Source: a virus
Reading direction: 5' to 3' (one strand)
DNA length: 64,000 bases
Virus record (IMG/VR): IMGVR_UViG_3300048571_000088
Location: 1 to 64,000 of that record
Below are positions 1 through 64,000 of this stretch, in pieces. The number at the start of each line of letters is the position of its first letter. Position 1 is the first letter of the stretch. Position numbers and translations under genes: made by a program. The notes under the pieces were generated by a model that was not told where the DNA came from, did not search any database, and saw only the letters and a program-made list of their open reading frames with translations.

Positions 1-2
1 GA

Positions 3-395
3 TTATTCATTTAGTATGATCTCTTTGTAATAATAAGTTTCAACAGGAATTTGTTTTGCTGGATAAAAATCTGTTGTAGGTGTATAGTAACTATAGCCAT
101 CCTCAGATTTTAGTTGCCTCGCAAAATAGCATTCTGGGGAGGCTACTGAAGTAATTTTAATAATATCTGTACCAGAATACTGATCTAAGTCTTGCCAATG
201 AGTTATAAAGTCTTCTAGATAATTATATTTTGAATTGAAATTCTTTTCGAAATGATAGATTAATTGATAACCATCGTCCAACTCGACATCTTTAAATAGA
301 AGATTTACCTGTTCAGTCATATACTGCAAAGTATAAAGTTCAGAGTTATTTTTTAAACCTTCTACGAAATTTATTAAAAAACCAGACTTATCCAT
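3..395 (-). CDS. hypothetical protein, 130 aa
   Basis: Unrecognised, tyrosine-rich protein. I start it at the ATG one base after the UAA of the upstream gene (TAAAATG), the tight spacing seen throughout this window, rather than at an in-frame UUG 18 bases earlier. It is the last complete gene at the low-coordinate edge. No membrane segment or motif is visible. Confidence 0.7.
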   Translation of the reverse strand: MDKSGFLINFVEGLKNNSELYTLQYMTEQVNLLFKDVELDDGYQLIYHFEKNFNSKYNYLEDFITHWQDLDQYSGTDIIKITSVASPECYFARQLKSEDGYSYYTPTTDFYPAKQIPVETYYYKEIILNE

Positions 396-396
396 T

Positions 397-765
397 TTAA
401 ATACGATACTCAAGTACTTTATTTAAAAATTTAACACAGTCTTTTGGATCGGTAAAGTCTTTCATCACTGTATCTAAACAAATACATTTCAGATTATTTT
501 GTTTGATAACTAGTTTATTTTGATCTTTATCATAAATAACTAAATGATATTTAAAGTAAGATAAAACACTTTTGAGATAAGCTTGTTTTTGTTCTTCTAA
601 AATATTTTTATTATAAATATTTATCAATTCTTGTAAGTCGTTAGAACTACATTGAAGCATCATGTCTTGAAATTTTTCAAGAACTTGTTTATCAATAGTT
701 GAGTACCATATTAAAAATTTTTGTAACTCTTTACTATCGTAAATATTTGTTAAGATTTTGTTCAT
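397..765 (-). CDS. hypothetical protein, 122 aa
   Basis: Unrecognised, rich in Lys, Leu and Asn, predicted soluble and helical. The ATG follows the stop of the metallophosphoesterase gene by two bases, and the GAGGT at the end of that gene serves as the ribosome binding site, so the two are probably co-translated. Confidence 0.75.
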   Translation of the reverse strand: MNKILTNIYDSKELQKFLIWYSTIDKQVLEKFQDMMLQCSSNDLQELINIYNKNILEEQKQAYLKSVLSYFKYHLVIYDKDQNKLVIKQNNLKCICLDTVMKDFTDPKDCVKFLNKVLEYRI

Positions 766-767
766 GC

Positions 768-2444
768 TTATACCTCTATAATTAAATTGTGTTTAAAACC
801 ATTATTATTTTGTTCATTGCAATAGCCCAAAGGGTTAATAACAAATCTTGTTTCATCTACTACTGTATCAATAGCTGTATGAGTATTACCCGTTAAAGAA
901 ATTTTATTATTTCTTCTCATAATAAAATTTTCATTTTTAATTGTAATACACCAAAAAGGTTCATTTTTGACTGTAGTTTTATCATGGTAAAAACTAGGAT
1001 GATTGATTGCAGTAGTTGTTTTTTCAACGATATAAAGTTGATACTGAGGTAATTTTGAAAACCCATGATTTAATCTTACTTGAATTGAACAACTATAGCC
1101 ATTAATAGTACTTAAGTAAGACAGTATTTCTTTTTCTGATTTTTTAGCGGTGTAAATAGCTGTGCCATTACCTCTAATACTTCCATCTGTTTGCTGATAA
1201 GTCTTGAGAATAATTTCAAATTGTTTTTTATTACATTTTAAAAGCTTATTATCCAACCCTTTAATATTCCAGTCAGCTAGTTCGTCAGGTAATGTAAAAT
1301 TTATACTAGATCTACCATTTAAATCACACGTGTAGTCAAAAACTCTATACATTATGTTTAATTCATTAAGTAAAGATTTAATATATTCTTTTTTTCTATT
1401 TTTATTGAGACTAAATCTAACAAGATTGCTATTACATAACGACCCATCGGCTGCAATAGCAATGTAAAGCTCTAGTAACTTATCAGTAAGATTAATTCCA
1501 GGATTTTTAAACATACCAGCCCTAATAAAAGTAAATGCGGATTTTCTTGCAGCTAATTTTTCTGCCGTCAATACTGTATACTTATTATTTATCAACCCGA
1601 CCATACGATGAAGACTAGTAACTCTTTGATTAATAATTCCGTTATTAAATTCATAAACATCTCCTGTATACGACATGTCAGTAATTTTAATAATACTTTC
1701 TAAATCTATTAGTTTTGTTTCTTTATTATATGTATAAACTTTATCAGAAAGCAACAGATCTTTTCTAAATTTCCAACCACTCTCAGTGAGAATTTCGGTT
1801 TCTAAATCCACACAGTGTCCGTTTAGCACTAAACTAAATCCAGTACAGTCTAAATCATTAATAAAATAAGGATTAAGAAGCTTTCCTGTCGGGTGATTAG
1901 CCCAATAAGGATCTAAACAACATTGATGTAAAGGAAAGTGAGTCACTACGATTGTATTTGGCTTGTTTCGATATTGTTGAATCCAATTCCAATCTTTATT
2001 AAAGAATGTAATGTAATCATTTGGAGTAACTAGTCTACCCTTATATCTAATACAATAAAAATCATTAACACATTGTTTTGCATTTAGTTTATTTATGTCT
2101 AGTTGGTAGGGATTTGAATATTCTAGTTTGTTTTGATGAAAGTTTGTCCATAGGGTTCCTCCTACAAAAGTATATCCATTATGATTATACTCTTTTCCTT
2201 CTGTGAGGTAGTTGTAACCCTTGGAATGGAGTTCTTTATAGACATCTTCCATGTCATTGTTGTAGAAGTCATGATTACCTAAAACAAATACATAGGGTTT
2301 TTTAGCTTCTTTACATTTATTGACAAACTCGTCTATGTATTTAAATTCGCCATTACTTGCATCCCCGCAGTGGATTATAAAATCTGCATCGAGATTCAAA
2401 GTGTACGGATACGTATGAGTATCACTTATTAATTGTATCTTCAT
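768..2444 (-). CDS. metallophosphoesterase interrupted by an intein
   Basis: 558-aa precursor. Residues 1-210 plus 521-558 form a calcineurin-like phosphoesterase: DTH near residue 8, GD at 27-28, GNHD at 56-59, TH at 168-169, and a final NGH-T-H motif that is split exactly between H210 and T521. Residues 211-520 are a 310-aa intein, listed separately. After splicing, the 248-aa enzyme would regain the GHxH metal site. It resembles small phage and YfcE-like phosphatases; the substrate (nucleotide, phosphoprotein or nucleic acid end) cannot be told from sequence. Because the split sits in a catalytic motif, activity should depend on splicing. Confidence 0.9.
   Translation of the reverse strand: MKIQLISDTHTYPYTLNLDADFIIHCGDASNGEFKYIDEFVNKCKEAKKPYVFVLGNHDFYNNDMEDVYKELHSKGYNYLTEGKEYNHNGYTFVGGTLWTNFHQNKLEYSNPYQLDINKLNAKQCVNDFYCIRYKGRLVTPNDYITFFNKDWNWIQQYRNKPNTIVVTHFPLHQCCLDPYWANHPTGKLLNPYFINDLDCTGFSLVLNGHCVDLETEILTESGWKFRKDLLLSDKVYTYNKETKLIDLESIIKITDMSYTGDVYEFNNGIINQRVTSLHRMVGLINNKYTVLTAEKLAARKSAFTFIRAGMFKNPGINLTDKLLELYIAIAADGSLCNSNLVRFSLNKNRKKEYIKSLLNELNIMYRVFDYTCDLNGRSSINFTLPDELADWNIKGLDNKLLKCNKKQFEIILKTYQQTDGSIRGNGTAIYTAKKSEKEILSYLSTINGYSCSIQVRLNHGFSKLPQYQLYIVEKTTTAINHPSFYHDKTTVKNEPFWCITIKNENFIMRRNNKISLTGNTHTAIDTVVDETRFVINPLGYCNEQNNNGFKHNLIIEV
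885..1814 (-). mobile_element. intein with LAGLIDADG homing endonuclease
   Basis: In-frame insert of 310 residues in the phosphoesterase gene. It opens with Cys (CVDLETEILTESGW, a typical intein N-terminus), then has an SxHRMV block-B-like motif (TSLHRMVGL) and a LAGLIDADG-type helix (YIAIAADGSL). It ends with SLTGN before Thr+1. Block G normally ends His-Asn; here the penultimate residue is Gly, a known minor variant. The homing endonuclease would cut intein-free alleles at the conserved NGHTHT-coding site. The second LAGLIDADG helix is less clear, so endonuclease activity is uncertain. Confidence 0.92.
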
Positions 2445-2647
2445 GAGAAATCTTTGCCTTAACTAAAAAATGTGTATTAATTAATTTATCTAAAAAGTCT
2501 TGATCAACTTTAAGAATATAATTTGCATAATAAGTTCTTGTTTTTTACTATTTAATATATATAAATATTTATTCATAATTCTCTTATTTAACAATTCAAA
2601 CTTCACTTCAAAAGAGTTTGACATATTTTTTAATTATTATATAATAA

Positions 2648-2744
2648 TGGAGCGGGTGTTGGCAATCGAAGCCAAGCAGAGTAACTTAAACATATTTACT
2701 TCTCTGGGGTCGGAATCCGCAGTGGTACACCTGTACTCACCCGC
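2648..2744 (-). tRNA. tRNA-like, probable Gly(UCC), enlarged variable arm
   Basis: Perfect 7-bp acceptor (GCGGGTG/CACCCGC), discriminator U, encoded CCA, and a T arm TTGGC-TTCGATT-GCCAA. The anticodon loop reads ATTCCGA, giving UCC, but the anticodon stem has one C-C mismatch. About 29 nt lie between the anticodon stem and the T stem and form their own hairpin (AGAG..TAA/TTACTCT). That is longer than a normal class I variable loop and unexpected for Gly. A plus-strand ORF over this site is a shadow. Confidence 0.7.
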
Positions 2745-3053
2745 TAATATTGGGTTAACTAAAGGAAATTAAAAAATGTATTCAGAACTATCAGAACAAT
2801 TCTTATACAACAAAGAAAACTTTAAGAATCACTCATAAAGAATGGATAAAGAAAATAAAAATCACTGAAATAAATACATTATTAAAAATAGAATAATAGC
2901 ACACCTATTCAGAAGAACCGTTTAAGTGTATTACTTTATTTTTAATATCTTTTAAATTAACATAAGTTTTCCTAGAGCTAGACAGTTTAATTAGAGTTTA
3001 TTGATACTTATTAGAATTTTACCTTTAAAACTATGCCCGCTGTTATTTATTAT
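2745..3053 (-). other. gene-free stretch
   Basis: About 310 bases, AT-rich, with no ORF above 20 codons that has a ribosome site. Near the upper end the minus strand reads AATAACAGCGGGC, which faintly recalls the AACAGCAA motif of the tRNA-associated element, but no partner stem is visible. It probably serves as leader or processing sequence for the tRNA below it. Confidence 0.4.
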
Positions 3054-3791
3054 TTAAGTGGATGGATTAGGAAAAGACTTACTAAAAAAATTCCATTTTT
3101 CAAAGTGGTTAATGTTAATTGTTTTTGTATGTTTTTTTACTTGATGTGCCTTATAAACAGGAAAGTGAAACTGTTTTTCATGTTTTGTAAATTTAAAATA
3201 AATATCAGAATCTGGGTCATTTACTTTTAAAATTACATCACCATTTAAGTCAATTTCATAATATGATTCACTAAAAATATCAATCCACATATCTGCTATG
3301 TTTTGTATTATAGGTAAATGGAGTAGATGCTCACTAAAGTTTGGATCTCCGTACTGATCTATAAAGCATGTTGAAGCGATTAATCGCTTCAAAGCGCGCA
3401 ATGGAATACAAGTACCAGGATTAATAAAGTGAGTAAAAGTAAAAAAGTCTAATAAAGTGACAAAAGAAGATAGATCTTTTGTACTCTTATATTCTGTTAA
3501 TGCATTTAACAAGGCCAGTGATTTTGAATTATCTCTTTTTGTGTATGAACCACTTTTAAAATAATTGTCAAGCCAGTCGTCATCAATAATCATACCATCT
3601 AAGTAGACATAAGAAGTACCACCAACATAGTAACACCAATAATTATATTTTTCTATGAAAGGGAGATACTTAGCAGGAGTATTTAACTGAGTTTTTAAAA
3701 TTTGATTTAAACCTGCAGCAGAAGACTGGTCAGCAATATCAATAAAAAATTCATTTAAAATTGTTGTTAACTTATCAAATTGATCATTCAT
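3054..3791 (-). CDS. hypothetical protein, 245 aa
   Basis: Unrecognised soluble protein with many aromatic residues (YNYWCYYVGG near 50, LLDFFTFTHF near 115). It ends with a basic stretch (QVKKHTKTINI). ATG three bases after the stop of the preceding gene. No motif was recognised. Confidence 0.75.
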   Translation of the reverse strand: MNDQFDKLTTILNEFFIDIADQSSAAGLNQILKTQLNTPAKYLPFIEKYNYWCYYVGGTSYVYLDGMIIDDDWLDNYFKSGSYTKRDNSKSLALLNALTEYKSTKDLSSFVTLLDFFTFTHFINPGTCIPLRALKRLIASTCFIDQYGDPNFSEHLLHLPIIQNIADMWIDIFSESYYEIDLNGDVILKVNDPDSDIYFKFTKHEKQFHFPVYKAHQVKKHTKTININHFEKWNFFSKSFPNPST

Positions 3792-3793
3792 TC

Positions 3794-4282
3794 TTAAATT
3801 TTTCTTACACTATAGGTAGGTGTGGTTATCTCTTCGATTTCTACGAGGTCCCACCAAGTGCACATCGGTCCTTCTTCATAAGAAAAGTATTCACATGCTG
3901 AAGACAAATAGATAGACGTATTTGGTAAGTTTATTACTACCATATCGAGATAATGATGAGTGCCTTTAATTTTATAATCCAATAAGGTAACCGTAGCAGC
4001 AAAACTGTTGATTACTCTTAAATTACCCTTGTACCCAGCAGGAAAGGAGTAATCAGTAAAATACATATTAAATTTATTTAAAAAATCTTTTCTTACTGTC
4101 AAGTCTTCTTTTAATTGCTCAGCAGTGTATTTATTGTTTTCAAAAACATCAAGATAAAATTCATTGTAAGCTTCTTGTTTCTTTTCTGCACTTAACTTTA
4201 CACAGTGGTCTGATAGTGAACTCAGTTCACTAGTTGTTAAATCTGAAAGATTTATATTTAATAGTTTTTGAATGTCAGTCAT
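3794..4282 (-). CDS. hypothetical protein, 162 aa
   Basis: Unrecognised. Helical N-terminal half, then a beta-rich half with aromatic residues (EGPMCTWWDLVEIEE near the C-terminus). Its ATG overlaps the stop of the macro-domain gene (ATGA), so it is translationally coupled to it. Confidence 0.75.
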   Translation of the reverse strand: MTDIQKLLNINLSDLTTSELSSLSDHCVKLSAEKKQEAYNEFYLDVFENNKYTAEQLKEDLTVRKDFLNKFNMYFTDYSFPAGYKGNLRVINSFAATVTLLDYKIKGTHHYLDMVVINLPNTSIYLSSACEYFSYEEGPMCTWWDLVEIEEITTPTYSVRKI

Positions 4283-4779
4283 TTTGTTGAGTCCTTGTAT
4301 AAAACTAAAGTAATGTTAAGATCAGGAGTAGCTAGATTAATTAAACTTTTAATAATTTCTAAATCCCCTTTTGCAAGCCCAGCTCCTATTGCTGGTACTC
4401 CTACTGTTGGAAAGTATTTAGTCTGTTTAGAAGCTTTTAAAAGAACTGAATTAAGCGCGAGAAATCCTCTGTAAATAGCAGTATAATCAACAGGAGGACA
4501 ATCATGTATTCTATTCCAACCTACAGTCTCTTGAGTATACATATTTACAATAGTTTGACCGCTACCTACTGATGCAACACTAAAAGTTCCTAAATGATTA
4601 GTTTTATTTTTAAAAGCTTTTAAATCTACTTCGTAGGCTTCAGGAAATTCTTCTTTAATTGTTTTAGCAATTCCTGCACCAAAACTTCCAAAAGTATTGC
4701 AACCATGTACTATAACATCATATTTTTTATCTTTAAAATCTTGAATAAGATTTCCATAGATAATATTTTTAATTGGCAT
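4279..4779 (-). CDS. macro domain protein (ADP-ribose binding or hydrolysis)
   Basis: 166 aa, one complete macro domain. The adenine and ribose loops are visible: VIVHGCNTFGSFGAGIA at 24-40 and VGVPAIGAGLAKGD at 125-138. The layout is that of Poa1/TARG1-type domains, which act on ADP-ribose 1''-phosphate (made when tRNA splice junctions are processed), on ADP-ribosyl glutamate or on ADP-ribosylated nucleic acid. It lies about 500 bp from the RNA ligase gene. Two roles fit: clearing products of RNA repair, or undoing ADP-ribosylation by host defences. Sequence alone does not separate them. Confidence 0.88.
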   Translation of the reverse strand: MPIKNIIYGNLIQDFKDKKYDVIVHGCNTFGSFGAGIAKTIKEEFPEAYEVDLKAFKNKTNHLGTFSVASVGSGQTIVNMYTQETVGWNRIHDCPPVDYTAIYRGFLALNSVLLKASKQTKYFPTVGVPAIGAGLAKGDLEIIKSLINLATPDLNITLVLYKDSTK

Positions 4780-4781
4780 TT

Positions 4782-4961
4782 TTAAATAAATTCCTTAAAG
4801 TCTACTTTACAGTATTTTTGACAAACAGGGCAAGAAACAAAGGAAACCACACCGAATGATTTAGTTTCCTTAGCTAAACAAGAAAAAGTAGTTTTACACG
4901 AGTCACAACTAATTTTATACTCTTTTTCTGACGGCGGAACTCCGCGTTGAATAATTTTCAT
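4782..4961 (-). CDS. small zinc-ribbon protein, 59 aa
   Basis: Two cysteine pairs are visible, CDSC at 19-22 and CPVC at 44-47, with another Cys at 51. This is a typical zinc ribbon, perhaps binding nucleic acid or protein. It fills the gap between the 101-aa gene and the macro-domain gene, with two bases to the former. Confidence 0.75.
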   Translation of the reverse strand: MKIIQRGVPPSEKEYKISCDSCKTTFSCLAKETKSFGVVSFVSCPVCQKYCKVDFKEFI

Positions 4962-4963
4962 AA

Positions 4964-5269
4964 TTAGATATTCTCAGGTATGTTTGTAATTGAGTAGATT
5001 AGATTAATATCTGTATGTTTTTCTGGTATATAATTATACACACATAATACTTGATTTTTATACGTAAACATATATGGCTGATCTGTTTTAACGTCTCTTA
5101 TGAGAAGCTTACTAAGTGTTTCTAGTAAGTCAATTGTAATGTGAGACATTTCATCGAAAAAAGAATCTTCTAGATATGTTTCTAAAATGTCAATTGCAAT
5201 GAGAGCTTTAATTAAAGCTCTCATGTCTTGATCACTATATTTATACGAAGGTACATAAGTGTTTGACAT
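4964..5269 (-). CDS. hypothetical protein, 101 aa
   Basis: Unrecognised. The N-terminal half looks helical (a run of Leu and Ile through IDILETYLED), the C-terminal half beta-rich. Three bases separate it from the RNA ligase stop codon, so it is in the same transcript. Confidence 0.7.
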   Translation of the reverse strand: MSNTYVPSYKYSDQDMRALIKALIAIDILETYLEDSFFDEMSHITIDLLETLSKLLIRDVKTDQPYMFTYKNQVLCVYNYIPEKHTDINLIYSITNIPENI

Positions 5270-5272
5270 TAT

Positions 5273-6331
5273 TTAGTCTTTAACTTTTAGTAGGTAACGA
5301 TTACTAATTACTTTAAATCGTAAATCTGTACTAAGTGATTTAAATACCAAACCTTCCCTGTATTTACCAGACAAGCCAGATTCACCGTCTGCTTCTTTAA
5401 GTAATAACTCTAATAATTCTTCTTTTGATAGTGTATCAGATTTACTAAGTTGTTTTAAAGTAAGATTTTGCATGTATACTGGAACATAGTTTAACCCTAA
5501 CGTTAAACACATAAGTTCTGCATCAGTAGGTACCATATATCCAGCAGTATTAATATTATATACACTGTAAATATAAAGTAGTGGCTCTTTAACTCCTTCA
5601 AAGTTACTTTGAATTTTAGGGGACACTAGTTCCCCTTGAAAGGCAAATCCGTTTGGAATTACATTAAGAACTGGTTTGCCGACTAAATTAAAAGGTGACT
5701 GAGACTCCAAAGGAATCTTTAAATTACGAGAACAAACAGACTGCAATTCATCACTATTGATTACTGTCGTTGAGCTACCATCTAATTTATAAGAGATTTC
5801 AAACACTTCGTCATTTAAGTAAGCACTGTATACTTCATTTAAACAATTCTGTAAACGTTCTAAATCTGTTTTAGGTACTAAGTAAGAAGGGAAACGTGAT
5901 CCACTAGTTTGATTGTCAATTGATGTTTCTGGCTTTTCATACTTACAAATCAATAAGTATTCAGTTAAGTCAGCACCAATCTCAAGACTATTAAAATAAT
6001 TTTGTTGTTCTTCGTTAAAACAAGTTAAAGGAACGCAATATCCTTGAGATACTTGACCGCGCAATTTAATTGTCTTAATTAAATAGCCACTAACGGAATC
6101 ACCATTATCTGTTTGAGTAGTGCGTAAAGGAAGCTTATTTAAGTCAGACTCGTAAGGTTCTAGTTGAGGACACAGACTATCGACTTCATGATAGATGCAC
6201 TTATGACCGACTTGGTACAAGCCTTTTCCAACCACTACTTTCCAACCACGAACAGTTGCTACTTCAATCTTATCCGCTTCAGGAATAGATTGCAGATCTA
6301 AGATTGTTTCTAGTGTTGCTAATTTTCTCAT
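5273..6331 (-). CDS. RNA ligase (Rnl, DRB0094-like)
   Basis: 352 aa. The nucleotidyltransferase lysine is K182 in YKLDGSS (motif I, KxDGSS). GELVSP near 233 fits motif III, EGLVFKS at 326-332 motif IV, and RFKVISNRYLLK at 338-349 motif V. Residues 1-125 form an N-terminal OB-like domain (IEVATVRGWKVVVGKGLYQVGH), as in the DRB0094/Rnl5 group of ATP-dependent ligases, which seal nicks with a 3'-OH and a 5'-phosphate. Possible roles are sealing tRNAs cut by host anticodon nucleases or joining exons of the interrupted tRNAs in this window. Confidence 0.93.
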   Translation of the reverse strand: MRKLATLETILDLQSIPEADKIEVATVRGWKVVVGKGLYQVGHKCIYHEVDSLCPQLEPYESDLNKLPLRTTQTDNGDSVSGYLIKTIKLRGQVSQGYCVPLTCFNEEQQNYFNSLEIGADLTEYLLICKYEKPETSIDNQTSGSRFPSYLVPKTDLERLQNCLNEVYSAYLNDEVFEISYKLDGSSTTVINSDELQSVCSRNLKIPLESQSPFNLVGKPVLNVIPNGFAFQGELVSPKIQSNFEGVKEPLLYIYSVYNINTAGYMVPTDAELMCLTLGLNYVPVYMQNLTLKQLSKSDTLSKEELLELLLKEADGESGLSGKYREGLVFKSLSTDLRFKVISNRYLLKVKD

Positions 6332-6335
6332 TTGT

Positions 6336-7220
6336 TTATATCTCGTTATATTTAAAAGTATAAGACTCTAAGAAAGAATCTAATAAAGCAAAAGACTTAA
6401 ATTTTTCAAACTCAGCTAAAGTGTATTTTTTATTGTAAGCATTCCCAGACCAATTAAATTCAATACTGTTAGTATGTGTATACACTATAATATTATTTAC
6501 TGTATTAAATAGATTTATTGCTAACATATTTACTTTATGTTTGACTTGTAAATTCTTTACTTCTTTATAATATTGGGCTAATTCTTTATCTATTAGATCT
6601 TGTTTTAATTCTTTTTGTTTGGCTTGTTCACGCTCTTTAATATTTTCTGGAGAATAGTAACCTAATTCAATATTCTTTTTAATAAGTTGGTATTTATCTT
6701 GAGATAGAGGAACATAGTTACTACGCTTACTATCGTTAATAAAATCAGTCTTTGTTAAATCTTGAAGTAAAATAATTGCTTTGTTTGCGCTTTCTAGCCA
6801 TTTATTAGGTATCTGACTCGAATCTAATAAATAATTAAAGTGTGCGGAATCTTCTGCTTGTGAAAGAATTTGATAATCTTCATCTGAAATACAATTATAA
6901 TACTTTTGAAATGTATCTTTACTTTTTTGATAAAACATATTACTAACAGCGTGCATAGGAGCACCACTGTAATCACACAAATGAAGATCTACAAATATTT
7001 TAAATTCCGGGAAGAATGTAAGGATTTCGTCGTGCAGACAACCAGACGATGTTGCCTTCAGGTGCCCGAATTGATCCTTTTCGTATAAAGTAGCTGTAGC
7101 TGAAAAATCTTGATGTCCATTTTTACATTCATCGTCTAATTTAATTTTGACTTCTAGTTGTAAGTCGCCAATAATTTTACGTGTTTTATACACTAAAGAG
7201 TTACTTGTAGGTTTTAGCAT
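6336..7220 (-). CDS. hypothetical protein, 294 aa
   Basis: Unrecognised. A long Lys/Glu/Gln-rich helical segment (residues about 190-240, including REQAKQKELKQDLIDKELAQYYKE read in pieces) is likely coiled coil. Flanking parts are mixed. ATG overlaps the stop of the 73-aa gene. Confidence 0.75.
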   Translation of the reverse strand: MLKPTSNSLVYKTRKIIGDLQLEVKIKLDDECKNGHQDFSATATLYEKDQFGHLKATSSGCLHDEILTFFPEFKIFVDLHLCDYSGAPMHAVSNMFYQKSKDTFQKYYNCISDEDYQILSQAEDSAHFNYLLDSSQIPNKWLESANKAIILLQDLTKTDFINDSKRSNYVPLSQDKYQLIKKNIELGYYSPENIKEREQAKQKELKQDLIDKELAQYYKEVKNLQVKHKVNMLAINLFNTVNNIIVYTHTNSIEFNWSGNAYNKKYTLAEFEKFKSFALLDSFLESYTFKYNEI

Positions 7221-7435
7221 TTACGTTTAATTCCAAAAGTTTCGATACAAGAAAAATTTTCAATTATAATTGGGTTAGGCTTAATCTGTAAATAATAAAA
7301 GTATGAGGCAGAATAAAATAATTGCAATTCTTTAATACTCTCTATAAAACTACTGTAATCTTTTTGATTTTTAATAGTAGTAGTTTTACATTTTTCTTCT
7401 ACTAAAGAATCATAATAATTTAATAGGTTATACAA
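7214..7435 (-). CDS. hypothetical protein, 73 aa
   Basis: Small unrecognised protein overlapping both neighbours by a few bases. Tyr-rich middle (YSASYFYYLQIK). Two cysteines lie in the C-terminal 15 residues and one near residue 16, with no clear metal site. Confidence 0.65.
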   Translation of the reverse strand: MYNLLNYYDSLVEEKCKTTTIKNQKDYSSFIESIKELQLFYSASYFYYLQIKPNPIIIENFSCIETFGIKRKC

Positions 7436-7817
7436 TTTTTCTACCGTGTGTTAATGTCGTTACAGTACTTAAATCTTGAGAAGTTTCAGTCCAAGTAGTT
7501 TGCCAAGGACCTCTTAGAGTTAAACACCAAGAATCTTTAGACGCCAGTACACGGTGGTTTTTAGATCTAGAAGTAATTTTAGGAATTAAACTTTTCTTAT
7601 ATTTATATGTTTTACCACTTACTTCTTGTTCAATCATATCGCCAGAGAGGAACCAAGTTAAAGCATTAAAAGCATGAGTATGATACTCTTCTCTACAACC
7701 TTTATTAAATTTAAGTAAAGCAATAGAACATAGATTTTTAATTTCAAAAATAAAGTAACCATCTACTGGAGATTTAGGACCGCCATCTTTTGCTTTACTA
7801 AGTAATTGTGTAAACAT
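7428..7817 (-). CDS. cupin-fold protein
   Basis: 129 aa. The HTH motif in EEYHTHAFNALTWFLSG at 42-58 matches the first cupin metal motif (GxxxxxHxH..), and a second His (KNHRVLA) sits where the distal ligand is expected. Single-domain cupins include dioxygenases and isomerases; the substrate here is unknown. Phage relatives are usually annotated only as cupin. Confidence 0.6.
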   Translation of the reverse strand: MFTQLLSKAKDGGPKSPVDGYFIFEIKNLCSIALLKFNKGCREEYHTHAFNALTWFLSGDMIEQEVSGKTYKYKKSLIPKITSRSKNHRVLASKDSWCLTLRGPWQTTWTETSQDLSTVTTLTHGRKIV

Positions 7818-8151
7818 TGTGTTTTCCTGAAAATTTTAATTGGTTTTGAGCGTGAGGGTTTAAATTGTTAAACACTGTTTCTAGTAATAGGTCTAGCTCT
7901 TTATGAGCTATTAATTGATTAAAGATAATTGAAATATCATTTCTAATTAAATTAACTGTACTTCTATTTAATGGTAGTAATAAATACTCTTCTATCTCTA
8001 ATTGCTTAATTAAAAATAAATGTAAAATTGTATACCTTAGTAAGTCGGAGTCACATTCAAACTGTAAATAAGGTGTATTAGTAGTAGAATGAATCACAAG
8101 ACTCCATTTATTATTTACAATACATTCTTTAGCTTCTAATAAAGAATTCAT
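7798..8151 (-). CDS. hypothetical protein, 117 aa
   Basis: Unrecognised. Leu-rich helical protein (LLRYTILHLFLIKQLEIEEYLLL read in parts) with no obvious signal peptide. Overlaps the cupin gene by 20 bases. Confidence 0.65.
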   Translation of the reverse strand: MNSLLEAKECIVNNKWSLVIHSTTNTPYLQFECDSDLLRYTILHLFLIKQLEIEEYLLLPLNRSTVNLIRNDISIIFNQLIAHKELDLLLETVFNNLNPHAQNQLKFSGKHNVYTIT

Positions 8152-8157
8152 AATTAA

Positions 8158-8484
8158 TTATACTTCTAAGCTATAACGAGAATCCACATTTATTAATGGA
8201 CCATAATGACCATACGTTAAAAGATTATGCTTTTTATATACTAAATATTCTTCTTCTGTAAGTTCAATTACATCGTAATCACCAATAACACTTTCAGCGT
8301 CATAGTTAATAGTAAATTCGTTAGTTCCAAAATACCAAGCTAACTCATCATATTTTTCAAAGTAAGTATATAATTCTTGTAGCTTTTGATTATATTGTTC
8401 TTGTGTAATAATTGCAAAACCATGAACTGAAAATTCATCAGCATAATCAGCACAATATTTAAGCATCAAATATGTTGTAGTCAT
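8158..8484 (-). CDS. hypothetical protein, 108 aa
   Basis: Unrecognised, acidic and Tyr-rich (for example ELTEEEYLVYKKH near 78). Six bases from the next gene. Confidence 0.7.
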   Translation of the reverse strand: MTTTYLMLKYCADYADEFSVHGFAIITQEQYNQKLQELYTYFEKYDELAWYFGTNEFTINYDAESVIGDYDVIELTEEEYLVYKKHNLLTYGHYGPLINVDSRYSLEV

Positions 8485-8495
8485 TTATATATTCC

Positions 8496-9380
8496 TTAAA
8501 ATATATACCTAATTGTATTCCAAGGTATAATATCATTATGTAGTGTTTTAAATTTATCAATCATTTTAGATTTAATAATATGATTGTATCTAAGTACATT
8601 ACCACCATATGTTGATTTCTTTAATTCTTGATAGTGTGGTTGCCAAAGAATACTTTCAGCCTCTAAGTTATTATTAAGAAGATTATAATTATGCATTTTT
8701 TCATCATGAGTTAAAAATATAACTTCTGATAAAACATCTTTTTTAATATTATTAGGTACAATATCATTGAGTTGTTCAAACAATTCTTTATATAATAAAG
8801 AAGAATTTTGATAAGCAATTACAGGACTAAAATTAACATGGACATCCCAACCAGCTTCATAAAATAACTGTATAGATTTCATTCTTTCAATAATTAAAGA
8901 AGTTTTAGGTTCTAGTATTGTACTTAGTTGTTGAGGCATTAATGAAAATCTAATTCTCATTTTCTTATTAGGATTATAATAAAGTAATTTATGATTAACG
9001 TATTTAGTAGCAAAAGACCCAAAAGCCTTATCACTATTTTTAAAGTAATCAAATAATCTACTATAATCTTGATGTTTATAATGTAAAGCTACATCAGTAT
9101 TACATCCAATATCATAAGTCCAATAAGTAGAGTGTGTTTGGTCGGGTTGTTTAGGCCACTGTAAAGAATTTACATGAGAATCTATAGAAGAAATAATATC
9201 ATCTAAATTAGAAACAATGTCTAACCCGAAAGGTTTATTTCTACGAAGGTAGCAGTAAGAACACTGATATGAGCACCCTGTAATAGAATCAGGTGAAATA
9301 TAATTTGTAGATCTATTTGATTCTCTGCAAACTAGCGTTCTTCGTGTTATTGTTCGTATTAATTTAGTCGTCACAGTCAC
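8496..9380 (-). CDS. radical SAM protein, spore photoproduct lyase-like
   Basis: 294 aa. The CxxxCxxC cluster is visible as GCSYQCSYCYLRR at 35-47, the site of the 4Fe-4S cluster that cleaves S-adenosylmethionine. The length and the residues around the cluster fit the SplB-like group that includes DNA photolesion lyases. It starts at GTG, and that codon overlaps the TGA of the 45-aa gene. DNA repair is the simplest guess; an RNA-modifying role cannot be excluded. Confidence 0.8.
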   Translation of the reverse strand: MTVTTKLIRTITRRTLVCRESNRSTNYISPDSITGCSYQCSYCYLRRNKPFGLDIVSNLDDIISSIDSHVNSLQWPKQPDQTHSTYWTYDIGCNTDVALHYKHQDYSRLFDYFKNSDKAFGSFATKYVNHKLLYYNPNKKMRIRFSLMPQQLSTILEPKTSLIIERMKSIQLFYEAGWDVHVNFSPVIAYQNSSLLYKELFEQLNDIVPNNIKKDVLSEVIFLTHDEKMHNYNLLNNNLEAESILWQPHYQELKKSTYGGNVLRYNHIIKSKMIDKFKTLHNDIIPWNTIRYIF

Positions 9381-9514
9381 ACCAATTTAAATTGAAGTTC
9401 TTTGATTGTATCTGAGAACAAAGAAAGTACAACATCACCTGGGAAATAATGCTGATGTTCTTTTAAACTAAAGGAATGTGGAAACTTAAGCACATATAAT
9501 TGTAAATTATCCAT
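9377..9514 (-). CDS. small hypothetical protein, 45 aa
   Basis: Short ORF starting at an ATG that overlaps the end of the NAD synthetase gene and ending in a stop that overlaps the GTG of the radical SAM gene. That tight fit at both ends supports it as real. No motif recognised. Confidence 0.6.
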   Translation of the reverse strand: MDNLQLYVLKFPHSFSLKEHQHYFPGDVVLSLFSDTIKELQFKLV

Positions 9515-10262
9515 CTATACCTCGAAAGATTACTTTTTTATGCTTAGAGTTTTCTTGTAGTTGTCTAAATTTAAAATAATTGGTATAAATTCTTTTGTTA
9601 TTAATTATGCCATCAATAGCCACATACGACATACTCAATATTTCTTCGTCTGTTTTTCCGTCATGTACGTTACCTTTAGGTTTAGTATTGGTAATCTCTA
9701 AAGGGATTTCTAATATTTTAGCTAGTTTATAGACTTCAGTTTTAGTGTAAGTGTTAATTAATTGAATATCACAAGTATCGGTTTTCTTACCAAAAAATCC
9801 AGTTTCATATTCAGACTTATTAATAGTTCCACAAACAATCCCTAATGAGTCATTAGCAGTATACATACAAGCTGTATTGTAAAGTAAAGTAGGTCTGATC
9901 CAATAATCAGACTGACCAGTCAAGTAGGAATTGTTTTCATTTCCCATACAAAGAGATAATGCTTTAGAAGCTTGGGCTACGTAGTGCGGGTCAGGCTCTA
10001 GTAAATTATCATCTTGGCCGCAAAGAAGCTTACCTAAATAATAAGCTTCTTCTTGTTCTGTACTTCCAATACTATTATAAATAGGTATTAAAACTGGATA
10101 AACATTTAATTCAGAAATTTCATTAGCTAATAATTTAAGAATTTTATAAGTAACTGCCGAATCAACTCCACCACTAATGCCTAAAATAACGTTAAGCTTC
10201 TTTAGATTATTTTCTTTAATAATACTGAGGAGTAACTCTTTTTGTTTTTCAAACTTAAACAT
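9507..10262 (-). CDS. nadE: NAD synthetase (NH3-dependent)
   Basis: 251 aa, close to the usual 240-275 of the ammonia-dependent form; there is no glutaminase domain. The PP-loop is GISGGVDSA at 28-36, and GTINKSEYETGFFGK followed by KPKGNVHDGKTDEEI matches the NadE deamido-NAD and ATP loops. It makes NAD from nicotinate adenine dinucleotide. NAMPT and NMN adenylyltransferase genes lie about 44 kb away in the same window, so the phage holds both the amidated and deamidated ends of NAD synthesis. Confidence 0.9.
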   Translation of the reverse strand: MFKFEKQKELLLSIIKENNLKKLNVILGISGGVDSAVTYKILKLLANEISELNVYPVLIPIYNSIGSTEQEEAYYLGKLLCGQDDNLLEPDPHYVAQASKALSLCMGNENNSYLTGQSDYWIRPTLLYNTACMYTANDSLGIVCGTINKSEYETGFFGKKTDTCDIQLINTYTKTEVYKLAKILEIPLEITNTKPKGNVHDGKTDEEILSMSYVAIDGIINNKRIYTNYFKFRQLQENSKHKKVIFRGIDG

Positions 10263-10954
10263 TAATAATTTTCTCTTGGAATACTAGTTGATAACGCTTT
10301 ACACAATTCAATAAAAGTTTGAATATCTTTTTCAACCTTAATAGAACAATGTTCTTTAACTAGAGCTTTGTCTTCTATATAACACATTCGTCTATCGGTA
10401 GTTAATATATACATACCACCATAAGGAGCATCTAAAATTAAATCTCTTAAATCTAAGATTTCAAATTCCTGTTTAGAGTTATCTAAGTACACATGCTCAG
10501 AGACTACTTCAATGCCTAACTCTTTAAGTTTATATTTAACAAACTTAAATTGTCCTCCATATACAATGTCATCATCATATAAAGCAACTTTGTTAATATT
10601 TAATTGTTGTAAATTATATTCAATATGATGAAATTGGTCATCAATAGATTTATAGAAGGATTCGAGTCTTACTTGATGACCTGTAAAAGTATAAGAGCCA
10701 TTAATATAACTATAACTACGTCCAATCTCTAGATTAAATACAGATTTAATTAAAGGATCTAAAGAAATAATCGGAACACTATGATCTAAACTTTTCTGAT
10801 ATTCTAAGAAATCGTTTATTTGTTCCCATTGAAATTTAAGAATAACATCTTTAAATTTAACTTTTAAAAAATTTAATAGTCTATTAAATTCTTGTGTTGT
10901 AGTAAATTGGTGAGACCAATTATCAATTTTTAAATATAATATTTTATTTGTCAT
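10262..10954 (-). CDS. phosphoribosyltransferase-like protein
   Basis: 230 aa from the ATG at 10954; an upstream in-frame GTG lies inside the preceding gene and is less likely. The segment VALYDDDIVYGGQFKFVKYKL resembles the PRPP-binding loop of type I phosphoribosyltransferases (hydrophobics, D-D-D, then G-G). The N-terminal 140 residues are unrecognised. Its stop codon overlaps the ATG of nadE, which suggests a role in nucleotide or NAD metabolism. The assignment rests on one motif. Confidence 0.5.
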   Translation of the reverse strand: MTNKILYLKIDNWSHQFTTTQEFNRLLNFLKVKFKDVILKFQWEQINDFLEYQKSLDHSVPIISLDPLIKSVFNLEIGRSYSYINGSYTFTGHQVRLESFYKSIDDQFHHIEYNLQQLNINKVALYDDDIVYGGQFKFVKYKLKELGIEVVSEHVYLDNSKQEFEILDLRDLILDAPYGGMYILTTDRRMCYIEDKALVKEHCSIKVEKDIQTFIELCKALSTSIPRENY

Positions 10955-11765
10955 TTTCAGCCGCACGTTGATAGATTAAATCAAATCTCATCATGATGCG
11001 TTTTTCTTTAGGATCTGTAGAGATAAAAGGAGTAACACCATGAGGAATTTGATGATTAAATAAAACAATCTTTCCTTTTTCAGGATAAACATGGAAACAT
11101 TTTTCAAGATCGTTGTAGTGTTCAGACCAATCTGAAGTATCCCTATCTTTCATAGGAACTGACAATTGTTGTTCTGACTTTGGTAGGAAATAAGTACTAC
11201 CAGTATCTGACGTACTTAAATAAAGTACTCCAGTAGTCAGTGTTAAAACACTATCAGAATAAACATATGGAGCATCATAATGTGGTACATGTCCTTTGCT
11301 TCCGGAAAAGTACTCCATATAACGAAATAAAGGGGATACTCCAATAGAACGATAAGAAGATTTTTTATTGTCTTCTTTTAGATTATGATTTACAGAAGCA
11401 TACGGATCTAAAGCAAAAGACTGGTAAGGAGCTACAGAGTTAAATCCTAAACCTGTTTTCACTTCAGACAGGCGACTTAACTTTTCTGTCAAAATGTGTG
11501 CAAGTTCTGTGTTATATACTGTAGCTCTATGACTACCTACACTTTGATTTTCTACCTCATTAAGACCTGATAAATTTACTGGATACTTATTAAATTTTTT
11601 AAAATAATCTAATAGACTATCACAAAAATCTAAATCAAAACTTAAATTCTTTTCGTAAATTTCAATACTGCTGTTATTAGCGCATCCAGTAAGAAAAAAG
11701 TTATCAACTTTAATATTAGAGTTAGAAGGTAAATCTAACTCTTGCGGGTAAATTAAATCATACAT
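10944..11765 (-). CDS. 2-oxoglutarate/Fe(II) oxygenase
   Basis: 273 aa from the ATG at 11765; a UUG 18 bases upstream is the alternative. The double-stranded beta-helix motifs are clear: HxD in VPHYDAPYVY, the distal His in HQIPHGVTPF and the 2OG-binding Arg in RIMMRFDLIY. Phage members are commonly prolyl-hydroxylase-like or nucleic-acid oxygenases. The target here is unknown. Confidence 0.85.
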   Translation of the reverse strand: MYDLIYPQELDLPSNSNIKVDNFFLTGCANNSSIEIYEKNLSFDLDFCDSLLDYFKKFNKYPVNLSGLNEVENQSVGSHRATVYNTELAHILTEKLSRLSEVKTGLGFNSVAPYQSFALDPYASVNHNLKEDNKKSSYRSIGVSPLFRYMEYFSGSKGHVPHYDAPYVYSDSVLTLTTGVLYLSTSDTGSTYFLPKSEQQLSVPMKDRDTSDWSEHYNDLEKCFHVYPEKGKIVLFNHQIPHGVTPFISTDPKEKRIMMRFDLIYQRAAENDK

Positions 11766-11775
11766 TTTTAATTTA

Positions 11776-13476
11776 CTATCCAAACATAAACTCCCTTACC
11801 TGATTTTCACGAACTTTAATAAACTGAGGTTCTGAGGGGAATGAAATAATACCTCTAAGATCATAACAATTTTGGTATACTAAGCTTTTTTTATTAACGT
11901 CTAACCACTGTAAAATAAACTTAGATAATTTATCGTCTTTGTCTGTTAATCGTTGGTTTTTATTAAGCTTAACCTGATTCACGTAGTATCCATCTTCAAG
12001 TTCAATACAACAGACTGGAGTGTTTTCTTTATTTTTAACAACAAGAATAAGTCCGGCTTTTCGTGTAATATAAGTCTTATAAGAACCGACACAAATATTC
12101 ATTTTACACCCGATGTCAGAGAGTTCATGACTATCTTTTACAAGAGAAATTTGATAGTTTGAAGAACTGTACTCTAGGGCTTTGTGAGCATCTGCATAAA
12201 ACTCACAAAACTCGACTTTAGCGTTTCTTAAGTTATGAGCAGCAGTTACTAAATGATTATGATACTCTATAAGAGTACGTTCAGACAAACGTTTTGGCGG
12301 GGTAACCATATCTTTTAGTTTTGGAAATTCATCTAAAATTCTAGAAATATCAAAAAGGTTAATAAAACTAGAATCAGAAAAAAGAGATAATTTTTTAAAA
12401 GACAAGTTAAAATAATTTTTATTTTTTAAATAATCTATCAGGGTACGTAAGCTGAACAACCTGCCTGTTGAAATATTATTTAAAATTTGAATTTTCTCTT
12501 GTTCACAGGAATTAATATACTCTGGCACGCTTATAAGAGCTTGATGCCACGAGTGAAACTTAATATCCTCAAGAGTTTTAATCAGTAGTTTAGATTTCGT
12601 ATTATAGTACTTTTGCTTAGTAATCTTTGTTCCGTATTTTTTAAACAGGTATTTTAATTTTTGAACTAGTTTTGGAGTTAAGCTGTGATATAACGAAGGA
12701 TTTTCGTTAATAATATCTTTCATAAATAATGAATTTTTTTCAATAGAATTTAAAGTAGAGCAACTAAAAGGAAAGAAAGAGTTTATCATTTTATATAAAA
12801 ATGAATCTGTTTTAATATGTCCTTTGGAAACCAGATCAGCCGTAAATAAACGTGGAACTATTGTAGCACGATGGTAGAGCTTATTATTATCACTAATATG
12901 AAACCGACGAGTAATCTTATTAAAAAAGAAAAATCTAGTTGGTCGCTTATATTTTTTTAATAAGAATCCATAATTATAGAAAGATCTTTCAGCTTGCGCA
13001 TAGTAATAAATATGTGTATCTGTTTCTTTAATGACAGAAGTGATACGAACATTAGAAAGATGATCAGGAACCACGTCTGCCCCGCACTGCTCACTACAAA
13101 TACGTACTATGTTTGTTTTTAAACAAGTCACAGATAAAGGAGCATAAACTAACGAACTACTATTCTCATCTTCATCTGGTATAAAAGAAGATAAAACTTT
13201 ATTTAATGAGTCTGATTGTCCTGTAATATACAACAAATCAATTAATAAGTCTCCAGAAAGCCTTTTTCTATGAGTACTAGTACTAAAGGAATTACAAGCA
13301 GCGGATACGCTGTAAGTAAGATACAATGCCTGATAATCAAAATATAATTTTTGATTGTGATCTTTCTTTACGTACGAGCTTAAAGTTTTACTATTTTCAC
13401 TATTTAAGTCTAGAAATAATTTATAAGCAAACGTGTCAATATAAATCTTATTTATATTAGTTAATTTACTAGTCAT
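11776..13476 (-). CDS. PcfJ-like protein
   Basis: 566 aa. The C-terminal third carries the PcfJ signature: an invariant CVGSYKTYI segment near 467, then CCIELEDGYYVNQVKL. PcfJ-like proteins occur on plasmids and large phages; their function is unknown. The N-terminal 400 residues are Lys- and Leu-rich and largely helical. A strong hairpin terminator stands upstream, so this gene may start a transcription unit. Confidence 0.75.
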   Translation of the reverse strand: MTSKLTNINKIYIDTFAYKLFLDLNSENSKTLSSYVKKDHNQKLYFDYQALYLTYSVSAACNSFSTSTHRKRLSGDLLIDLLYITGQSDSLNKVLSSFIPDEDENSSSLVYAPLSVTCLKTNIVRICSEQCGADVVPDHLSNVRITSVIKETDTHIYYYAQAERSFYNYGFLLKKYKRPTRFFFFNKITRRFHISDNNKLYHRATIVPRLFTADLVSKGHIKTDSFLYKMINSFFPFSCSTLNSIEKNSLFMKDIINENPSLYHSLTPKLVQKLKYLFKKYGTKITKQKYYNTKSKLLIKTLEDIKFHSWHQALISVPEYINSCEQEKIQILNNISTGRLFSLRTLIDYLKNKNYFNLSFKKLSLFSDSSFINLFDISRILDEFPKLKDMVTPPKRLSERTLIEYHNHLVTAAHNLRNAKVEFCEFYADAHKALEYSSSNYQISLVKDSHELSDIGCKMNICVGSYKTYITRKAGLILVVKNKENTPVCCIELEDGYYVNQVKLNKNQRLTDKDDKLSKFILQWLDVNKKSLVYQNCYDLRGIISFPSEPQFIKVRENQVREFMFG

Positions 13477-13504
13477 TAGTTAAGTCCTCTATTTGTTTAA
13501 ATTG

Positions 13505-13536
13505 GTGAGTGTTAATGTGTTATGAATTAACACTCA
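13505..13536 (-). terminator. hairpin terminator
   Basis: Ten-bp stem TGAGTGTTAA/TTAACACTCA with an 11-nt loop, between the stop of the 141-aa gene and the PcfJ gene. AT-rich flanks but no long U-run, so strength is uncertain. Confidence 0.65.
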
Positions 13537-13543
13537 AATAAAC

Positions 13544-13969
13544 TTACTTACTACGAGTTTTCATACGTCCGTAAGTGTGGTTTTTTGCAGCAGGAGAGTC
13601 TTTATGTACAGGAAGAGAAGATTTAATACTTTCTAGTACATGAAAAGGATTTAACTTAATATTTAATTTTAAATTAATATTTGAGTTAGATGCAATTTTA
13701 CAAAGTTTTGAAATTTGATCTTCAATACGTGCAGACTCTTTACGAACAACAGTTCCTGCTGTACTTGAAAACCATCCTAATTTTTTAACAGGAGCTTTTC
13801 GAGGGGTAGTTTTACCTTTTGACAGAGCATCGGCTGCGCAGATATCCTTAGGAAACTTTTTCAAATGACATTCAAGTTTCTTACAGAAATTCTTATTTAA
13901 AGAATCTTTAGATTTATAAGAGCCGTAACGACCTTGAAGTTCTTTGCTTGGTTTAGTTTTATTAGTCAT
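13544..13969 (-). CDS. basic hypothetical protein, 141 aa
   Basis: Strongly basic (Lys/Arg-rich at both ends, for example YGRMKTRSK at the C-terminus), suggesting nucleic-acid binding. No known fold recognised. Followed directly by a hairpin terminator. Confidence 0.7.
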   Translation of the reverse strand: MTNKTKPSKELQGRYGSYKSKDSLNKNFCKKLECHLKKFPKDICAADALSKGKTTPRKAPVKKLGWFSSTAGTVVRKESARIEDQISKLCKIASNSNINLKLNIKLNPFHVLESIKSSLPVHKDSPAAKNHTYGRMKTRSK

Positions 13970-13971
13970 GA

Positions 13972-14085
13972 TTATTCATCATCCTGAGTTGTATTAAGTG
14001 TAAGTGGTGGGTATTCAGAAGGGTTTTGAAGCACATGTAAAATACATGAAGCAAGATAAGTTAATTGGAACGAAGGAGTTTTCAT
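13972..14085 (-). CDS. small hypothetical protein, 37 aa
   Basis: Short ORF ending two bases before the start of the basic protein gene and preceded by AAGTTAAT-type AT-rich sequence. It fills an otherwise empty 130-base gap. No motif. Confidence 0.5.
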   Translation of the reverse strand: MKTPSFQLTYLASCILHVLQNPSEYPPLTLNTTQDDE

Positions 14086-14100
14086 ATAAGTCTCTTAAAA

Positions 14101-14427
14101 TTAAGTAAAATGGGAAAGAAATTCTTGAAAGGTAGTAAATGTATGATAGTCGTTTTCAAGTCTATTGTGAGACAAAGTAACAGATTCTAAAGTACTGTCA
14201 TCTACCGAATAATTTAAATTATTGTCATCTAAGTAGTTTTGAACTTTAGCATAAATTGCCGACATAACAGAATTTTCAAGTACATAAGCTAAATGTAATC
14301 CATCATCAAACTTTTCACCATCTGATCCATCAGTAATAAGTTGTTCATTTAATTCCCAAGTAATTACTGCTTGATTAAGTTGGGTAAGTAAGACAGGTTT
14401 AATAAAGAAATGAAGTATATCGGTCAT
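14101..14427 (-). CDS. hypothetical protein, 108 aa
   Basis: Unrecognised acidic protein (DGSDGEKFDDGLHL near 34). Its ATG is three bases from the stop of the 73-aa gene, in the same run. Confidence 0.7.
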   Translation of the reverse strand: MTDILHFFIKPVLLTQLNQAVITWELNEQLITDGSDGEKFDDGLHLAYVLENSVMSAIYAKVQNYLDDNNLNYSVDDSTLESVTLSHNRLENDYHTFTTFQEFLSHFT

Positions 14428-14430
14428 AAT

Positions 14431-14652
14431 TTATTTCCATGTAAAAGTAATAGTATTGTCACCAGGGAAAATATGCTTTGCTCTAATTTTATGGCTTACA
14501 GCTAATATAGATGATAACATACCTAAACTACAATCTAGTTCTTTTCTCTGATATGTTTTACTGCTGATACCTTTCTTAGAAAGATCTTCAGCATCTTTCT
14601 TAATCTTTTCTACGTAAAATAAAATTAACGAAGTTTTTGCATCTGTTTTCAT
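14431..14652 (-). CDS. hypothetical protein, 73 aa
   Basis: Small, Lys-rich, largely helical, with SKKGISSKTYQRKELD near the middle. No motif recognised. Confidence 0.65.
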   Translation of the reverse strand: MKTDAKTSLILFYVEKIKKDAEDLSKKGISSKTYQRKELDCSLGMLSSILAVSHKIRAKHIFPGDNTITFTWK

Positions 14653-14655
14653 TTG

Positions 14656-15135
14656 TTAGTCTACTATTTCTATTTGACGACAAATCTTATCATGTTTATC
14701 TTTAATGCACTGAATAAAGATATTAGGTTGTTTCTTTACAAACTCATCATCTGTTTTTAGTAACTGTTTAATTTTATAGTACAAATACAATAGAAGTGTT
14801 GTAGTATAAAATAATCCTGCAATAAGCGCATGGCCTACAATATCTTTTGAAAATAAAGGATCAAAATAGTAAATTAACGGAGAAATTAGTACATAAAAAC
14901 AGGTACCTAAAGCCACTAAAATTGCGGCTGCGGTAGCTATAGTTGCAGGCAAACTAAAAATTAAATATAATAAATTAGTACGTACAAAAGTACAAATATC
15001 TTGAAAAATATGTGTAGTGTCGCGAAGAGAAGAAGGTGTAACTATTGTACAGTATGGGTTGTAAAGATATAAAAAATTATAAAACTTATACAATCGGGAT
15101 GTTTTTGAAACTACAAAAAGTGCGTTAGGGTTCAT
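14656..15135 (-). CDS. membrane protein, 159 aa
   Basis: Two or three hydrophobic segments are visible, at about residues 50-88 (LLYLIFSLPATIATAAAILV and following) and 103-122. Its ATG overlaps the stop of the 49-aa gene. Unknown function at the host inner membrane. Confidence 0.75.
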   Translation of the reverse strand: MNPNALFVVSKTSRLYKFYNFLYLYNPYCTIVTPSSLRDTTHIFQDICTFVRTNLLYLIFSLPATIATAAAILVALGTCFYVLISPLIYYFDPLFSKDIVGHALIAGLFYTTTLLLYLYYKIKQLLKTDDEFVKKQPNIFIQCIKDKHDKICRQIEIVD

Positions 15136-15281
15136 ATATTTGCCAAATGGTTAATAATTTTTGAGTAATCAGATGCATAAATACCTGCACAATTAATAGG
15201 ATTATATTCAATAATTTTATTTGTTGATTTTAACGTTACTTGGTTATTGTATTTATCTATATAGTAATAAATAGTTATCAT
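15132..15281 (-). CDS. small hypothetical protein, 49 aa
   Basis: Short ORF whose TGA overlaps the ATG of the membrane protein gene, and whose ATG follows the upstream gene by two bases. Tyr- and Asn-rich. No motif. Confidence 0.6.
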   Translation of the reverse strand: MITIYYYIDKYNNQVTLKSTNKIIEYNPINCAGIYASDYSKIINHLANI

Positions 15282-15283
15282 TT

Positions 15284-15508
15284 CTAGCAAGTGACTTCGA
15301 GAGGTCTAAAAGGAAGAGTGGTAATCTTAGGTTCATATAGCTTTTTTAAATCGTCTAGATCTAATTTTTTTATATGAGTTGGAGTTGATTTATTAAGAGT
15401 TAAATCTAAGTGCTCTTGAATAATTTCAATTTGATTTTTACTTAACTCCTCTGGATTACCAATTTCAAGCAGTCCTTGTAGCCAATAACAAAAGTTTTCT
15501 GGTGTCAT
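15284..15508 (-). CDS. hypothetical protein, 74 aa
   Basis: Small helical protein with MTPENFCYWLQGLLE at the start. Unrecognised. Confidence 0.65.
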   Translation of the reverse strand: MTPENFCYWLQGLLEIGNPEELSKNQIEIIQEHLDLTLNKSTPTHIKKLDLDDLKKLYEPKITTLPFRPLEVTC

Positions 15509-15512
15509 ATTT

Positions 15513-15848
15513 TTATTTCCTTTTATATAGTGTACCTAACAGGTAAGCTATCACTGAAGTAGCACCGCTAGATCCTAAATTAATTTGTTGACACATAAGA
15601 AGAGTACTTGAAGGTTGTGAATAGATAGTATAGTCGTATTTATATTCTTCTTTACTTCTGTAACCAATAGCTCTAGAAGTTTTATAAGAACCTTTTTCAA
15701 GCTTCCATTTACGTTCTTCTACTATTAGTTCATTCTCTTCGAGATTAAGTGTCTTTCTTACTTTTTTAAGTAAATCTAATACTTCCTTATTAGTTATACT
15801 TTTATCTGTTGTTGCTTGATAAAAATAATCCATTACTTGTATTGGCAC
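15513..15848 (-). CDS. hypothetical protein, 111 aa
   Basis: Starts at GTG with a good ribosome site (AAAGGAG, spacing six) inside the end of the upstream gene. Charged middle, unrecognised. Confidence 0.7.
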   Translation of the reverse strand: MPIQVMDYFYQATTDKSITNKEVLDLLKKVRKTLNLEENELIVEERKWKLEKGSYKTSRAIGYRSKEEYKYDYTIYSQPSSTLLMCQQINLGSSGATSVIAYLLGTLYKRK

Positions 15849-16244
15849 TTAATTCTCCTTTGTTAACAAATCATATAAAGATTTTACATCAATCTTATAA
15901 ACAATGTAGTCAGAGCGATTCCCATAATACTCACACTCAGATTCTGATTCAGTAGTAATAAGATTAAAAATAATAAAGAAGTTTCGAATACTTAATTTAA
16001 TACTCGGAAAATTTTTAGTGAGAAGATCTTCTAGTATTTTAAAACTAGGGATTACACTCTCATCAGTTAATTCATAACGAGATTTATCACCCCAACAGCT
16101 TCCGCCTACCATACCACCTGTATATACTTTATCAATAATTAAATAAGTATTATTAATCTCTTTTTTATCATAATTCCAAGGAGATTGAGATTCGGAGTTA
16201 ATTTTCTTAACTAATTCTTTAAATTGTTTTAACGTTATATTCAT
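15849..16244 (-). CDS. hypothetical protein, 131 aa
   Basis: Unrecognised. Gly-rich turn GGMVGGSCWGDKS near 42, otherwise mixed. Overlaps the P-loop gene by 26 bases. Confidence 0.7.
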   Translation of the reverse strand: MNITLKQFKELVKKINSESQSPWNYDKKEINNTYLIIDKVYTGGMVGGSCWGDKSRYELTDESVIPSFKILEDLLTKNFPSIKLSIRNFFIIFNLITTESESECEYYGNRSDYIVYKIDVKSLYDLLTKEN

Positions 16245-16629
16245 TTTCTTTTAGCCATTGAATAGTTTCTTGTAATTCGTTATAAAAATAACGAAGTGTA
16301 TTTGTCGTAATAAATCTTTCATCGGTTAAATTACGACAAGATAAATTCTTTTCTAACATATAGAAAGGAGAATTAAATACAATAAAATTAAATTCAATCT
16401 CAGGGTAATTATTATATAAGCGATCCATGGCTAACACTAGAATATTTTTACAGCATAGATGAGGATCAGATATATAAACTTCTTTGTAGTCTTTAATTAC
16501 ATAAATAATATCTCTTTCAAAATCTTTAGGATCGTCAACTACAGCTATTAGTGAACTATCTATCTGTAAGGAATTAAGGTGTGTAGTTTTACCTGAGGCT
16601 GGAGCGCCTAGCATAAGAGTAACGTTCAC
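16219..16629 (-). CDS. P-loop kinase-like protein
   Basis: 136 aa. The Walker A motif GAPASGKTT is at residues 8-16, and VYISDPHLC is a candidate Walker B strand. The short size and GxPxSGKTT form resemble small phage nucleotide or polynucleotide kinases of the AAA_33 type. The substrate is unknown; an RNA-end role would fit the window but is not shown. Confidence 0.7.
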   Translation of the reverse strand: MNVTLMLGAPASGKTTHLNSLQIDSSLIAVVDDPKDFERDIIYVIKDYKEVYISDPHLCCKNILVLAMDRLYNNYPEIEFNFIVFNSPFYMLEKNLSCRNLTDERFITTNTLRYFYNELQETIQWLKENEYNVKTI

Positions 16630-16669
16630 GTAAATCTTTTCCTATAAATATTGACGAACAATTTTTTTA

Positions 16670-17131
16670 TTAAGTTGAAAAATGTTTCTTTTCCTGATAA
16701 AGATACCAGATACCAGAATTAAAATGATATTTAGCGTTATAATCTAACTCAATAGTATTTAAAATTTCTTTTTTAAGGTGTAAAGGTAGCTTATTATTCT
16801 TAAGTAAAAAATATAAAGATTCTAAAGTATCATAACTTAATAATTTAAAATCATAAAGTTTTAGTTGATCTTTAAACTTTTCTACACTGGTGGTATAGTA
16901 AATACCACCTACACAGTAAAAACACAATTTATTAATTAAATACCAACCATTTTTATTTACAGTAGAATTTAAATAAGGAGCTTTTAGTATTTTTAAATCT
17001 TCAAGAATATACACATAGCTTTCAGACCACTCAGGATCAAAAGCTAATTCAACTTCTATAGGAAGTGGTAAGTATTTAATTTTTAAAACACTAAAATCCA
17101 CTAGAGACAAACTATCATAACGTTTATACAT
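16670..17131 (-). CDS. hypothetical protein, 153 aa
   Basis: Start set at the ATG that overlaps the TGA of the 41-aa gene (TGATG); a GTG 27 bases upstream is possible. Tyr- and Leu-rich, unrecognised. Confidence 0.7.
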   Translation of the reverse strand: MYKRYDSLSLVDFSVLKIKYLPLPIEVELAFDPEWSESYVYILEDLKILKAPYLNSTVNKNGWYLINKLCFYCVGGIYYTTSVEKFKDQLKLYDFKLLSYDTLESLYFLLKNNKLPLHLKKEILNTIELDYNAKYHFNSGIWYLYQEKKHFST

Positions 17132-17256
17132 CAGGAAATATCTGTCAGGATATAACACAAATACGTATGTAAATCAGCTAAAGAAGGATAATTGGAAATT
17201 AGTTGTTGTAAAGATTCAATATATTCTCTATATTCTTTTAATGTAGCGTCAGACAT
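17131..17256 (-). CDS. small hypothetical protein, 41 aa
   Basis: Short helical ORF lying between the CoaB-like gene (two bases) and the 153-aa gene (TGATG overlap). No motif. Confidence 0.6.
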   Translation of the reverse strand: MSDATLKEYREYIESLQQLISNYPSLADLHTYLCYILTDIS

Positions 17257-17258
17257 GT

Positions 17259-18194
17259 TTAAGCCTCTTTAAATCCTTGTGTTGTATTTTGAGTAGAGCG
17301 TTTTAAAGTCATATCTACTAAAGCATCTAAAGCTTGTTCTCTAGTATCATACCAACAAGAGGATTCTTCTGGTGTAATTAAAGCATTGCTTTGTAATAGT
17401 TCAATAGCTTTACCAACATTTTGAATACCTTTTTTTCTTATAGAATGAGTAAGAATTTTTTGTTGTTTTTGTAAAGTAAAGTTTGGAAAAACATAAGAGA
17501 AAGATTTAAAGCATTTTCTTAAGAGAAAGATATTATTTCGAGCTTCAATAGCTTCTTCTAATTTTTCAATACGTGTTTTATCAACATCATTTACAAACAC
17601 AATATTAGCAGAAGACTCTTTACAAAGTTTCAAACCTTTTGTAAACATTTCTTCTTTAGTAGCACCACAAGTAGTTTTAAACACTACTAATAAAATATCT
17701 TTACGTTCTTTTTTAATAAGATTAATAATTTTATCATAAGGTTTAAATGCTAATTCTGCATATTCTACTTTATGTAGCTGTTTAGAATCTTTACCAAAAG
17801 TAGTATCTCTTATGTAACGTCCCCCAACATCTGAATCTGTAGTCTGATATTTTAAGCTAATCGGTTTAAAATCTACTAGAGCTACATTAAAAACAACAAT
17901 TCTAACAGCAGGATCTTTAACTATTTGTTTAACAATTACTTCCACATCTTCTGGAGTATCAGGTGCATTTTTATCTGACGGGTGAGCCATTTTAGTAAGT
18001 ATTAAATCAACATCCATTTTATTAAAAAGGTGTTGCTTAAATTTTTCTGCAATTTGTTTTGTAGTGTTACCATAAGAAGGTGCGGAAATAGCTAAATGAT
18101 TTGTAATATAACTATTTGTGCCTCCACCTAAGACAATAATTTTTTTATTAGGGAGTTTTGACAAAGTATTTTCAATTAATTCTACATTATTCAT
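17259..18194 (-). CDS. CoaB-like (phosphopantothenoylcysteine synthetase) protein
   Basis: 311 aa. IIVLGGGTNSYI near 20 resembles the nucleotide loop of the CoaB half of CoaBC, VVFNVALVDFKP near 100 the substrate loop, and KTTCGAT with ANIVFVNDVD near 197-204 the D-IVAND motif. CoaB joins 4'-phosphopantothenate to cysteine with CTP or ATP in coenzyme A synthesis. No CoaC decarboxylase half is present. The similarity is motif-level, so a paralogue with another substrate is possible. Confidence 0.6.
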   Translation of the reverse strand: MNNVELIENTLSKLPNKKIIVLGGGTNSYITNHLAISAPSYGNTTKQIAEKFKQHLFNKMDVDLILTKMAHPSDKNAPDTPEDVEVIVKQIVKDPAVRIVVFNVALVDFKPISLKYQTTDSDVGGRYIRDTTFGKDSKQLHKVEYAELAFKPYDKIINLIKKERKDILLVVFKTTCGATKEEMFTKGLKLCKESSANIVFVNDVDKTRIEKLEEAIEARNNIFLLRKCFKSFSYVFPNFTLQKQQKILTHSIRKKGIQNVGKAIELLQSNALITPEESSCWYDTREQALDALVDMTLKRSTQNTTQGFKEA

Positions 18195-18200
18195 TTAAGC

Positions 18201-18428
18201 CTAAGCCTCTTTTAAATTTGTTATTTCAATTAAATAAATATTATTTATAGTATCTGTGCAAACTGCATAAGTATCAGAGTAAACCTTTAAGATTTTTAAT
18301 AGAGTATGTTTACTAAGTCCTGTATAACTAGATTTAGAAGAAACATATTTATAGCCAAGTTGTCTTAAAGATTTAAATACTGATGGTGTAACATAATAGT
18401 TATTTCTATATTTAAGTGGTAAGCACAT
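18201..18428 (-). CDS. hypothetical protein, 75 aa
   Basis: I use the ATG at 18428, four bases after the end of the upstream frame; a UUG at 18443 is the alternative. Basic, with YVSSKSSYTGLSKHTLLK in the middle, which could be a small nucleic-acid or peptide-binding fold. Unrecognised. Confidence 0.6.
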   Translation of the reverse strand: MCLPLKYRNNYYVTPSVFKSLRQLGYKYVSSKSSYTGLSKHTLLKILKVYSDTYAVCTDTINNIYLIEITNLKEA

Positions 18429-18432
18429 AATT

Positions 18433-18549
18433 TTAAAGCTCAAGTAATTTTAAATGAGTAATGTCAATATGATCACTAAAGGCTTGTTGTACCTAACAGA
18501 CTACGTCATTTGCATTATTACATAATTTTTGTTTATATATTTTATACAT
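18433..18549 (-). pseudogene. 38-codon frame with one internal UAG
   Basis: The frame starts at an ATG one base after the UAA of the 103-aa gene and ends at a UAA four bases before the next ATG, which is how genes are packed here. A single UAG at 18493-18495 splits it into 18 and 19 residues. It is either a gene broken by one nonsense mutation or a site of UAG read-through. Translation on both sides looks protein-like (AFSDHIDITHLKLLEL after the stop). Confidence 0.5.
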
Positions 18550-18550
18550 C

Positions 18551-18862
18551 TTAAATATCTAATCTTTTATTTAAGATACCAAGTAACTTATGGCAATTTT
18601 CTGTAGTAATGTTAAGTTGCTGAATACGTTGAGACAAAGGGCTGCTTGAACTGTTATCTAAACTGACGCTAATGAAGTCTTCAACTGGCTCAGGCGAAAG
18701 AATTGGCTCTAATTTAATCACAAGGCTTTGAATAGAGCTTGAAAGTTCTTTAACTTCATACTCAAGATCTTCTAGGTGTTTATAAATATTTGAAATTTTT
18801 GTCGGCTTTAAAGGAAGCTGTGAGCTTGTAAAAGTCGATTGTTTTCCTACACCATTGTTCAT
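18551..18862 (-). CDS. hypothetical coiled-coil protein, 103 aa
   Basis: Heptad-like helices at about 25-55 (ISNIYKHLEDLEYEVKELSS) and at the C-terminus around a Ser/Pro-rich linker. Unrecognised; perhaps a small oligomeric scaffold. Confidence 0.65.
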   Translation of the reverse strand: MNNGVGKQSTFTSSQLPLKPTKISNIYKHLEDLEYEVKELSSSIQSLVIKLEPILSPEPVEDFISVSLDNSSSSPLSQRIQQLNITTENCHKLLGILNKRLDI

Positions 18863-19227
18863 TGTTTTTCCTTATGCGAGTCAATATATAAGTATTCATA
18901 TAGTTTGTTTACAGTTTCCTGGATTTGTCCGTAATTAAAAGACTCTAAATAATCCCATTTATCCCCTTTGTAAGGACCATATGGTTTAATATCTTGATTC
19001 TTACAGCCATTAATAATAATAGAGTCAGAGTTACGATGCTCGTAAATACAATAAGTAAAATTACTATCTTTAATAGAATACGTATTACCATACTCGCGGC
19101 AATTATCAAAAGATCCAATTACTAGAGAAGTAATTGGAAATTCATTTTTAATTGTAATTAGCTTCGTAAGTTCTTCTAGTAATAAAGTATTTAACTCTGA
19201 TTTATTATTATAAAAAATATCTGTCAT
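18859..19227 (-). CDS. hypothetical protein, 122 aa
   Basis: Unrecognised. Start overlaps the AAA ATPase stop (ATGA) and its own stop overlaps the next start, so it is coupled on both sides. It may act with the ATPase. Confidence 0.65.
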   Translation of the reverse strand: MTDIFYNNKSELNTLLLEELTKLITIKNEFPITSLVIGSFDNCREYGNTYSIKDSNFTYCIYEHRNSDSIIINGCKNQDIKPYGPYKGDKWDYLESFNYGQIQETVNKLYEYLYIDSHKEKQ

Positions 19228-20270
19228 TTTCCAAATCCAAAACCTGACTTTTTAGTGTCAACATTACTAAAGATTTTAGGAGCATTTTTAATCTCAAATA
19301 ACTCTGCTAATGTATAAGTAGATTGAGTAATTAAATTACTATCTAATTCAATATCTTTTGCAACTTCTTTAGCTTCCGTGTTACTCATCTTTCCAATCTC
19401 TAGTACAGCAAAACAACGTCCAGGGCGTAATAATGCCTCATCAATATCAGTACGAGAAGGTAAGTTTGTAGAGAAAATTACTTTCTTTGTTTTATTAGCT
19501 GTAAGACCATCAGTAATATTAAGTAACTTCTTCATATCTTCATTACCATTTCTACGAGCACTAATATAAGTGTCTGCGTCTTCAATGATCATATATTTTT
19601 CTTTAGAATCATAAAAGTAATCAAATAATGCATCCATTTTAGCAACATCTGCATTATAGGTCAGTAAGACATCTTGATTAGAATCACAAATAAATTTACG
19701 AATAATATTAGTCTTCCCAGATCCTGGAGGACCAATAAGTAAAAGTACAGGAGACTCTGATTGCAAATATGCTGTAATTAGTGTTTCGATGTCAGTACTT
19801 AACTTAGGATAAAAACTAGGTTTAATTGGTTTAGGAGGATCTACTTTAATCTTTTTAGTGATTAACTCTCCCTCTCGGTTTACACCAGTAACCCAAGTAA
19901 TAAATGATTCAGTTTTCTGTTTAACTTGTGGTACATTGTCAATATTAAATACATGTTTAACACTAGATAAACCTACATAAAAAGTTAAAGAATAAGCGTC
20001 AAAAGATTCTTTGTACTCTAAAGTCAAATAAATTGATTCGTTCCAAAACAACTCTTTAACGATTGTCTTTTTATTATCAGAACTATCTGTAATTCGAGTT
20101 AGTACATAAGTAGCTAAAGAAATAAACGATTCATATGTTTCTTTACTGACTCTATAATTTTGAAAAGTAAAGATATCTAAATTATCTTTCTTTTGGTAAG
20201 CTAGGTGTTGTAGAGTAGCTGAGTAATAATCAGCGAAACTAGAGTAATTAAAATTACTACGGTGTGTCAT
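19224..20270 (-). CDS. AAA+ ATPase
   Basis: 348 aa. Walker A GPPGSGKTN at about 180-188, Walker B MIIEDADTY at about 227-235, sensor-1 Asn in VIFSTNLPS, and arginine finger region DEALLRPGRCFAVLEIG. This matches the FtsH/Cdc48/BCS1-like AAA group. Residues 1-160 are a substrate-recognition domain that is not recognised. Likely a remodelling ATPase without a protease domain. Confidence 0.88.
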   Translation of the reverse strand: MTHRSNFNYSSFADYYSATLQHLAYQKKDNLDIFTFQNYRVSKETYESFISLATYVLTRITDSSDNKKTIVKELFWNESIYLTLEYKESFDAYSLTFYVGLSSVKHVFNIDNVPQVKQKTESFITWVTGVNREGELITKKIKVDPPKPIKPSFYPKLSTDIETLITAYLQSESPVLLLIGPPGSGKTNIIRKFICDSNQDVLLTYNADVAKMDALFDYFYDSKEKYMIIEDADTYISARRNGNEDMKKLLNITDGLTANKTKKVIFSTNLPSRTDIDEALLRPGRCFAVLEIGKMSNTEAKEVAKDIELDSNLITQSTYTLAELFEIKNAPKIFSNVDTKKSGFGFGK

Positions 20271-20284
20271 TTTAAATATAACCT

Positions 20285-20521
20285 TTAAAAAGAATTTGAC
20301 AAGAGAGACGAAGCAAGAAGCTTAGAACAAGAAGAAGAATTTAAATATTTGACAGAATAATCACAGAAGTCATAGAAAACAGATCCATCATAAGTCCAAG
20401 GAACAGGTTGTTGTTTTGGATCCTGAATAAAATCACTAATATCCAACGGATAGTGAAAGCAACTAGAGACTGGTCTTTTTAGTGTATTTTTAATATGAGG
20501 ATATAAGAAATTATTTTTCAT
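20285..20521 (-). CDS. hypothetical protein, 78 aa
   Basis: Unrecognised, with a Ser-rich C-terminus (LNSSSCSKLLASSLLS). ATG overlaps the stop of the 85-aa gene. Confidence 0.6.
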   Translation of the reverse strand: MKNNFLYPHIKNTLKRPVSSCFHYPLDISDFIQDPKQQPVPWTYDGSVFYDFCDYSVKYLNSSSCSKLLASSLLSNSF

Positions 20522-20775
20522 GTAAACGATTTATACTGTTGAGTAGCGTACTTTTTTAAATAATCTTTTACATTTAATTTCAAAAAACAATTTAATCTTA
20601 AATGGGCAGAGTTTATTAAAGGTTGATAGCCTTTGTCAGGATCAAGATAAAAAGGAGCTGCTGAAAAACCAAAACGAATACTAGTACAAGGAAAGTTATA
20701 ATATTCTATTGAGTCAGATGAAAATGAATCAATTATTGATTCATTTTCACTTGCATCTTGAATGTATTTGTTCAT
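20518..20775 (-). CDS. hypothetical protein, 85 aa
   Basis: Unrecognised. Acidic Ser-rich N-terminus, then aromatic segments. Overlaps the next gene by four bases. Confidence 0.6.
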   Translation of the reverse strand: MNKYIQDASENESIIDSFSSDSIEYYNFPCTSIRFGFSAAPFYLDPDKGYQPLINSAHLRLNCFLKLNVKDYLKKYATQQYKSFT

Positions 20776-20799
20776 TATAGACTTAAATAAACTCCGAGT

Positions 20800-21147
20800 T
20801 TATCGTTTTGAATACGAGCGATAAGGTTTTGAAGAAGAATATTTATATGGTTTTTTATTTACTGTTTTATTAATGATTACAGTTTTATGTACCACAGTAG
20901 TCGGTCGTTGATAGTGCGAAGATTTGTGTGACGAAGAGTTACCAACCATATAACCTGCTGCTGCACCTGCGGCGGCGGCTAAAACAGCATCTGAATGATC
21001 ATCGTTGTCTTGAATAATCGCAGGTTGTTGCTGTTGTACAGAAGGTTGATAAGCAGGAATTTGCTGAGGAGGTGTGTTATCTGAGCAGGCAGTCAGAAAC
21101 AGAGAAGCAGAAAGAGAAAAAGCAAGGATAGTACAATAGTGTTTCAT
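20800..21147 (-). CDS. lipoprotein with glycine-zipper-like segment
   Basis: 115 aa. Signal peptide with lipobox LTAC at about 18-21, so it should be lipid-anchored. Then a Gln/Pro-rich linker, an Ala/Gly segment VLAAAAGAAAGYMVG near 55-69 and a basic Ser/Tyr/Lys tail. The pattern resembles small envelope-inserted lipoproteins; a role in superinfection exclusion or lysis is only a guess. Confidence 0.75.
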   Translation of the reverse strand: MKHYCTILAFSLSASLFLTACSDNTPPQQIPAYQPSVQQQQPAIIQDNDDHSDAVLAAAAGAAAGYMVGNSSSHKSSHYQRPTTVVHKTVIINKTVNKKPYKYSSSKPYRSYSKR

Positions 21148-21184
21148 TTTGATTTGTGCTCAAATTTAAACAAGTAAAAAGAAA

Positions 21185-21376
21185 TTACGAAGGAAGCTCG
21201 TAAGTATTAAGGAAGTACCAGTCAGAGGTAATTTGCTGGGTTGCAAGTTTTCGTGCATTAAATTTTATACAATAATTTAAAGGTAAGAAATTAGATGAGT
21301 TGACAAGTTCTCTCTCTGTTTTTAAACGTTGTTTTGTTTTTGAATCAATAAGATTTTTATAAAAAATTTTCTTCAT
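21185..21376 (-). CDS. hypothetical protein, 63 aa
   Basis: Small basic protein (KKIFYKNLIDSKTKQRLK at the N-terminus). Unrecognised. Confidence 0.6.
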   Translation of the reverse strand: MKKIFYKNLIDSKTKQRLKTERELVNSSNFLPLNYCIKFNARKLATQQITSDWYFLNTYELPS

Positions 21377-21466
21377 GGTTTTTCCTATGTAGAATAAATT
21401 ATACTTTTGGCGGAGATAAGGAGTTTTCTTCCTTTCAATACTATTTACAATTTGTAAGTTAGTAAC

Positions 21467-21895
21467 TTAATAAGGATTTTTAGAAGTTTTTATTTTAGTA
21501 TTACCATAATTAGCAGGTAAAGATCTAATTGTTCTGTCTGAATCTAAGTAATAATGATATTCTTCTTTAGTCCAAAAATTAGTGGGATTATCTCTAGAAC
21601 TTTTAGTAAGTTGTTGAGAGAAATTATCTTTCCAACAAGTACCATTATATTCTAACCTAAAAGAAGAATTGTATTTATAATAATCACTATTAATTACATA
21701 TTGATGTAATTCTTTAATAGATTTATCTACAAATCGTCTACAGATATGTGACATAATCTTATGAAGGTTTAGGTCATAAGAAAAACGATTCCGACTCTTA
21801 TGTTTCTTGTAAAGATAAGGTAAATGTTTTTTGTTTACCTTACCACTAATTGGAGTACTATGGAAATAATTATGAATTTTATGATGTACAAACAT
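21467..21895 (-). CDS. hypothetical protein, 142 aa
   Basis: Basic, His- and Tyr-rich (MFVHHKIHNYFHSTP at the start). May bind nucleic acid. No motif recognised. Confidence 0.65.
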   Translation of the reverse strand: MFVHHKIHNYFHSTPISGKVNKKHLPYLYKKHKSRNRFSYDLNLHKIMSHICRRFVDKSIKELHQYVINSDYYKYNSSFRLEYNGTCWKDNFSQQLTKSSRDNPTNFWTKEEYHYYLDSDRTIRSLPANYGNTKIKTSKNPY

Positions 21896-21910
21896 TTAAA
21901 AACTATTTCC

Positions 21911-22114
21911 TTATTGATTGTGTTTATACCAACGAATATTAAGTCTTGGAGGTGTAGTAACATACGTATTACTTTTATCACACCACTTAAAACCACCCTT
22001 AGTTTTATAATACTCAGGAATTGTTTTTAAAATCTTTGAGTTAGGTTTATTTAATACACTATTAAAGTAATTAGAGTGTAAATTAAAACTTTTTATTAGC
22101 ACATTTGAATCCAA
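21911..22114 (-). CDS. hypothetical protein, 67 aa
   Basis: Start is uncertain: UUG at 22114 or GUG at 22102, both overlapping the upstream gene. Basic, with GGFKWCDKSNTYV in the middle. Unrecognised. Confidence 0.5.
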   Translation of the reverse strand: MDSNVLIKSFNLHSNYFNSVLNKPNSKILKTIPEYYKTKGGFKWCDKSNTYVTTPPRLNIRWYKHNQ

Positions 22115-22323
22115 GTTAATTCAATACCTTGTTTTAAAAATTGTTGGTCATAAGTTACATCTGATTCAACATCAAATATTGCGCCATGTGTATCATACAA
22201 CCATTCTGTAAATACATAGTTACAATCAAAATAGAATGTTTGATTATTAATATCTGTTACATAATACTCAGTAAAACCTGTATAACTGTCAATTATTTTC
22301 CATTTTATAACATATTGTATCAT
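22096..22323 (-). CDS. hypothetical protein, 75 aa
   Basis: Unrecognised, beta-rich and aromatic (YYVTDINNQTFYF near 20). Two bases from the upstream gene. Confidence 0.65.
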   Translation of the reverse strand: MIQYVIKWKIIDSYTGFTEYYVTDINNQTFYFDCNYVFTEWLYDTHGAIFDVESDVTYDQQFLKQGIELTWIQMC

Positions 22324-22325
22324 CT

Positions 22326-22745
22326 CTAATCTTTTAATTCTTCTTCAACATATTCTTTACGAAAGATTTCTAAGTAATTATACAAATGTACAATAGCATC
22401 TAAAAGACAGCTACCAAAACAAATCTCTACTTTAATTTGATCTTCTGCTTTTGCAAATGAATTTAAAGTAGCATCTAAACGTGACCATTGATCACTATAA
22501 ATACCATCAATTGTAACGTCATAATGATAAGTTAATTGTAATAACATATCTGAAACAATATCATACTTTGCAGTAGCTCCCCATTCAGCAAAAGAACAAA
22601 AATTAGTCTTAAAGAATTTATTTGAAATTCTTACAAGTTCTAGATTATACTGTTCTTTTTGTTCAGCGTTTACAACGCAAGCGCAAGATGAGTAACAAGT
22701 TTCATTTTTAGAATTTGTTTTTGAAGTATAATTTAGTTTAAACAT
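22326..22745 (-). CDS. hypothetical protein, 139 aa
   Basis: Start placed at the ATG directly after the stop of the 51-aa gene (TGAAATG); an ATG 27 bases earlier would overlap that gene. Contains CYSSCACVV near 14-22, a possible metal-binding cluster. Unrecognised. Confidence 0.65.
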   Translation of the reverse strand: MFKLNYTSKTNSKNETCYSSCACVVNAEQKEQYNLELVRISNKFFKTNFCSFAEWGATAKYDIVSDMLLQLTYHYDVTIDGIYSDQWSRLDATLNSFAKAEDQIKVEICFGSCLLDAIVHLYNYLEIFRKEYVEEELKD

Positions 22746-22746
22746 T

Positions 22747-22902
22747 TCAGTATTGTGCTGAGTCATAATCATCTGCAGTTAAGTAATTACCTGCAATTTC
22801 AAATAAAATAGATTCATATTTTTCTTTGTCTTTAACAGACATAGCTTCATACTCTTCTTTTGTAGGCTTATTTAAAACTGGGTGAAATTCTTGTTGACTC
22901 AT
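22747..22902 (-). CDS. small hypothetical protein, 51 aa
   Basis: Charged, helical (KEEYEAMSVKDKEKYES). ATG overlaps the stop of the 17-aa ORF. Unrecognised but well packed. Confidence 0.6.
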   Translation of the reverse strand: MSQQEFHPVLNKPTKEEYEAMSVKDKEKYESILFEIAGNYLTADDYDSAQY

Positions 22903-22952
22903 TTTTCAAACAAACCTTTTACAGGATGATTTTTAGATGTTTCTGTCAACAT
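22899..22952 (-). CDS. 17-aa leader-like ORF
   Basis: ATG preceded by AAAGGATACAAAAC, a good ribosome site, and ending in a TGA that overlaps the next ATG. It sits just below tRNA-Arg and may be a leader peptide that couples translation of the 51-aa gene. Confidence 0.45.
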   Translation of the reverse strand: MLTETSKNHPVKGLFEK

Positions 22953-22989
22953 GTTTTGTATCCTTTATATAATTTTAAAGTGTATATTG

Positions 22990-23062
22990 CCTGACTAGTC
23001 GGACTTGAACCGACAACCACTTTTTTAGAAGAAAAGTGCTCTATCCGTTGAGCTATAGTCAG
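22990..23062 (-). tRNA. tRNA-Arg(UCU)
   Basis: Standard cloverleaf: acceptor CTGACTA/TAGTCAG, discriminator G, anticodon arm CTTTT-CTTCTAA-AAAAG giving UCU (reads AGA/AGG), T arm GTCGG-TTCAAGT-CCGAC. The genome continues CAA rather than CCA after the discriminator. AGA is a favoured Arg codon in AT-rich phage genes. Confidence 0.93.
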
Positions 23063-23123
23063 AAAAAACAGTTATCTATTTAACAAACTCACTGTCAAAA
23101 GTAGTAAATAGATTTAAAAGAGA

Positions 23124-23196
23124 CTGTAAGCTTCTTGGTAGCAGGATGCAAGATCCGCTATTGAGGCGATGCTACTCTCTTATCCCCAAGCAACAG
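23124..23196 (-). ncRNA. structured RNA upstream of tRNA-Arg
   Basis: Nested helices: CTGTTGCTTGG pairs with CCAAGAAGCTTACAG (two bulges), GTAGCA pairs with TGCTAC, and GGAT-CTTGC-ATCC forms an inner hairpin. The apical CTTGCAT resembles an Ala anticodon loop, but no T arm is present, so it is not a normal tRNA. Function unknown. Confidence 0.5.
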
Positions 23197-23203
23197 TTTT
23201 TAC

Positions 23204-23350
23204 AGAATGTAGTATTATTTTAATTTGTTTGCCTTTAATAGGTTTTTGTGTACATACAAAAATTACTATCAACTGATTGTTAAATACAAATAATAATATT
23301 TAACACTTAGAAACTGATTTTATAAAAAAGTTGCTGTTATTACATTCTTT
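23204..23350 (-). repeat. tRNA-associated RNA element, copy 1 (P1-closed, long)
   Basis: Transcript order: AGAATGTA, then ATAACAGCAAC, about 120 nt, then TACATTCTG. The 8-bp stem and both conserved flanks match the other eight copies. The enclosed segment has a 9-bp hairpin (TGTTAAATA/TATTTAACA) but no tRNA. Confidence 0.65.
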
Positions 23351-23451
23351 TGTCAGAGCGGATGAACTTTAATCACCAACACTAACTCCCAAGGATAGTG
23401 TATTACCATTAACATTATGTCCTAAAATTAACAAACTCCAAGTAAATAGAT

Positions 23452-23656
23452 TTAAAATAATACTACAGTTTAAAAATATTAAAATTAGTAACCGCAAGAT
23501 TTCTTTAGTATAAAAGTTCAGAAATTAATTTTAAAATTACCTTTACTAACTACGTTACCGATTTAGTAGCCTTCCGTATTTAAAAGAGCAATTTCGGAAA
23601 CCCCTTTAAAAATCCTCTTAAGCTTTTAATATTTTTAAACTGTAGTATTATTTTAA
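23452..23656. repeat. perfect 33-bp inverted repeat
   Basis: Positions 23452-23484 and 23624-23656 are exact reverse complements (33 of 33), separated by 139 bases that hold further short pairings (TTCCG/CGGAA, CTAC/GTAG). About 15 bases of the arm occur again near 23209-23223. The whole 23.1-23.7 kb gap has no gene. It would fold into a very stable RNA hairpin. Confidence 0.85.
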
Positions 23657-23673
23657 CAAATTCATCTAAAGAT

Positions 23674-24339
23674 CTACCACCAATAATTAATTAAAATAGT
23701 ATCACCTAATTCAATCCCTAAATCCTGTTCAATAAAATACTGAGCAATAATAGGGAAATCACAAATTAACTCATGTAGTGTCATTTTCCAATATGAATTA
23801 TTATACAAGTTATCAGAGTCACCATAAATTCTAGAAACTTCTTTTTGTACTTCAATAGGACAATCAGACCATTGAGCATTAAGTACCCAAGTTTTAACTA
23901 AAGCTTTTGGTGTTTCTTTAGGATTAGGTGTATCATTATGTTTATGATGATAGGAACTAGTTTTTCCACACCATTTAATTAATTGATAGCCTGTATCTAA
24001 TAGTACTTGAAGTGGTGAGTTATTATATTTTTTAATTTCTTCTAACAAATCTTTAAAAGAAATATTATGTTTTTCACTATAAAATTTAATACTTTTTGAT
24101 AATTCTTTGATATCAAAAAACTTTTCTTCAATTTCTTCAAACATACTAGAAATAAATTCTAAATCAGGAAATTTACTTAATCTGACATAAGAAATATTCT
24201 GTGTATTTTTAGGAAATATAAAACCTGCTACTTGATAGTACTTATTAGTTTTAAGGTGTTTATTAGCTTCGTCTAATTGACTAGAAGTCCCACCTGTTCC
24301 TAAATATTTAACAACAGTTGTTTTATAATTAAGAATCAT
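23674..24339 (-). CDS. hypothetical protein, 221 aa (paralogue pair A)
   Basis: Residues 1-110 align by eye with the 107-aa protein at 25997-26320: TVVKYLGTGGT against TVKYLGKHGT, ANKHL shared, MFEE shared, and similar helical ends. The extra C-terminal half is unrecognised. Probably a duplicated phage-specific family. Confidence 0.75.
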   Translation of the reverse strand: MILNYKTTVVKYLGTGGTSSQLDEANKHLKTNKYYQVAGFIFPKNTQNISYVRLSKFPDLEFISSMFEEIEEKFFDIKELSKSIKFYSEKHNISFKDLLEEIKKYNNSPLQVLLDTGYQLIKWCGKTSSYHHKHNDTPNPKETPKALVKTWVLNAQWSDCPIEVQKEVSRIYGDSDNLYNNSYWKMTLHELICDFPIIAQYFIEQDLGIELGDTILINYWW

Positions 24340-24342
24340 TTG

Positions 24343-24603
24343 TTATAGAGCCTCGTCTGAATTATTAGTACAAATAGGTTCATCCCATTTCAAATGACTC
24401 CCTTTACTTAATTGATACATAAAGTCATCAGTCTCATCTTTACTAGTAACTTGACGGCAACGATGAATTTCTACATAAGTATTATCTTCATCAAAATGAT
24501 AGCAAGGTTTTCCTGTAACAGGATGAATAAAATTATCTGATTTAACAGTATTAATTTTACGACCTGATTTAAAAGGCTTCCCTGTTAATTTAATAACTCT
24601 CAA
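24343..24603 (-). CDS. hypothetical protein, 86 aa
   Basis: Start set at a UUG preceded by AAAGGAG with six-base spacing; a GUG at 24630 would lie within tRNA-Phe. Basic N-terminus, then HPVTGKPCYHFDEDNTYVEIHR. Unrecognised. Confidence 0.65.
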   Translation of the reverse strand: MRVIKLTGKPFKSGRKINTVKSDNFIHPVTGKPCYHFDEDNTYVEIHRCRQVTSKDETDDFMYQLSKGSHLKWDEPICTNNSDEAL

Positions 24604-24625
24604 AATAAACTCCTTTATACGTTTG

Positions 24626-24698
24626 TGCACAAGGCTGGGATCGAACCAGCGACAAACGAATTTTCAATCCGCTACTCTGCCGTCTGAGTTACTTGTGC
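24626..24698 (-). tRNA. tRNA-Phe(GAA)
   Basis: Acceptor GCACAAG/CTTGTGC, discriminator A, anticodon arm GCGGA-TTGAAAA-TTCGT (two G-U pairs) giving GAA, T arm GCTGG-TTCGATC-CCAGC. Genomic CAA follows the discriminator, not CCA. About 25 bases upstream begins a long-range pairing AATCTACTT/AAGTAGATT. Confidence 0.93.
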
Positions 24699-24793
24699 TC
24701 ATAATCTACTTGTTTCGTAATAGAACCTTTACATTAGTGTGAGGTAGCCTATTGTTTTCCTACTAAATACTATACTTACTTTAAGTAGATTAC

Positions 24794-25213
24794 TTAAACT
24801 TTATAATGATATGCAAAAATAAGGGGAAAATTATCTTTACGATCAATAAAGAAACTTAAAGATAAAATCTTTAATACTTCTTCTTGTTTTACACCTTCAA
24901 TAGGATAATTATCTACACAATAATATTTATAATTTTTAGTAATAAGACTAGTAATATTATTTTTAGAAATATCCATGACACCTTGTTTAAGATTCTTAAT
25001 CTGTTCCGCATAGTCTGGAAATTCATTATCAACAAATTCAAGACTGTGTAAATTAAAGGTTAAATCTGGATAGCAATAACTTGCAAATAAGTATTCATTT
25101 TTAAAAATTAAAGTATTATCAATACTACAATCATGACTATCTAAAAATTCTAAAACATCAGACCATGTCTCAAAAGAAATTGGTGTCTTATTAGTGGTAC
25201 TAATTGAATACAT
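24794..25213 (-). CDS. hypothetical protein, 139 aa
   Basis: Start at the ATG that overlaps the UAA of the 63-aa gene (TAATG). Aromatic and acidic. Unrecognised. Confidence 0.65.
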   Translation of the reverse strand: MYSISTTNKTPISFETWSDVLEFLDSHDCSIDNTLIFKNEYLFASYCYPDLTFNLHSLEFVDNEFPDYAEQIKNLKQGVMDISKNNITSLITKNYKYYCVDNYPIEGVKQEEVLKILSLSFFIDRKDNFPLIFAYHYKV

Positions 25214-25404
25214 TAACCATCCCAACCTTCACTAGGAATTGGTGTTGGACGTGGTTTTGAACGATCTTTATTACTCATAATTCTTTCCTTTCTTTTAATT
25301 AAGAATTCTTTAGCTTCTTTTTGAATGATTTCTGTGGGTCGTATAGTACAGCCATCATACGATGAAGGATCTGTAAGTAAAACACTATGTGTTTGTTGTT
25401 TCAT
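25213..25404 (-). CDS. hypothetical protein, 63 aa
   Basis: Good ribosome site CAAGGATTAAAA before the ATG. Ends RSKPRPTPIPSEGWDG, a Pro-rich tail. Unrecognised. Confidence 0.65.
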   Translation of the reverse strand: MKQQTHSVLLTDPSSYDGCTIRPTEIIQKEAKEFLIKRKERIMSNKDRSKPRPTPIPSEGWDG

Positions 25405-25427
25405 TTTTAATCCTTGTAGTATAAATT

Positions 25428-25486
25428 CAGAATACTTTTTGTTTTATAAACTATATAAATTTTAAATTTGCTGTTAGTATTCTTTA
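25428..25486 (-). repeat. tRNA-associated RNA element, copy 2 (P1-closed)
   Basis: AGAATAC, TAACAGCAAAT, then hairpin TTTATA/TATAAA, then GTATTCTG. It lies five bases 3' of the tRNA-like gene at 25491 and ends about 25 bases before the next ATG. Confidence 0.75.
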
Positions 25487-25490
25487 TGTA

Positions 25491-25565
25491 GTAGACGCTG
25501 GACTCGAGCCAGAAATACTATTTCGAGTGCACGATTATTAGTCGTGGCTACTAGGTTTACGTCTA
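25491..25565 (-). tRNA. tRNA-like, long variable arm, D arm missing or reduced
   Basis: Acceptor TAGACGT/GCGTCTA, anticodon arm CACGA-CTAATAA-TCGTG, variable hairpin ACT-CGAAAT-AGT, T arm CTGG-CTCGAGT-CCAG. Only about 12 nt separate the acceptor and anticodon stems, too few for a normal D arm. The loop reads AAU, an anticodon not expected for a class II (Leu/Ser/Tyr) tRNA in bacteria. It may be degenerate, a decoy or a mitochondrial-like D-armless form. Confidence 0.55.
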
Positions 25566-25586
25566 TTTAAGATTAGTTAATACTTT

Positions 25587-25796
25587 TTATTTTATAATCT
25601 CTTCAAGGTAAAACCAATTATCTTCGTAATCATTAAATCTGCCACCGCCATTTAGAACATGTTGCATTCTATTTTCTGGTACGTCGCAAGCTAAAAGTTC
25701 TTCTTTTGTTGGTTTTTGCAGCCAACAATCAATAAAGTAATAGCCATGTTGATTATAATCATTTACAGCTTCTGTAAGAACCCAGACGTTAGTCAT
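25587..25796 (-). CDS. hypothetical protein, 69 aa
   Basis: Start at the ATG overlapping the upstream stop, with AGAAGAA upstream; an ATG 27 bases earlier is possible. Asn- and Tyr-rich. Unrecognised. Confidence 0.6.
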   Translation of the reverse strand: MTNVWVLTEAVNDYNQHGYYFIDCWLQKPTKEELLACDVPENRMQHVLNGGGRFNDYEDNWFYLEEIIK

Positions 25797-26016
25797 GTTC
25801 AAATTCTTCTGGTTCAGGGGCATTTCTGAGTTTGTATTTATAAACAGATTCAGTTAATGCTCTTTTAACTGTTCTTGGTAACTTACTAGTACGTTGCCTA
25901 ATAGTAGCTTTTGTTGTAACATTTCCTACCCATTCAGGTGGAATTTCTACAAGTTTCCCACGGCGTTTTCTGTACTTAGTGTTTTCTTCTGCTGAATTAG
26001 TTACCAATGAGGTCAT
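25789..26016 (-). CDS. hypothetical basic protein, 75 aa (paralogue pair B)
   Basis: Residues 14-60 match the C-terminal part of the 151-aa protein at 41471: YRKRRGKLVEIPPEWV against YRNRRGKLVQVPPKWV, TIRQR and KVKR/TVKR shared. Arg/Lys-rich, so nucleic-acid binding is likely. Conserved duplication suggests a real function. Confidence 0.7.
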   Translation of the reverse strand: MTSLVTNSAEENTKYRKRRGKLVEIPPEWVGNVTTKATIRQRTSKLPRTVKRALTESVYKYKLRNAPEPEEFEHD

Positions 26017-26320
26017 ACTCTTTCAGTCTCTCAATAAAATTATTAACACTTAGGTTGTTATTTTTACAATATAACTCAATTTCTTCAAATATTTCATCAA
26101 GCTCTAGTTCATGAATGTGAACTTCTTCAAACATTACTGTATTAAAAGTAATATCCCCAAAACCTTCTAGATAAACAATAGAACTCCAACCACCTACATC
26201 CAAACCAGTTACTTTATATACTTGATCTGCAACTAAGTGTTTATTTGCACGTTCGTTATCGAGTTCTGTGCCGTGTTTTCCTAAGTACTTCACTGTAGTA
26301 ACTCTATCACTAAGTTTCAT
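25997..26320 (-). CDS. hypothetical protein, 107 aa (paralogue pair A)
   Basis: Similar over its length to residues 1-110 of the 221-aa protein at 23674. ATG is preceded by GGAAGATAA, a clear ribosome site. Overlaps the next gene by 20 bases. Confidence 0.7.
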   Translation of the reverse strand: MKLSDRVTTVKYLGKHGTELDNERANKHLVADQVYKVTGLDVGGWSSIVYLEGFGDITFNTVMFEEVHIHELELDEIFEEIELYCKNNNLSVNNFIERLKEYDLIGN

Positions 26321-26375
26321 TTATCTTCCTATGTTTATAATATAGTTTATTTAATTATATAAGTCAAAATTTAAG

Positions 26376-26440
26376 TCAGATTACATTCAATTATTAAATA
26401 AAAAGTTTAAATTTTGAAGGTTGCTGTTAGTAATCTTTAA
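26376..26440 (-). repeat. tRNA-associated RNA element, copy 3 (P1-closed)
   Basis: AGATTAC, TAACAGCAACC, P1 TTCAA/TTGAA, then GTAATCTG. Starts three bases after the CCA of the interrupted tRNA at 26442. Confidence 0.75.
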
Positions 26441-26441
26441 T

Positions 26442-26563
26442 TGGCCGAAAGAGTAGGATTTGAACCTACGTGTGCCGGTTCCCATTATAATATTTGCTGT
26501 TAATATTTTTTACAAAATATATTCATATATTACCGGTGCCTTACCAGACTTGGCTATCTTTCG
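26442..26563 (-). tRNA. interrupted tRNA, Gln-like body, insert in anticodon loop
   Basis: Acceptor CGAAAGA/TCTTTCG, discriminator G, encoded CCA, D arm GCCAAGTCTGGTAAGGC and T arm GTAGG-TTCAAAT-CCTAC. The anticodon stem CCGGT/ACCGG is split by about 46 extra nt holding the conserved element: P1 TAATAT/ATATTA, P2 hairpin ending TTGTAA, then AACAGCAA. TAAT occurs at both edges of the insert. Body and G73 look like tRNA-Gln, but the rejoined loop would read about AATGGGA, so the anticodon is unresolved. Confidence 0.8.
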
Positions 26564-26626
26564 ATTTATGTTTTATATTTAAAATGAATTACCTTATATA
26601 AAGCTAAAGTGTCAGTTAAGGGTGCT

Positions 26627-27010
26627 TTAAATAAATCTATCCCAAAAAGATTTTTTAGTTACTTTATTAGTGTGTATTATTGTATTAGTTTCTAGTATAT
26701 CTTCTTTTTGTTCTTTTATTTTAAAACTTTGAATAATCTGTTGTTGTTTTAAAGAAGCTTGTTTATTTTTTGCTAAAACGTAAGCAAGATAAATTTTTTC
26801 ACCTTGTTTTTCAGAAAAAACAGTCTCTCTTGACCCGCCAAAATAAACTTGAGTAATTGATTTATCTGCGATAGCTGACCAATATTCAATTTTAGGTTTA
26901 CATTTTATACTATAAAATGTAAAAGTTTCAAATACCCATTCATGAGAGTTATTAATTAAACTATCACAAAGTTTTTCTACAGTTTCGTCCATTACAGAAT
27001 AATCTAACAT
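26627..27010 (-). CDS. hypothetical protein, 127 aa
   Basis: Its C-terminus (VTKKSFWDRFI) resembles that of the upstream 210-aa protein (TIKKSFKNKFIDWM), suggesting a shared tail motif, perhaps for docking. Otherwise unrecognised. Confidence 0.65.
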   Translation of the reverse strand: MLDYSVMDETVEKLCDSLINNSHEWVFETFTFYSIKCKPKIEYWSAIADKSITQVYFGGSRETVFSEKQGEKIYLAYVLAKNKQASLKQQQIIQSFKIKEQKEDILETNTIIHTNKVTKKSFWDRFI

Positions 27011-27011
27011 T

Positions 27012-27644
27012 TTAAAAAGTCATCCAATCAATAAATTTATTTTTAAAAGATTTTTTAATAGTTGTTTGTGGTTTAGTCTCTAATTGTTCGATAAAAATCG
27101 TTTCCTTTTGAATAGATTGATCTTTGTCTTTTCTGTGACTTAAAGAGCTAGGAGTAATATAAATAGAACTTAACCAAGTTTCAAACCAGTTGTAATATTT
27201 TTGATAACGCTCATCAAATAAAATATCTGCTTTAAATAACATTCCTTTTTGAATATCTTCTTTCCACATAGAAAGAGTAATATCCATATTGTGTTTACAC
27301 CAATAGAAACCATTGTTAGTGTTAATTGGTACACCAGAGCTTTCATGATTGTACATTAAAAGCTCATCTTCTTTAGTATAAGTTAATTTTGAATTATTAT
27401 CCATTTTAAATAGTAGATAGATATCCTTCATAAATAACCAATCACTAGAAGGTTTTTTAGCGTATTTAAAAATCTCTAGATCTTTGATATACGCAGATAA
27501 AGATTTTTTAGTGTATATATTTGAAATAATACAATAAGGGTTTTCATCGTATTGTAATTGTTCTACTAAAGATAAATTATCAAAATTTTCTTGCTCAAGT
27601 AAATAAGGCGTAGAGTAGTCTTTATTTTTATATACTAGTTTCAT
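27012..27644 (-). CDS. hypothetical protein, 210 aa
   Basis: Start set at the ATG just after the stop of the 54-aa gene; earlier in-frame starts overlap that gene. Tyr- and Trp-rich, with the KKSF..FIDW tail shared with its neighbour. Unrecognised. Confidence 0.65.
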   Translation of the reverse strand: MKLVYKNKDYSTPYLLEQENFDNLSLVEQLQYDENPYCIISNIYTKKSLSAYIKDLEIFKYAKKPSSDWLFMKDIYLLFKMDNNSKLTYTKEDELLMYNHESSGVPINTNNGFYWCKHNMDITLSMWKEDIQKGMLFKADILFDERYQKYYNWFETWLSSIYITPSSLSHRKDKDQSIQKETIFIEQLETKPQTTIKKSFKNKFIDWMTF

Positions 27645-27648
27645 ATTA

Positions 27649-27813
27649 TTAAAAAAACTCTGCATCTTCAACAGTCGGAGCTTGAATAAACTCTAAAATA
27701 AGTTCAGAAGCTTGTTCAGAACTAACAATGTTATGATTACTACTAGCAGTTATAGAATCAATGGCGCAGTTATTTTCTGCTAAATATTCTTGAAGTGTTT
27801 TAATATAGGACAT
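27649..27813 (-). CDS. small hypothetical protein, 54 aa
   Basis: Acidic helical ORF filling the gap between tRNA-Pro and the 210-aa gene. ATG preceded by AT-rich sequence without a clear ribosome site. Unrecognised. Confidence 0.55.
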   Translation of the reverse strand: MSYIKTLQEYLAENNCAIDSITASSNHNIVSSEQASELILEFIQAPTVEDAEFF

Positions 27814-27838
27814 TTTAATACCAAATTTAATTGAATTG

Positions 27839-27958
27839 TCAGAACGGCAGGGTTCGAACCTACGTCTCTATCTCCCAAAGATAATGTTTAAGAGTTGCTG
27901 TTTGTATTCTTTACAGAATAACTTAACTAAGCGCTTTAACCGACTAAGCTACGTTCTG
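27839..27958 (-). tRNA. interrupted tRNA-Pro(UGG)
   Basis: Acceptor CAGAACG/CGTTCTG with A73, D arm GCTTAGTCGGTTAAAGC, intact anticodon arm TTATC-TTTGGGA-GATAG (UGG), T arm GTAGG-TTCGAAC-CCTGC. A 47-nt insert (885-931 of this kb) lies between the D arm and the anticodon arm. It carries P1 TTAAG/CTTAA, P2 TTATTCT-GTAA-AGAATA and AACAGCAA. Removing it leaves a normal 73-nt tRNA. Genomic CAA follows A73. C1-G72 fits Pro identity (A73 too). Confidence 0.88.
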
Positions 27959-28009
27959 AATGATTTACTATGTTTCTTTATAATTGTTTACTTCTATTAA
28001 GTAGTAAAT

Positions 28010-28083
28010 TGGTTGGACTGGAAGGTACTGACCCTTCTTCAACAGATTAAAAGTCTATTGCATCACCTTAATGCTTCAATCCA
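28010..28083 (-). tRNA. tRNA-Lys(UUU)
   Basis: Acceptor TGGATTG/CAGTCCA, A73, encoded CCA, D arm GCAT-TAAGGTG-ATGC, anticodon arm ATAGA-CTTTTAA-TCTGT (UUU), T arm GAAGG-GTCAGTA-CCTTC with an unusual G54 and A58-less loop. tRNA-Lys is a common target of phage-exclusion anticodon nucleases. Confidence 0.88.
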
Positions 28084-28213
28084 AAAATGCTTGAACTCAC
28101 AAGCTGTTAAGTCCTATTGTAAAATAAATTACAATCCCTTAAATCTTATAGTAACTACTTTAGTGTATACATAATGCTCTACAATAATTTACTATCACGT
28201 ATACGTCATAAAC

Positions 28214-28297
28214 CTACATGCTGATAATAGTAATATATTTTAGAAGTTCTATTGTGTCTTGAGTTACGGAAGGCTTGTCGTCTACGCATACAGCCAT
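28214..28297 (-). CDS. small ORF, 27 aa
   Basis: ATG one base after the UAA of the 87-aa gene, the usual packing here. Short and unrecognised. Below it, up to tRNA-Lys, the minus strand holds a 7-bp hairpin ATTGTAA/TTACAAT and no other feature I can name. Confidence 0.4.
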   Translation of the reverse strand: MAVCVDDKPSVTQDTIELLKYITIISM

Positions 28298-28298
28298 T

Positions 28299-28562
28299 TT
28301 AATTTGTTTGTTGAGACATTCTTAAGGCAGCAATAATACCATCAATATGTGAAATATCACAAGAAAATAATCTATCCATTCCATAATGCTGTACTGGACC
28401 ATCATATACATGAATAATATTATCTTTTTGATATACATACCAACCAGCTCTTTTAGCTACTTTAATACCAACACCACCAAACGGATCAGGAAAAGTTTCT
28501 CCTTTATGAAAAACCCACTTTTCAAGAAGGATGCGCATATCATAATATTCATCTTGTGTCAT
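28299..28562 (-). CDS. hypothetical protein, 87 aa
   Basis: Unrecognised. FPDPFGGVGIKVAKRAGWYV in the middle suggests a small alpha/beta fold. ATG preceded by the upstream stop at two bases. Confidence 0.65.
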   Translation of the reverse strand: MTQDEYYDMRILLEKWVFHKGETFPDPFGGVGIKVAKRAGWYVYQKDNIIHVYDGPVQHYGMDRLFSCDISHIDGIIAALRMSQQTN

Positions 28563-28564
28563 GT

Positions 28565-28855
28565 TTAATCCTTATTAACTACTTTAAAAAATAAATTTTC
28601 ATCTATAATATTAGAATGTAAATAAAGACGTAAGTTATCTGGAAGATTACTAGCACAGGCTAAATGCACTTGAAACGCTCGATCTACCATATCCCACTTA
28701 TAAAAAGCATAAATATCTTTGACATCTAAAACTACATCATATACGTAGTGAGCATCACACCCAAAAGTAAATTCTAAAGCATTTTCAAAATTAGTAATAA
28801 AGTCTTTAGATTCCTGATCTTCAAATAGATCTTTCATAATCCAACGTTTAATCAT
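28565..28855 (-). CDS. hypothetical protein, 96 aa
   Basis: Acidic, with a second possible start at residue 7. Unrecognised. Confidence 0.65.
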   Translation of the reverse strand: MIKRWIMKDLFEDQESKDFITNFENALEFTFGCDAHYVYDVVLDVKDIYAFYKWDMVDRAFQVHLACASNLPDNLRLYLHSNIIDENLFFKVVNKD

Positions 28856-28871
28856 TGTAGCTTCTTTATAG

Positions 28872-29189
28872 TTATTTATTTAATAAGACTGTATAAATTT
28901 TAATAATATTTTTTAAGTTGTCATAGTGTCCGATTAGTTTTAGTTTCTTAGTGTTACTAATAAAACTTCCTTTACCATGCTTGGAATCTAATTTATTTCT
29001 ATCAAAGGGAGAAAATTCAAACTTCATATCTAATTTTGAATTTTTAAATTCTTTTCTAATTGTAAAATCAATATCATTTAATTCAGCTTTAGTATAATAC
29101 AATCTACATCTTTGTTTAAATCTTTGTATTGCATGGTTTGTTACAAATACTTTTTCAGTATTTGTTATATGAAATCTAACTTGATGCAT
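28872..29189 (-). CDS. hypothetical protein, 105 aa
   Basis: Basic, with TNHAIQRFKQRCRLYYT near 18-34, a His-x9-Arg pattern like that of some phage small RNA- or DNA-binding proteins. Unrecognised. A good ribosome site (AAAGGATTC) precedes the ATG. Confidence 0.65.
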   Translation of the reverse strand: MHQVRFHITNTEKVFVTNHAIQRFKQRCRLYYTKAELNDIDFTIRKEFKNSKLDMKFEFSPFDRNKLDSKHGKGSFISNTKKLKLIGHYDNLKNIIKIYTVLLNK

Positions 29190-29234
29190 ACAGAATCCTT
29201 TTATACTTATTGTGTTATTGACTTGTAAGTAAAA

Positions 29235-29519
29235 TTAATGCCAAGGAATTAAAGTTTCATATTTAAAATTTATTTGTCGCTCAGGTACTAAATCATTTAA
29301 AAATGTAATGTTATTAAGATTAAGTACAGCAGTAGGCAAACCATGCATATCTAGGTTCCAATCTACAAAAGTATTTGGAATTTGTTGTGCAGTAGACTCT
29401 ATTGTTAGTGTGCCAGTTTTTAGTTTTGAATCAAACTCAAGCATGTGACAACTCAAGTTAATACCATCTTTTCTAAGGCGTATGAAAGAACCTGCTAGTT
29501 TTGTATATTGTTGTTTCAT
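29235..29519 (-). CDS. hypothetical protein, 94 aa
   Basis: Beta-rich, unrecognised. ATG follows AAAGGATTAAT. Confidence 0.65.
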   Translation of the reverse strand: MKQQYTKLAGSFIRLRKDGINLSCHMLEFDSKLKTGTLTIESTAQQIPNTFVDWNLDMHGLPTAVLNLNNITFLNDLVPERQINFKYETLIPWH

Positions 29520-29528
29520 ATTAATCCT

Positions 29529-29789
29529 TTATTTTAAAAGTAAAAAGGTGGATGTACAAGAAGTACAATTAATCATTTTCCAAAATAAACAAGTTTTAAA
29601 ATAAGAAGAATACATATTTAAAATAGCTTTATCTTGTACTACATTAGTATCTTCATTCTTACAATAGACACACATATAGTTTGGATCTACTTCTGGTTTT
29701 GTTCTGCCAAAAGGAGAAGGTTTCCAGTTTTCTAGAGAGTAGTATTGAAAAGATACTTGAAGTACTTCATTAGGTTTTGGTAAATACAT
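29529..29789 (-). CDS. zinc-finger-like protein, 86 aa
   Basis: Cysteine pairs CVYC at about 38-41 and CTSC near the C-terminus could bind one zinc. Otherwise unrecognised; it lies directly after a tRNA gene. Confidence 0.6.
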   Translation of the reverse strand: MYLPKPNEVLQVSFQYYSLENWKPSPFGRTKPEVDPNYMCVYCKNEDTNVVQDKAILNMYSSYFKTCLFWKMINCTSCTSTFLLLK

Positions 29790-29813
29790 AATTAAACCTT
29801 ATTATATAAATTG

Positions 29814-29898
29814 TCCTTCCTCTCGGACTCGAACCGAGACTGCCTTTCGGCGCAGGTTTATGAAACCTGTGGATTTAAACCAATTCTCCCAAGGAAGG
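29814..29898 (-). tRNA. class II tRNA with CAU anticodon
   Basis: Acceptor CCTTCCT/AGGAAGG, A73, anticodon arm CAGGT-TTCATAA-ACCTG, long variable arm CGCC-GAAA-GGCAG, T arm CTCGG-TTCGAGT-CCGAG. Genomic CAA follows. Long variable arms belong to Leu, Ser and (bacterial) Tyr tRNAs; a CAU anticodon belongs to Met or, after lysidine modification, Ile. The combination is therefore highly unusual. Confidence 0.85.
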
Positions 29899-29914
29899 AA
29901 TAAAAATAATTATT

Positions 29915-29958
29915 TAATAACAATAAATCATAGAACCACTATTTCAATATTGTTATTA
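29915..29958 (-). repeat. hairpin upstream of the CAU tRNA
   Basis: Ten-bp inverted repeat TAATAACAAT/ATTGTTATTA with a 24-nt loop, between the tRNA 5' end and the structured RNA above it. Possibly a processing signal. Confidence 0.5.
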
Positions 29959-29967
29959 CAGGTTAAT

Positions 29968-30095
29968 TGGAACCTCCAGTTTTTAATTAACTTCATCATA
30001 ATCTTGGTACTGCAACCAACGGTAGGTGCTAATTAAAGCTTCTTACATTCGTAGCCTACTTCCGAACTACTACCCAAGTGGCTAATTGGGAGGTC
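29968..30095 (-). ncRNA. tRNA-like structured RNA ending in CCA
   Basis: 128 nt closed by GACCTCC/GGAGGTT and followed at once by CCA. Inside: TAGCC/GGCTA, GGTAG/CTACC, and TTGGT-TGCAGT-ACCAA, which recalls a T arm. There is no TTCRA T loop or anticodon arm in the normal place. It could be a heavily altered tRNA, a tRNA mimic such as the bacterial Y RNA module, or an unrelated RNA. Confidence 0.45.
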
Positions 30096-30116
30096 ATGAT
30101 TTTAATTTAAAATATT

Positions 30117-30509
30117 TTATAAATCTTCTTTTTTAACTACTTTAAAATGATCTTCATCGTATAATTGATTTTTATAATTAATTTCATTCTGTATTTTAGT
30201 CTCTTTCGTATGGTCTGTCATAAGCCTATTATACAAATAAATGGCACTTGGCTTATCATATTTTAAAAATGACTTAGACATATTTCTACTCCAAGAATAA
30301 GATAAAGTCCAAAAATCTACATAACCATAATCAATATAACGTCCAAGGTAAGCAACTGAATAAAATTCCCCTCTATTAATAATAGTTGGAATTTTTGGAT
30401 CAATATTTTGTAATTCTTGCGGTATAAAGTTTTCTTTTTTATCGGAATACTTTTTTACTGCCAGTAATATCAGAAATAAAACAAGAATGAGGAAAGCTAA
30501 AGTACACAT
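30117..30509 (-). CDS. membrane-anchored hypothetical protein, 130 aa
   Basis: N-terminal hydrophobic helix (CTLAFLILVLFLILLAV) then a charged soluble domain with several Tyr. A good ribosome site (CAAGGATTAAAAT) precedes the ATG. Unknown function at the membrane. Confidence 0.7.
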   Translation of the reverse strand: MCTLAFLILVLFLILLAVKKYSDKKENFIPQELQNIDPKIPTIINRGEFYSVAYLGRYIDYGYVDFWTLSYSWSRNMSKSFLKYDKPSAIYLYNRLMTDHTKETKIQNEINYKNQLYDEDHFKVVKKEDL

Positions 30510-30589
30510 TATTTTAATCCTTGCATAAAAGTTTAAGAAGTAAAGAATAGTATTGGATTGTTCGGTACATGTTAATAATCTTTGAACTA

Positions 30590-30722
30590 CTTTTAACAGA
30601 TTAGTATTTTTATCAAGTGGATTCGAACCACTGCCTTTTTTGAGTCAACAAAAACGCTCTAACCTCTAAGCTATGTTCCCTAATGGCGGGAAAGTTTAAA
30701 TTTGCTGTTACTAATCTTTAAT
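30590..30722 (-). repeat. tRNA-associated RNA element, copy 5 (split around permuted tRNA)
   Basis: P2 strands at 30709-30717 and 30598-30606 pair over 9 bp; the conserved TAACAGCAAAT follows the first strand and G follows the second. The permuted tRNA sits where P1 closes in the stand-alone copies. Confidence 0.8.
30614..30692 (-). tRNA. circularly permuted tRNA gene
   Basis: The transcript reads TTCCC-G-CCA (3' end of a tRNA), a 3-nt linker TTA, then GGGAACA and the tRNA body through the T arm AGTGG-TTCGAAT-CCACT and TG. Joining TG to TTCCC restores a perfect acceptor with GGGAACA, discriminator G and CCA. Element strands flank it: AGATTAGTA plus ACAGCAA upstream, TACTAATCTG downstream (9 bp). 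The anticodon loop is GAC (Val) or UGA, depending on how the T/A-rich stem pairs. Confidence 0.82.
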
Positions 30723-30723
30723 G

Positions 30724-31296
30724 TTATTTAATAGAGTTTGCACTAACAAACATATAAATAATATTCATTTCTAGTTCATCAATCAGATTATGAGCTTGGT
30801 TGATTAGCCTGTATTTAATTACTTCTCTGACTTCCATAAGAACAGAACCTAAAAAATTAAGTCCATTCCATTGGTTTGAATCTAAAATTAAAGGATCATC
30901 TGCGGAAAGACCTACACCCCAAATACAATCTACAGGGGATGCCTCTACAAGAAATAAACCATCAGTATCTGACAGTTTTTTTGTTAAATCTTTGTCAGTA
31001 GTAAATTTAAGATAATTTACTTCGTACATTATTTGATAACTTACTTTAGACCATTCTGTGTCTGAATAATTCTTTACGTTTCTTCCTAGTCTTTTAGCAG
31101 TATAAGGATCTTCTGCCTCGTGAATCAATCTCATACTTTCTGTATCTTTAAAGAATTCAGCTTTACGGTACATAAACATATGTTCTGTAGTATAGAAAGT
31201 TAATCCGTTATAGATAATTCCTTTAGGAATATCATGAAAATTACTAAGAAAATTTGTTAAGAAGTAATAATGAGTATCTGTTTTTAAATTATTCAT
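30724..31296 (-). CDS. NADAR (YbiA-like) protein
   Basis: 190 aa. Hallmarks: FLSNFHDIP near 16, TTEHMFMYRKAEFF at about 32-45, AKRLGRNV at 66-73, W..V....M near 81 and IWGVGLSADDP near 128. NADAR domains remove ADP-ribose from guanine in nucleic acids or cleave riboflavin-pathway intermediates (YbiA). In a phage, reversing ADP-ribosylation of DNA or RNA by DarT-like host toxins is plausible; that is inference. Confidence 0.88.
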   Translation of the reverse strand: MNNLKTDTHYYFLTNFLSNFHDIPKGIIYNGLTFYTTEHMFMYRKAEFFKDTESMRLIHEAEDPYTAKRLGRNVKNYSDTEWSKVSYQIMYEVNYLKFTTDKDLTKKLSDTDGLFLVEASPVDCIWGVGLSADDPLILDSNQWNGLNFLGSVLMEVREVIKYRLINQAHNLIDELEMNIIYMFVSANSIK

Positions 31297-31996
31297 TTTC
31301 TGTTTCTAGAATTAAGTTATTAGTTGCTTGATTAAAATTATAAAGTAGACGATCTAAACCAAAAGCAATCTCCAGTACAAAATGATCAGAAGAAAAATCA
31401 GTTCGTTTTGAAACAGAGCAAACTTCCATCCATTTGTCACCATTGTTTACTTCAATATCTAAAGTATTTAAGGAATAAGAAGGTAATCTATCACTAGTAA
31501 CAATACGAGTTGGTAGTTTTAATAGTTCAAGTACTAGATTACCTAAGTCTTTAATAACATTTTCTTGATATTCATTTTTCGTACTAATTGAATAAATACA
31601 TTGAAATTCAAGTTGAAAAAACTCTTTAAATCGACAATGTTTTGTTGCTTGGTCTTGTTCTTTACGGAAAGACTTTGAAGCTTGAAAAACACACAAAGGT
31701 GGTTTGTGACTTAAAGTTAATAATTGGTTTGCATACGCATAGCTTAAAGCAGTTGTTTCTGGCTTTAAAGATAATGTATCTGAAATTTTAAAATAATCAG
31801 ACTCTGAATACTCAGGGTTAATTTGATCATTACTAATCAAACAACTCCCTTCAATCTCATGAAAACCCCAAGCTTTATTTTGACTACGTAAGATGTTTTT
31901 AACACCTAAAGTAATAAATTGTTTGATAAAGTTTCGAATTAAAATATCTTTTTCATTGTAAGCAACAATGCCATTAGTATTTGTCAAACTAAGCAC
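31289..31996 (-). CDS. class II aminoacyl-tRNA synthetase core, GlyRS-like
   Basis: 235 aa. LKPETTALSYAYANQL at about 77-92 matches the R/K-PET segment of GlyRS. FQASKSFRKEQD with FKEFFQLEFQ forms motif 2, W.EVCSVSKRTDF matches the Gly-site loop, and LEIAFGLDRLLYN is motif 3. There is no anticodon-binding domain, so it may be a minimal synthetase or a paralogue that ligates an amino acid elsewhere. A probable tRNA-Gly lies at 2648. Confidence 0.75.
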   Translation of the reverse strand: MLSLTNTNGIVAYNEKDILIRNFIKQFITLGVKNILRSQNKAWGFHEIEGSCLISNDQINPEYSESDYFKISDTLSLKPETTALSYAYANQLLTLSHKPPLCVFQASKSFRKEQDQATKHCRFKEFFQLEFQCIYSISTKNEYQENVIKDLGNLVLELLKLPTRIVTSDRLPSYSLNTLDIEVNNGDKWMEVCSVSKRTDFSSDHFVLEIAFGLDRLLYNFNQATNNLILETENE

Positions 31997-32523
31997 GGTA
32001 AGTCCTTTAATTGTTTATCTATTTTACATAGTTCTTGTAATAACAGTGCAACTTTGTTTTGTAAAGTATCAATTTGTTTTTCAGTTGTATTATATTTAGA
32101 AACTAAATATTCACAATACTCTTTTAAAACTTCAACACTGTCTTGATCTCCGTACAAATAACTTTTAATTGTATTTGGGTCGAAATAATGTGCTGTTACT
32201 TCAGATAACACACCTGTTTTGTAATCTATCTCGTAAGTAGGAATACTAATTAACGGTTTATAAAAGTCTGTTAGATCTTTTAAAATCTGAATGTGTGCTT
32301 CTGGTGTGGTGTTGTACTCATCTAGTATGATAATCCTACTAAGTGGATTAGTGTCAGACGAAAGATCAATATCTTTTGTCATTGAAACAGGTACAATACC
32401 TAATTCTTTTAATCGTGTTGAATACAAATTTAAATATTTTTGTAATTCTAGAACAAATTTACTTAAGAGTTTCTGGTCGGTGTATTTTAAATAAATTTTA
32501 TGTTTTTGTTTGTATTTGTACAT
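31984..32523 (-). CDS. hypothetical protein, 179 aa
   Basis: I start at the ATG preceded by TTTGAGATTCTAT; an upstream ATG at 32574 has no ribosome site. Acidic and helical, with a C-terminal coiled coil (TEKQIDTLQNKVALLLQELC). Overlaps the synthetase-like gene by 13 bases, suggesting coupling and perhaps a partner role. Confidence 0.65.
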   Translation of the reverse strand: MYKYKQKHKIYLKYTDQKLLSKFVLELQKYLNLYSTRLKELGIVPVSMTKDIDLSSDTNPLSRIIILDEYNTTPEAHIQILKDLTDFYKPLISIPTYEIDYKTGVLSEVTAHYFDPNTIKSYLYGDQDSVEVLKEYCEYLVSKYNTTEKQIDTLQNKVALLLQELCKIDKQLKDLPCLV

Positions 32524-32838
32524 ATAGAATCTCAAATAAAAATAATAAACTAGGTAGGAGCCACGAGTAAACATAAGGGACTAAACCCTATGAACAAATA
32601 ACGTGGATTTGTTAAACTATGAAAATTAAACATTAATAATTTTAAACTTTTTAATGTAAAATTTAAGCTGTAAACTGTTCTTATTTTTGGGTATTTAACA
32701 TACCAGCACATGCGTAAGAAAAGCTTATTTTAAGACTTGCTTGTAGTCTTTTTAGTTTTAATGTTTGCCCTACCTAATTTATTGGTTGTTTCTTAGCCGG
32801 TTAAAACTAAGAAACAAAAGATAGTTTGTTTATATCAG
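32524..32838 (-). other. intergenic region
   Basis: Holds an 11-bp hairpin (listed separately), a second hairpin AAGACT/AGTCTT and the sequence AGAACAGTTTACAGCTTAAAT, a weak match to the tRNA-associated element without a partner strand. AT-rich; a promoter for the downstream gene is likely but not definable. Confidence 0.4.
32786..32817 (-). terminator. hairpin terminator
   Basis: TTGTTTCTTAG/CTAAGAAACAA, 11 bp with a 10-nt loop, just after the 206-aa gene. No U-run follows. Confidence 0.6.
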
Positions 32839-33459
32839 TCAATAAGTAATTGAAGTTGTAACATTCATTTCACTAAGAATAGTATCAACTTCATGAGTTA
32901 AATAATTAATCTCATCACTGACTTCTTTTAATAAAACAGCAGGAGTTTTATTTTTACTTGAAGTAATAACTGAAGCACCGTACAAAGAAGTAAGACTAGT
33001 CAGAATTAGTTCTTTTTGTTGGGCGTCTGCTACAGTTCTCAGGTTTGCTTCAATCTGCTCGGATGCACGATTAACAATATGTTGAGCAGTAGACATTTGT
33101 TTCTGAAGAATTAAAAGAAACTCGCGGCGCAAATCTAGTGTCTGTTTAATAGCTAAAAGATGAGTGATACTTACTTCTTCATTTCCAAACATAACTTTAG
33201 TTTGAAGATTACTTGTTGCAATTGCTACTTGTAATTTAGAAAGTAAAGCTAGAGAACTGAAAACACTGTCTGTATCTGATTGAAGGCGAGCACGAAGTTC
33301 TTCTTCTGTTTTAAATTCAGATTTAGTCGGTTTGTTATTACTACCTTCAAGTGTTGCAATAAATAAAGGATTAGACACACCTGAAAAAGTTGTACTAAGT
33401 TCTTGTTTAATTTTTTTAATTAGTGATAAAGCACGATGGATTGTAATTGTTGTTGACAT
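32839..33459 (-). CDS. hypothetical helical protein, 206 aa
   Basis: Ala/Leu/Thr/Ser-rich, predicted all-helical with coiled-coil stretches (LKQTLDLRREFLLILQKQM read from the middle). It precedes PTH2 and TelA in one run. Unrecognised. Confidence 0.7.
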   Translation of the reverse strand: MSTTITIHRALSLIKKIKQELSTTFSGVSNPLFIATLEGSNNKPTKSEFKTEEELRARLQSDTDSVFSSLALLSKLQVAIATSNLQTKVMFGNEEVSITHLLAIKQTLDLRREFLLILQKQMSTAQHIVNRASEQIEANLRTVADAQQKELILTSLTSLYGASVITSSKNKTPAVLLKEVSDEINYLTHEVDTILSEMNVTTSITY

Positions 33460-33476
33460 TTTTAATACCTGACGAG

Positions 33477-33917
33477 TTAAGAATTTTTAAATAATTTTAA
33501 GTGTTTTGTAATTGCATCGATCTTGTCATCTGAGCAAGGACCAATAGCTACTACTGTAGGAGTTTTAATACCGTTAAATACAGTGTGTCCATTATCTACG
33601 ATATAAGAACAAGGTAACTTAGCTTCTAAGGCTTTGTTATAAAGACTGAGTAATTCTTCTTCACTGTTTACAGTAAGACAAACTTTCTTTTGTTCACCTG
33701 TTAGCCAGATATGTAAAGCATCACTTGAATAGCAATCTAACTCTCGAAAAACAGCATAAGAGTCAGGAGATTCGTCTTCACCTTCTGTATAAGAATACAT
33801 TAAATTAGTAATAGCTGTAAGAGATCCGTGAGCAACTTGAGCTGCAACTTTACCAACAGGCATATTAAGGTCAGAACGAATTAAGATTACTTGCTTAGTT
33901 TTCATTTTTATTTTCAT
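33477..33917 (-). CDS. peptidyl-tRNA hydrolase, PTH2 type
   Basis: 146 aa. Pth2 signatures: KQVILIRSDLNMPVGKVAAQVAHGSL at the N-terminus (read in parts), W-x-x-x-x-QKKVCL near 72, and AIGPCSDDKIDAI near the C-terminus. Pth2 is the archaeal/eukaryal enzyme that frees tRNA from peptidyl-tRNA; most bacteria use the unrelated Pth. In a tRNA-rich phage it could recycle drop-off products. Confidence 0.88.
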   Translation of the reverse strand: MKIKMKTKQVILIRSDLNMPVGKVAAQVAHGSLTAITNLMYSYTEGEDESPDSYAVFRELDCYSSDALHIWLTGEQKKVCLTVNSEEELLSLYNKALEAKLPCSYIVDNGHTVFNGIKTPTVVAIGPCSDDKIDAITKHLKLFKNS

Positions 33918-33923
33918 TTTATA

Positions 33924-35075
33924 TTAGCTCGCTTGGTGTGAAATTAATTCAATTCGCATATTAACAATTTTTTCACTGTATTCTTTGCGCATTTTTACAC
34001 TATTAATACGAATCTGTTCAAGTTCTTTTACTGTTTCAATAAGAGTTGTTTGAACTGTCTGTAAAGTTTGAAAATCAACTACTTGTCGATTTAATGCTTG
34101 AGTTGTACGAATTGTATTTTGTTTCAATAATTGAGCATTACTGATAAGTAATGAATTAGTAGCTAAATCAATTTTCTCTGTAAGCTCTACAGCTTTCTGT
34201 TGTTCCATCAAACTGATTGCTAAGACAAATTGTTTTTTCCAAGTAGGAATAGTCATTTCTTGTAGGTTTTGAAACTTAGAAATTAATGCTGTATTGTTAT
34301 TTTGAATCATACGAATCATAGGTACAGTTTGAATTGCAATAGTTTGCATTACATTTAAATCTGTTACTCGCTTATCAAGAGTTTCAATTAAGTCTTTAAC
34401 ATCTTGGATTTTTTGTGCCTGAAGAGAATCTGTAATATCCCCTCGATACAAAACAGACAAGTGATAATCAAGTTCAGCTAATTTTACTTTACCTAAAAGA
34501 ATACTTTCCTCTAGTGAGAAATATTCTTTTGTGTTAGATTCAAAGATTTTATCTAAATTTTCAGTTCGTAATTGAAGACTTTTTGCAGTAACTGCAACTT
34601 CTTTTACAAGTTTTCCAATTTGAGTACTTACACTCTCATACTTACCAATTAGACGTTGTTTTGAAGGACTTAGTTTATTAATTAATGAGCCGATAATAGG
34701 AATCTTAGATTCTTTGTAATTAATAATACCTTGTACATTAATATCTTGAGCTAATACTACAATATCGTTTAATTGGCTTCCAACACCTTCTAGATCTTTA
34801 GACCGTACATGATCTAAAAGAGTTTCTGAATAAGTTGTAACTTGTTTACTCGCATCTACTCCTAACAAAGAAAAAGCGTTACGATTATCGAAAGGAAAAG
34901 TAGAGGCACGTTCTAATGTTTTTTGTTTTAATTCAACAATATTAGAGTTTTGTTGAATTAGTTTTGAGGCGTTGTCTAAAAACACTTGGTCTACAATTTC
35001 ATTTAATTTATTAACATCAGTTTTCTGTACTTCAGGAAATAAAATATTTTCTGTAGAGTGCGAAGAAATTTTCAT
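33924..35075 (-). CDS. TelA/KlaA toxic anion resistance family protein
   Basis: 383 aa, all helical. The IPIIGSLINKLSPSKQRLIGKYESV segment (read in parts, about 125-150) and the RTTQALNRQVVDFQTLQTVQ-type end are typical of TelA. Members occur with tellurite resistance and stress operons and in large phages; the biochemical role is unknown. Confidence 0.82.
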   Translation of the reverse strand: MKISSHSTENILFPEVQKTDVNKLNEIVDQVFLDNASKLIQQNSNIVELKQKTLERASTFPFDNRNAFSLLGVDASKQVTTYSETLLDHVRSKDLEGVGSQLNDIVVLAQDINVQGIINYKESKIPIIGSLINKLSPSKQRLIGKYESVSTQIGKLVKEVAVTAKSLQLRTENLDKIFESNTKEYFSLEESILLGKVKLAELDYHLSVLYRGDITDSLQAQKIQDVKDLIETLDKRVTDLNVMQTIAIQTVPMIRMIQNNNTALISKFQNLQEMTIPTWKKQFVLAISLMEQQKAVELTEKIDLATNSLLISNAQLLKQNTIRTTQALNRQVVDFQTLQTVQTTLIETVKELEQIRINSVKMRKEYSEKIVNMRIELISHQAS

Positions 35076-35084
35076 AAGATTATT

Positions 35085-35435
35085 TTACTTTAAAATTGTC
35101 AGCTCAGGAAAAGTCTTTTTAAGTTCTTTTTTAATTTTAAAAAGATAATAAAAATCTAAAGGACGGAATAGATTAAGCAGGAAATCATCATGAAGATGAT
35201 GACTATTAAGTTTAATACTATTATCTAAACAAATAGTTTCATTTGTTTGTTCAACTTTTAGCCAAAGTCCATAAGATTGTGTCTCGACTGATTTAAACTT
35301 TTCAGGGTTCTTTTTAAGATCGAAAATGAATTCTTTAACTAGTTTAAAAACTCGTATGTTATGTTGAATGTAGACAAGATTAGTGAATAAAAGAGTAAAA
35401 AAATAACTAAATAATAAAAAAGATACAATAGACAT
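35085..35435 (-). CDS. membrane-anchored hypothetical protein, 116 aa
   Basis: Start at the ATG after AAAGGTAAATTTATT; the longer frame runs into tilS. N-terminal transmembrane helix (SIVSFLLFSYFFTLLF), then a soluble domain. Unrecognised. Confidence 0.7.
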   Translation of the reverse strand: MSIVSFLLFSYFFTLLFTNLVYIQHNIRVFKLVKEFIFDLKKNPEKFKSVETQSYGLWLKVEQTNETICLDNSIKLNSHHLHDDFLLNLFRPLDFYYLFKIKKELKKTFPELTILK

Positions 35436-35448
35436 AATAAATTTACCT

Positions 35449-36093
35449 TTAAGTATGCAGTAAGTAATAATCACTCATTACTTTGTTTTTGATTGTTGTG
35501 GAAAAACCTTCATGAATTTCAGTTAATAAAGGAATTACTTGTGCTCTGATTTTATTACGTCTGTAAGATAAATCAGAGTTATACTCGTCTGTATAAAAAG
35601 CTAAATTATGTTTTTCTGCATAATTATAAAACACTTCTTTTTGGTTTAAAAGAAATGGTCTAAGTACATTATTATTCTTATAATGAATTAGACTTGGATT
35701 TCCAGTCAATGCAGTCATAATCCAATTTTCTAACTGATCCCCTAAATGATGTCCTGTGACTAAAGGATACAACAAAGATTGAAAAATCTCGTATCGTTGT
35801 TTACGCCAATAATGTTCATCATTTAATTGAACATACTCTGTGTGTGGATTAATTTCGTGATAATGAAATCTCAGGTTTGTATAAGTATCTTTATATTTAC
35901 TATAAAAATCTTCTACAGCTTTGAGACTTCCAGGACTGTCATCAATATGATGCCAAATGTAATGAATGTGTACAATACGCTTACGGCATTGCATCAGAAA
36001 ATGTACAATAGATAGACTATCTACACCTCCAGAACATCCTACACCAACTTCGTTTGGAATTTTACCAAGAATTTTAAATGACATTTTTATCAC
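35449..36093 (-). CDS. tilS: tRNA-Ile lysidine synthase
   Basis: 214 aa: the PP-loop ATPase domain only. PP-loop GCSGGVDSLS at 18-27, GHHLGDQLENW at 114-124, and RPFLL with YRRNKIRAQVIPLL match TilS. The enzyme attaches lysine to C34 of a CAU anticodon so that the tRNA reads AUA as Ile. E. coli TilS is longer, with C-terminal tRNA-binding domains; short forms are known. Two phage tRNAs here carry CAU in long-variable-arm scaffolds and are candidate substrates. Confidence 0.9.
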   Translation of the reverse strand: MIKMSFKILGKIPNEVGVGCSGGVDSLSIVHFLMQCRKRIVHIHYIWHHIDDSPGSLKAVEDFYSKYKDTYTNLRFHYHEINPHTEYVQLNDEHYWRKQRYEIFQSLLYPLVTGHHLGDQLENWIMTALTGNPSLIHYKNNNVLRPFLLNQKEVFYNYAEKHNLAFYTDEYNSDLSYRRNKIRAQVIPLLTEIHEGFSTTIKNKVMSDYYLLHT

Positions 36094-36190
36094 ACTTTTA
36101 AAAATAAGGGGTTGTTTGTCTTGCTATTATACTTACAGAGTACAACCGTTCTGCATAAGATTTATTCTAACAATCTTCAAGAAAAAAAGA

Positions 36191-37663
36191 TTACTGCCAA
36201 TCGTAACGAGAAGAACTAAGAGTTTCTTTCATTACATTTAACGGAGTAAAATTATCAAAATCTGTATTGAAAATCGATTTGATAATAGATGGACTATAAC
36301 CTGAAACTAATGCAGCACCTTCAGTACTTTTTTTAACTGGTAGTGGTAAGCCATCAACACGTTGCTCTCCTCCGCAAATATTCCACCAAATAATATGTGG
36401 AGTTTTATAACCTGCTGCCTTAAACAACTCGTTAATAACTTTTTGTGTGGGTTTATTTCTGACACAAGAATCATTAATTTGCATATCTGTCAAAACAAGA
36501 ATAGCTGAAGGCATGTCTTGTTGTGGTACTTTATTTTTTGTTCCTTGATTTACTACGGCTTCAATCATCTTAAAGAAATTAGTACTATAACCCACACGAG
36601 AACGTCGTGTAGTAGTAATTTTACTTTGAAGAGTTTTTGAACCAGACAGTGAAACAAACTCAGGAGTGTCTGTAAAAGTCATAAACAAATCTTTAAAAGC
36701 AGACTTGTTATTACTGGCACAATAGATTCCCATAGATAAAGCAATATGCATAGCTGAGTACTTCCCATAAGAAATACTACTCATACTTCCAGAAACATCA
36801 ACAACAGGAAGAATTGAAACACCTTCTGGCATATAGTTTGGAAGAGACTTCCACAAAGCTTCTTGCGTCGGATCAACTGCAGACCCTACAGGGATTACTT
36901 CATGAGGCCACAAAGTAGAAGCATTGATTTTTGCTTGACCTTTATCTACTTTAGCTAGATATGCTGTGTACTCATCTGGAGCATGCAATTTAAAAGCTTT
37001 TCGATAAATATTATGAGCTTTACTTGGGACATGTTGGAACTTAATGTCTTTCCAGTTTTTAGCGCACATAGGTGTTTCAACTACACTTGTATTAGCAACT
37101 AAAAGTTGACGATACTGTTTAGGTGTTAGTTTAAGACGCTTTTGAAGTAATTGAGGAAGTAAGTCATAATTAGATTTACGTTCTTCTTTTTTACGCATTT
37201 GTCGGGGAAGCCACTTAGCAAGAAGTTTATTAGGTTCTTGTTTTTGTAATTCTTCTGTAATTAAATTAAGAATAAAATTACTTGAACGCTTTTGAGTTCC
37301 TTTAAGAATTTCAAAAATATCATCCCAACGACCTACTTCAACAAAAGCTTTTACTAAGTTTGTATCTGTGATTAAAGAAGCATCCTTTTCAGACAAGGCT
37401 AAAAGAATTTCACGAGAATTATCTCGAATACCTTTTCCGCCTCGAACATCTCGCATATGCAATAAGTTTCGAATTGCTAGGTCTTGATCTTCAGCAAAAG
37501 CATTCAAAAAATCATTAACTACAGATTTGTAATTAATGTTTCCAGACTTAGCAAAAAAGTCTAAATTAATGTTTTTAGTACTTTTATAAGCGACTTGACC
37601 GTTTTCAGTTGCAGTCTTATTACTTGTTTTGCTAGCAGATTCTACAAAAGAGTTAGTTGACAT
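36191..37663 (-). CDS. Ro60/TROVE-like protein with vWA domain (DUF2828-like)
   Basis: 490 aa. The N-terminal HEAT-like part has MRDVRGGKGIRD near 68-79 and EVGRWDDIF, both typical of Ro and DUF2828. The C-terminal vWA domain has a complete MIDAS DVSGSMS near 289-295 with TFTDTP and LTDMQ following. Bacterial Ro proteins bind Y RNAs and tRNA-like RNAs and work with exonucleases in RNA quality control. The structured RNAs in this window are possible partners. Confidence 0.75.
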   Translation of the reverse strand: MSTNSFVESASKTSNKTATENGQVAYKSTKNINLDFFAKSGNINYKSVVNDFLNAFAEDQDLAIRNLLHMRDVRGGKGIRDNSREILLALSEKDASLITDTNLVKAFVEVGRWDDIFEILKGTQKRSSNFILNLITEELQKQEPNKLLAKWLPRQMRKKEERKSNYDLLPQLLQKRLKLTPKQYRQLLVANTSVVETPMCAKNWKDIKFQHVPSKAHNIYRKAFKLHAPDEYTAYLAKVDKGQAKINASTLWPHEVIPVGSAVDPTQEALWKSLPNYMPEGVSILPVVDVSGSMSSISYGKYSAMHIALSMGIYCASNNKSAFKDLFMTFTDTPEFVSLSGSKTLQSKITTTRRSRVGYSTNFFKMIEAVVNQGTKNKVPQQDMPSAILVLTDMQINDSCVRNKPTQKVINELFKAAGYKTPHIIWWNICGGEQRVDGLPLPVKKSTEGAALVSGYSPSIIKSIFNTDFDNFTPLNVMKETLSSSRYDWQ

Positions 37664-37680
37664 GTTGGCTATTTCCTTTT

Positions 37681-37720
37681 CAGATTAGTTTAATTTTATT
37701 AGGTTGCTGACCTAATCTAT
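37681..37720 (-). repeat. tRNA-associated RNA element, copy 6 (P1-closed)
   Basis: AGATTAG, GTCAGCAACC, P1 TAAT/ATTA, then CTAATCTG. It lies just 3' of the tRNA at 37731 and ahead of the Ro-like gene. Confidence 0.7.
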
Positions 37721-37730
37721 AGGTTAATTT

Positions 37731-37844
37731 TGGAAACTAAAGACAGGACTTGAACCTGTAATTGTTGTAATAGTAAATAACTTACATACTACAAACCTCC
37801 GACTTTTTAGGTCAGAGCTGTTTACCTTTTACAGCACTTTAGTT
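37731..37844 (-). tRNA. tRNA with oversized variable arm, loop CTAAAAA
   Basis: Acceptor AACTAAA/TTTAGTT, discriminator U, encoded CCA, D arm GCTGT/ACAGC, anticodon arm CTGAC-CTAAAAA-GTCGG, T arm ACAGG-TTCAAGT-CCTGT. About 39 nt lie between the anticodon and T stems and pair as TAGTA/TACTA within TTG/CAA. That is far longer than normal. The loop reads AAA, one base from the Leu(UAA) loop CTTAAAA. It may hold a second kind of insert; TATG.TAAGTTA recurs in the tRNA at 2648. Confidence 0.65.
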
Positions 37845-38174
37845 AATAATGATTGGAGTAGCATTAATTATTGTTTGTAAATTATCTACAGTCCAATCTT
37901 TTGTATTTTGATATTTGTTTGTAAAACGTTTACATACTTGTTTAAAAGTAAGTGTATTTAATTCTAAACAAGTATCATAAAAAGGATTATAGTAGTAAGT
38001 AATACCTGATCGTGAATAAACAGGAATTAACTTCTTAGTTTTATTACTAATGTTTTTTAGTCTTTGACGAAGAGTATCATTACGGTATTTAAGATCTATA
38101 AAGAAACAACCAAAAGCTTCTTTAGATTTTACGATATTAATAATTTCTTCATTAGTTTTATTAATTAAGTTCAT
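37839..38174 (-). CDS. hypothetical protein, 111 aa
   Basis: Basic, Asn/Thr-rich; its stop codon overlaps the tRNA 5' end. Unrecognised. Confidence 0.65.
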   Translation of the reverse strand: MNLINKTNEEIINIVKSKEAFGCFFIDLKYRNDTLRQRLKNISNKTKKLIPVYSRSGITYYYNPFYDTCLELNTLTFKQVCKRFTNKYQNTKDWTVDNLQTIINATPIIIN

Positions 38175-38847
38175 TTAATTTTACCTGAAGTAAATGCAAT
38201 CCTTTCAAAGTTTCTTGGATTCTTCCAACTGTATCTTTTATTGATTCACCTCTGTGAGGTGTTTTATACAAGGATATAATTTCTTCATTACGAATACAAT
38301 TGTTATAAAAATCAATAAAAACTTTAAGAATAAGTTTACTCAGATTTAAAAGTAATTTGTCAGTTTGATCATTTAAGTTGTAAATCAAATGATAAGAACC
38401 CATATAACCAATAAAAGGAAAGAAGTAATCAGTACTTTTTACTAGTTGTTCATACCAATAATCATAATTCAACAGAAGTTCAGAACTTAGAATCTCAATT
38501 CTGTTAAAGTTTTTATAATATCTGTCTAAAGATAATTGCCAAAGTTCTTGTTCAGTTTTATCTTTGTACATAGTTTTATACAAAGATAACCTATTTTTAT
38601 GAGCATCCTCAATGTGTTTCTCTTGAAAAGAAGTGTCATAATGTTCAAGATTTTCTTCTACTGTTTTAGTTTCTTTGTAGTAATCTGTAAACAGAATTTT
38701 TCTATTAAAAGAAACTAACTCATAAGGATTACCACATGAATGATTAGTACTGCGAAATAAAAGATGTTTTATTACATAGACAGGTCTAAAAAAGATATTA
38801 TAGTAAAGTAATTGATTTTCAATAACGTACTGAGTTAAATAATTCAT
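38161..38847 (-). CDS. hypothetical protein, 228 aa
   Basis: Helical, Tyr-rich, unrecognised. Overlaps both neighbours slightly (14 and 4 bases). Confidence 0.7.
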   Translation of the reverse strand: MNYLTQYVIENQLLYYNIFFRPVYVIKHLLFRSTNHSCGNPYELVSFNRKILFTDYYKETKTVEENLEHYDTSFQEKHIEDAHKNRLSLYKTMYKDKTEQELWQLSLDRYYKNFNRIEILSSELLLNYDYWYEQLVKSTDYFFPFIGYMGSYHLIYNLNDQTDKLLLNLSKLILKVFIDFYNNCIRNEEIISLYKTPHRGESIKDTVGRIQETLKGLHLLQVKLNELN

Positions 38848-39248
38848 GGTGCTATATCGTTTAGGAGTTTATTATAAATTTCAACCCGTGTTTGGTGACT
38901 TCTTAATACAAGTGGTTTTTCTTCTGTATTAAGAAGTTTTTTAAAATGAGCTAATCTATTTAAAACAAAATCCAGATAGTACATATAAATTTTAAGTGGA
39001 ATAAATTGTACTTCTTTAGTGCTATGTTTGTTTGATGATATAGAAATAACTTCAAGCAGATTGTATGTATGTGTATATTGTTTACACGCTTGATGAACTT
39101 TTAAAGTTTTTGAATCACATTGTGATTTGACATAAGCTTCTGCTTCTTGCCTTGTAATTGCAGTTGAATCTTCTTTTTTAAAGAATTTAGCGCTAGGAAG
39201 AAATTCTGCACTTTTAATTTTTAAATCATTAAAATAAATTGTACTCAT
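38844..39248 (-). CDS. hypothetical protein, 134 aa
   Basis: Basic helical protein, unrecognised. ATG preceded by AAAGGAACTTTT, a clear ribosome site. Confidence 0.7.
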   Translation of the reverse strand: MSTIYFNDLKIKSAEFLPSAKFFKKEDSTAITRQEAEAYVKSQCDSKTLKVHQACKQYTHTYNLLEVISISSNKHSTKEVQFIPLKIYMYYLDFVLNRLAHFKKLLNTEEKPLVLRSHQTRVEIYNKLLNDIAP

Positions 39249-39453
39249 AAAAGTTCCTTTAAATAATTCATATTTGCCGTCACGGTTTATATATTAGTTT
39301 ATAGTAAATGCCAAAACAAAATTACATCTGTTATATAATACTGGAGTTAACCACTCAAATATTAGGATGTTAAGTACTAATCCTACTAGCTTTGTATTCC
39401 CTATACGTTTAAAGTACAAGTATGGGACAGGCGCTTACTAGCTGCATTATATT
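39249..39453 (-). ncRNA. possible structured RNA in intergenic region
   Basis: No ORF. Minus-strand pairings include TCCC-ATAC/GTAT-A-GGGA with a 13-nt loop and TAGGAT/ATCCTA, and GCTAGTA occurs twice. The folding looks deliberate, but no known RNA family is recognised. Confidence 0.35.
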
Positions 39454-40560
39454 TTATTCCTTAATAAAATCTTTACAAAAATCTTCAAAAGATTTTAAAG
39501 CGTTTTCAGAGCCTTCTTCAGCATCTGGATCGTAATCACCATACTCTAAATACTGTTCGTAACTAAATTTTAAAGATTCTAAATTTGCTTGCTTTATTAA
39601 TTGTGCAAATTTTAAACCAGAAGTATTTGAATAATCTTGACTACCATATTCAACAGGTTTTGGAGACGCATTACACAGACTTAAACCATGTAGATATTGT
39701 TTTAAATTCATAACTCTTTCAAAATAAGGATATGAATTTTCTGAAGGATCTTCATATAAAACATTATATACGTAATGATCACCTAGAGTAGTAATGCCAC
39801 TATTAGGTCTAAATATTATATCTGTTATTTCATGCCTTTTGAACAAGAAACTGACACGAGTATCTTCAGAATTTTGTGTAGTATATAATTCTTTTTCCTG
39901 CTTATAAAGCTCTATTAAAGTATTGAACTGGTTTTTTAAAGAGCTAATTTCCAATTGAGCTTTATAAAGTCTTTCAACATTATCTCTATACCATTTATAA
40001 GTTAAATGCTGCTGATATGTTTTGAGTAATTCTTGATTATCGAGTTCAATAAGAAAATCATACGATGATTTCTTAACCAAGTAAAAATAAACTTCACAAG
40101 GTTCTAGTTGACGATTAATAACTAACAAAGGATTTCTATGATAATAGTGAAATAAATCATCATAAAACAATTCTAAATTTTTATCATACTCTTTGTTATT
40201 TACATCAAAAGTTTTATTACCTGTTATAAAAGAACAATCTGGATTTTGAATAGTTACAAAATTCTCTCTTAAATAGTCAAGAAATTGTTTAAACATTAAC
40301 TTATTAGCGCTATCTTTGTAATTGAAGTTAATAAAACCACAATCCTCTAGCTTACCATACATAGCAAAGCCTAAAGGTTTGTACCTATCTGTTTTATAAC
40401 AGACTGTACTATGTGTAATATATTTCAATACTTCTTTAGTTTGTGGATGTATATAATCTACTTCACTATCTTTCATAAGTAGTATAGGAATCCATACTAC
40501 TTCTTCATTTTCCTGTATGGTTTGATTTGTCAAACCACACGTCATTAGAAAACTTCCCAT
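39454..40560 (-). CDS. hypothetical protein, 368 aa
   Basis: Start at the ATG preceded by AGAGGTAAATT. Begins GSFLMTCGLTNQTI, a Cys-containing segment that may form a metal site with later cysteines. A long helical middle (about 200-240) is probably coiled coil, and the tail is acidic (DPDAEEGSENALKSFEDF). Unrecognised. Confidence 0.7.
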   Translation of the reverse strand: MGSFLMTCGLTNQTIQENEEVVWIPILLMKDSEVDYIHPQTKEVLKYITHSTVCYKTDRYKPLGFAMYGKLEDCGFINFNYKDSANKLMFKQFLDYLRENFVTIQNPDCSFITGNKTFDVNNKEYDKNLELFYDDLFHYYHRNPLLVINRQLEPCEVYFYLVKKSSYDFLIELDNQELLKTYQQHLTYKWYRDNVERLYKAQLEISSLKNQFNTLIELYKQEKELYTTQNSEDTRVSFLFKRHEITDIIFRPNSGITTLGDHYVYNVLYEDPSENSYPYFERVMNLKQYLHGLSLCNASPKPVEYGSQDYSNTSGLKFAQLIKQANLESLKFSYEQYLEYGDYDPDAEEGSENALKSFEDFCKDFIKE

Positions 40561-40587
40561 CAATTTACCTCTTATAATTATTAATTG

Positions 40588-40712
40588 AGCAAAGGGTGGG
40601 ATTTGAACCCACGTTTCTCCCTGGAAATGGAAACATAAATATGCTGTTAATATACTTTACAGGATATATTTTATTTGTTATAGAGTATCCTAGGCCGCTA
40701 GATGACCTTTGC
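40588..40712 (-). tRNA. interrupted tRNA-Glu(UUC)
   Basis: Acceptor GCAAAGG/CCTTTGC, discriminator U, D arm ATCTAGCGGCCTAGGAT as in bacterial tRNA-Glu, intact anticodon arm TTTCC-ATTTCCA-GGGAG (UUC), T arm GTGGG-TTCAAAT-CCCAC. A 52-nt insert (634-685 of this kb) between the D arm and anticodon arm has P1 AAATA/TATTT, P2 ATATATCC-TGTAAAG-TATATT and AACAGCAT. Removing it leaves 73 nt. Genomic CAA follows the discriminator. Confidence 0.87.
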
Positions 40713-40773
40713 TTTTATTGATTAGTTGAATTCTAATTGAAACATTGCAGCAACGTAACAAAATTGTTGGTTG

Positions 40774-41097
40774 TTAGCATTGGATAATTACCTTGTATCG
40801 GTCAGGAGTATCAAATTCATCAAAATCTGTTGCATAACGACGTGGTGTATGGTTTGAAATACATTTCAAACCTTTAGAATTAAGAATGTTTGTTAATTCA
40901 TTTAATTCTTTTTCAGCTTCTAAATCAACTTGAATAACAAATTCATTTAAAACTGCATTAGGTTTATTTTTAATGTATTTTTGTAATTCAGTTACTACTT
41001 TAGATTCAGCAGTAGTTAATCTTTCAGTAGCTAATTTAACTTTAGTTGACTTGTTTAATTCGATTAAAGAGTTATACAAGTTTTCATACTCTTTCAT
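40774..41097 (-). CDS. hypothetical protein, 107 aa
   Basis: Helical, Lys/Glu/Leu-rich. Overlaps the upstream gene by four bases. Unrecognised. Confidence 0.65.
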   Translation of the reverse strand: MKEYENLYNSLIELNKSTKVKLATERLTTAESKVVTELQKYIKNKPNAVLNEFVIQVDLEAEKELNELTNILNSKGLKCISNHTPRRYATDFDEFDTPDRYKVIIQC

Positions 41098-41465
41098 AAT
41101 TTAATATCCAAATTCTTTGAGCTAAAGTATTTATTTAAATTAGAGTCTAACGGTCTATCAGAGAATAAATAAGTCCCATATTCATCTAATTTTTTAACGT
41201 TTAATTTTGAAAAAGTAAGACTAGTTTCGTTATACTTAACTCCGTTCATACTTGTTAAATCTATGTCGAGATTTAATTTTATTAGAATAATATGGAATTT
41301 AGTGTAGTAAGCGTTATTAAACATCATAGTCCTAACAGGACCTAATATATGAATGTTTTTCCTATCCTTAAAAGTTAAAACAAGTAAGTTATTAACAAAT
41401 TTAGTAATATCTTGACTTCGATATTTTATTTTATTATTTTTTATTTTTAAAGTATAGTTATACAT
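41094..41465 (-). CDS. hypothetical protein, 123 aa
   Basis: Basic, beta-rich, unrecognised. Asn/Lys-rich N-terminus (YNYTLKIKNNKIKYRSQD). Confidence 0.65.
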   Translation of the reverse strand: MYNYTLKIKNNKIKYRSQDITKFVNNLLVLTFKDRKNIHILGPVRTMMFNNAYYTKFHIILIKLNLDIDLTSMNGVKYNETSLTFSKLNVKKLDEYGTYLFSDRPLDSNLNKYFSSKNLDIKL

Positions 41466-41470
41466 TTAAG

Positions 41471-48627: not shown

Positions 48628-49888
48628 AAGGCACCTTTTTTAAAGTAAAAACAGATAAAAGAGTAGGACAACTGTAAGTTGATTTTGCTAGATTACCAAG
48701 AGGTTTAACAACAATATCGTAACCTTCAGTATTAATTTCTGCTATAAAATTAACAAACTCTGATTGTGTAGGTTCCCATAAGTGATCTTTATGTCGAATT
48801 TCTTCTTCTTTGATACCATAATAAACATTAAAATCTTTATTAGGAACAGTAAGAATAATTGTTTCAACTTTTTTATCTACAAGAAATTGAAGAAGAGTAG
48901 AAGCTTCCTCTTTAGGAATATGTTCTAACACTTCAGTACACAAGACTACTTGAACATTCTCAGATAAATCTTCTTGAGTTTGTAAATAATCAAAAATACA
49001 TTGATTGTATAATTCTGTATTCTCAATTTCTCGTTTTTTAACAAACCACTCTAAAGATTCAAAAACATCTGGATCTTTTTCTACGGCGATAATATGTTTA
49101 AAAAGATTCTTAAGATGCTTAACATATAGTCCTTCTCCTGCTCCAAGATCAAGTAAAGTTTTATCGGCAGGATTAGGTAAGTCTTTTACTTCTTTAATAA
49201 TTGCTTTCAGACGTTGTTCACTGTTATTACCGAAATAAAAAGTGAATGGAGTAGTCTGATCAAAAAATAAAGAAGCTTGATTATGCTTTGCTACAGAATT
49301 TGCTTTGCTAATAAAGCTACAAAGACTAATATAATCTTGAGTGTAGCGTGGAAGAATTTCTTGATACTTTTCAAACTCTCCGTCACAAAAATAAAAATAA
49401 TCTGTTGTCTGGTATTGCATATAGCACCAAACACAAATTTTATTTAAAATGTCATGGATTGTATCACCTGTGACAGTCACTTTAAAATGATTTGCTGAGG
49501 TTAAAACTTCAAGGTTAATTCCATCTAAAATAACTTTAGGTCGAGGAACAAGGCACAAGAAACTAGCAAAAGAAGTAAAACCTTTTTCATCCATTTCGTG
49601 TTGTTTTTTAAAACAAGTTGAAAGATGATTTTGAATAAGTTTTAAATATAATTCAGGATTACATGTACTAGAATAATCTAAGTATTCAAAAGAATCAGAA
49701 TTCTTATTTGGAATCTTTGATAAGTACAAGCTAAAATCTTTAGCTACTTTTGGATCAGGGAACCAAGAGAAAGATTTGTACGTACTACAATTCTTTTTAA
49801 ACACCCCAGACTCAATTTGAGTCTGGGGGTTTTTATTTACAATGTATGACAAGTTTGGGTTGTCAGTGCAAATATTTAAAACAGCCAT
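48617..49888 (-). CDS. hen1: Hen1: RNA 3'-end 2'-O-methyltransferase
   Basis: 423 aa. C-terminal methyltransferase: SAM loop DLGAGEG at 247-253, metal ligands E-V-L-E-H at 319-323 and RHKDHLWEPTQSEF at 365-378, the signature of bacterial Hen1. The N-terminal 220 residues correspond to the Pnkp ligase-activating half. Hen1 methylates the 2'-OH at the break so the repaired RNA resists renewed cleavage. A complete Pnkp-Hen1 pair in a phage-like genome is notable. Confidence 0.95.
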   Translation of the reverse strand: MAVLNICTDNPNLSYIVNKNPQTQIESGVFKKNCSTYKSFSWFPDPKVAKDFSLYLSKIPNKNSDSFEYLDYSSTCNPELYLKLIQNHLSTCFKKQHEMDEKGFTSFASFLCLVPRPKVILDGINLEVLTSANHFKVTVTGDTIHDILNKICVWCYMQYQTTDYFYFCDGEFEKYQEILPRYTQDYISLCSFISKANSVAKHNQASLFFDQTTPFTFYFGNNSEQRLKAIIKEVKDLPNPADKTLLDLGAGEGLYVKHLKNLFKHIIAVEKDPDVFESLEWFVKKREIENTELYNQCIFDYLQTQEDLSENVQVVLCTEVLEHIPKEEASTLLQFLVDKKVETIILTVPNKDFNVYYGIKEEEIRHKDHLWEPTQSEFVNFIAEINTEGYDIVVKPLGNLAKSTYSCPTLLSVFTLKKVPCGI

Positions 49889-49894
49889 AAGTGA

Positions 49895-50836
49895 TTATCC
49901 TGAAATGATTGGGCAACAATCTGACCCATCACTAATATATTTAAGAACTGCCTGAAAAGCATCTTCATTTTCTTGTAGATCAATCTTAAAAGCTTTGTGT
50001 TTTAAAAGATGACGAAGAGCTTGTAAGCGGCCTTCTGAACGACTAAAACTGTCTTTTGAAGAACAATAAGCCAGCGAACAAATTGCAACTTTAGCTTTTG
50101 TATCTACATCTGTAAGTGTAACTACAAGAACAGTAGCTCCACCTAAAGCACTTAAAGTAAATTGTTCTTTAGGAGTACCTTGTGTCCAAGTATTCCAAGA
50201 TGATGTAGTTACTAGCATAGCATTGCCGCTTAAATCGCGAACAAGACGTAAATGGCAAAATTGATGATCAAGTGTGTTTTGTCCATCTTTTTTCAGTTTA
50301 TTAACAACACTGAAAAAACTTTCTTCAAGTTGTTTATTACTTTGTTTCTTGGCTGTGTATGCTTTTTTAGAATCTACAGAATGATTATTTCGTGTAAAAA
50401 GTAATCCAAGAGCTTTAACAATGAATTCATTTTCAGATACTACAGTAGTAGAACGAGGCGTAAAATCACTTAAAGGAAAAGTTTCTTCAACACGTGCAAC
50501 ACCTGTTTTTAAAATACTTTTCAAGACATAATTAACACCTAGTCGTCGACTAAATCCAGTTTCTGTGGAATAACAGATAGTTGATTTGTGATACTTAGTT
50601 CCGTCTTCAGTCTCTAGAATTGCTACGGTCATTCCAGCTTCAGGATAGAAACAATTCTTCAAAGCACGAGAAGGAGAGATATTTTTACCTACATGGTAAA
50701 AAGAAATACTTTTTAACGCTGAAGAATCATTACTTACAATCCGTTGTGACCACTGATTGAAAATATTCTTTTTCATATTTTCATTTTGAATTGACAGTTG
50801 CTTATTTTTAATAGCTTGAATGCTAGTTGCTTGCAT
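49895..50836 (-). CDS. hypothetical protein, 313 aa
   Basis: Start at the ATG preceded by TAGGAAAACTATC. Mixed alpha/beta, with basic segments and SLAYCSSKDSFSRSEGR near the end. Six bases from hen1, so it may assist the repair pair. Unrecognised. Confidence 0.7.
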   Translation of the reverse strand: MQATSIQAIKNKQLSIQNENMKKNIFNQWSQRIVSNDSSALKSISFYHVGKNISPSRALKNCFYPEAGMTVAILETEDGTKYHKSTICYSTETGFSRRLGVNYVLKSILKTGVARVEETFPLSDFTPRSTTVVSENEFIVKALGLLFTRNNHSVDSKKAYTAKKQSNKQLEESFFSVVNKLKKDGQNTLDHQFCHLRLVRDLSGNAMLVTTSSWNTWTQGTPKEQFTLSALGGATVLVVTLTDVDTKAKVAICSLAYCSSKDSFSRSEGRLQALRHLLKHKAFKIDLQENEDAFQAVLKYISDGSDCCPIISG

Positions 50837-50892
50837 GATAGTTTTCCTATTCAAAGATAATTTTTGTGTTGTTACACAATATTAAGAGTAAA

Positions 50893-51624
50893 TTACCAAG
50901 TTTTAAATATCTTGGCAATAGAGTTTACAAACCAACCTTTCGGTTGTAACAGATATTTTGTCCCGTGATATAAATCAACGAGTAGTTCTGACTTAGATGC
51001 TTGAATAGTACAATTGTTACTACGATATTGACAATAAATGTAGTAGGAAATAATAGACAAGAGAATAAAGGAAGTAGGATAAATAATAATATGACGTTTA
51101 AGTCTACTACCATTGATAGTCTCATATAAGTCTCCAGCAATAGTACTATGAGAGATTCCGGTTTCTTCTGTAGCGTGATACAGAAATACTTTTTTAGCAT
51201 CAGAAGTCAATTTTTCAAATTCTTTCGTATCTAAAGCTTCTTTACAAAGACAATAAGTAATATGCTCAAGACACTCAGTAATTAATAACTTGTCTTCGTT
51301 TGTAAGTTTATAGGCAAAATTAAGTAACTTACCTGTTAAAGCTTCTAGACGAATAAGACAGTCATTATTATGAAGATCACTAATAATTTTATTTAACTGG
51401 ATATGTACTGCTGTATGTGCATTTTCTTCTTTTGAAAAAGAAATGATTCGAGTTTTATATTCAGGTTGTGAATGAAAGTAGTTAGTTAAAGACTTCATAA
51501 AAAACTTTTCACCTTCTTTAAAAGTAGAAGATAAGGCAGAAAGTAAATAAGTGTTAAAATAATTATTGTTGAAATATTTATAATCAACAGTGTTAATATC
51601 TTTTACAGTAATTGTTGTAGTCAT
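50893..51624 (-). CDS. membrane-anchored hypothetical protein, 243 aa
   Basis: Helical cytoplasmic region, then a hydrophobic helix at about 178-197 (IIIYPTSFILLSIISYYIY). Ends with a basic aromatic tail. Preceded by a hairpin and a possible promoter. Unrecognised. Confidence 0.7.
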   Translation of the reverse strand: MTTTITVKDINTVDYKYFNNNYFNTYLLSALSSTFKEGEKFFMKSLTNYFHSQPEYKTRIISFSKEENAHTAVHIQLNKIISDLHNNDCLIRLEALTGKLLNFAYKLTNEDKLLITECLEHITYCLCKEALDTKEFEKLTSDAKKVFLYHATEETGISHSTIAGDLYETINGSRLKRHIIIYPTSFILLSIISYYIYCQYRSNNCTIQASKSELLVDLYHGTKYLLQPKGWFVNSIAKIFKTW

Positions 51625-51644
51625 TTTAAAAATCCTCTAAGTTA

Positions 51645-51685
51645 TATTGAGGAGCCTTTGACTTTGACTCCTCAATAATATTATA
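51645..51685 (-). promoter_or_regulatory. leader hairpin and possible -10 box
   Basis: Ten-bp stem TATTGAGGAG/CTCCTCAATA 20 bases before the 243-aa gene, with TATAAT just upstream (51680-51685). No good -35 is visible. It could be a terminator of the 90-aa gene plus a new start, or a leader hairpin controlling translation since the stem contains GAGGAG. Confidence 0.45.
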
Positions 51686-51727
51686 ACAGAATTAAAAGAA
51701 TTTAATAAGTTCTTTAGAGGCCAGAAA

Positions 51728-52000
51728 TTATCCTTTAAAACATCCTGCAACCCAAAGATGTTGCCGACAAGTATGCTGATGAGCTTTCCAAGGGTTAGGT
51801 TCATTAATAGAATTAAAAAGCTTATTGCAATAAGTCAAAGTAACTTTAGCTTTAGCTTTAGCTTTTAAACCTAACACGGTTAAACTTTTTTCAACTAAGT
51901 AAACTAATTCATCACTGGAAACAGTTTTTAATTTGTTTTTAGTCACGAGTTGGTTTACTTTTTGACAGATTTGAACTTTATCGCTACGGGTAAACAGCAT
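51728..52000 (-). CDS. hypothetical protein, 90 aa
   Basis: Basic, with an Ala/Lys stretch GLKAKAKAKVTLTY and a Cys/His-rich end (HQHTCRQHLWVAGC) that might bind metal. Unrecognised. Confidence 0.65.
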   Translation of the reverse strand: MLFTRSDKVQICQKVNQLVTKNKLKTVSSDELVYLVEKSLTVLGLKAKAKAKVTLTYCNKLFNSINEPNPWKAHQHTCRQHLWVAGCFKG

Positions 52001-52014
52001 GTTGGAACATCCTT

Positions 52015-52524
52015 TTAAATGAAACTGGAAGAAAGGGATTGTTTAACGAGAAGAAATTCTTTCATGTACTTTTCAATACGTTTAATTTCTTTGGCTACAT
52101 CATTAGTTTTTGTTCGACTAATGGTAGAATTATGAATCAAATCAGCCATTTTAACTAGCTTTACAAAATCATTGCTTTTGCAAATCTTTTCAATATAGTC
52201 TGACCGTGATTCTAAGTTTTTACAATAAGTAAGAGTCTTTAGTGCCAGTTCAGCATAAAGATCAATTCCTTTAATACTTCTTAATTCTTGAAATTTTTCG
52301 GGATGATCTTCTAATAAATCGTGACACAAACCAAGAGTATATAACTGCGAACTAAATTGATTTGTTTTTTCTTCTAACAAAGAAGAAGCAAGATTAGCAA
52401 CAGTAATGCAATGATCAAAATAAGGGCGGCCATCGCCTTTACAAATATCTTCTTGAAAAGCATTTTTTAAAAAATCTACTAATTCAAGATTTTTAAACTC
52501 TGGGTGAATTGAAGTCAAATACAT
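52015..52524 (-). CDS. HD-domain phosphohydrolase
   Basis: 169 aa. RPYFDHCITVA, then CHDLLEDHPE with the HD pair and a following ED, and KMADLIHN: the pattern of RelA/SpoT-type or MESH1-type HD hydrolases. It could hydrolyse (p)ppGpp or another alarmone; that would counter stringent-response-based defence. The substrate is inferred. Confidence 0.75.
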   Translation of the reverse strand: MYLTSIHPEFKNLELVDFLKNAFQEDICKGDGRPYFDHCITVANLASSLLEEKTNQFSSQLYTLGLCHDLLEDHPEKFQELRSIKGIDLYAELALKTLTYCKNLESRSDYIEKICKSNDFVKLVKMADLIHNSTISRTKTNDVAKEIKRIEKYMKEFLLVKQSLSSSFI

Positions 52525-52525
52525 T

Positions 52526-52948
52526 TTAAATCTCCAAGCAGCAAATTTCGTCGATAAGGGAGTACCAACAAAACTTTAAAGTTTTGTTGGAAGTAATAGC
52601 AAGTTCACAAGACAAACAAGGTTTAGAGGAAACAAGCGCTCCTTTTGAATTCAACCTAACAACAAAAATTGCATAAGGATTTGAAGCCTTAATTAAAGTT
52701 GCAATTTCTGCGTGTAAGTTTATTTTCAATACTTGATCTTTAGCTTTTACTGCGTAGTAATACTGAACTGGATGTGATTTTATGCGTTTTTGGTAAGACA
52801 TTGCAATAATATGGCCTTGTTTATTCATTGCTACGCAGCAAAATTTAAACTTGGGATCAGGATTACTTTTTGCATGTACTATGCATTTTTGAAAAGATCT
52901 TCTAAATTTTTGAGGAATCTTTTGCAACTTTTCCTGCATTTTGTACAT
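52526..52948 (-). CDS. cytidine deaminase-fold protein
   Basis: 140 aa. Zinc motifs HAEI near 97-100 and PCLSC near 116-120 match the deaminase superfamily (HxE, PCxxC). Substrate may be a nucleotide such as dCMP or an RNA base; the sequence does not decide. Overlaps the HNH gene by 47 bases. Confidence 0.75.
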   Translation of the reverse strand: MYKMQEKLQKIPQKFRRSFQKCIVHAKSNPDPKFKFCCVAMNKQGHIIAMSYQKRIKSHPVQYYYAVKAKDQVLKINLHAEIATLIKASNPYAIFVVRLNSKGALVSSKPCLSCELAITSNKTLKFCWYSLIDEICCLEI

Positions 52949-53537
52949 AACCTTTAGAAGTCAACACCTTACACATTGTAGTCAAAAGATTTAAATCTAC
53001 ATAACAAATCGACTTAGTATCTTCGAACAGACGAGATTTTAATTGATTCATGTGTAAACTACATACTACTGTGTTATCTTTTGTGTACCCTCCCGTGTTA
53101 TTGACTCGGTCAATAGTACGATGAGTGCTCAGTGTACTGTCATGATCAGTAAGTACAACATTACTATAATGACAACGTTTTAGACGATAAAAACGCTTAA
53201 TATCTGTTAAAGTCAAATCAAATGCAAAATTACGAGACTGTGCACGATCAAAAATATTCATGTATTTTTGAGCTACAATAAAATCATATGGCATTTCTTC
53301 TTTGATTTTACTAGCTAAACCAAACAGACCTCGCCAATTAGGTTGATCTGTTTGTTTAAGGTGCTGTGAGTACGATGGGTGCGCCAAAATTACTTTTAAT
53401 GTTTCTTCAAGAAACGAAGAATCCTGATAAGAAGTTAATTTTGAGTTGAAATCGGCCATTAACTTTTTATGTTGATCAACCCGATAGTTTTTCAAAAAGT
53501 TAAAAGTTGCTTGGGATACTACAGGTTCTTGACTCAT
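52902..53537 (-). CDS. HNH endonuclease-like protein
   Basis: 211 aa. The core THRTIDRVNNTGGYTKDN and VVCSLHMNQLKS fits the HNH fold (His, Asn, His) seen in phage homing nucleases. An upstream CHYSN may supply a structural Cys. Either a free-standing homing endonuclease or a defence/competition nuclease. Confidence 0.75.
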   Translation of the reverse strand: MSQEPVVSQATFNFLKNYRVDQHKKLMADFNSKLTSYQDSSFLEETLKVILAHPSYSQHLKQTDQPNWRGLFGLASKIKEEMPYDFIVAQKYMNIFDRAQSRNFAFDLTLTDIKRFYRLKRCHYSNVVLTDHDSTLSTHRTIDRVNNTGGYTKDNTVVCSLHMNQLKSRLFEDTKSICYVDLNLLTTMCKVLTSKGYVQNAGKVAKDSSKI

Positions 53538-53547
53538 GGTTGTCTCA

Positions 53548-53862
53548 TCACAGGTTTTGTTGGAACAGTTTTAAGTCAGTTCCTGAAAGATTTGAAAATT
53601 TCTTAGACAAACTTTGAAAATAGTCATCAGCTAGTTTGTCTTTAATGGTTCCGTAATGTACGATACCAGTTAAAGTATCTTTAAACATATACCCTTTTAT
53701 TTTATTCTTATCAGCAATAATACATAGATTATGAATATTACTTGAAAAAACAGAATAATAAGGTACATATTCTCTGAGTGTTTTAAATTCAGGAAGACTT
53801 GACAACAATTTAAAAGTTTGAAACAAACTTGAAAACGGAACTTTAGTACACTTGTAGGTCAT
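53548..53862 (-). CDS. hypothetical protein, 104 aa
   Basis: Mixed alpha/beta, unrecognised. Eight bases from the next gene. Confidence 0.65.
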   Translation of the reverse strand: MTYKCTKVPFSSLFQTFKLLSSLPEFKTLREYVPYYSVFSSNIHNLCIIADKNKIKGYMFKDTLTGIVHYGTIKDKLADDYFQSLSKKFSNLSGTDLKLFQQNL

Positions 53863-53869
53863 ATTAATC

Positions 53870-54055
53870 TCAAGATTTATTTACACAAGAAGAAATCTCT
53901 CTTGAAACAAAAACAAAAGGAGTAATAAAGAAGGATAGTACTGAAGCAATAAGGTCTATAAAACCAAAAGTACTAAGAGTATCTTTATCTACAGAAAAAG
54001 ATTTATGTCCTTTTTGAATACGTACATACTGGCCGTAAAAATGAATTTTCTTCAT
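53870..54055 (-). CDS. small membrane protein, 61 aa
   Basis: One hydrophobic segment (FIDLIASVLSFFITPFVFV). Unrecognised. Confidence 0.65.
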   Translation of the reverse strand: MKKIHFYGQYVRIQKGHKSFSVDKDTLSTFGFIDLIASVLSFFITPFVFVSREISSCVNKS

Positions 54056-54064
54056 GTTGATTCC

Positions 54065-54286
54065 TCAGATGTGAATAAAGTCAGACGAAATTGCTTTAGG
54101 GATAGCTCGAAAACTATGTGCATAGGCTTGAACATAACGTCCTGTCATTACCATAACTTCTTTAAACCCTGTTTTGAAGTTTTCAATTGCTTCTTCACGT
54201 GTCTTACCTTTGGAAATGTAGTTGTGATTAACACCTTCTACAATTACAACATCTTTTTCTTGCTGTATTTTCACTTCGACTAGCAT
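54065..54286 (-). CDS. HicB-like fold protein, 73 aa
   Basis: EVKIQQEKDVVIVEGVNHNYISKGKTREEAIENF (read in parts) matches the small HicB/DUF1902 antitoxin-like fold. No HicA partner is adjacent. The protein at 57911 looks related (EVLVTIDNS.. and ALEGFLDGL). Confidence 0.55.
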   Translation of the reverse strand: MLVEVKIQQEKDVVIVEGVNHNYISKGKTREEAIENFKTGFKEVMVMTGRYVQAYAHSFRAIPKAISSDFIHI

Positions 54287-54302
54287 GATTGTACCTTAAA
54301 AG

Positions 54303-54518
54303 TCAGTTTAATCCGTTAAGAAAGTCTTTAACTTTCATTGTTTTTCCATTCACAGAGACATCACTATTAAGTTCAGTTTCTGTACATAACCGTACATTAA
54401 AACTATTTAATAAAGTTTGAGCTTCTTGAATAGTTTGACAACACATGTACGAATAAACGGTAACAAGATTAGATGTACCGTCATTAACTTGTTGTGGTAA
54501 TGTATAAACACGATACAT
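54303..54518 (-). CDS. hypothetical protein, 71 aa
   Basis: Small mixed protein, unrecognised. ATG follows AAGGAACTTAAAA. Confidence 0.65.
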   Translation of the reverse strand: MYRVYTLPQQVNDGTSNLVTVYSYMCCQTIQEAQTLLNSFNVRLCTETELNSDVSVNGKTMKVKDFLNGLN

Positions 54519-54557
54519 TTTTAAGTTCCTTAATAGAGTGTGTTACTTGTTAAACTA

Positions 54558-54586
54558 TATGCGTACTGAAAAAAACAATACGCATA
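54558..54586 (-). terminator. terminator after the NAMPT gene
   Basis: TATGCGTA/TACGCATA, 8 bp, 13-nt T-rich loop, 18 bases past the NAMPT stop. Confidence 0.6.
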
Positions 54587-54603
54587 AACTTATTACTTAT
54601 AAG

Positions 54604-56013
54604 TTAGTTTGAATGGCTCATCAAATTATCACGTACTTGTTCAAACGTGAAATAATTTGTAATACTAATATTGTTGTAGTAAACAGTTTTAAGAAGATTT
54701 TCTTGATTGTCAGACAAAGAATCTTGACGAACTGTCTGAATGTTTCCTTGAGAATCTTTTACAACTGCAAGTACACCTTTTTTACTACGTTTAGAAGTAC
54801 TAGTGATAGGGTCTTTATAAACATCTCGCCAAATACCATTAACTTGGACAGCGCTAGCTTTCATTGCCCAGCCCATAGTGTCACGGTTAACTTGTTGTAG
54901 TAGACCACCTCCCATACCAAAAGCAATATTATCTAAAGAATAATTAGTGTCTTTTAGCATTTTTAGGATTTCTTCTAAACTTTCAAGATTAATACCATCA
55001 CCTTGAATTAATCGTACGCAGTCTGGTAAAACTTTATAACCTTTTGAATTATAAGTAACACCAAATTTTTGTTCAAGAAGTTCAAGAGATTTCTTAATAA
55101 CTTCAATAGGGTCCCCGCTGTCTGGACGTACCACGAGCGTACCTCCAAGAGTTTGGATTTTCTCTTTAAGTTCTTCACCCCAGATATTTTCAATAGCATT
55201 AAATAAATCATAGCTATCACTTACTACGGCTACTAAAGAACCAGGTTTTGAGAACTGATTAAGCATATTTTCATATGCATCTTTTTCACCTTCGCGCCCC
55301 CACGAAGTAATAGTAGAGTGCTCTGCTGCTGCGATACTATAACCTAACATTGAAGTAGTATAATAATATTCTTGAGCAGTTAGAATAGCTGGTAGGTTAT
55401 CCGTACCCATAAAGCTAAGTAAGTGTGCAGCACCACCAATACCTGAAGCTTCTAGACTTGTAGTTCCTCGACTACCGAAGTCATTCAACATAAACGGAAG
55501 TTTATCAAGTGTATCACACGTTTCTTTCATGTATTGCTTAATAAGTTTATGACAAGCATACGAAAGAGTAGCAACTGTAGAAGGGTACCAAACGGCACGA
55601 AGAATTGCCGTTTCAACGTAACTGGTTAGCCAAAAACATTCAGGATCAGTATTGACTACTTGTACTACAGGTGTTCCACATGGTACAACAGTACCTTCCG
55701 CTAATGCCTCAATTTTTAAAGGCAAATACCCGCCATGTACTTCAAGAATATGCAACCAACCTTCAGTGTTAAAAGGAACACCATGTTGTTTAAAAAAATC
55801 TGTTGCTGTATTAATTTGAGCTAAAGTAATAGGCTTAGAAAGTACTTCAAGCAGGAAAATTTGTAAACCAAAGAAAACACAATTGGTTAATGAACCTTTA
55901 GTATTGCGTGGTTCAATATAAGAAGAAACAAATTCTGTCTGTGGCGGGTACTGTAGAAAATGTGATGCTTTATAAGAATCAGCATTAAAAATAATAGAAG
56001 ACGATAAAGACAT
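54604..56013 (-). CDS. nadV: nicotinamide phosphoribosyltransferase
   Basis: 469 aa, the usual length. Motifs: DSYKASHFLQYPP near the start, PSTVATLSY, DFGSRGTTSLEASGIGGAAHL (read in parts, GSRG loop), VSDSYDLF, VVRPDSGDP and FGMGGGLLQQ. It makes NMN from nicotinamide and PRPP. The next gene upstream in the operon encodes the NMN adenylyltransferase, giving a complete two-step route from nicotinamide to NAD, as known in vibriophage KVP40. Such genes let phages restore NAD depleted by host defences. Confidence 0.96.
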   Translation of the reverse strand: MSLSSSIIFNADSYKASHFLQYPPQTEFVSSYIEPRNTKGSLTNCVFFGLQIFLLEVLSKPITLAQINTATDFFKQHGVPFNTEGWLHILEVHGGYLPLKIEALAEGTVVPCGTPVVQVVNTDPECFWLTSYVETAILRAVWYPSTVATLSYACHKLIKQYMKETCDTLDKLPFMLNDFGSRGTTSLEASGIGGAAHLLSFMGTDNLPAILTAQEYYYTTSMLGYSIAAAEHSTITSWGREGEKDAYENMLNQFSKPGSLVAVVSDSYDLFNAIENIWGEELKEKIQTLGGTLVVRPDSGDPIEVIKKSLELLEQKFGVTYNSKGYKVLPDCVRLIQGDGINLESLEEILKMLKDTNYSLDNIAFGMGGGLLQQVNRDTMGWAMKASAVQVNGIWRDVYKDPITSTSKRSKKGVLAVVKDSQGNIQTVRQDSLSDNQENLLKTVYYNNISITNYFTFEQVRDNLMSHSN

Positions 56014-56015
56014 TT

Positions 56016-57059
56016 TTATGTAGCCTTAGTAGTGTGAAGGAAATGTTGGATGATACTGTAGTGATCTTCAAACATATTTTCAGATTGAATTTCACTTAAA
56101 GAGTACCAACCGGCAGAGATAGCATCATCTGCTGCAGTTACTTTTAAATCTAAAGAACAAGTATTAGTAAGACTGAAATAAAAAGCATTACTAATTGTTC
56201 TTCCACGGATTGAACGTAAAGGATGATCAAACGTATGTTGACTTTTTAAAGAACTTTTAAGAATTTGTTCAGAGATATTTAAACAAGTTTCTTCCTTTAA
56301 TTCTCTAATACTTGCTTGAAGTAGTGTTTCTTTTTGATCTAAAAAACCTCCGGGAAGAGCTAATAGATTTTTACCTGGATTTGATTTTCGACGGATTAAA
56401 AGAATTTTTTTAGTAAGTTCATCAACTACAACTGAATCAACGGTTACAAAAATTGGTGGATAAGGAGAAGAAGACCAATCTTTTTTATATTTTTCAGCGT
56501 ATAAAAACTCAGCTTGAAGATCAAGGTAACTACTACTCAATTCAAAACTTTTTAAAAAGTTTTTAACAGTCTCTGTGGTACGCACCTTAAGGAATAAATC
56601 AGAAGTATGCGAAGAAAAATAAAGTTTTCGAATTTCTGTAGCATTAATTTTAATAGTTTCTGGTACTTCTTCTAGTTTTAAACTATAAATAGAAAATAAA
56701 GATAAATAGTAAGCTGTGTCTTCTTTAGTGTGCCCAATAATTGCAACTTTTTCATTGTATCCGTCAGTTACATTATAAATCGCTTGAATTACTTCTTTAG
56801 CCCATGTCTTATCATTGTATGGGTAGTCGTTAATTGGAGTAATAGTTTGAACTTTATCTTTAAAATGATCTTTAATAAAAGAAGAACGCTCTTTAAATGT
56901 AAAAGGATTTCTAATAGAACGAGCTACATTTGAAGAGCCTATTAAAATGTGTACATTGTGTGCTAGTGTAATAGCGTGATCAATTACTGAAACATGTCCG
57001 TCATGTAGCGGTTGAAAACGTCCAATAAAAAAGACGTGTTCATATTTTTTCTGCGACAT
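56016..57059 (-). CDS. nadM: bifunctional NMN adenylyltransferase/Nudix hydrolase
   Basis: 347 aa. NMNAT domain (about 1-170): FIGRFQPLHDGH with the HxGH-like site, and INATEIRKLYF near the end (the ISxTxxR motif). Nudix domain (about 190-347): Nudix box GGFLDQKETLLQASIRELKEET read in pieces. The first half makes NAD from NMN; the second hydrolyses ADP-ribose or similar. Two bases from nadV, so co-translated. Confidence 0.95.
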   Translation of the reverse strand: MSQKKYEHVFFIGRFQPLHDGHVSVIDHAITLAHNVHILIGSSNVARSIRNPFTFKERSSFIKDHFKDKVQTITPINDYPYNDKTWAKEVIQAIYNVTDGYNEKVAIIGHTKEDTAYYLSLFSIYSLKLEEVPETIKINATEIRKLYFSSHTSDLFLKVRTTETVKNFLKSFELSSSYLDLQAEFLYAEKYKKDWSSSPYPPIFVTVDSVVVDELTKKILLIRRKSNPGKNLLALPGGFLDQKETLLQASIRELKEETCLNISEQILKSSLKSQHTFDHPLRSIRGRTISNAFYFSLTNTCSLDLKVTAADDAISAGWYSLSEIQSENMFEDHYSIIQHFLHTTKAT

Positions 57060-57060
57060 T

Positions 57061-57429
57061 TTAAAAACCCTTCTGATTATTTTTATTTAACAATTCATTC
57101 AATTTTTCTTTAAGTTCTTCTTGTTCTTGATGAGTAAATTGATCATGATCAATAATAACTTTAGTCAAGATATTAGCTACGACGCAAGGAGTAATTACAA
57201 AAACCCAAAAATGCCCTAGAAGAATTGTAAGAAGTTTTCCTTGTGCTGTTACAGGAGAAATATCTCCGTAACCAATGGTTAACGAGGTAACACTAGACCA
57301 ATAAAAACTTTCAAAAATAGTGTATCCTTCATAATAGGAGAACAATAAAGTGCTTACTGTTAGGCTAACTAAATAAACAGCAACTAACAATGGAATGCTA
57401 TTAATTAGTTTCAATAGGTATTTAGACAT
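57061..57429 (-). CDS. two-TM potassium channel
   Basis: 122 aa. TM1 at about 11-31, pore helix WSSVTSL, selectivity filter TIGYGDISP at 51-59, TM2 at about 66-90, then a short charged coiled-coil tail (QEELKEKLNELL). It is a minimal K+ channel of the KcsA/Kcv kind; four copies would form the pore. ATG one base after nadM's region in the same operon. Could depolarise the host membrane in lysis or block rival entry. Confidence 0.92.
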   Translation of the reverse strand: MSKYLLKLINSIPLLVAVYLVSLTVSTLLFSYYEGYTIFESFYWSSVTSLTIGYGDISPVTAQGKLLTILLGHFWVFVITPCVVANILTKVIIDHDQFTHQEQEELKEKLNELLNKNNQKGF

Positions 57430-57435
57430 AAAAAC

Positions 57436-64000: not shown

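What the first reader, a model, noticed from the sequence alone, without database searches (positions are those of the whole stretch)
30590..30722. Circularly permuted tRNA gene flanked by the split element
The transcript carries the tRNA 3' end (TTCCC-G-CCA), a 3-nt linker, then the 5' end and body up to position 67. Joining UG to UUCCC regenerates a perfect 7-bp acceptor stem with GGGAACA. The two P2 strands (9 bp) bracket the gene in the order expected of a permuted intron-exon arrangement. Permuted tRNA genes are established in red and green algae and in some archaea; one in a phage-like genome with this element would be new to my knowledge.
Basis: partly seen in the sequence, partly recalled or inferred. 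Interest (0 to 1): 0.92.

Follow-up and report, generated by a model that had tools for sequence, protein, structure and literature searches.

The report
Phage Y-like RNA mimicking permuted tRNA
A stretch of this phage's DNA does hold a tRNA with its two parts in swapped order, but it looks less like a gene for a re-joined tRNA than like one of many small scaffold RNAs that phages make to partner a Ro60-like protein, some showing off a whole tRNA and others only an anticodon loop.

Summary
In detail: on the minus strand (30597-30719) a tRNA 3' end with GCCA precedes its 5' part and body, bracketed by a 9-bp stem next to UAACAGCAA. It is not unique. Pattern scans of viral contigs gave many loci with this element: 65 split forms with a tRNA-sized insert, of which 52 close into a standard tRNA as circles (0 as encoded, 0 after shuffling), a hairpin form inside ordinary-order tRNA genes, and a short form that often holds only an anticodon arm. 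The re-joining reading is not supported. The element goes with a DUF2828/DUF7788 protein whose predicted fold matches Ro60/TROVE: in 31 viral records picked without regard to the element, 12 have both, 16 neither, 1 the protein only, 2 the RNA only. It often lies directly beside that gene, also in isolated phages. Permuted members mostly lack CCA and close the acceptor with a short loop, as bacterial Y RNAs (YrlA) do. No RNA-splicing enzyme is common to the carriers, and this copy has an 8-nt anticodon loop. Best reading: a phage Y-RNA-like scaffold with a permuted tRNA mimic. New: complete anticodon arms and anticodon-only versions. Binding, RNA ends and function are untested.

The parts
30597..30719 (-). 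the finding (E6): permuted tRNA mimic on a Y-like basal stem
   Evidence: sequence; fold
30709..30717 (-). basal stem, 5' strand (AGATTAGTA)
   Evidence: pairs with 30598-30606
30702..30710 (-). conserved internal-loop motif TAACAGCAA
   Evidence: conserved in families
30688..30692 (-). acceptor stem 3' strand (68-72)
30684..30687 (-). G73 + CCA
30681..30683 (-). 3-nt linker closing the acceptor hairpin
30614..30680 (-). tRNA 5' part and body to position 67; 8-nt anticodon loop
30598..30606 (-). basal stem, 3' strand (TACTAATCT)
26376..26438 (-). closed form with anticodon-arm hairpin ttaaa(CTTTTTA)tttaa (E3)
   Evidence: R1 55.2 bits, E 1.5e-10; (member of the training alignment A1)
25427..25485 (-). 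closed form (E2), not in the training alignment
   Evidence: R1 42.5 bits, E 2.3e-7
26445..26563 (-). tRNA (Pro-like) with hairpin form inserted; element 26487-26527 (E4)
   Evidence: Rfam; R2 43.0 bits (member of the training alignment A2)
27839..27958 (-). tRNA-Pro-like gene with hairpin form in the anticodon stem; element 27888-27928 (E5)
   Evidence: Rfam; R2 25.5 bits
40589..40712 (-). tRNA-Glu-like gene with hairpin form; element 40634-40674 (E9)
   Evidence: R2 29.5 bits E 8.6e-6
43773..43878 (-). weak tRNA with hairpin form; element 43821-43861 (E7)
   Evidence: Rfam 25.6 bits; R2 18.5 bits
37681..37718 (-). degenerate closed form (AGATTAG..GTCAGCAA..CTAATCTG) just upstream of the Ro60-like gene (E8)
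   Evidence: sequence; not found by R1 at E<=5
36191..37663 (-). Ro60-like protein gene (DUF2828 + DUF7788, PHROG 850)
23204..23348 (-). possible further split element (E1), cargo not recognised
   Evidence: R2 19.6 bits, E 0.017

Best explanation
The locus encodes a Y-RNA-like small RNA of a phage Ro60 ribonucleoprotein. SHOWN by sequence: a basal stem joins the RNA's ends; next to it lies a conserved internal loop (UAACAGCAA on one side, AAAU-like on the other); beyond it sits a complete tRNA cloverleaf in circularly permuted order whose acceptor stem is closed by a short loop (here GCCAUUA). SHOWN statistically: RNAs of this design go with, and often lie directly beside, a gene for a protein with a predicted Ro60/TROVE fold. 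INFERRED: the RNA stays linear and unspliced, the Ro60-like protein holds the basal stem and loop, and the tRNA part is displayed as a mimic. INFERRED with less confidence: the displayed tRNA or bare anticodon arm recruits or diverts a tRNA-binding enzyme, such as a nuclease like PNPase (as YrlA does), an RNA-repair enzyme (this phage has Pnkp/Hen1 genes), or a host anticodon nuclease for which it is a decoy.
For: Protein: DUF7788 in 34 of 42 element-bearing viral records against 13 of 31 records picked by a NAMPT gene. In those 31, RNA model R1 at E<=0.01 hits 14: both 12, protein only 1 (G054, gene runs off the contig end), RNA only 2, neither 16; one-sided Fisher p 7.6e-6. Fold: AlphaFold2 model (pLDDT 76, pTM 0.65) has Ro60/TROVE as its first five Foldseek hits, best E 7.7e-9 Thermus phage phiLo Ro60, and as the first ten VIA-align rows, Z 17.7-11.9 over about 385-405 residues. 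Place: 15 of 20 loci centred on the gene hold model hits at E<=0.05, often in rows beside it, all forms side by side; 9 of 16 isolate regions too. YrlA likeness: Rfam YrlA hits many permuted copies at 26-44 bits, incl. a permuted one beside the Ro-like gene of Mycobacterium phage Samty (37.9 bits). Closed acceptor: linkers median 6 nt; NCCA in 8 of 61 permuted copies, and in 6 of 33 where ordinary tRNAs of the locus mostly carry it. Anticodon-only forms cannot be tRNAs.
Against: No binding or expression data for this phage. E6 itself gets no YrlA hit, is 5.5 kb from the gene, keeps its CCA, and is found by R2 only at E 0.074. 8 of 42 element-bearing records have no DUF7788, and neither TROVE nor PHROG 850. 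Most permuted and hairpin-form copies keep perfect, varied anticodon loops, which a mere scaffold need not. Pfam TROVE is not found by sequence in the window protein. The vWA domain alone reaches Z about 11.
Confidence: 0.72

Rival explanations
1. Permuted tRNA gene with a minimal intron: the element is cut out, exon ends are joined, and linker processing gives a working tRNA; the hairpin form is the same intron in normal order. The Ro60-like protein might help splicing.
For: 52 of 65 split copies close into a wrapped standard tRNA; anticodon arms are regenerated with U33 and purine 37 at 28|29 junctions in many; hairpin-form genes keep CCA like their neighbours in 7 of 13; some pairing between the two flanks of the element (z 2.0-5.3).
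Against: Anticodon-only cassettes; CCA loss in permuted copies; no common ligase or endonuclease: PNKP ligase 0 of 41, RtcB 3 of 42, Rnl1 8 of 42, Rnl2-like 22 of 42, tRNA_int_endo 0 of 42; six Gly(GCC) hairpin-form genes and E4 would get A33 instead of U33 (my reading); E6 would have an 8-nt anticodon loop.
Confidence: 0.14
2. Decoy: the RNAs present tRNAs or anticodon arms to host anticodon nucleases. This is a use of the same RNP rather than a different structure, so its probability overlaps with the main reading.
For: Anticodon hairpins in 34 of 56 short forms (shuffle mean 14.8), 19 with Y32 U33 R37 (1.2 expected); most frequent anticodon UUU, the PrrC/PARIS target (target recalled); RNA-repair genes in this phage.
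Against: No test of nuclease binding; AT-rich phages favour such anticodons anyway.
Confidence: 0.3
3. Decayed or chance rearrangement of a tRNA gene, or an assembly error.
For: 8-nt anticodon loop in E6.
Against: Same architecture in dozens of independent contigs and in isolate genomes; an acceptor-stem type like E6 also in L281.
Confidence: 0.04

Closest known systems
YrlA, bacterial Y RNA (Rfam RF02553)
   Same: Basal stem of the paired ends, internal loops, tRNA-like part in permuted order with closed acceptor, gene near a Ro60 homolog; described in mycobacteriophages (Chen et al. 2014, as cited in PMC12282133; that paper itself not held).
   Different: Different conserved motif (UAACAGCAA/AAAU); scores below the Rfam cut-off or none; whole anticodon arm present, whereas the YrlA domain resembles D, T and acceptor arms (passage of PMC8394870); also anticodon-only and normal-order forms; E6 joins at the acceptor stem.
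Putative Y RNAs of Listeria phage CKA15 (PMC12282133, passages read)
   Same: Highly transcribed noncoding regions upstream of an Rsr-like gene; AG20, a Listeria phage of the same genus, has three elements in tandem there.
   Different: No motif or structure was given in the passages read; the region they place at 26,236-26,727 looks to me like a ROOL RNA, not these elements.
Dictyostelid Class I RNA (RF01414; PMC7919456, passages read)
   Same: AAG start, stem joining the ends, conserved motif ending CUUACAGCAA beside the 5' strand (Rfam consensus), CUGU end, variable middle.
   Different: Eukaryotic; weak CM scores here (29.4 and 24.0 bits, cut-off 41.5); known partner is an RRM protein; relation unproven.
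Permuted tRNA genes of algae and archaea
   Same: Order of halves; removal of a linker would restore the tRNA.
   Different: No endonuclease gene found; acceptor linkers usually 4-8 nt; many relatives carry no tRNA.
Permuted group I intron-exon genes
   Same: Split element around exons.
   Different: Element is about 40 nt; no group I match in the window.

Membership tests
YrlA / bacterial Y RNA | ends pair in a basal stem with a conserved internal loop | tested here: met
   family
YrlA / bacterial Y RNA | permuted tRNA-like domain with closed acceptor stem | tested here: met
YrlA / bacterial Y RNA | reaches the Rfam YrlA cut-off (69 bits) | tested here: not met
   no hit for E6; permuted relatives 26-44 bits; so it is not filed as YrlA, only as Y-RNA-like
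YrlA / bacterial Y RNA | Ro60 homolog in the same genome | tested here: met
   gene 36191-37663
YrlA / bacterial Y RNA | bound by Ro60/Rsr | not testable with these tools
   association only
permuted tRNA gene | 3' half before 5' half, junction restores a tRNA | tested here: met
permuted tRNA gene | normal 7-nt anticodon loop with a clear isotype | tested here: not met
   8 nt, ARAGORN 'tRNA-???'
permuted tRNA gene | BHB-type tRNA splicing endonuclease available | tested here: not met
   PF01974 0 of 42 records incl. own; host unknown
permuted tRNA gene | re-joined or circular tRNA made | not testable with these tools
   no RNA data
permuted group I intron | group I core | tested here: not met
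   no RF00028 match in window
Dictyostelid Class I RNA | Rfam RF01414 cut-off | tested here: inconclusive
   E2 29.4, E3 24.0 bits, below 41.5; E6 none
Ro60/TROVE protein | TROVE + vWA fold | tested here: met
   sequence-level TROVE not found

The most novel reading that the evidence does not exclude
The Ro60-like RNP is a tRNA re-joining machine: it binds UAACAGCAA, the element is removed as the smallest known intron (about 40 nt), permuted genes give circular pre-tRNAs and the anticodon-only cassettes give tiny circular anticodon arms, so phages hold hundreds of permuted or interrupted tRNA genes missed by tRNA finders.
Probability: 0.12. Interest if true: 0.95.

Novelty: new variant of a known kind. 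Interest (0 to 1): 0.66.

Why it matters
It ties a widespread phage protein family without a Pfam function (DUF2828/DUF7788; homologs in 681 of 50,697 phage records) to Ro60 and gives it a recognisable RNA partner, with carriers already in culture. RNAs that display a whole tRNA or only an anticodon arm make a clear question testable: do phages use Ro60 particles to lure or steer tRNA-cutting, tRNA-repair or RNA-decay enzymes? The shared design with Dictyostelid Class I RNAs, if it holds, would link a phage and an amoeba RNA class. It also warns that tRNA finders miss or misname these genes.

Tried and rejected
Bulge-helix-bulge intron: by eye the intron start does not pair with the second exon; not tested by program. 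Group I PIE: no match in the window; two loci in my scans (L084, L132) looked like group I introns by eye and were not counted as elements. Self-splicing small ribozyme: no Rfam ribozyme matched the elements. Common ligase: not common. Blast for isolates with whole loci found only ordinary tRNAs or nothing. P1 pairing between the flanks is weak for the hairpin form (z 2.0, 4 of 200 re-pairings as good).

In one search, 88 of 229 places fitted neither form. Searches kept the 104 of 141 classified places with arm score >=7.2. A1 kept 53 of 59 short forms (G after the stem and a minimum length were demanded), A2 33 of 43; so pairing in A1 is true by construction. The independent control is: hairpin form 7.2% and split form 22.6% of 597 motif places against 0.64% and 1.6% of 7487 places of 60 letter-shuffled motifs. 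Split forms demanded AT before the second strand, so those two letters are fixed by choice; the G after the stem was not demanded there (93%). The CCA test for ordinary tRNAs was laxer than for the others. The 16 isolates were chosen by me from listed rows, not at random. The R1/R2 thresholds differ between calls and are stated.

Full report
Check of the observation. The permuted order, the 9-bp stem, the 3-nt linker and the 67|68 junction are in the sequence as described. The linear gene is seen by Rfam only as tRNA positions 6-65. Circles closed in silico give wrapped tRNA calls in 39 of 224 trims, without isotype because the anticodon loop has 8 nt. One of 3000 random circles did so.

More copies in the window. 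The motif (U)AACAGCAA beside a stem recurs on the minus strand between 23 and 44 kb. There are three arrangements. (a) Hairpin form: stem, small loop such as GUAA, stem, UAACAGCAA, set inside tRNA genes in normal order (26445-26563, 27839-27958, 40589-40712, weaker 43773-43878). (b) Split form around a permuted tRNA (the finding). (c) Closed short form with 30-60 nt inside (26376-26438, 25427-25485; a degenerate one at 37681-37718). The rest of the 242,588-base record has no tRNA by ARAGORN and no R1 hit at E<=1 or R2 hit at E<=0.02.

Relatives. A cloverleaf-fitting script put 87 of 229 distinct places in the permuted and 54 in the hairpin class. A second, motif-only scan found split partners at two distances: 59 at 30-61 nt and 65 at 75-130 nt, 11 elsewhere. 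Of the 65, 52 close to a wrapped standard tRNA; none does as encoded and none after shuffling. Of 56 distinct short inserts, 34 hold a good hairpin with a 7-nt loop (14.8 in shuffles) and 19 have Y32, U33 and R37 (1.2 in shuffles), most often anticodon UUU.

What goes with it. Ligases and the archaeal-type endonuclease do not. Rfam pointed to YrlA, the Ro60-binding, tRNA-mimicking Y RNA of bacteria, at sub-threshold scores in permuted copies. The open reading frame directly after the short element in seven loci belongs to the family of the window gene 36191-37663, DUF2828 + DUF7788 (PHROG 850 'RNA-binding protein'). DUF7788 is in 34 of 42 element-bearing records. As these were picked by the element, I picked 31 records of at least 60 kb by an unrelated NAMPT gene: 13 have DUF7788, 14 have R1 hits, 12 have both, 16 neither (Fisher one-sided p 7.6e-6). 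The one protein-only record has its gene cut by the contig end. In 20 loci centred on the gene, 15 hold R1 or R2 hits at E<=0.05, often in rows beside the gene and of all forms mixed. L281 there holds an acceptor-stem type like the finding (GAAGCA-GCCA-TTT-TGCTT).

The protein. The AlphaFold2 model matches Ro60 or TROVE in its first five PDB rows (phage phiLo Ro60, TROVE, Ro autoantigen, human Ro60), and the first ten VIA-align rows are Ro60, TROVE or Rsr over about 385-405 residues; vWA-only proteins follow at Z 11.1. Mycobacteriophage homologs are annotated 'Ro-like RNA binding protein'.

Isolates. Of 16 regions around homologs in named phages, 9 have model hits at E<=0.05: Listeria AG20 (three upstream of the gene by position), Campylobacter CP30A, Staphylococcus SEP9, Salmonella Felix O1, Mycobacterium Samty, Bacillus FADO, Synechococcus BUCT-ZZ01 and B23, Enterococcus EFGrKN. 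Samty carries a permuted tRNA in the stem (YrlA 37.9 bits). PMC12282133 (passages read) reports very abundant noncoding RNAs upstream of the Rsr-like gene of Listeria phage CKA15 and suggests Y RNAs.

Splicing or not. For splicing speak the exact tRNAs left after removal and CCA kept in hairpin-form genes. Against it speak the tRNA-free forms, the short closing loops and missing CCA of permuted copies (NCCA in 8 of 61; ordinary tRNAs in the same loci 486 of 741 by a laxer test), the A33 that removal would leave in six Gly(GCC) genes and E4 (my reading), the lack of a common enzyme, and the tight link to a Ro60-like gene. I give the Y-like reading 0.72 and splicing 0.14; the decoy idea overlaps with the first.

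Print. Ten paper searches found no paper in the held library on permuted tRNA genes in phages or on this motif in phages. The main Y RNA papers of the Wolin group are not held, so what they say of phages is known to me only through citations and recall; permuted tRNA mimicry in mycobacteriophage Y RNAs is thus very likely in print.

Noticed in passing
L421:1461-2012 (Listeria phage AG20, record about 26,193-26,744): ROOL RNA, 90.1 bits (cut-off 99.1). By number it overlaps the 26,236-26,727 region that PMC12282133 reports as the most transcribed noncoding region of the related phage CKA15; the genomes were not aligned.
   Followed up: partly
window 46255-49888 (-): Pnkp-like (kinase, phosphoesterase, ligase) and Hen1-like genes, a bacterial RNA-repair pair, in the same region as the tRNA mimics.
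   Followed up: partly
L196, L216, L218, L222, L228, L238 (Gly GCC), window 26445-26563: Hairpin-form tRNAs whose anticodon loop would have A33 instead of U33 if the element were removed.
   Followed up: partly
L066: A tRNA-Pro(UGG) with halves in permuted order that fits well but lacks the usual stem; a different pairing (GGGCU/AGCCC) may bracket it.
   Followed up: no
L423:7196-7317 and L415:4985-5098: Annotated oversized tRNAs of Aeromonas phage Aeh1 (Val) and Citrobacter phage Ci1 (pseudo) look like hairpin-form copies with a variant motif; missed by R1 and R2.
   Followed up: no
window 25427-25485 and 26377-26435; L101:572-625; L230:1063-1123: Weak matches to Dictyostelium Class I RNA (24-29 bits), with AAG start, CAGCAA motif and CUG end in common.
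   Followed up: partly
window 37735-37843 (-): tRNA match with a long insert between anticodon and T arms, next to the Ro60-like gene; nature not settled.
   Followed up: no
L148:417-609; L105:7982-8394 and 2050-2137: Permuted tmRNA match in a 302-kb viral contig; ROOL and OLE matches in a 402-kb one.
   Followed up: no
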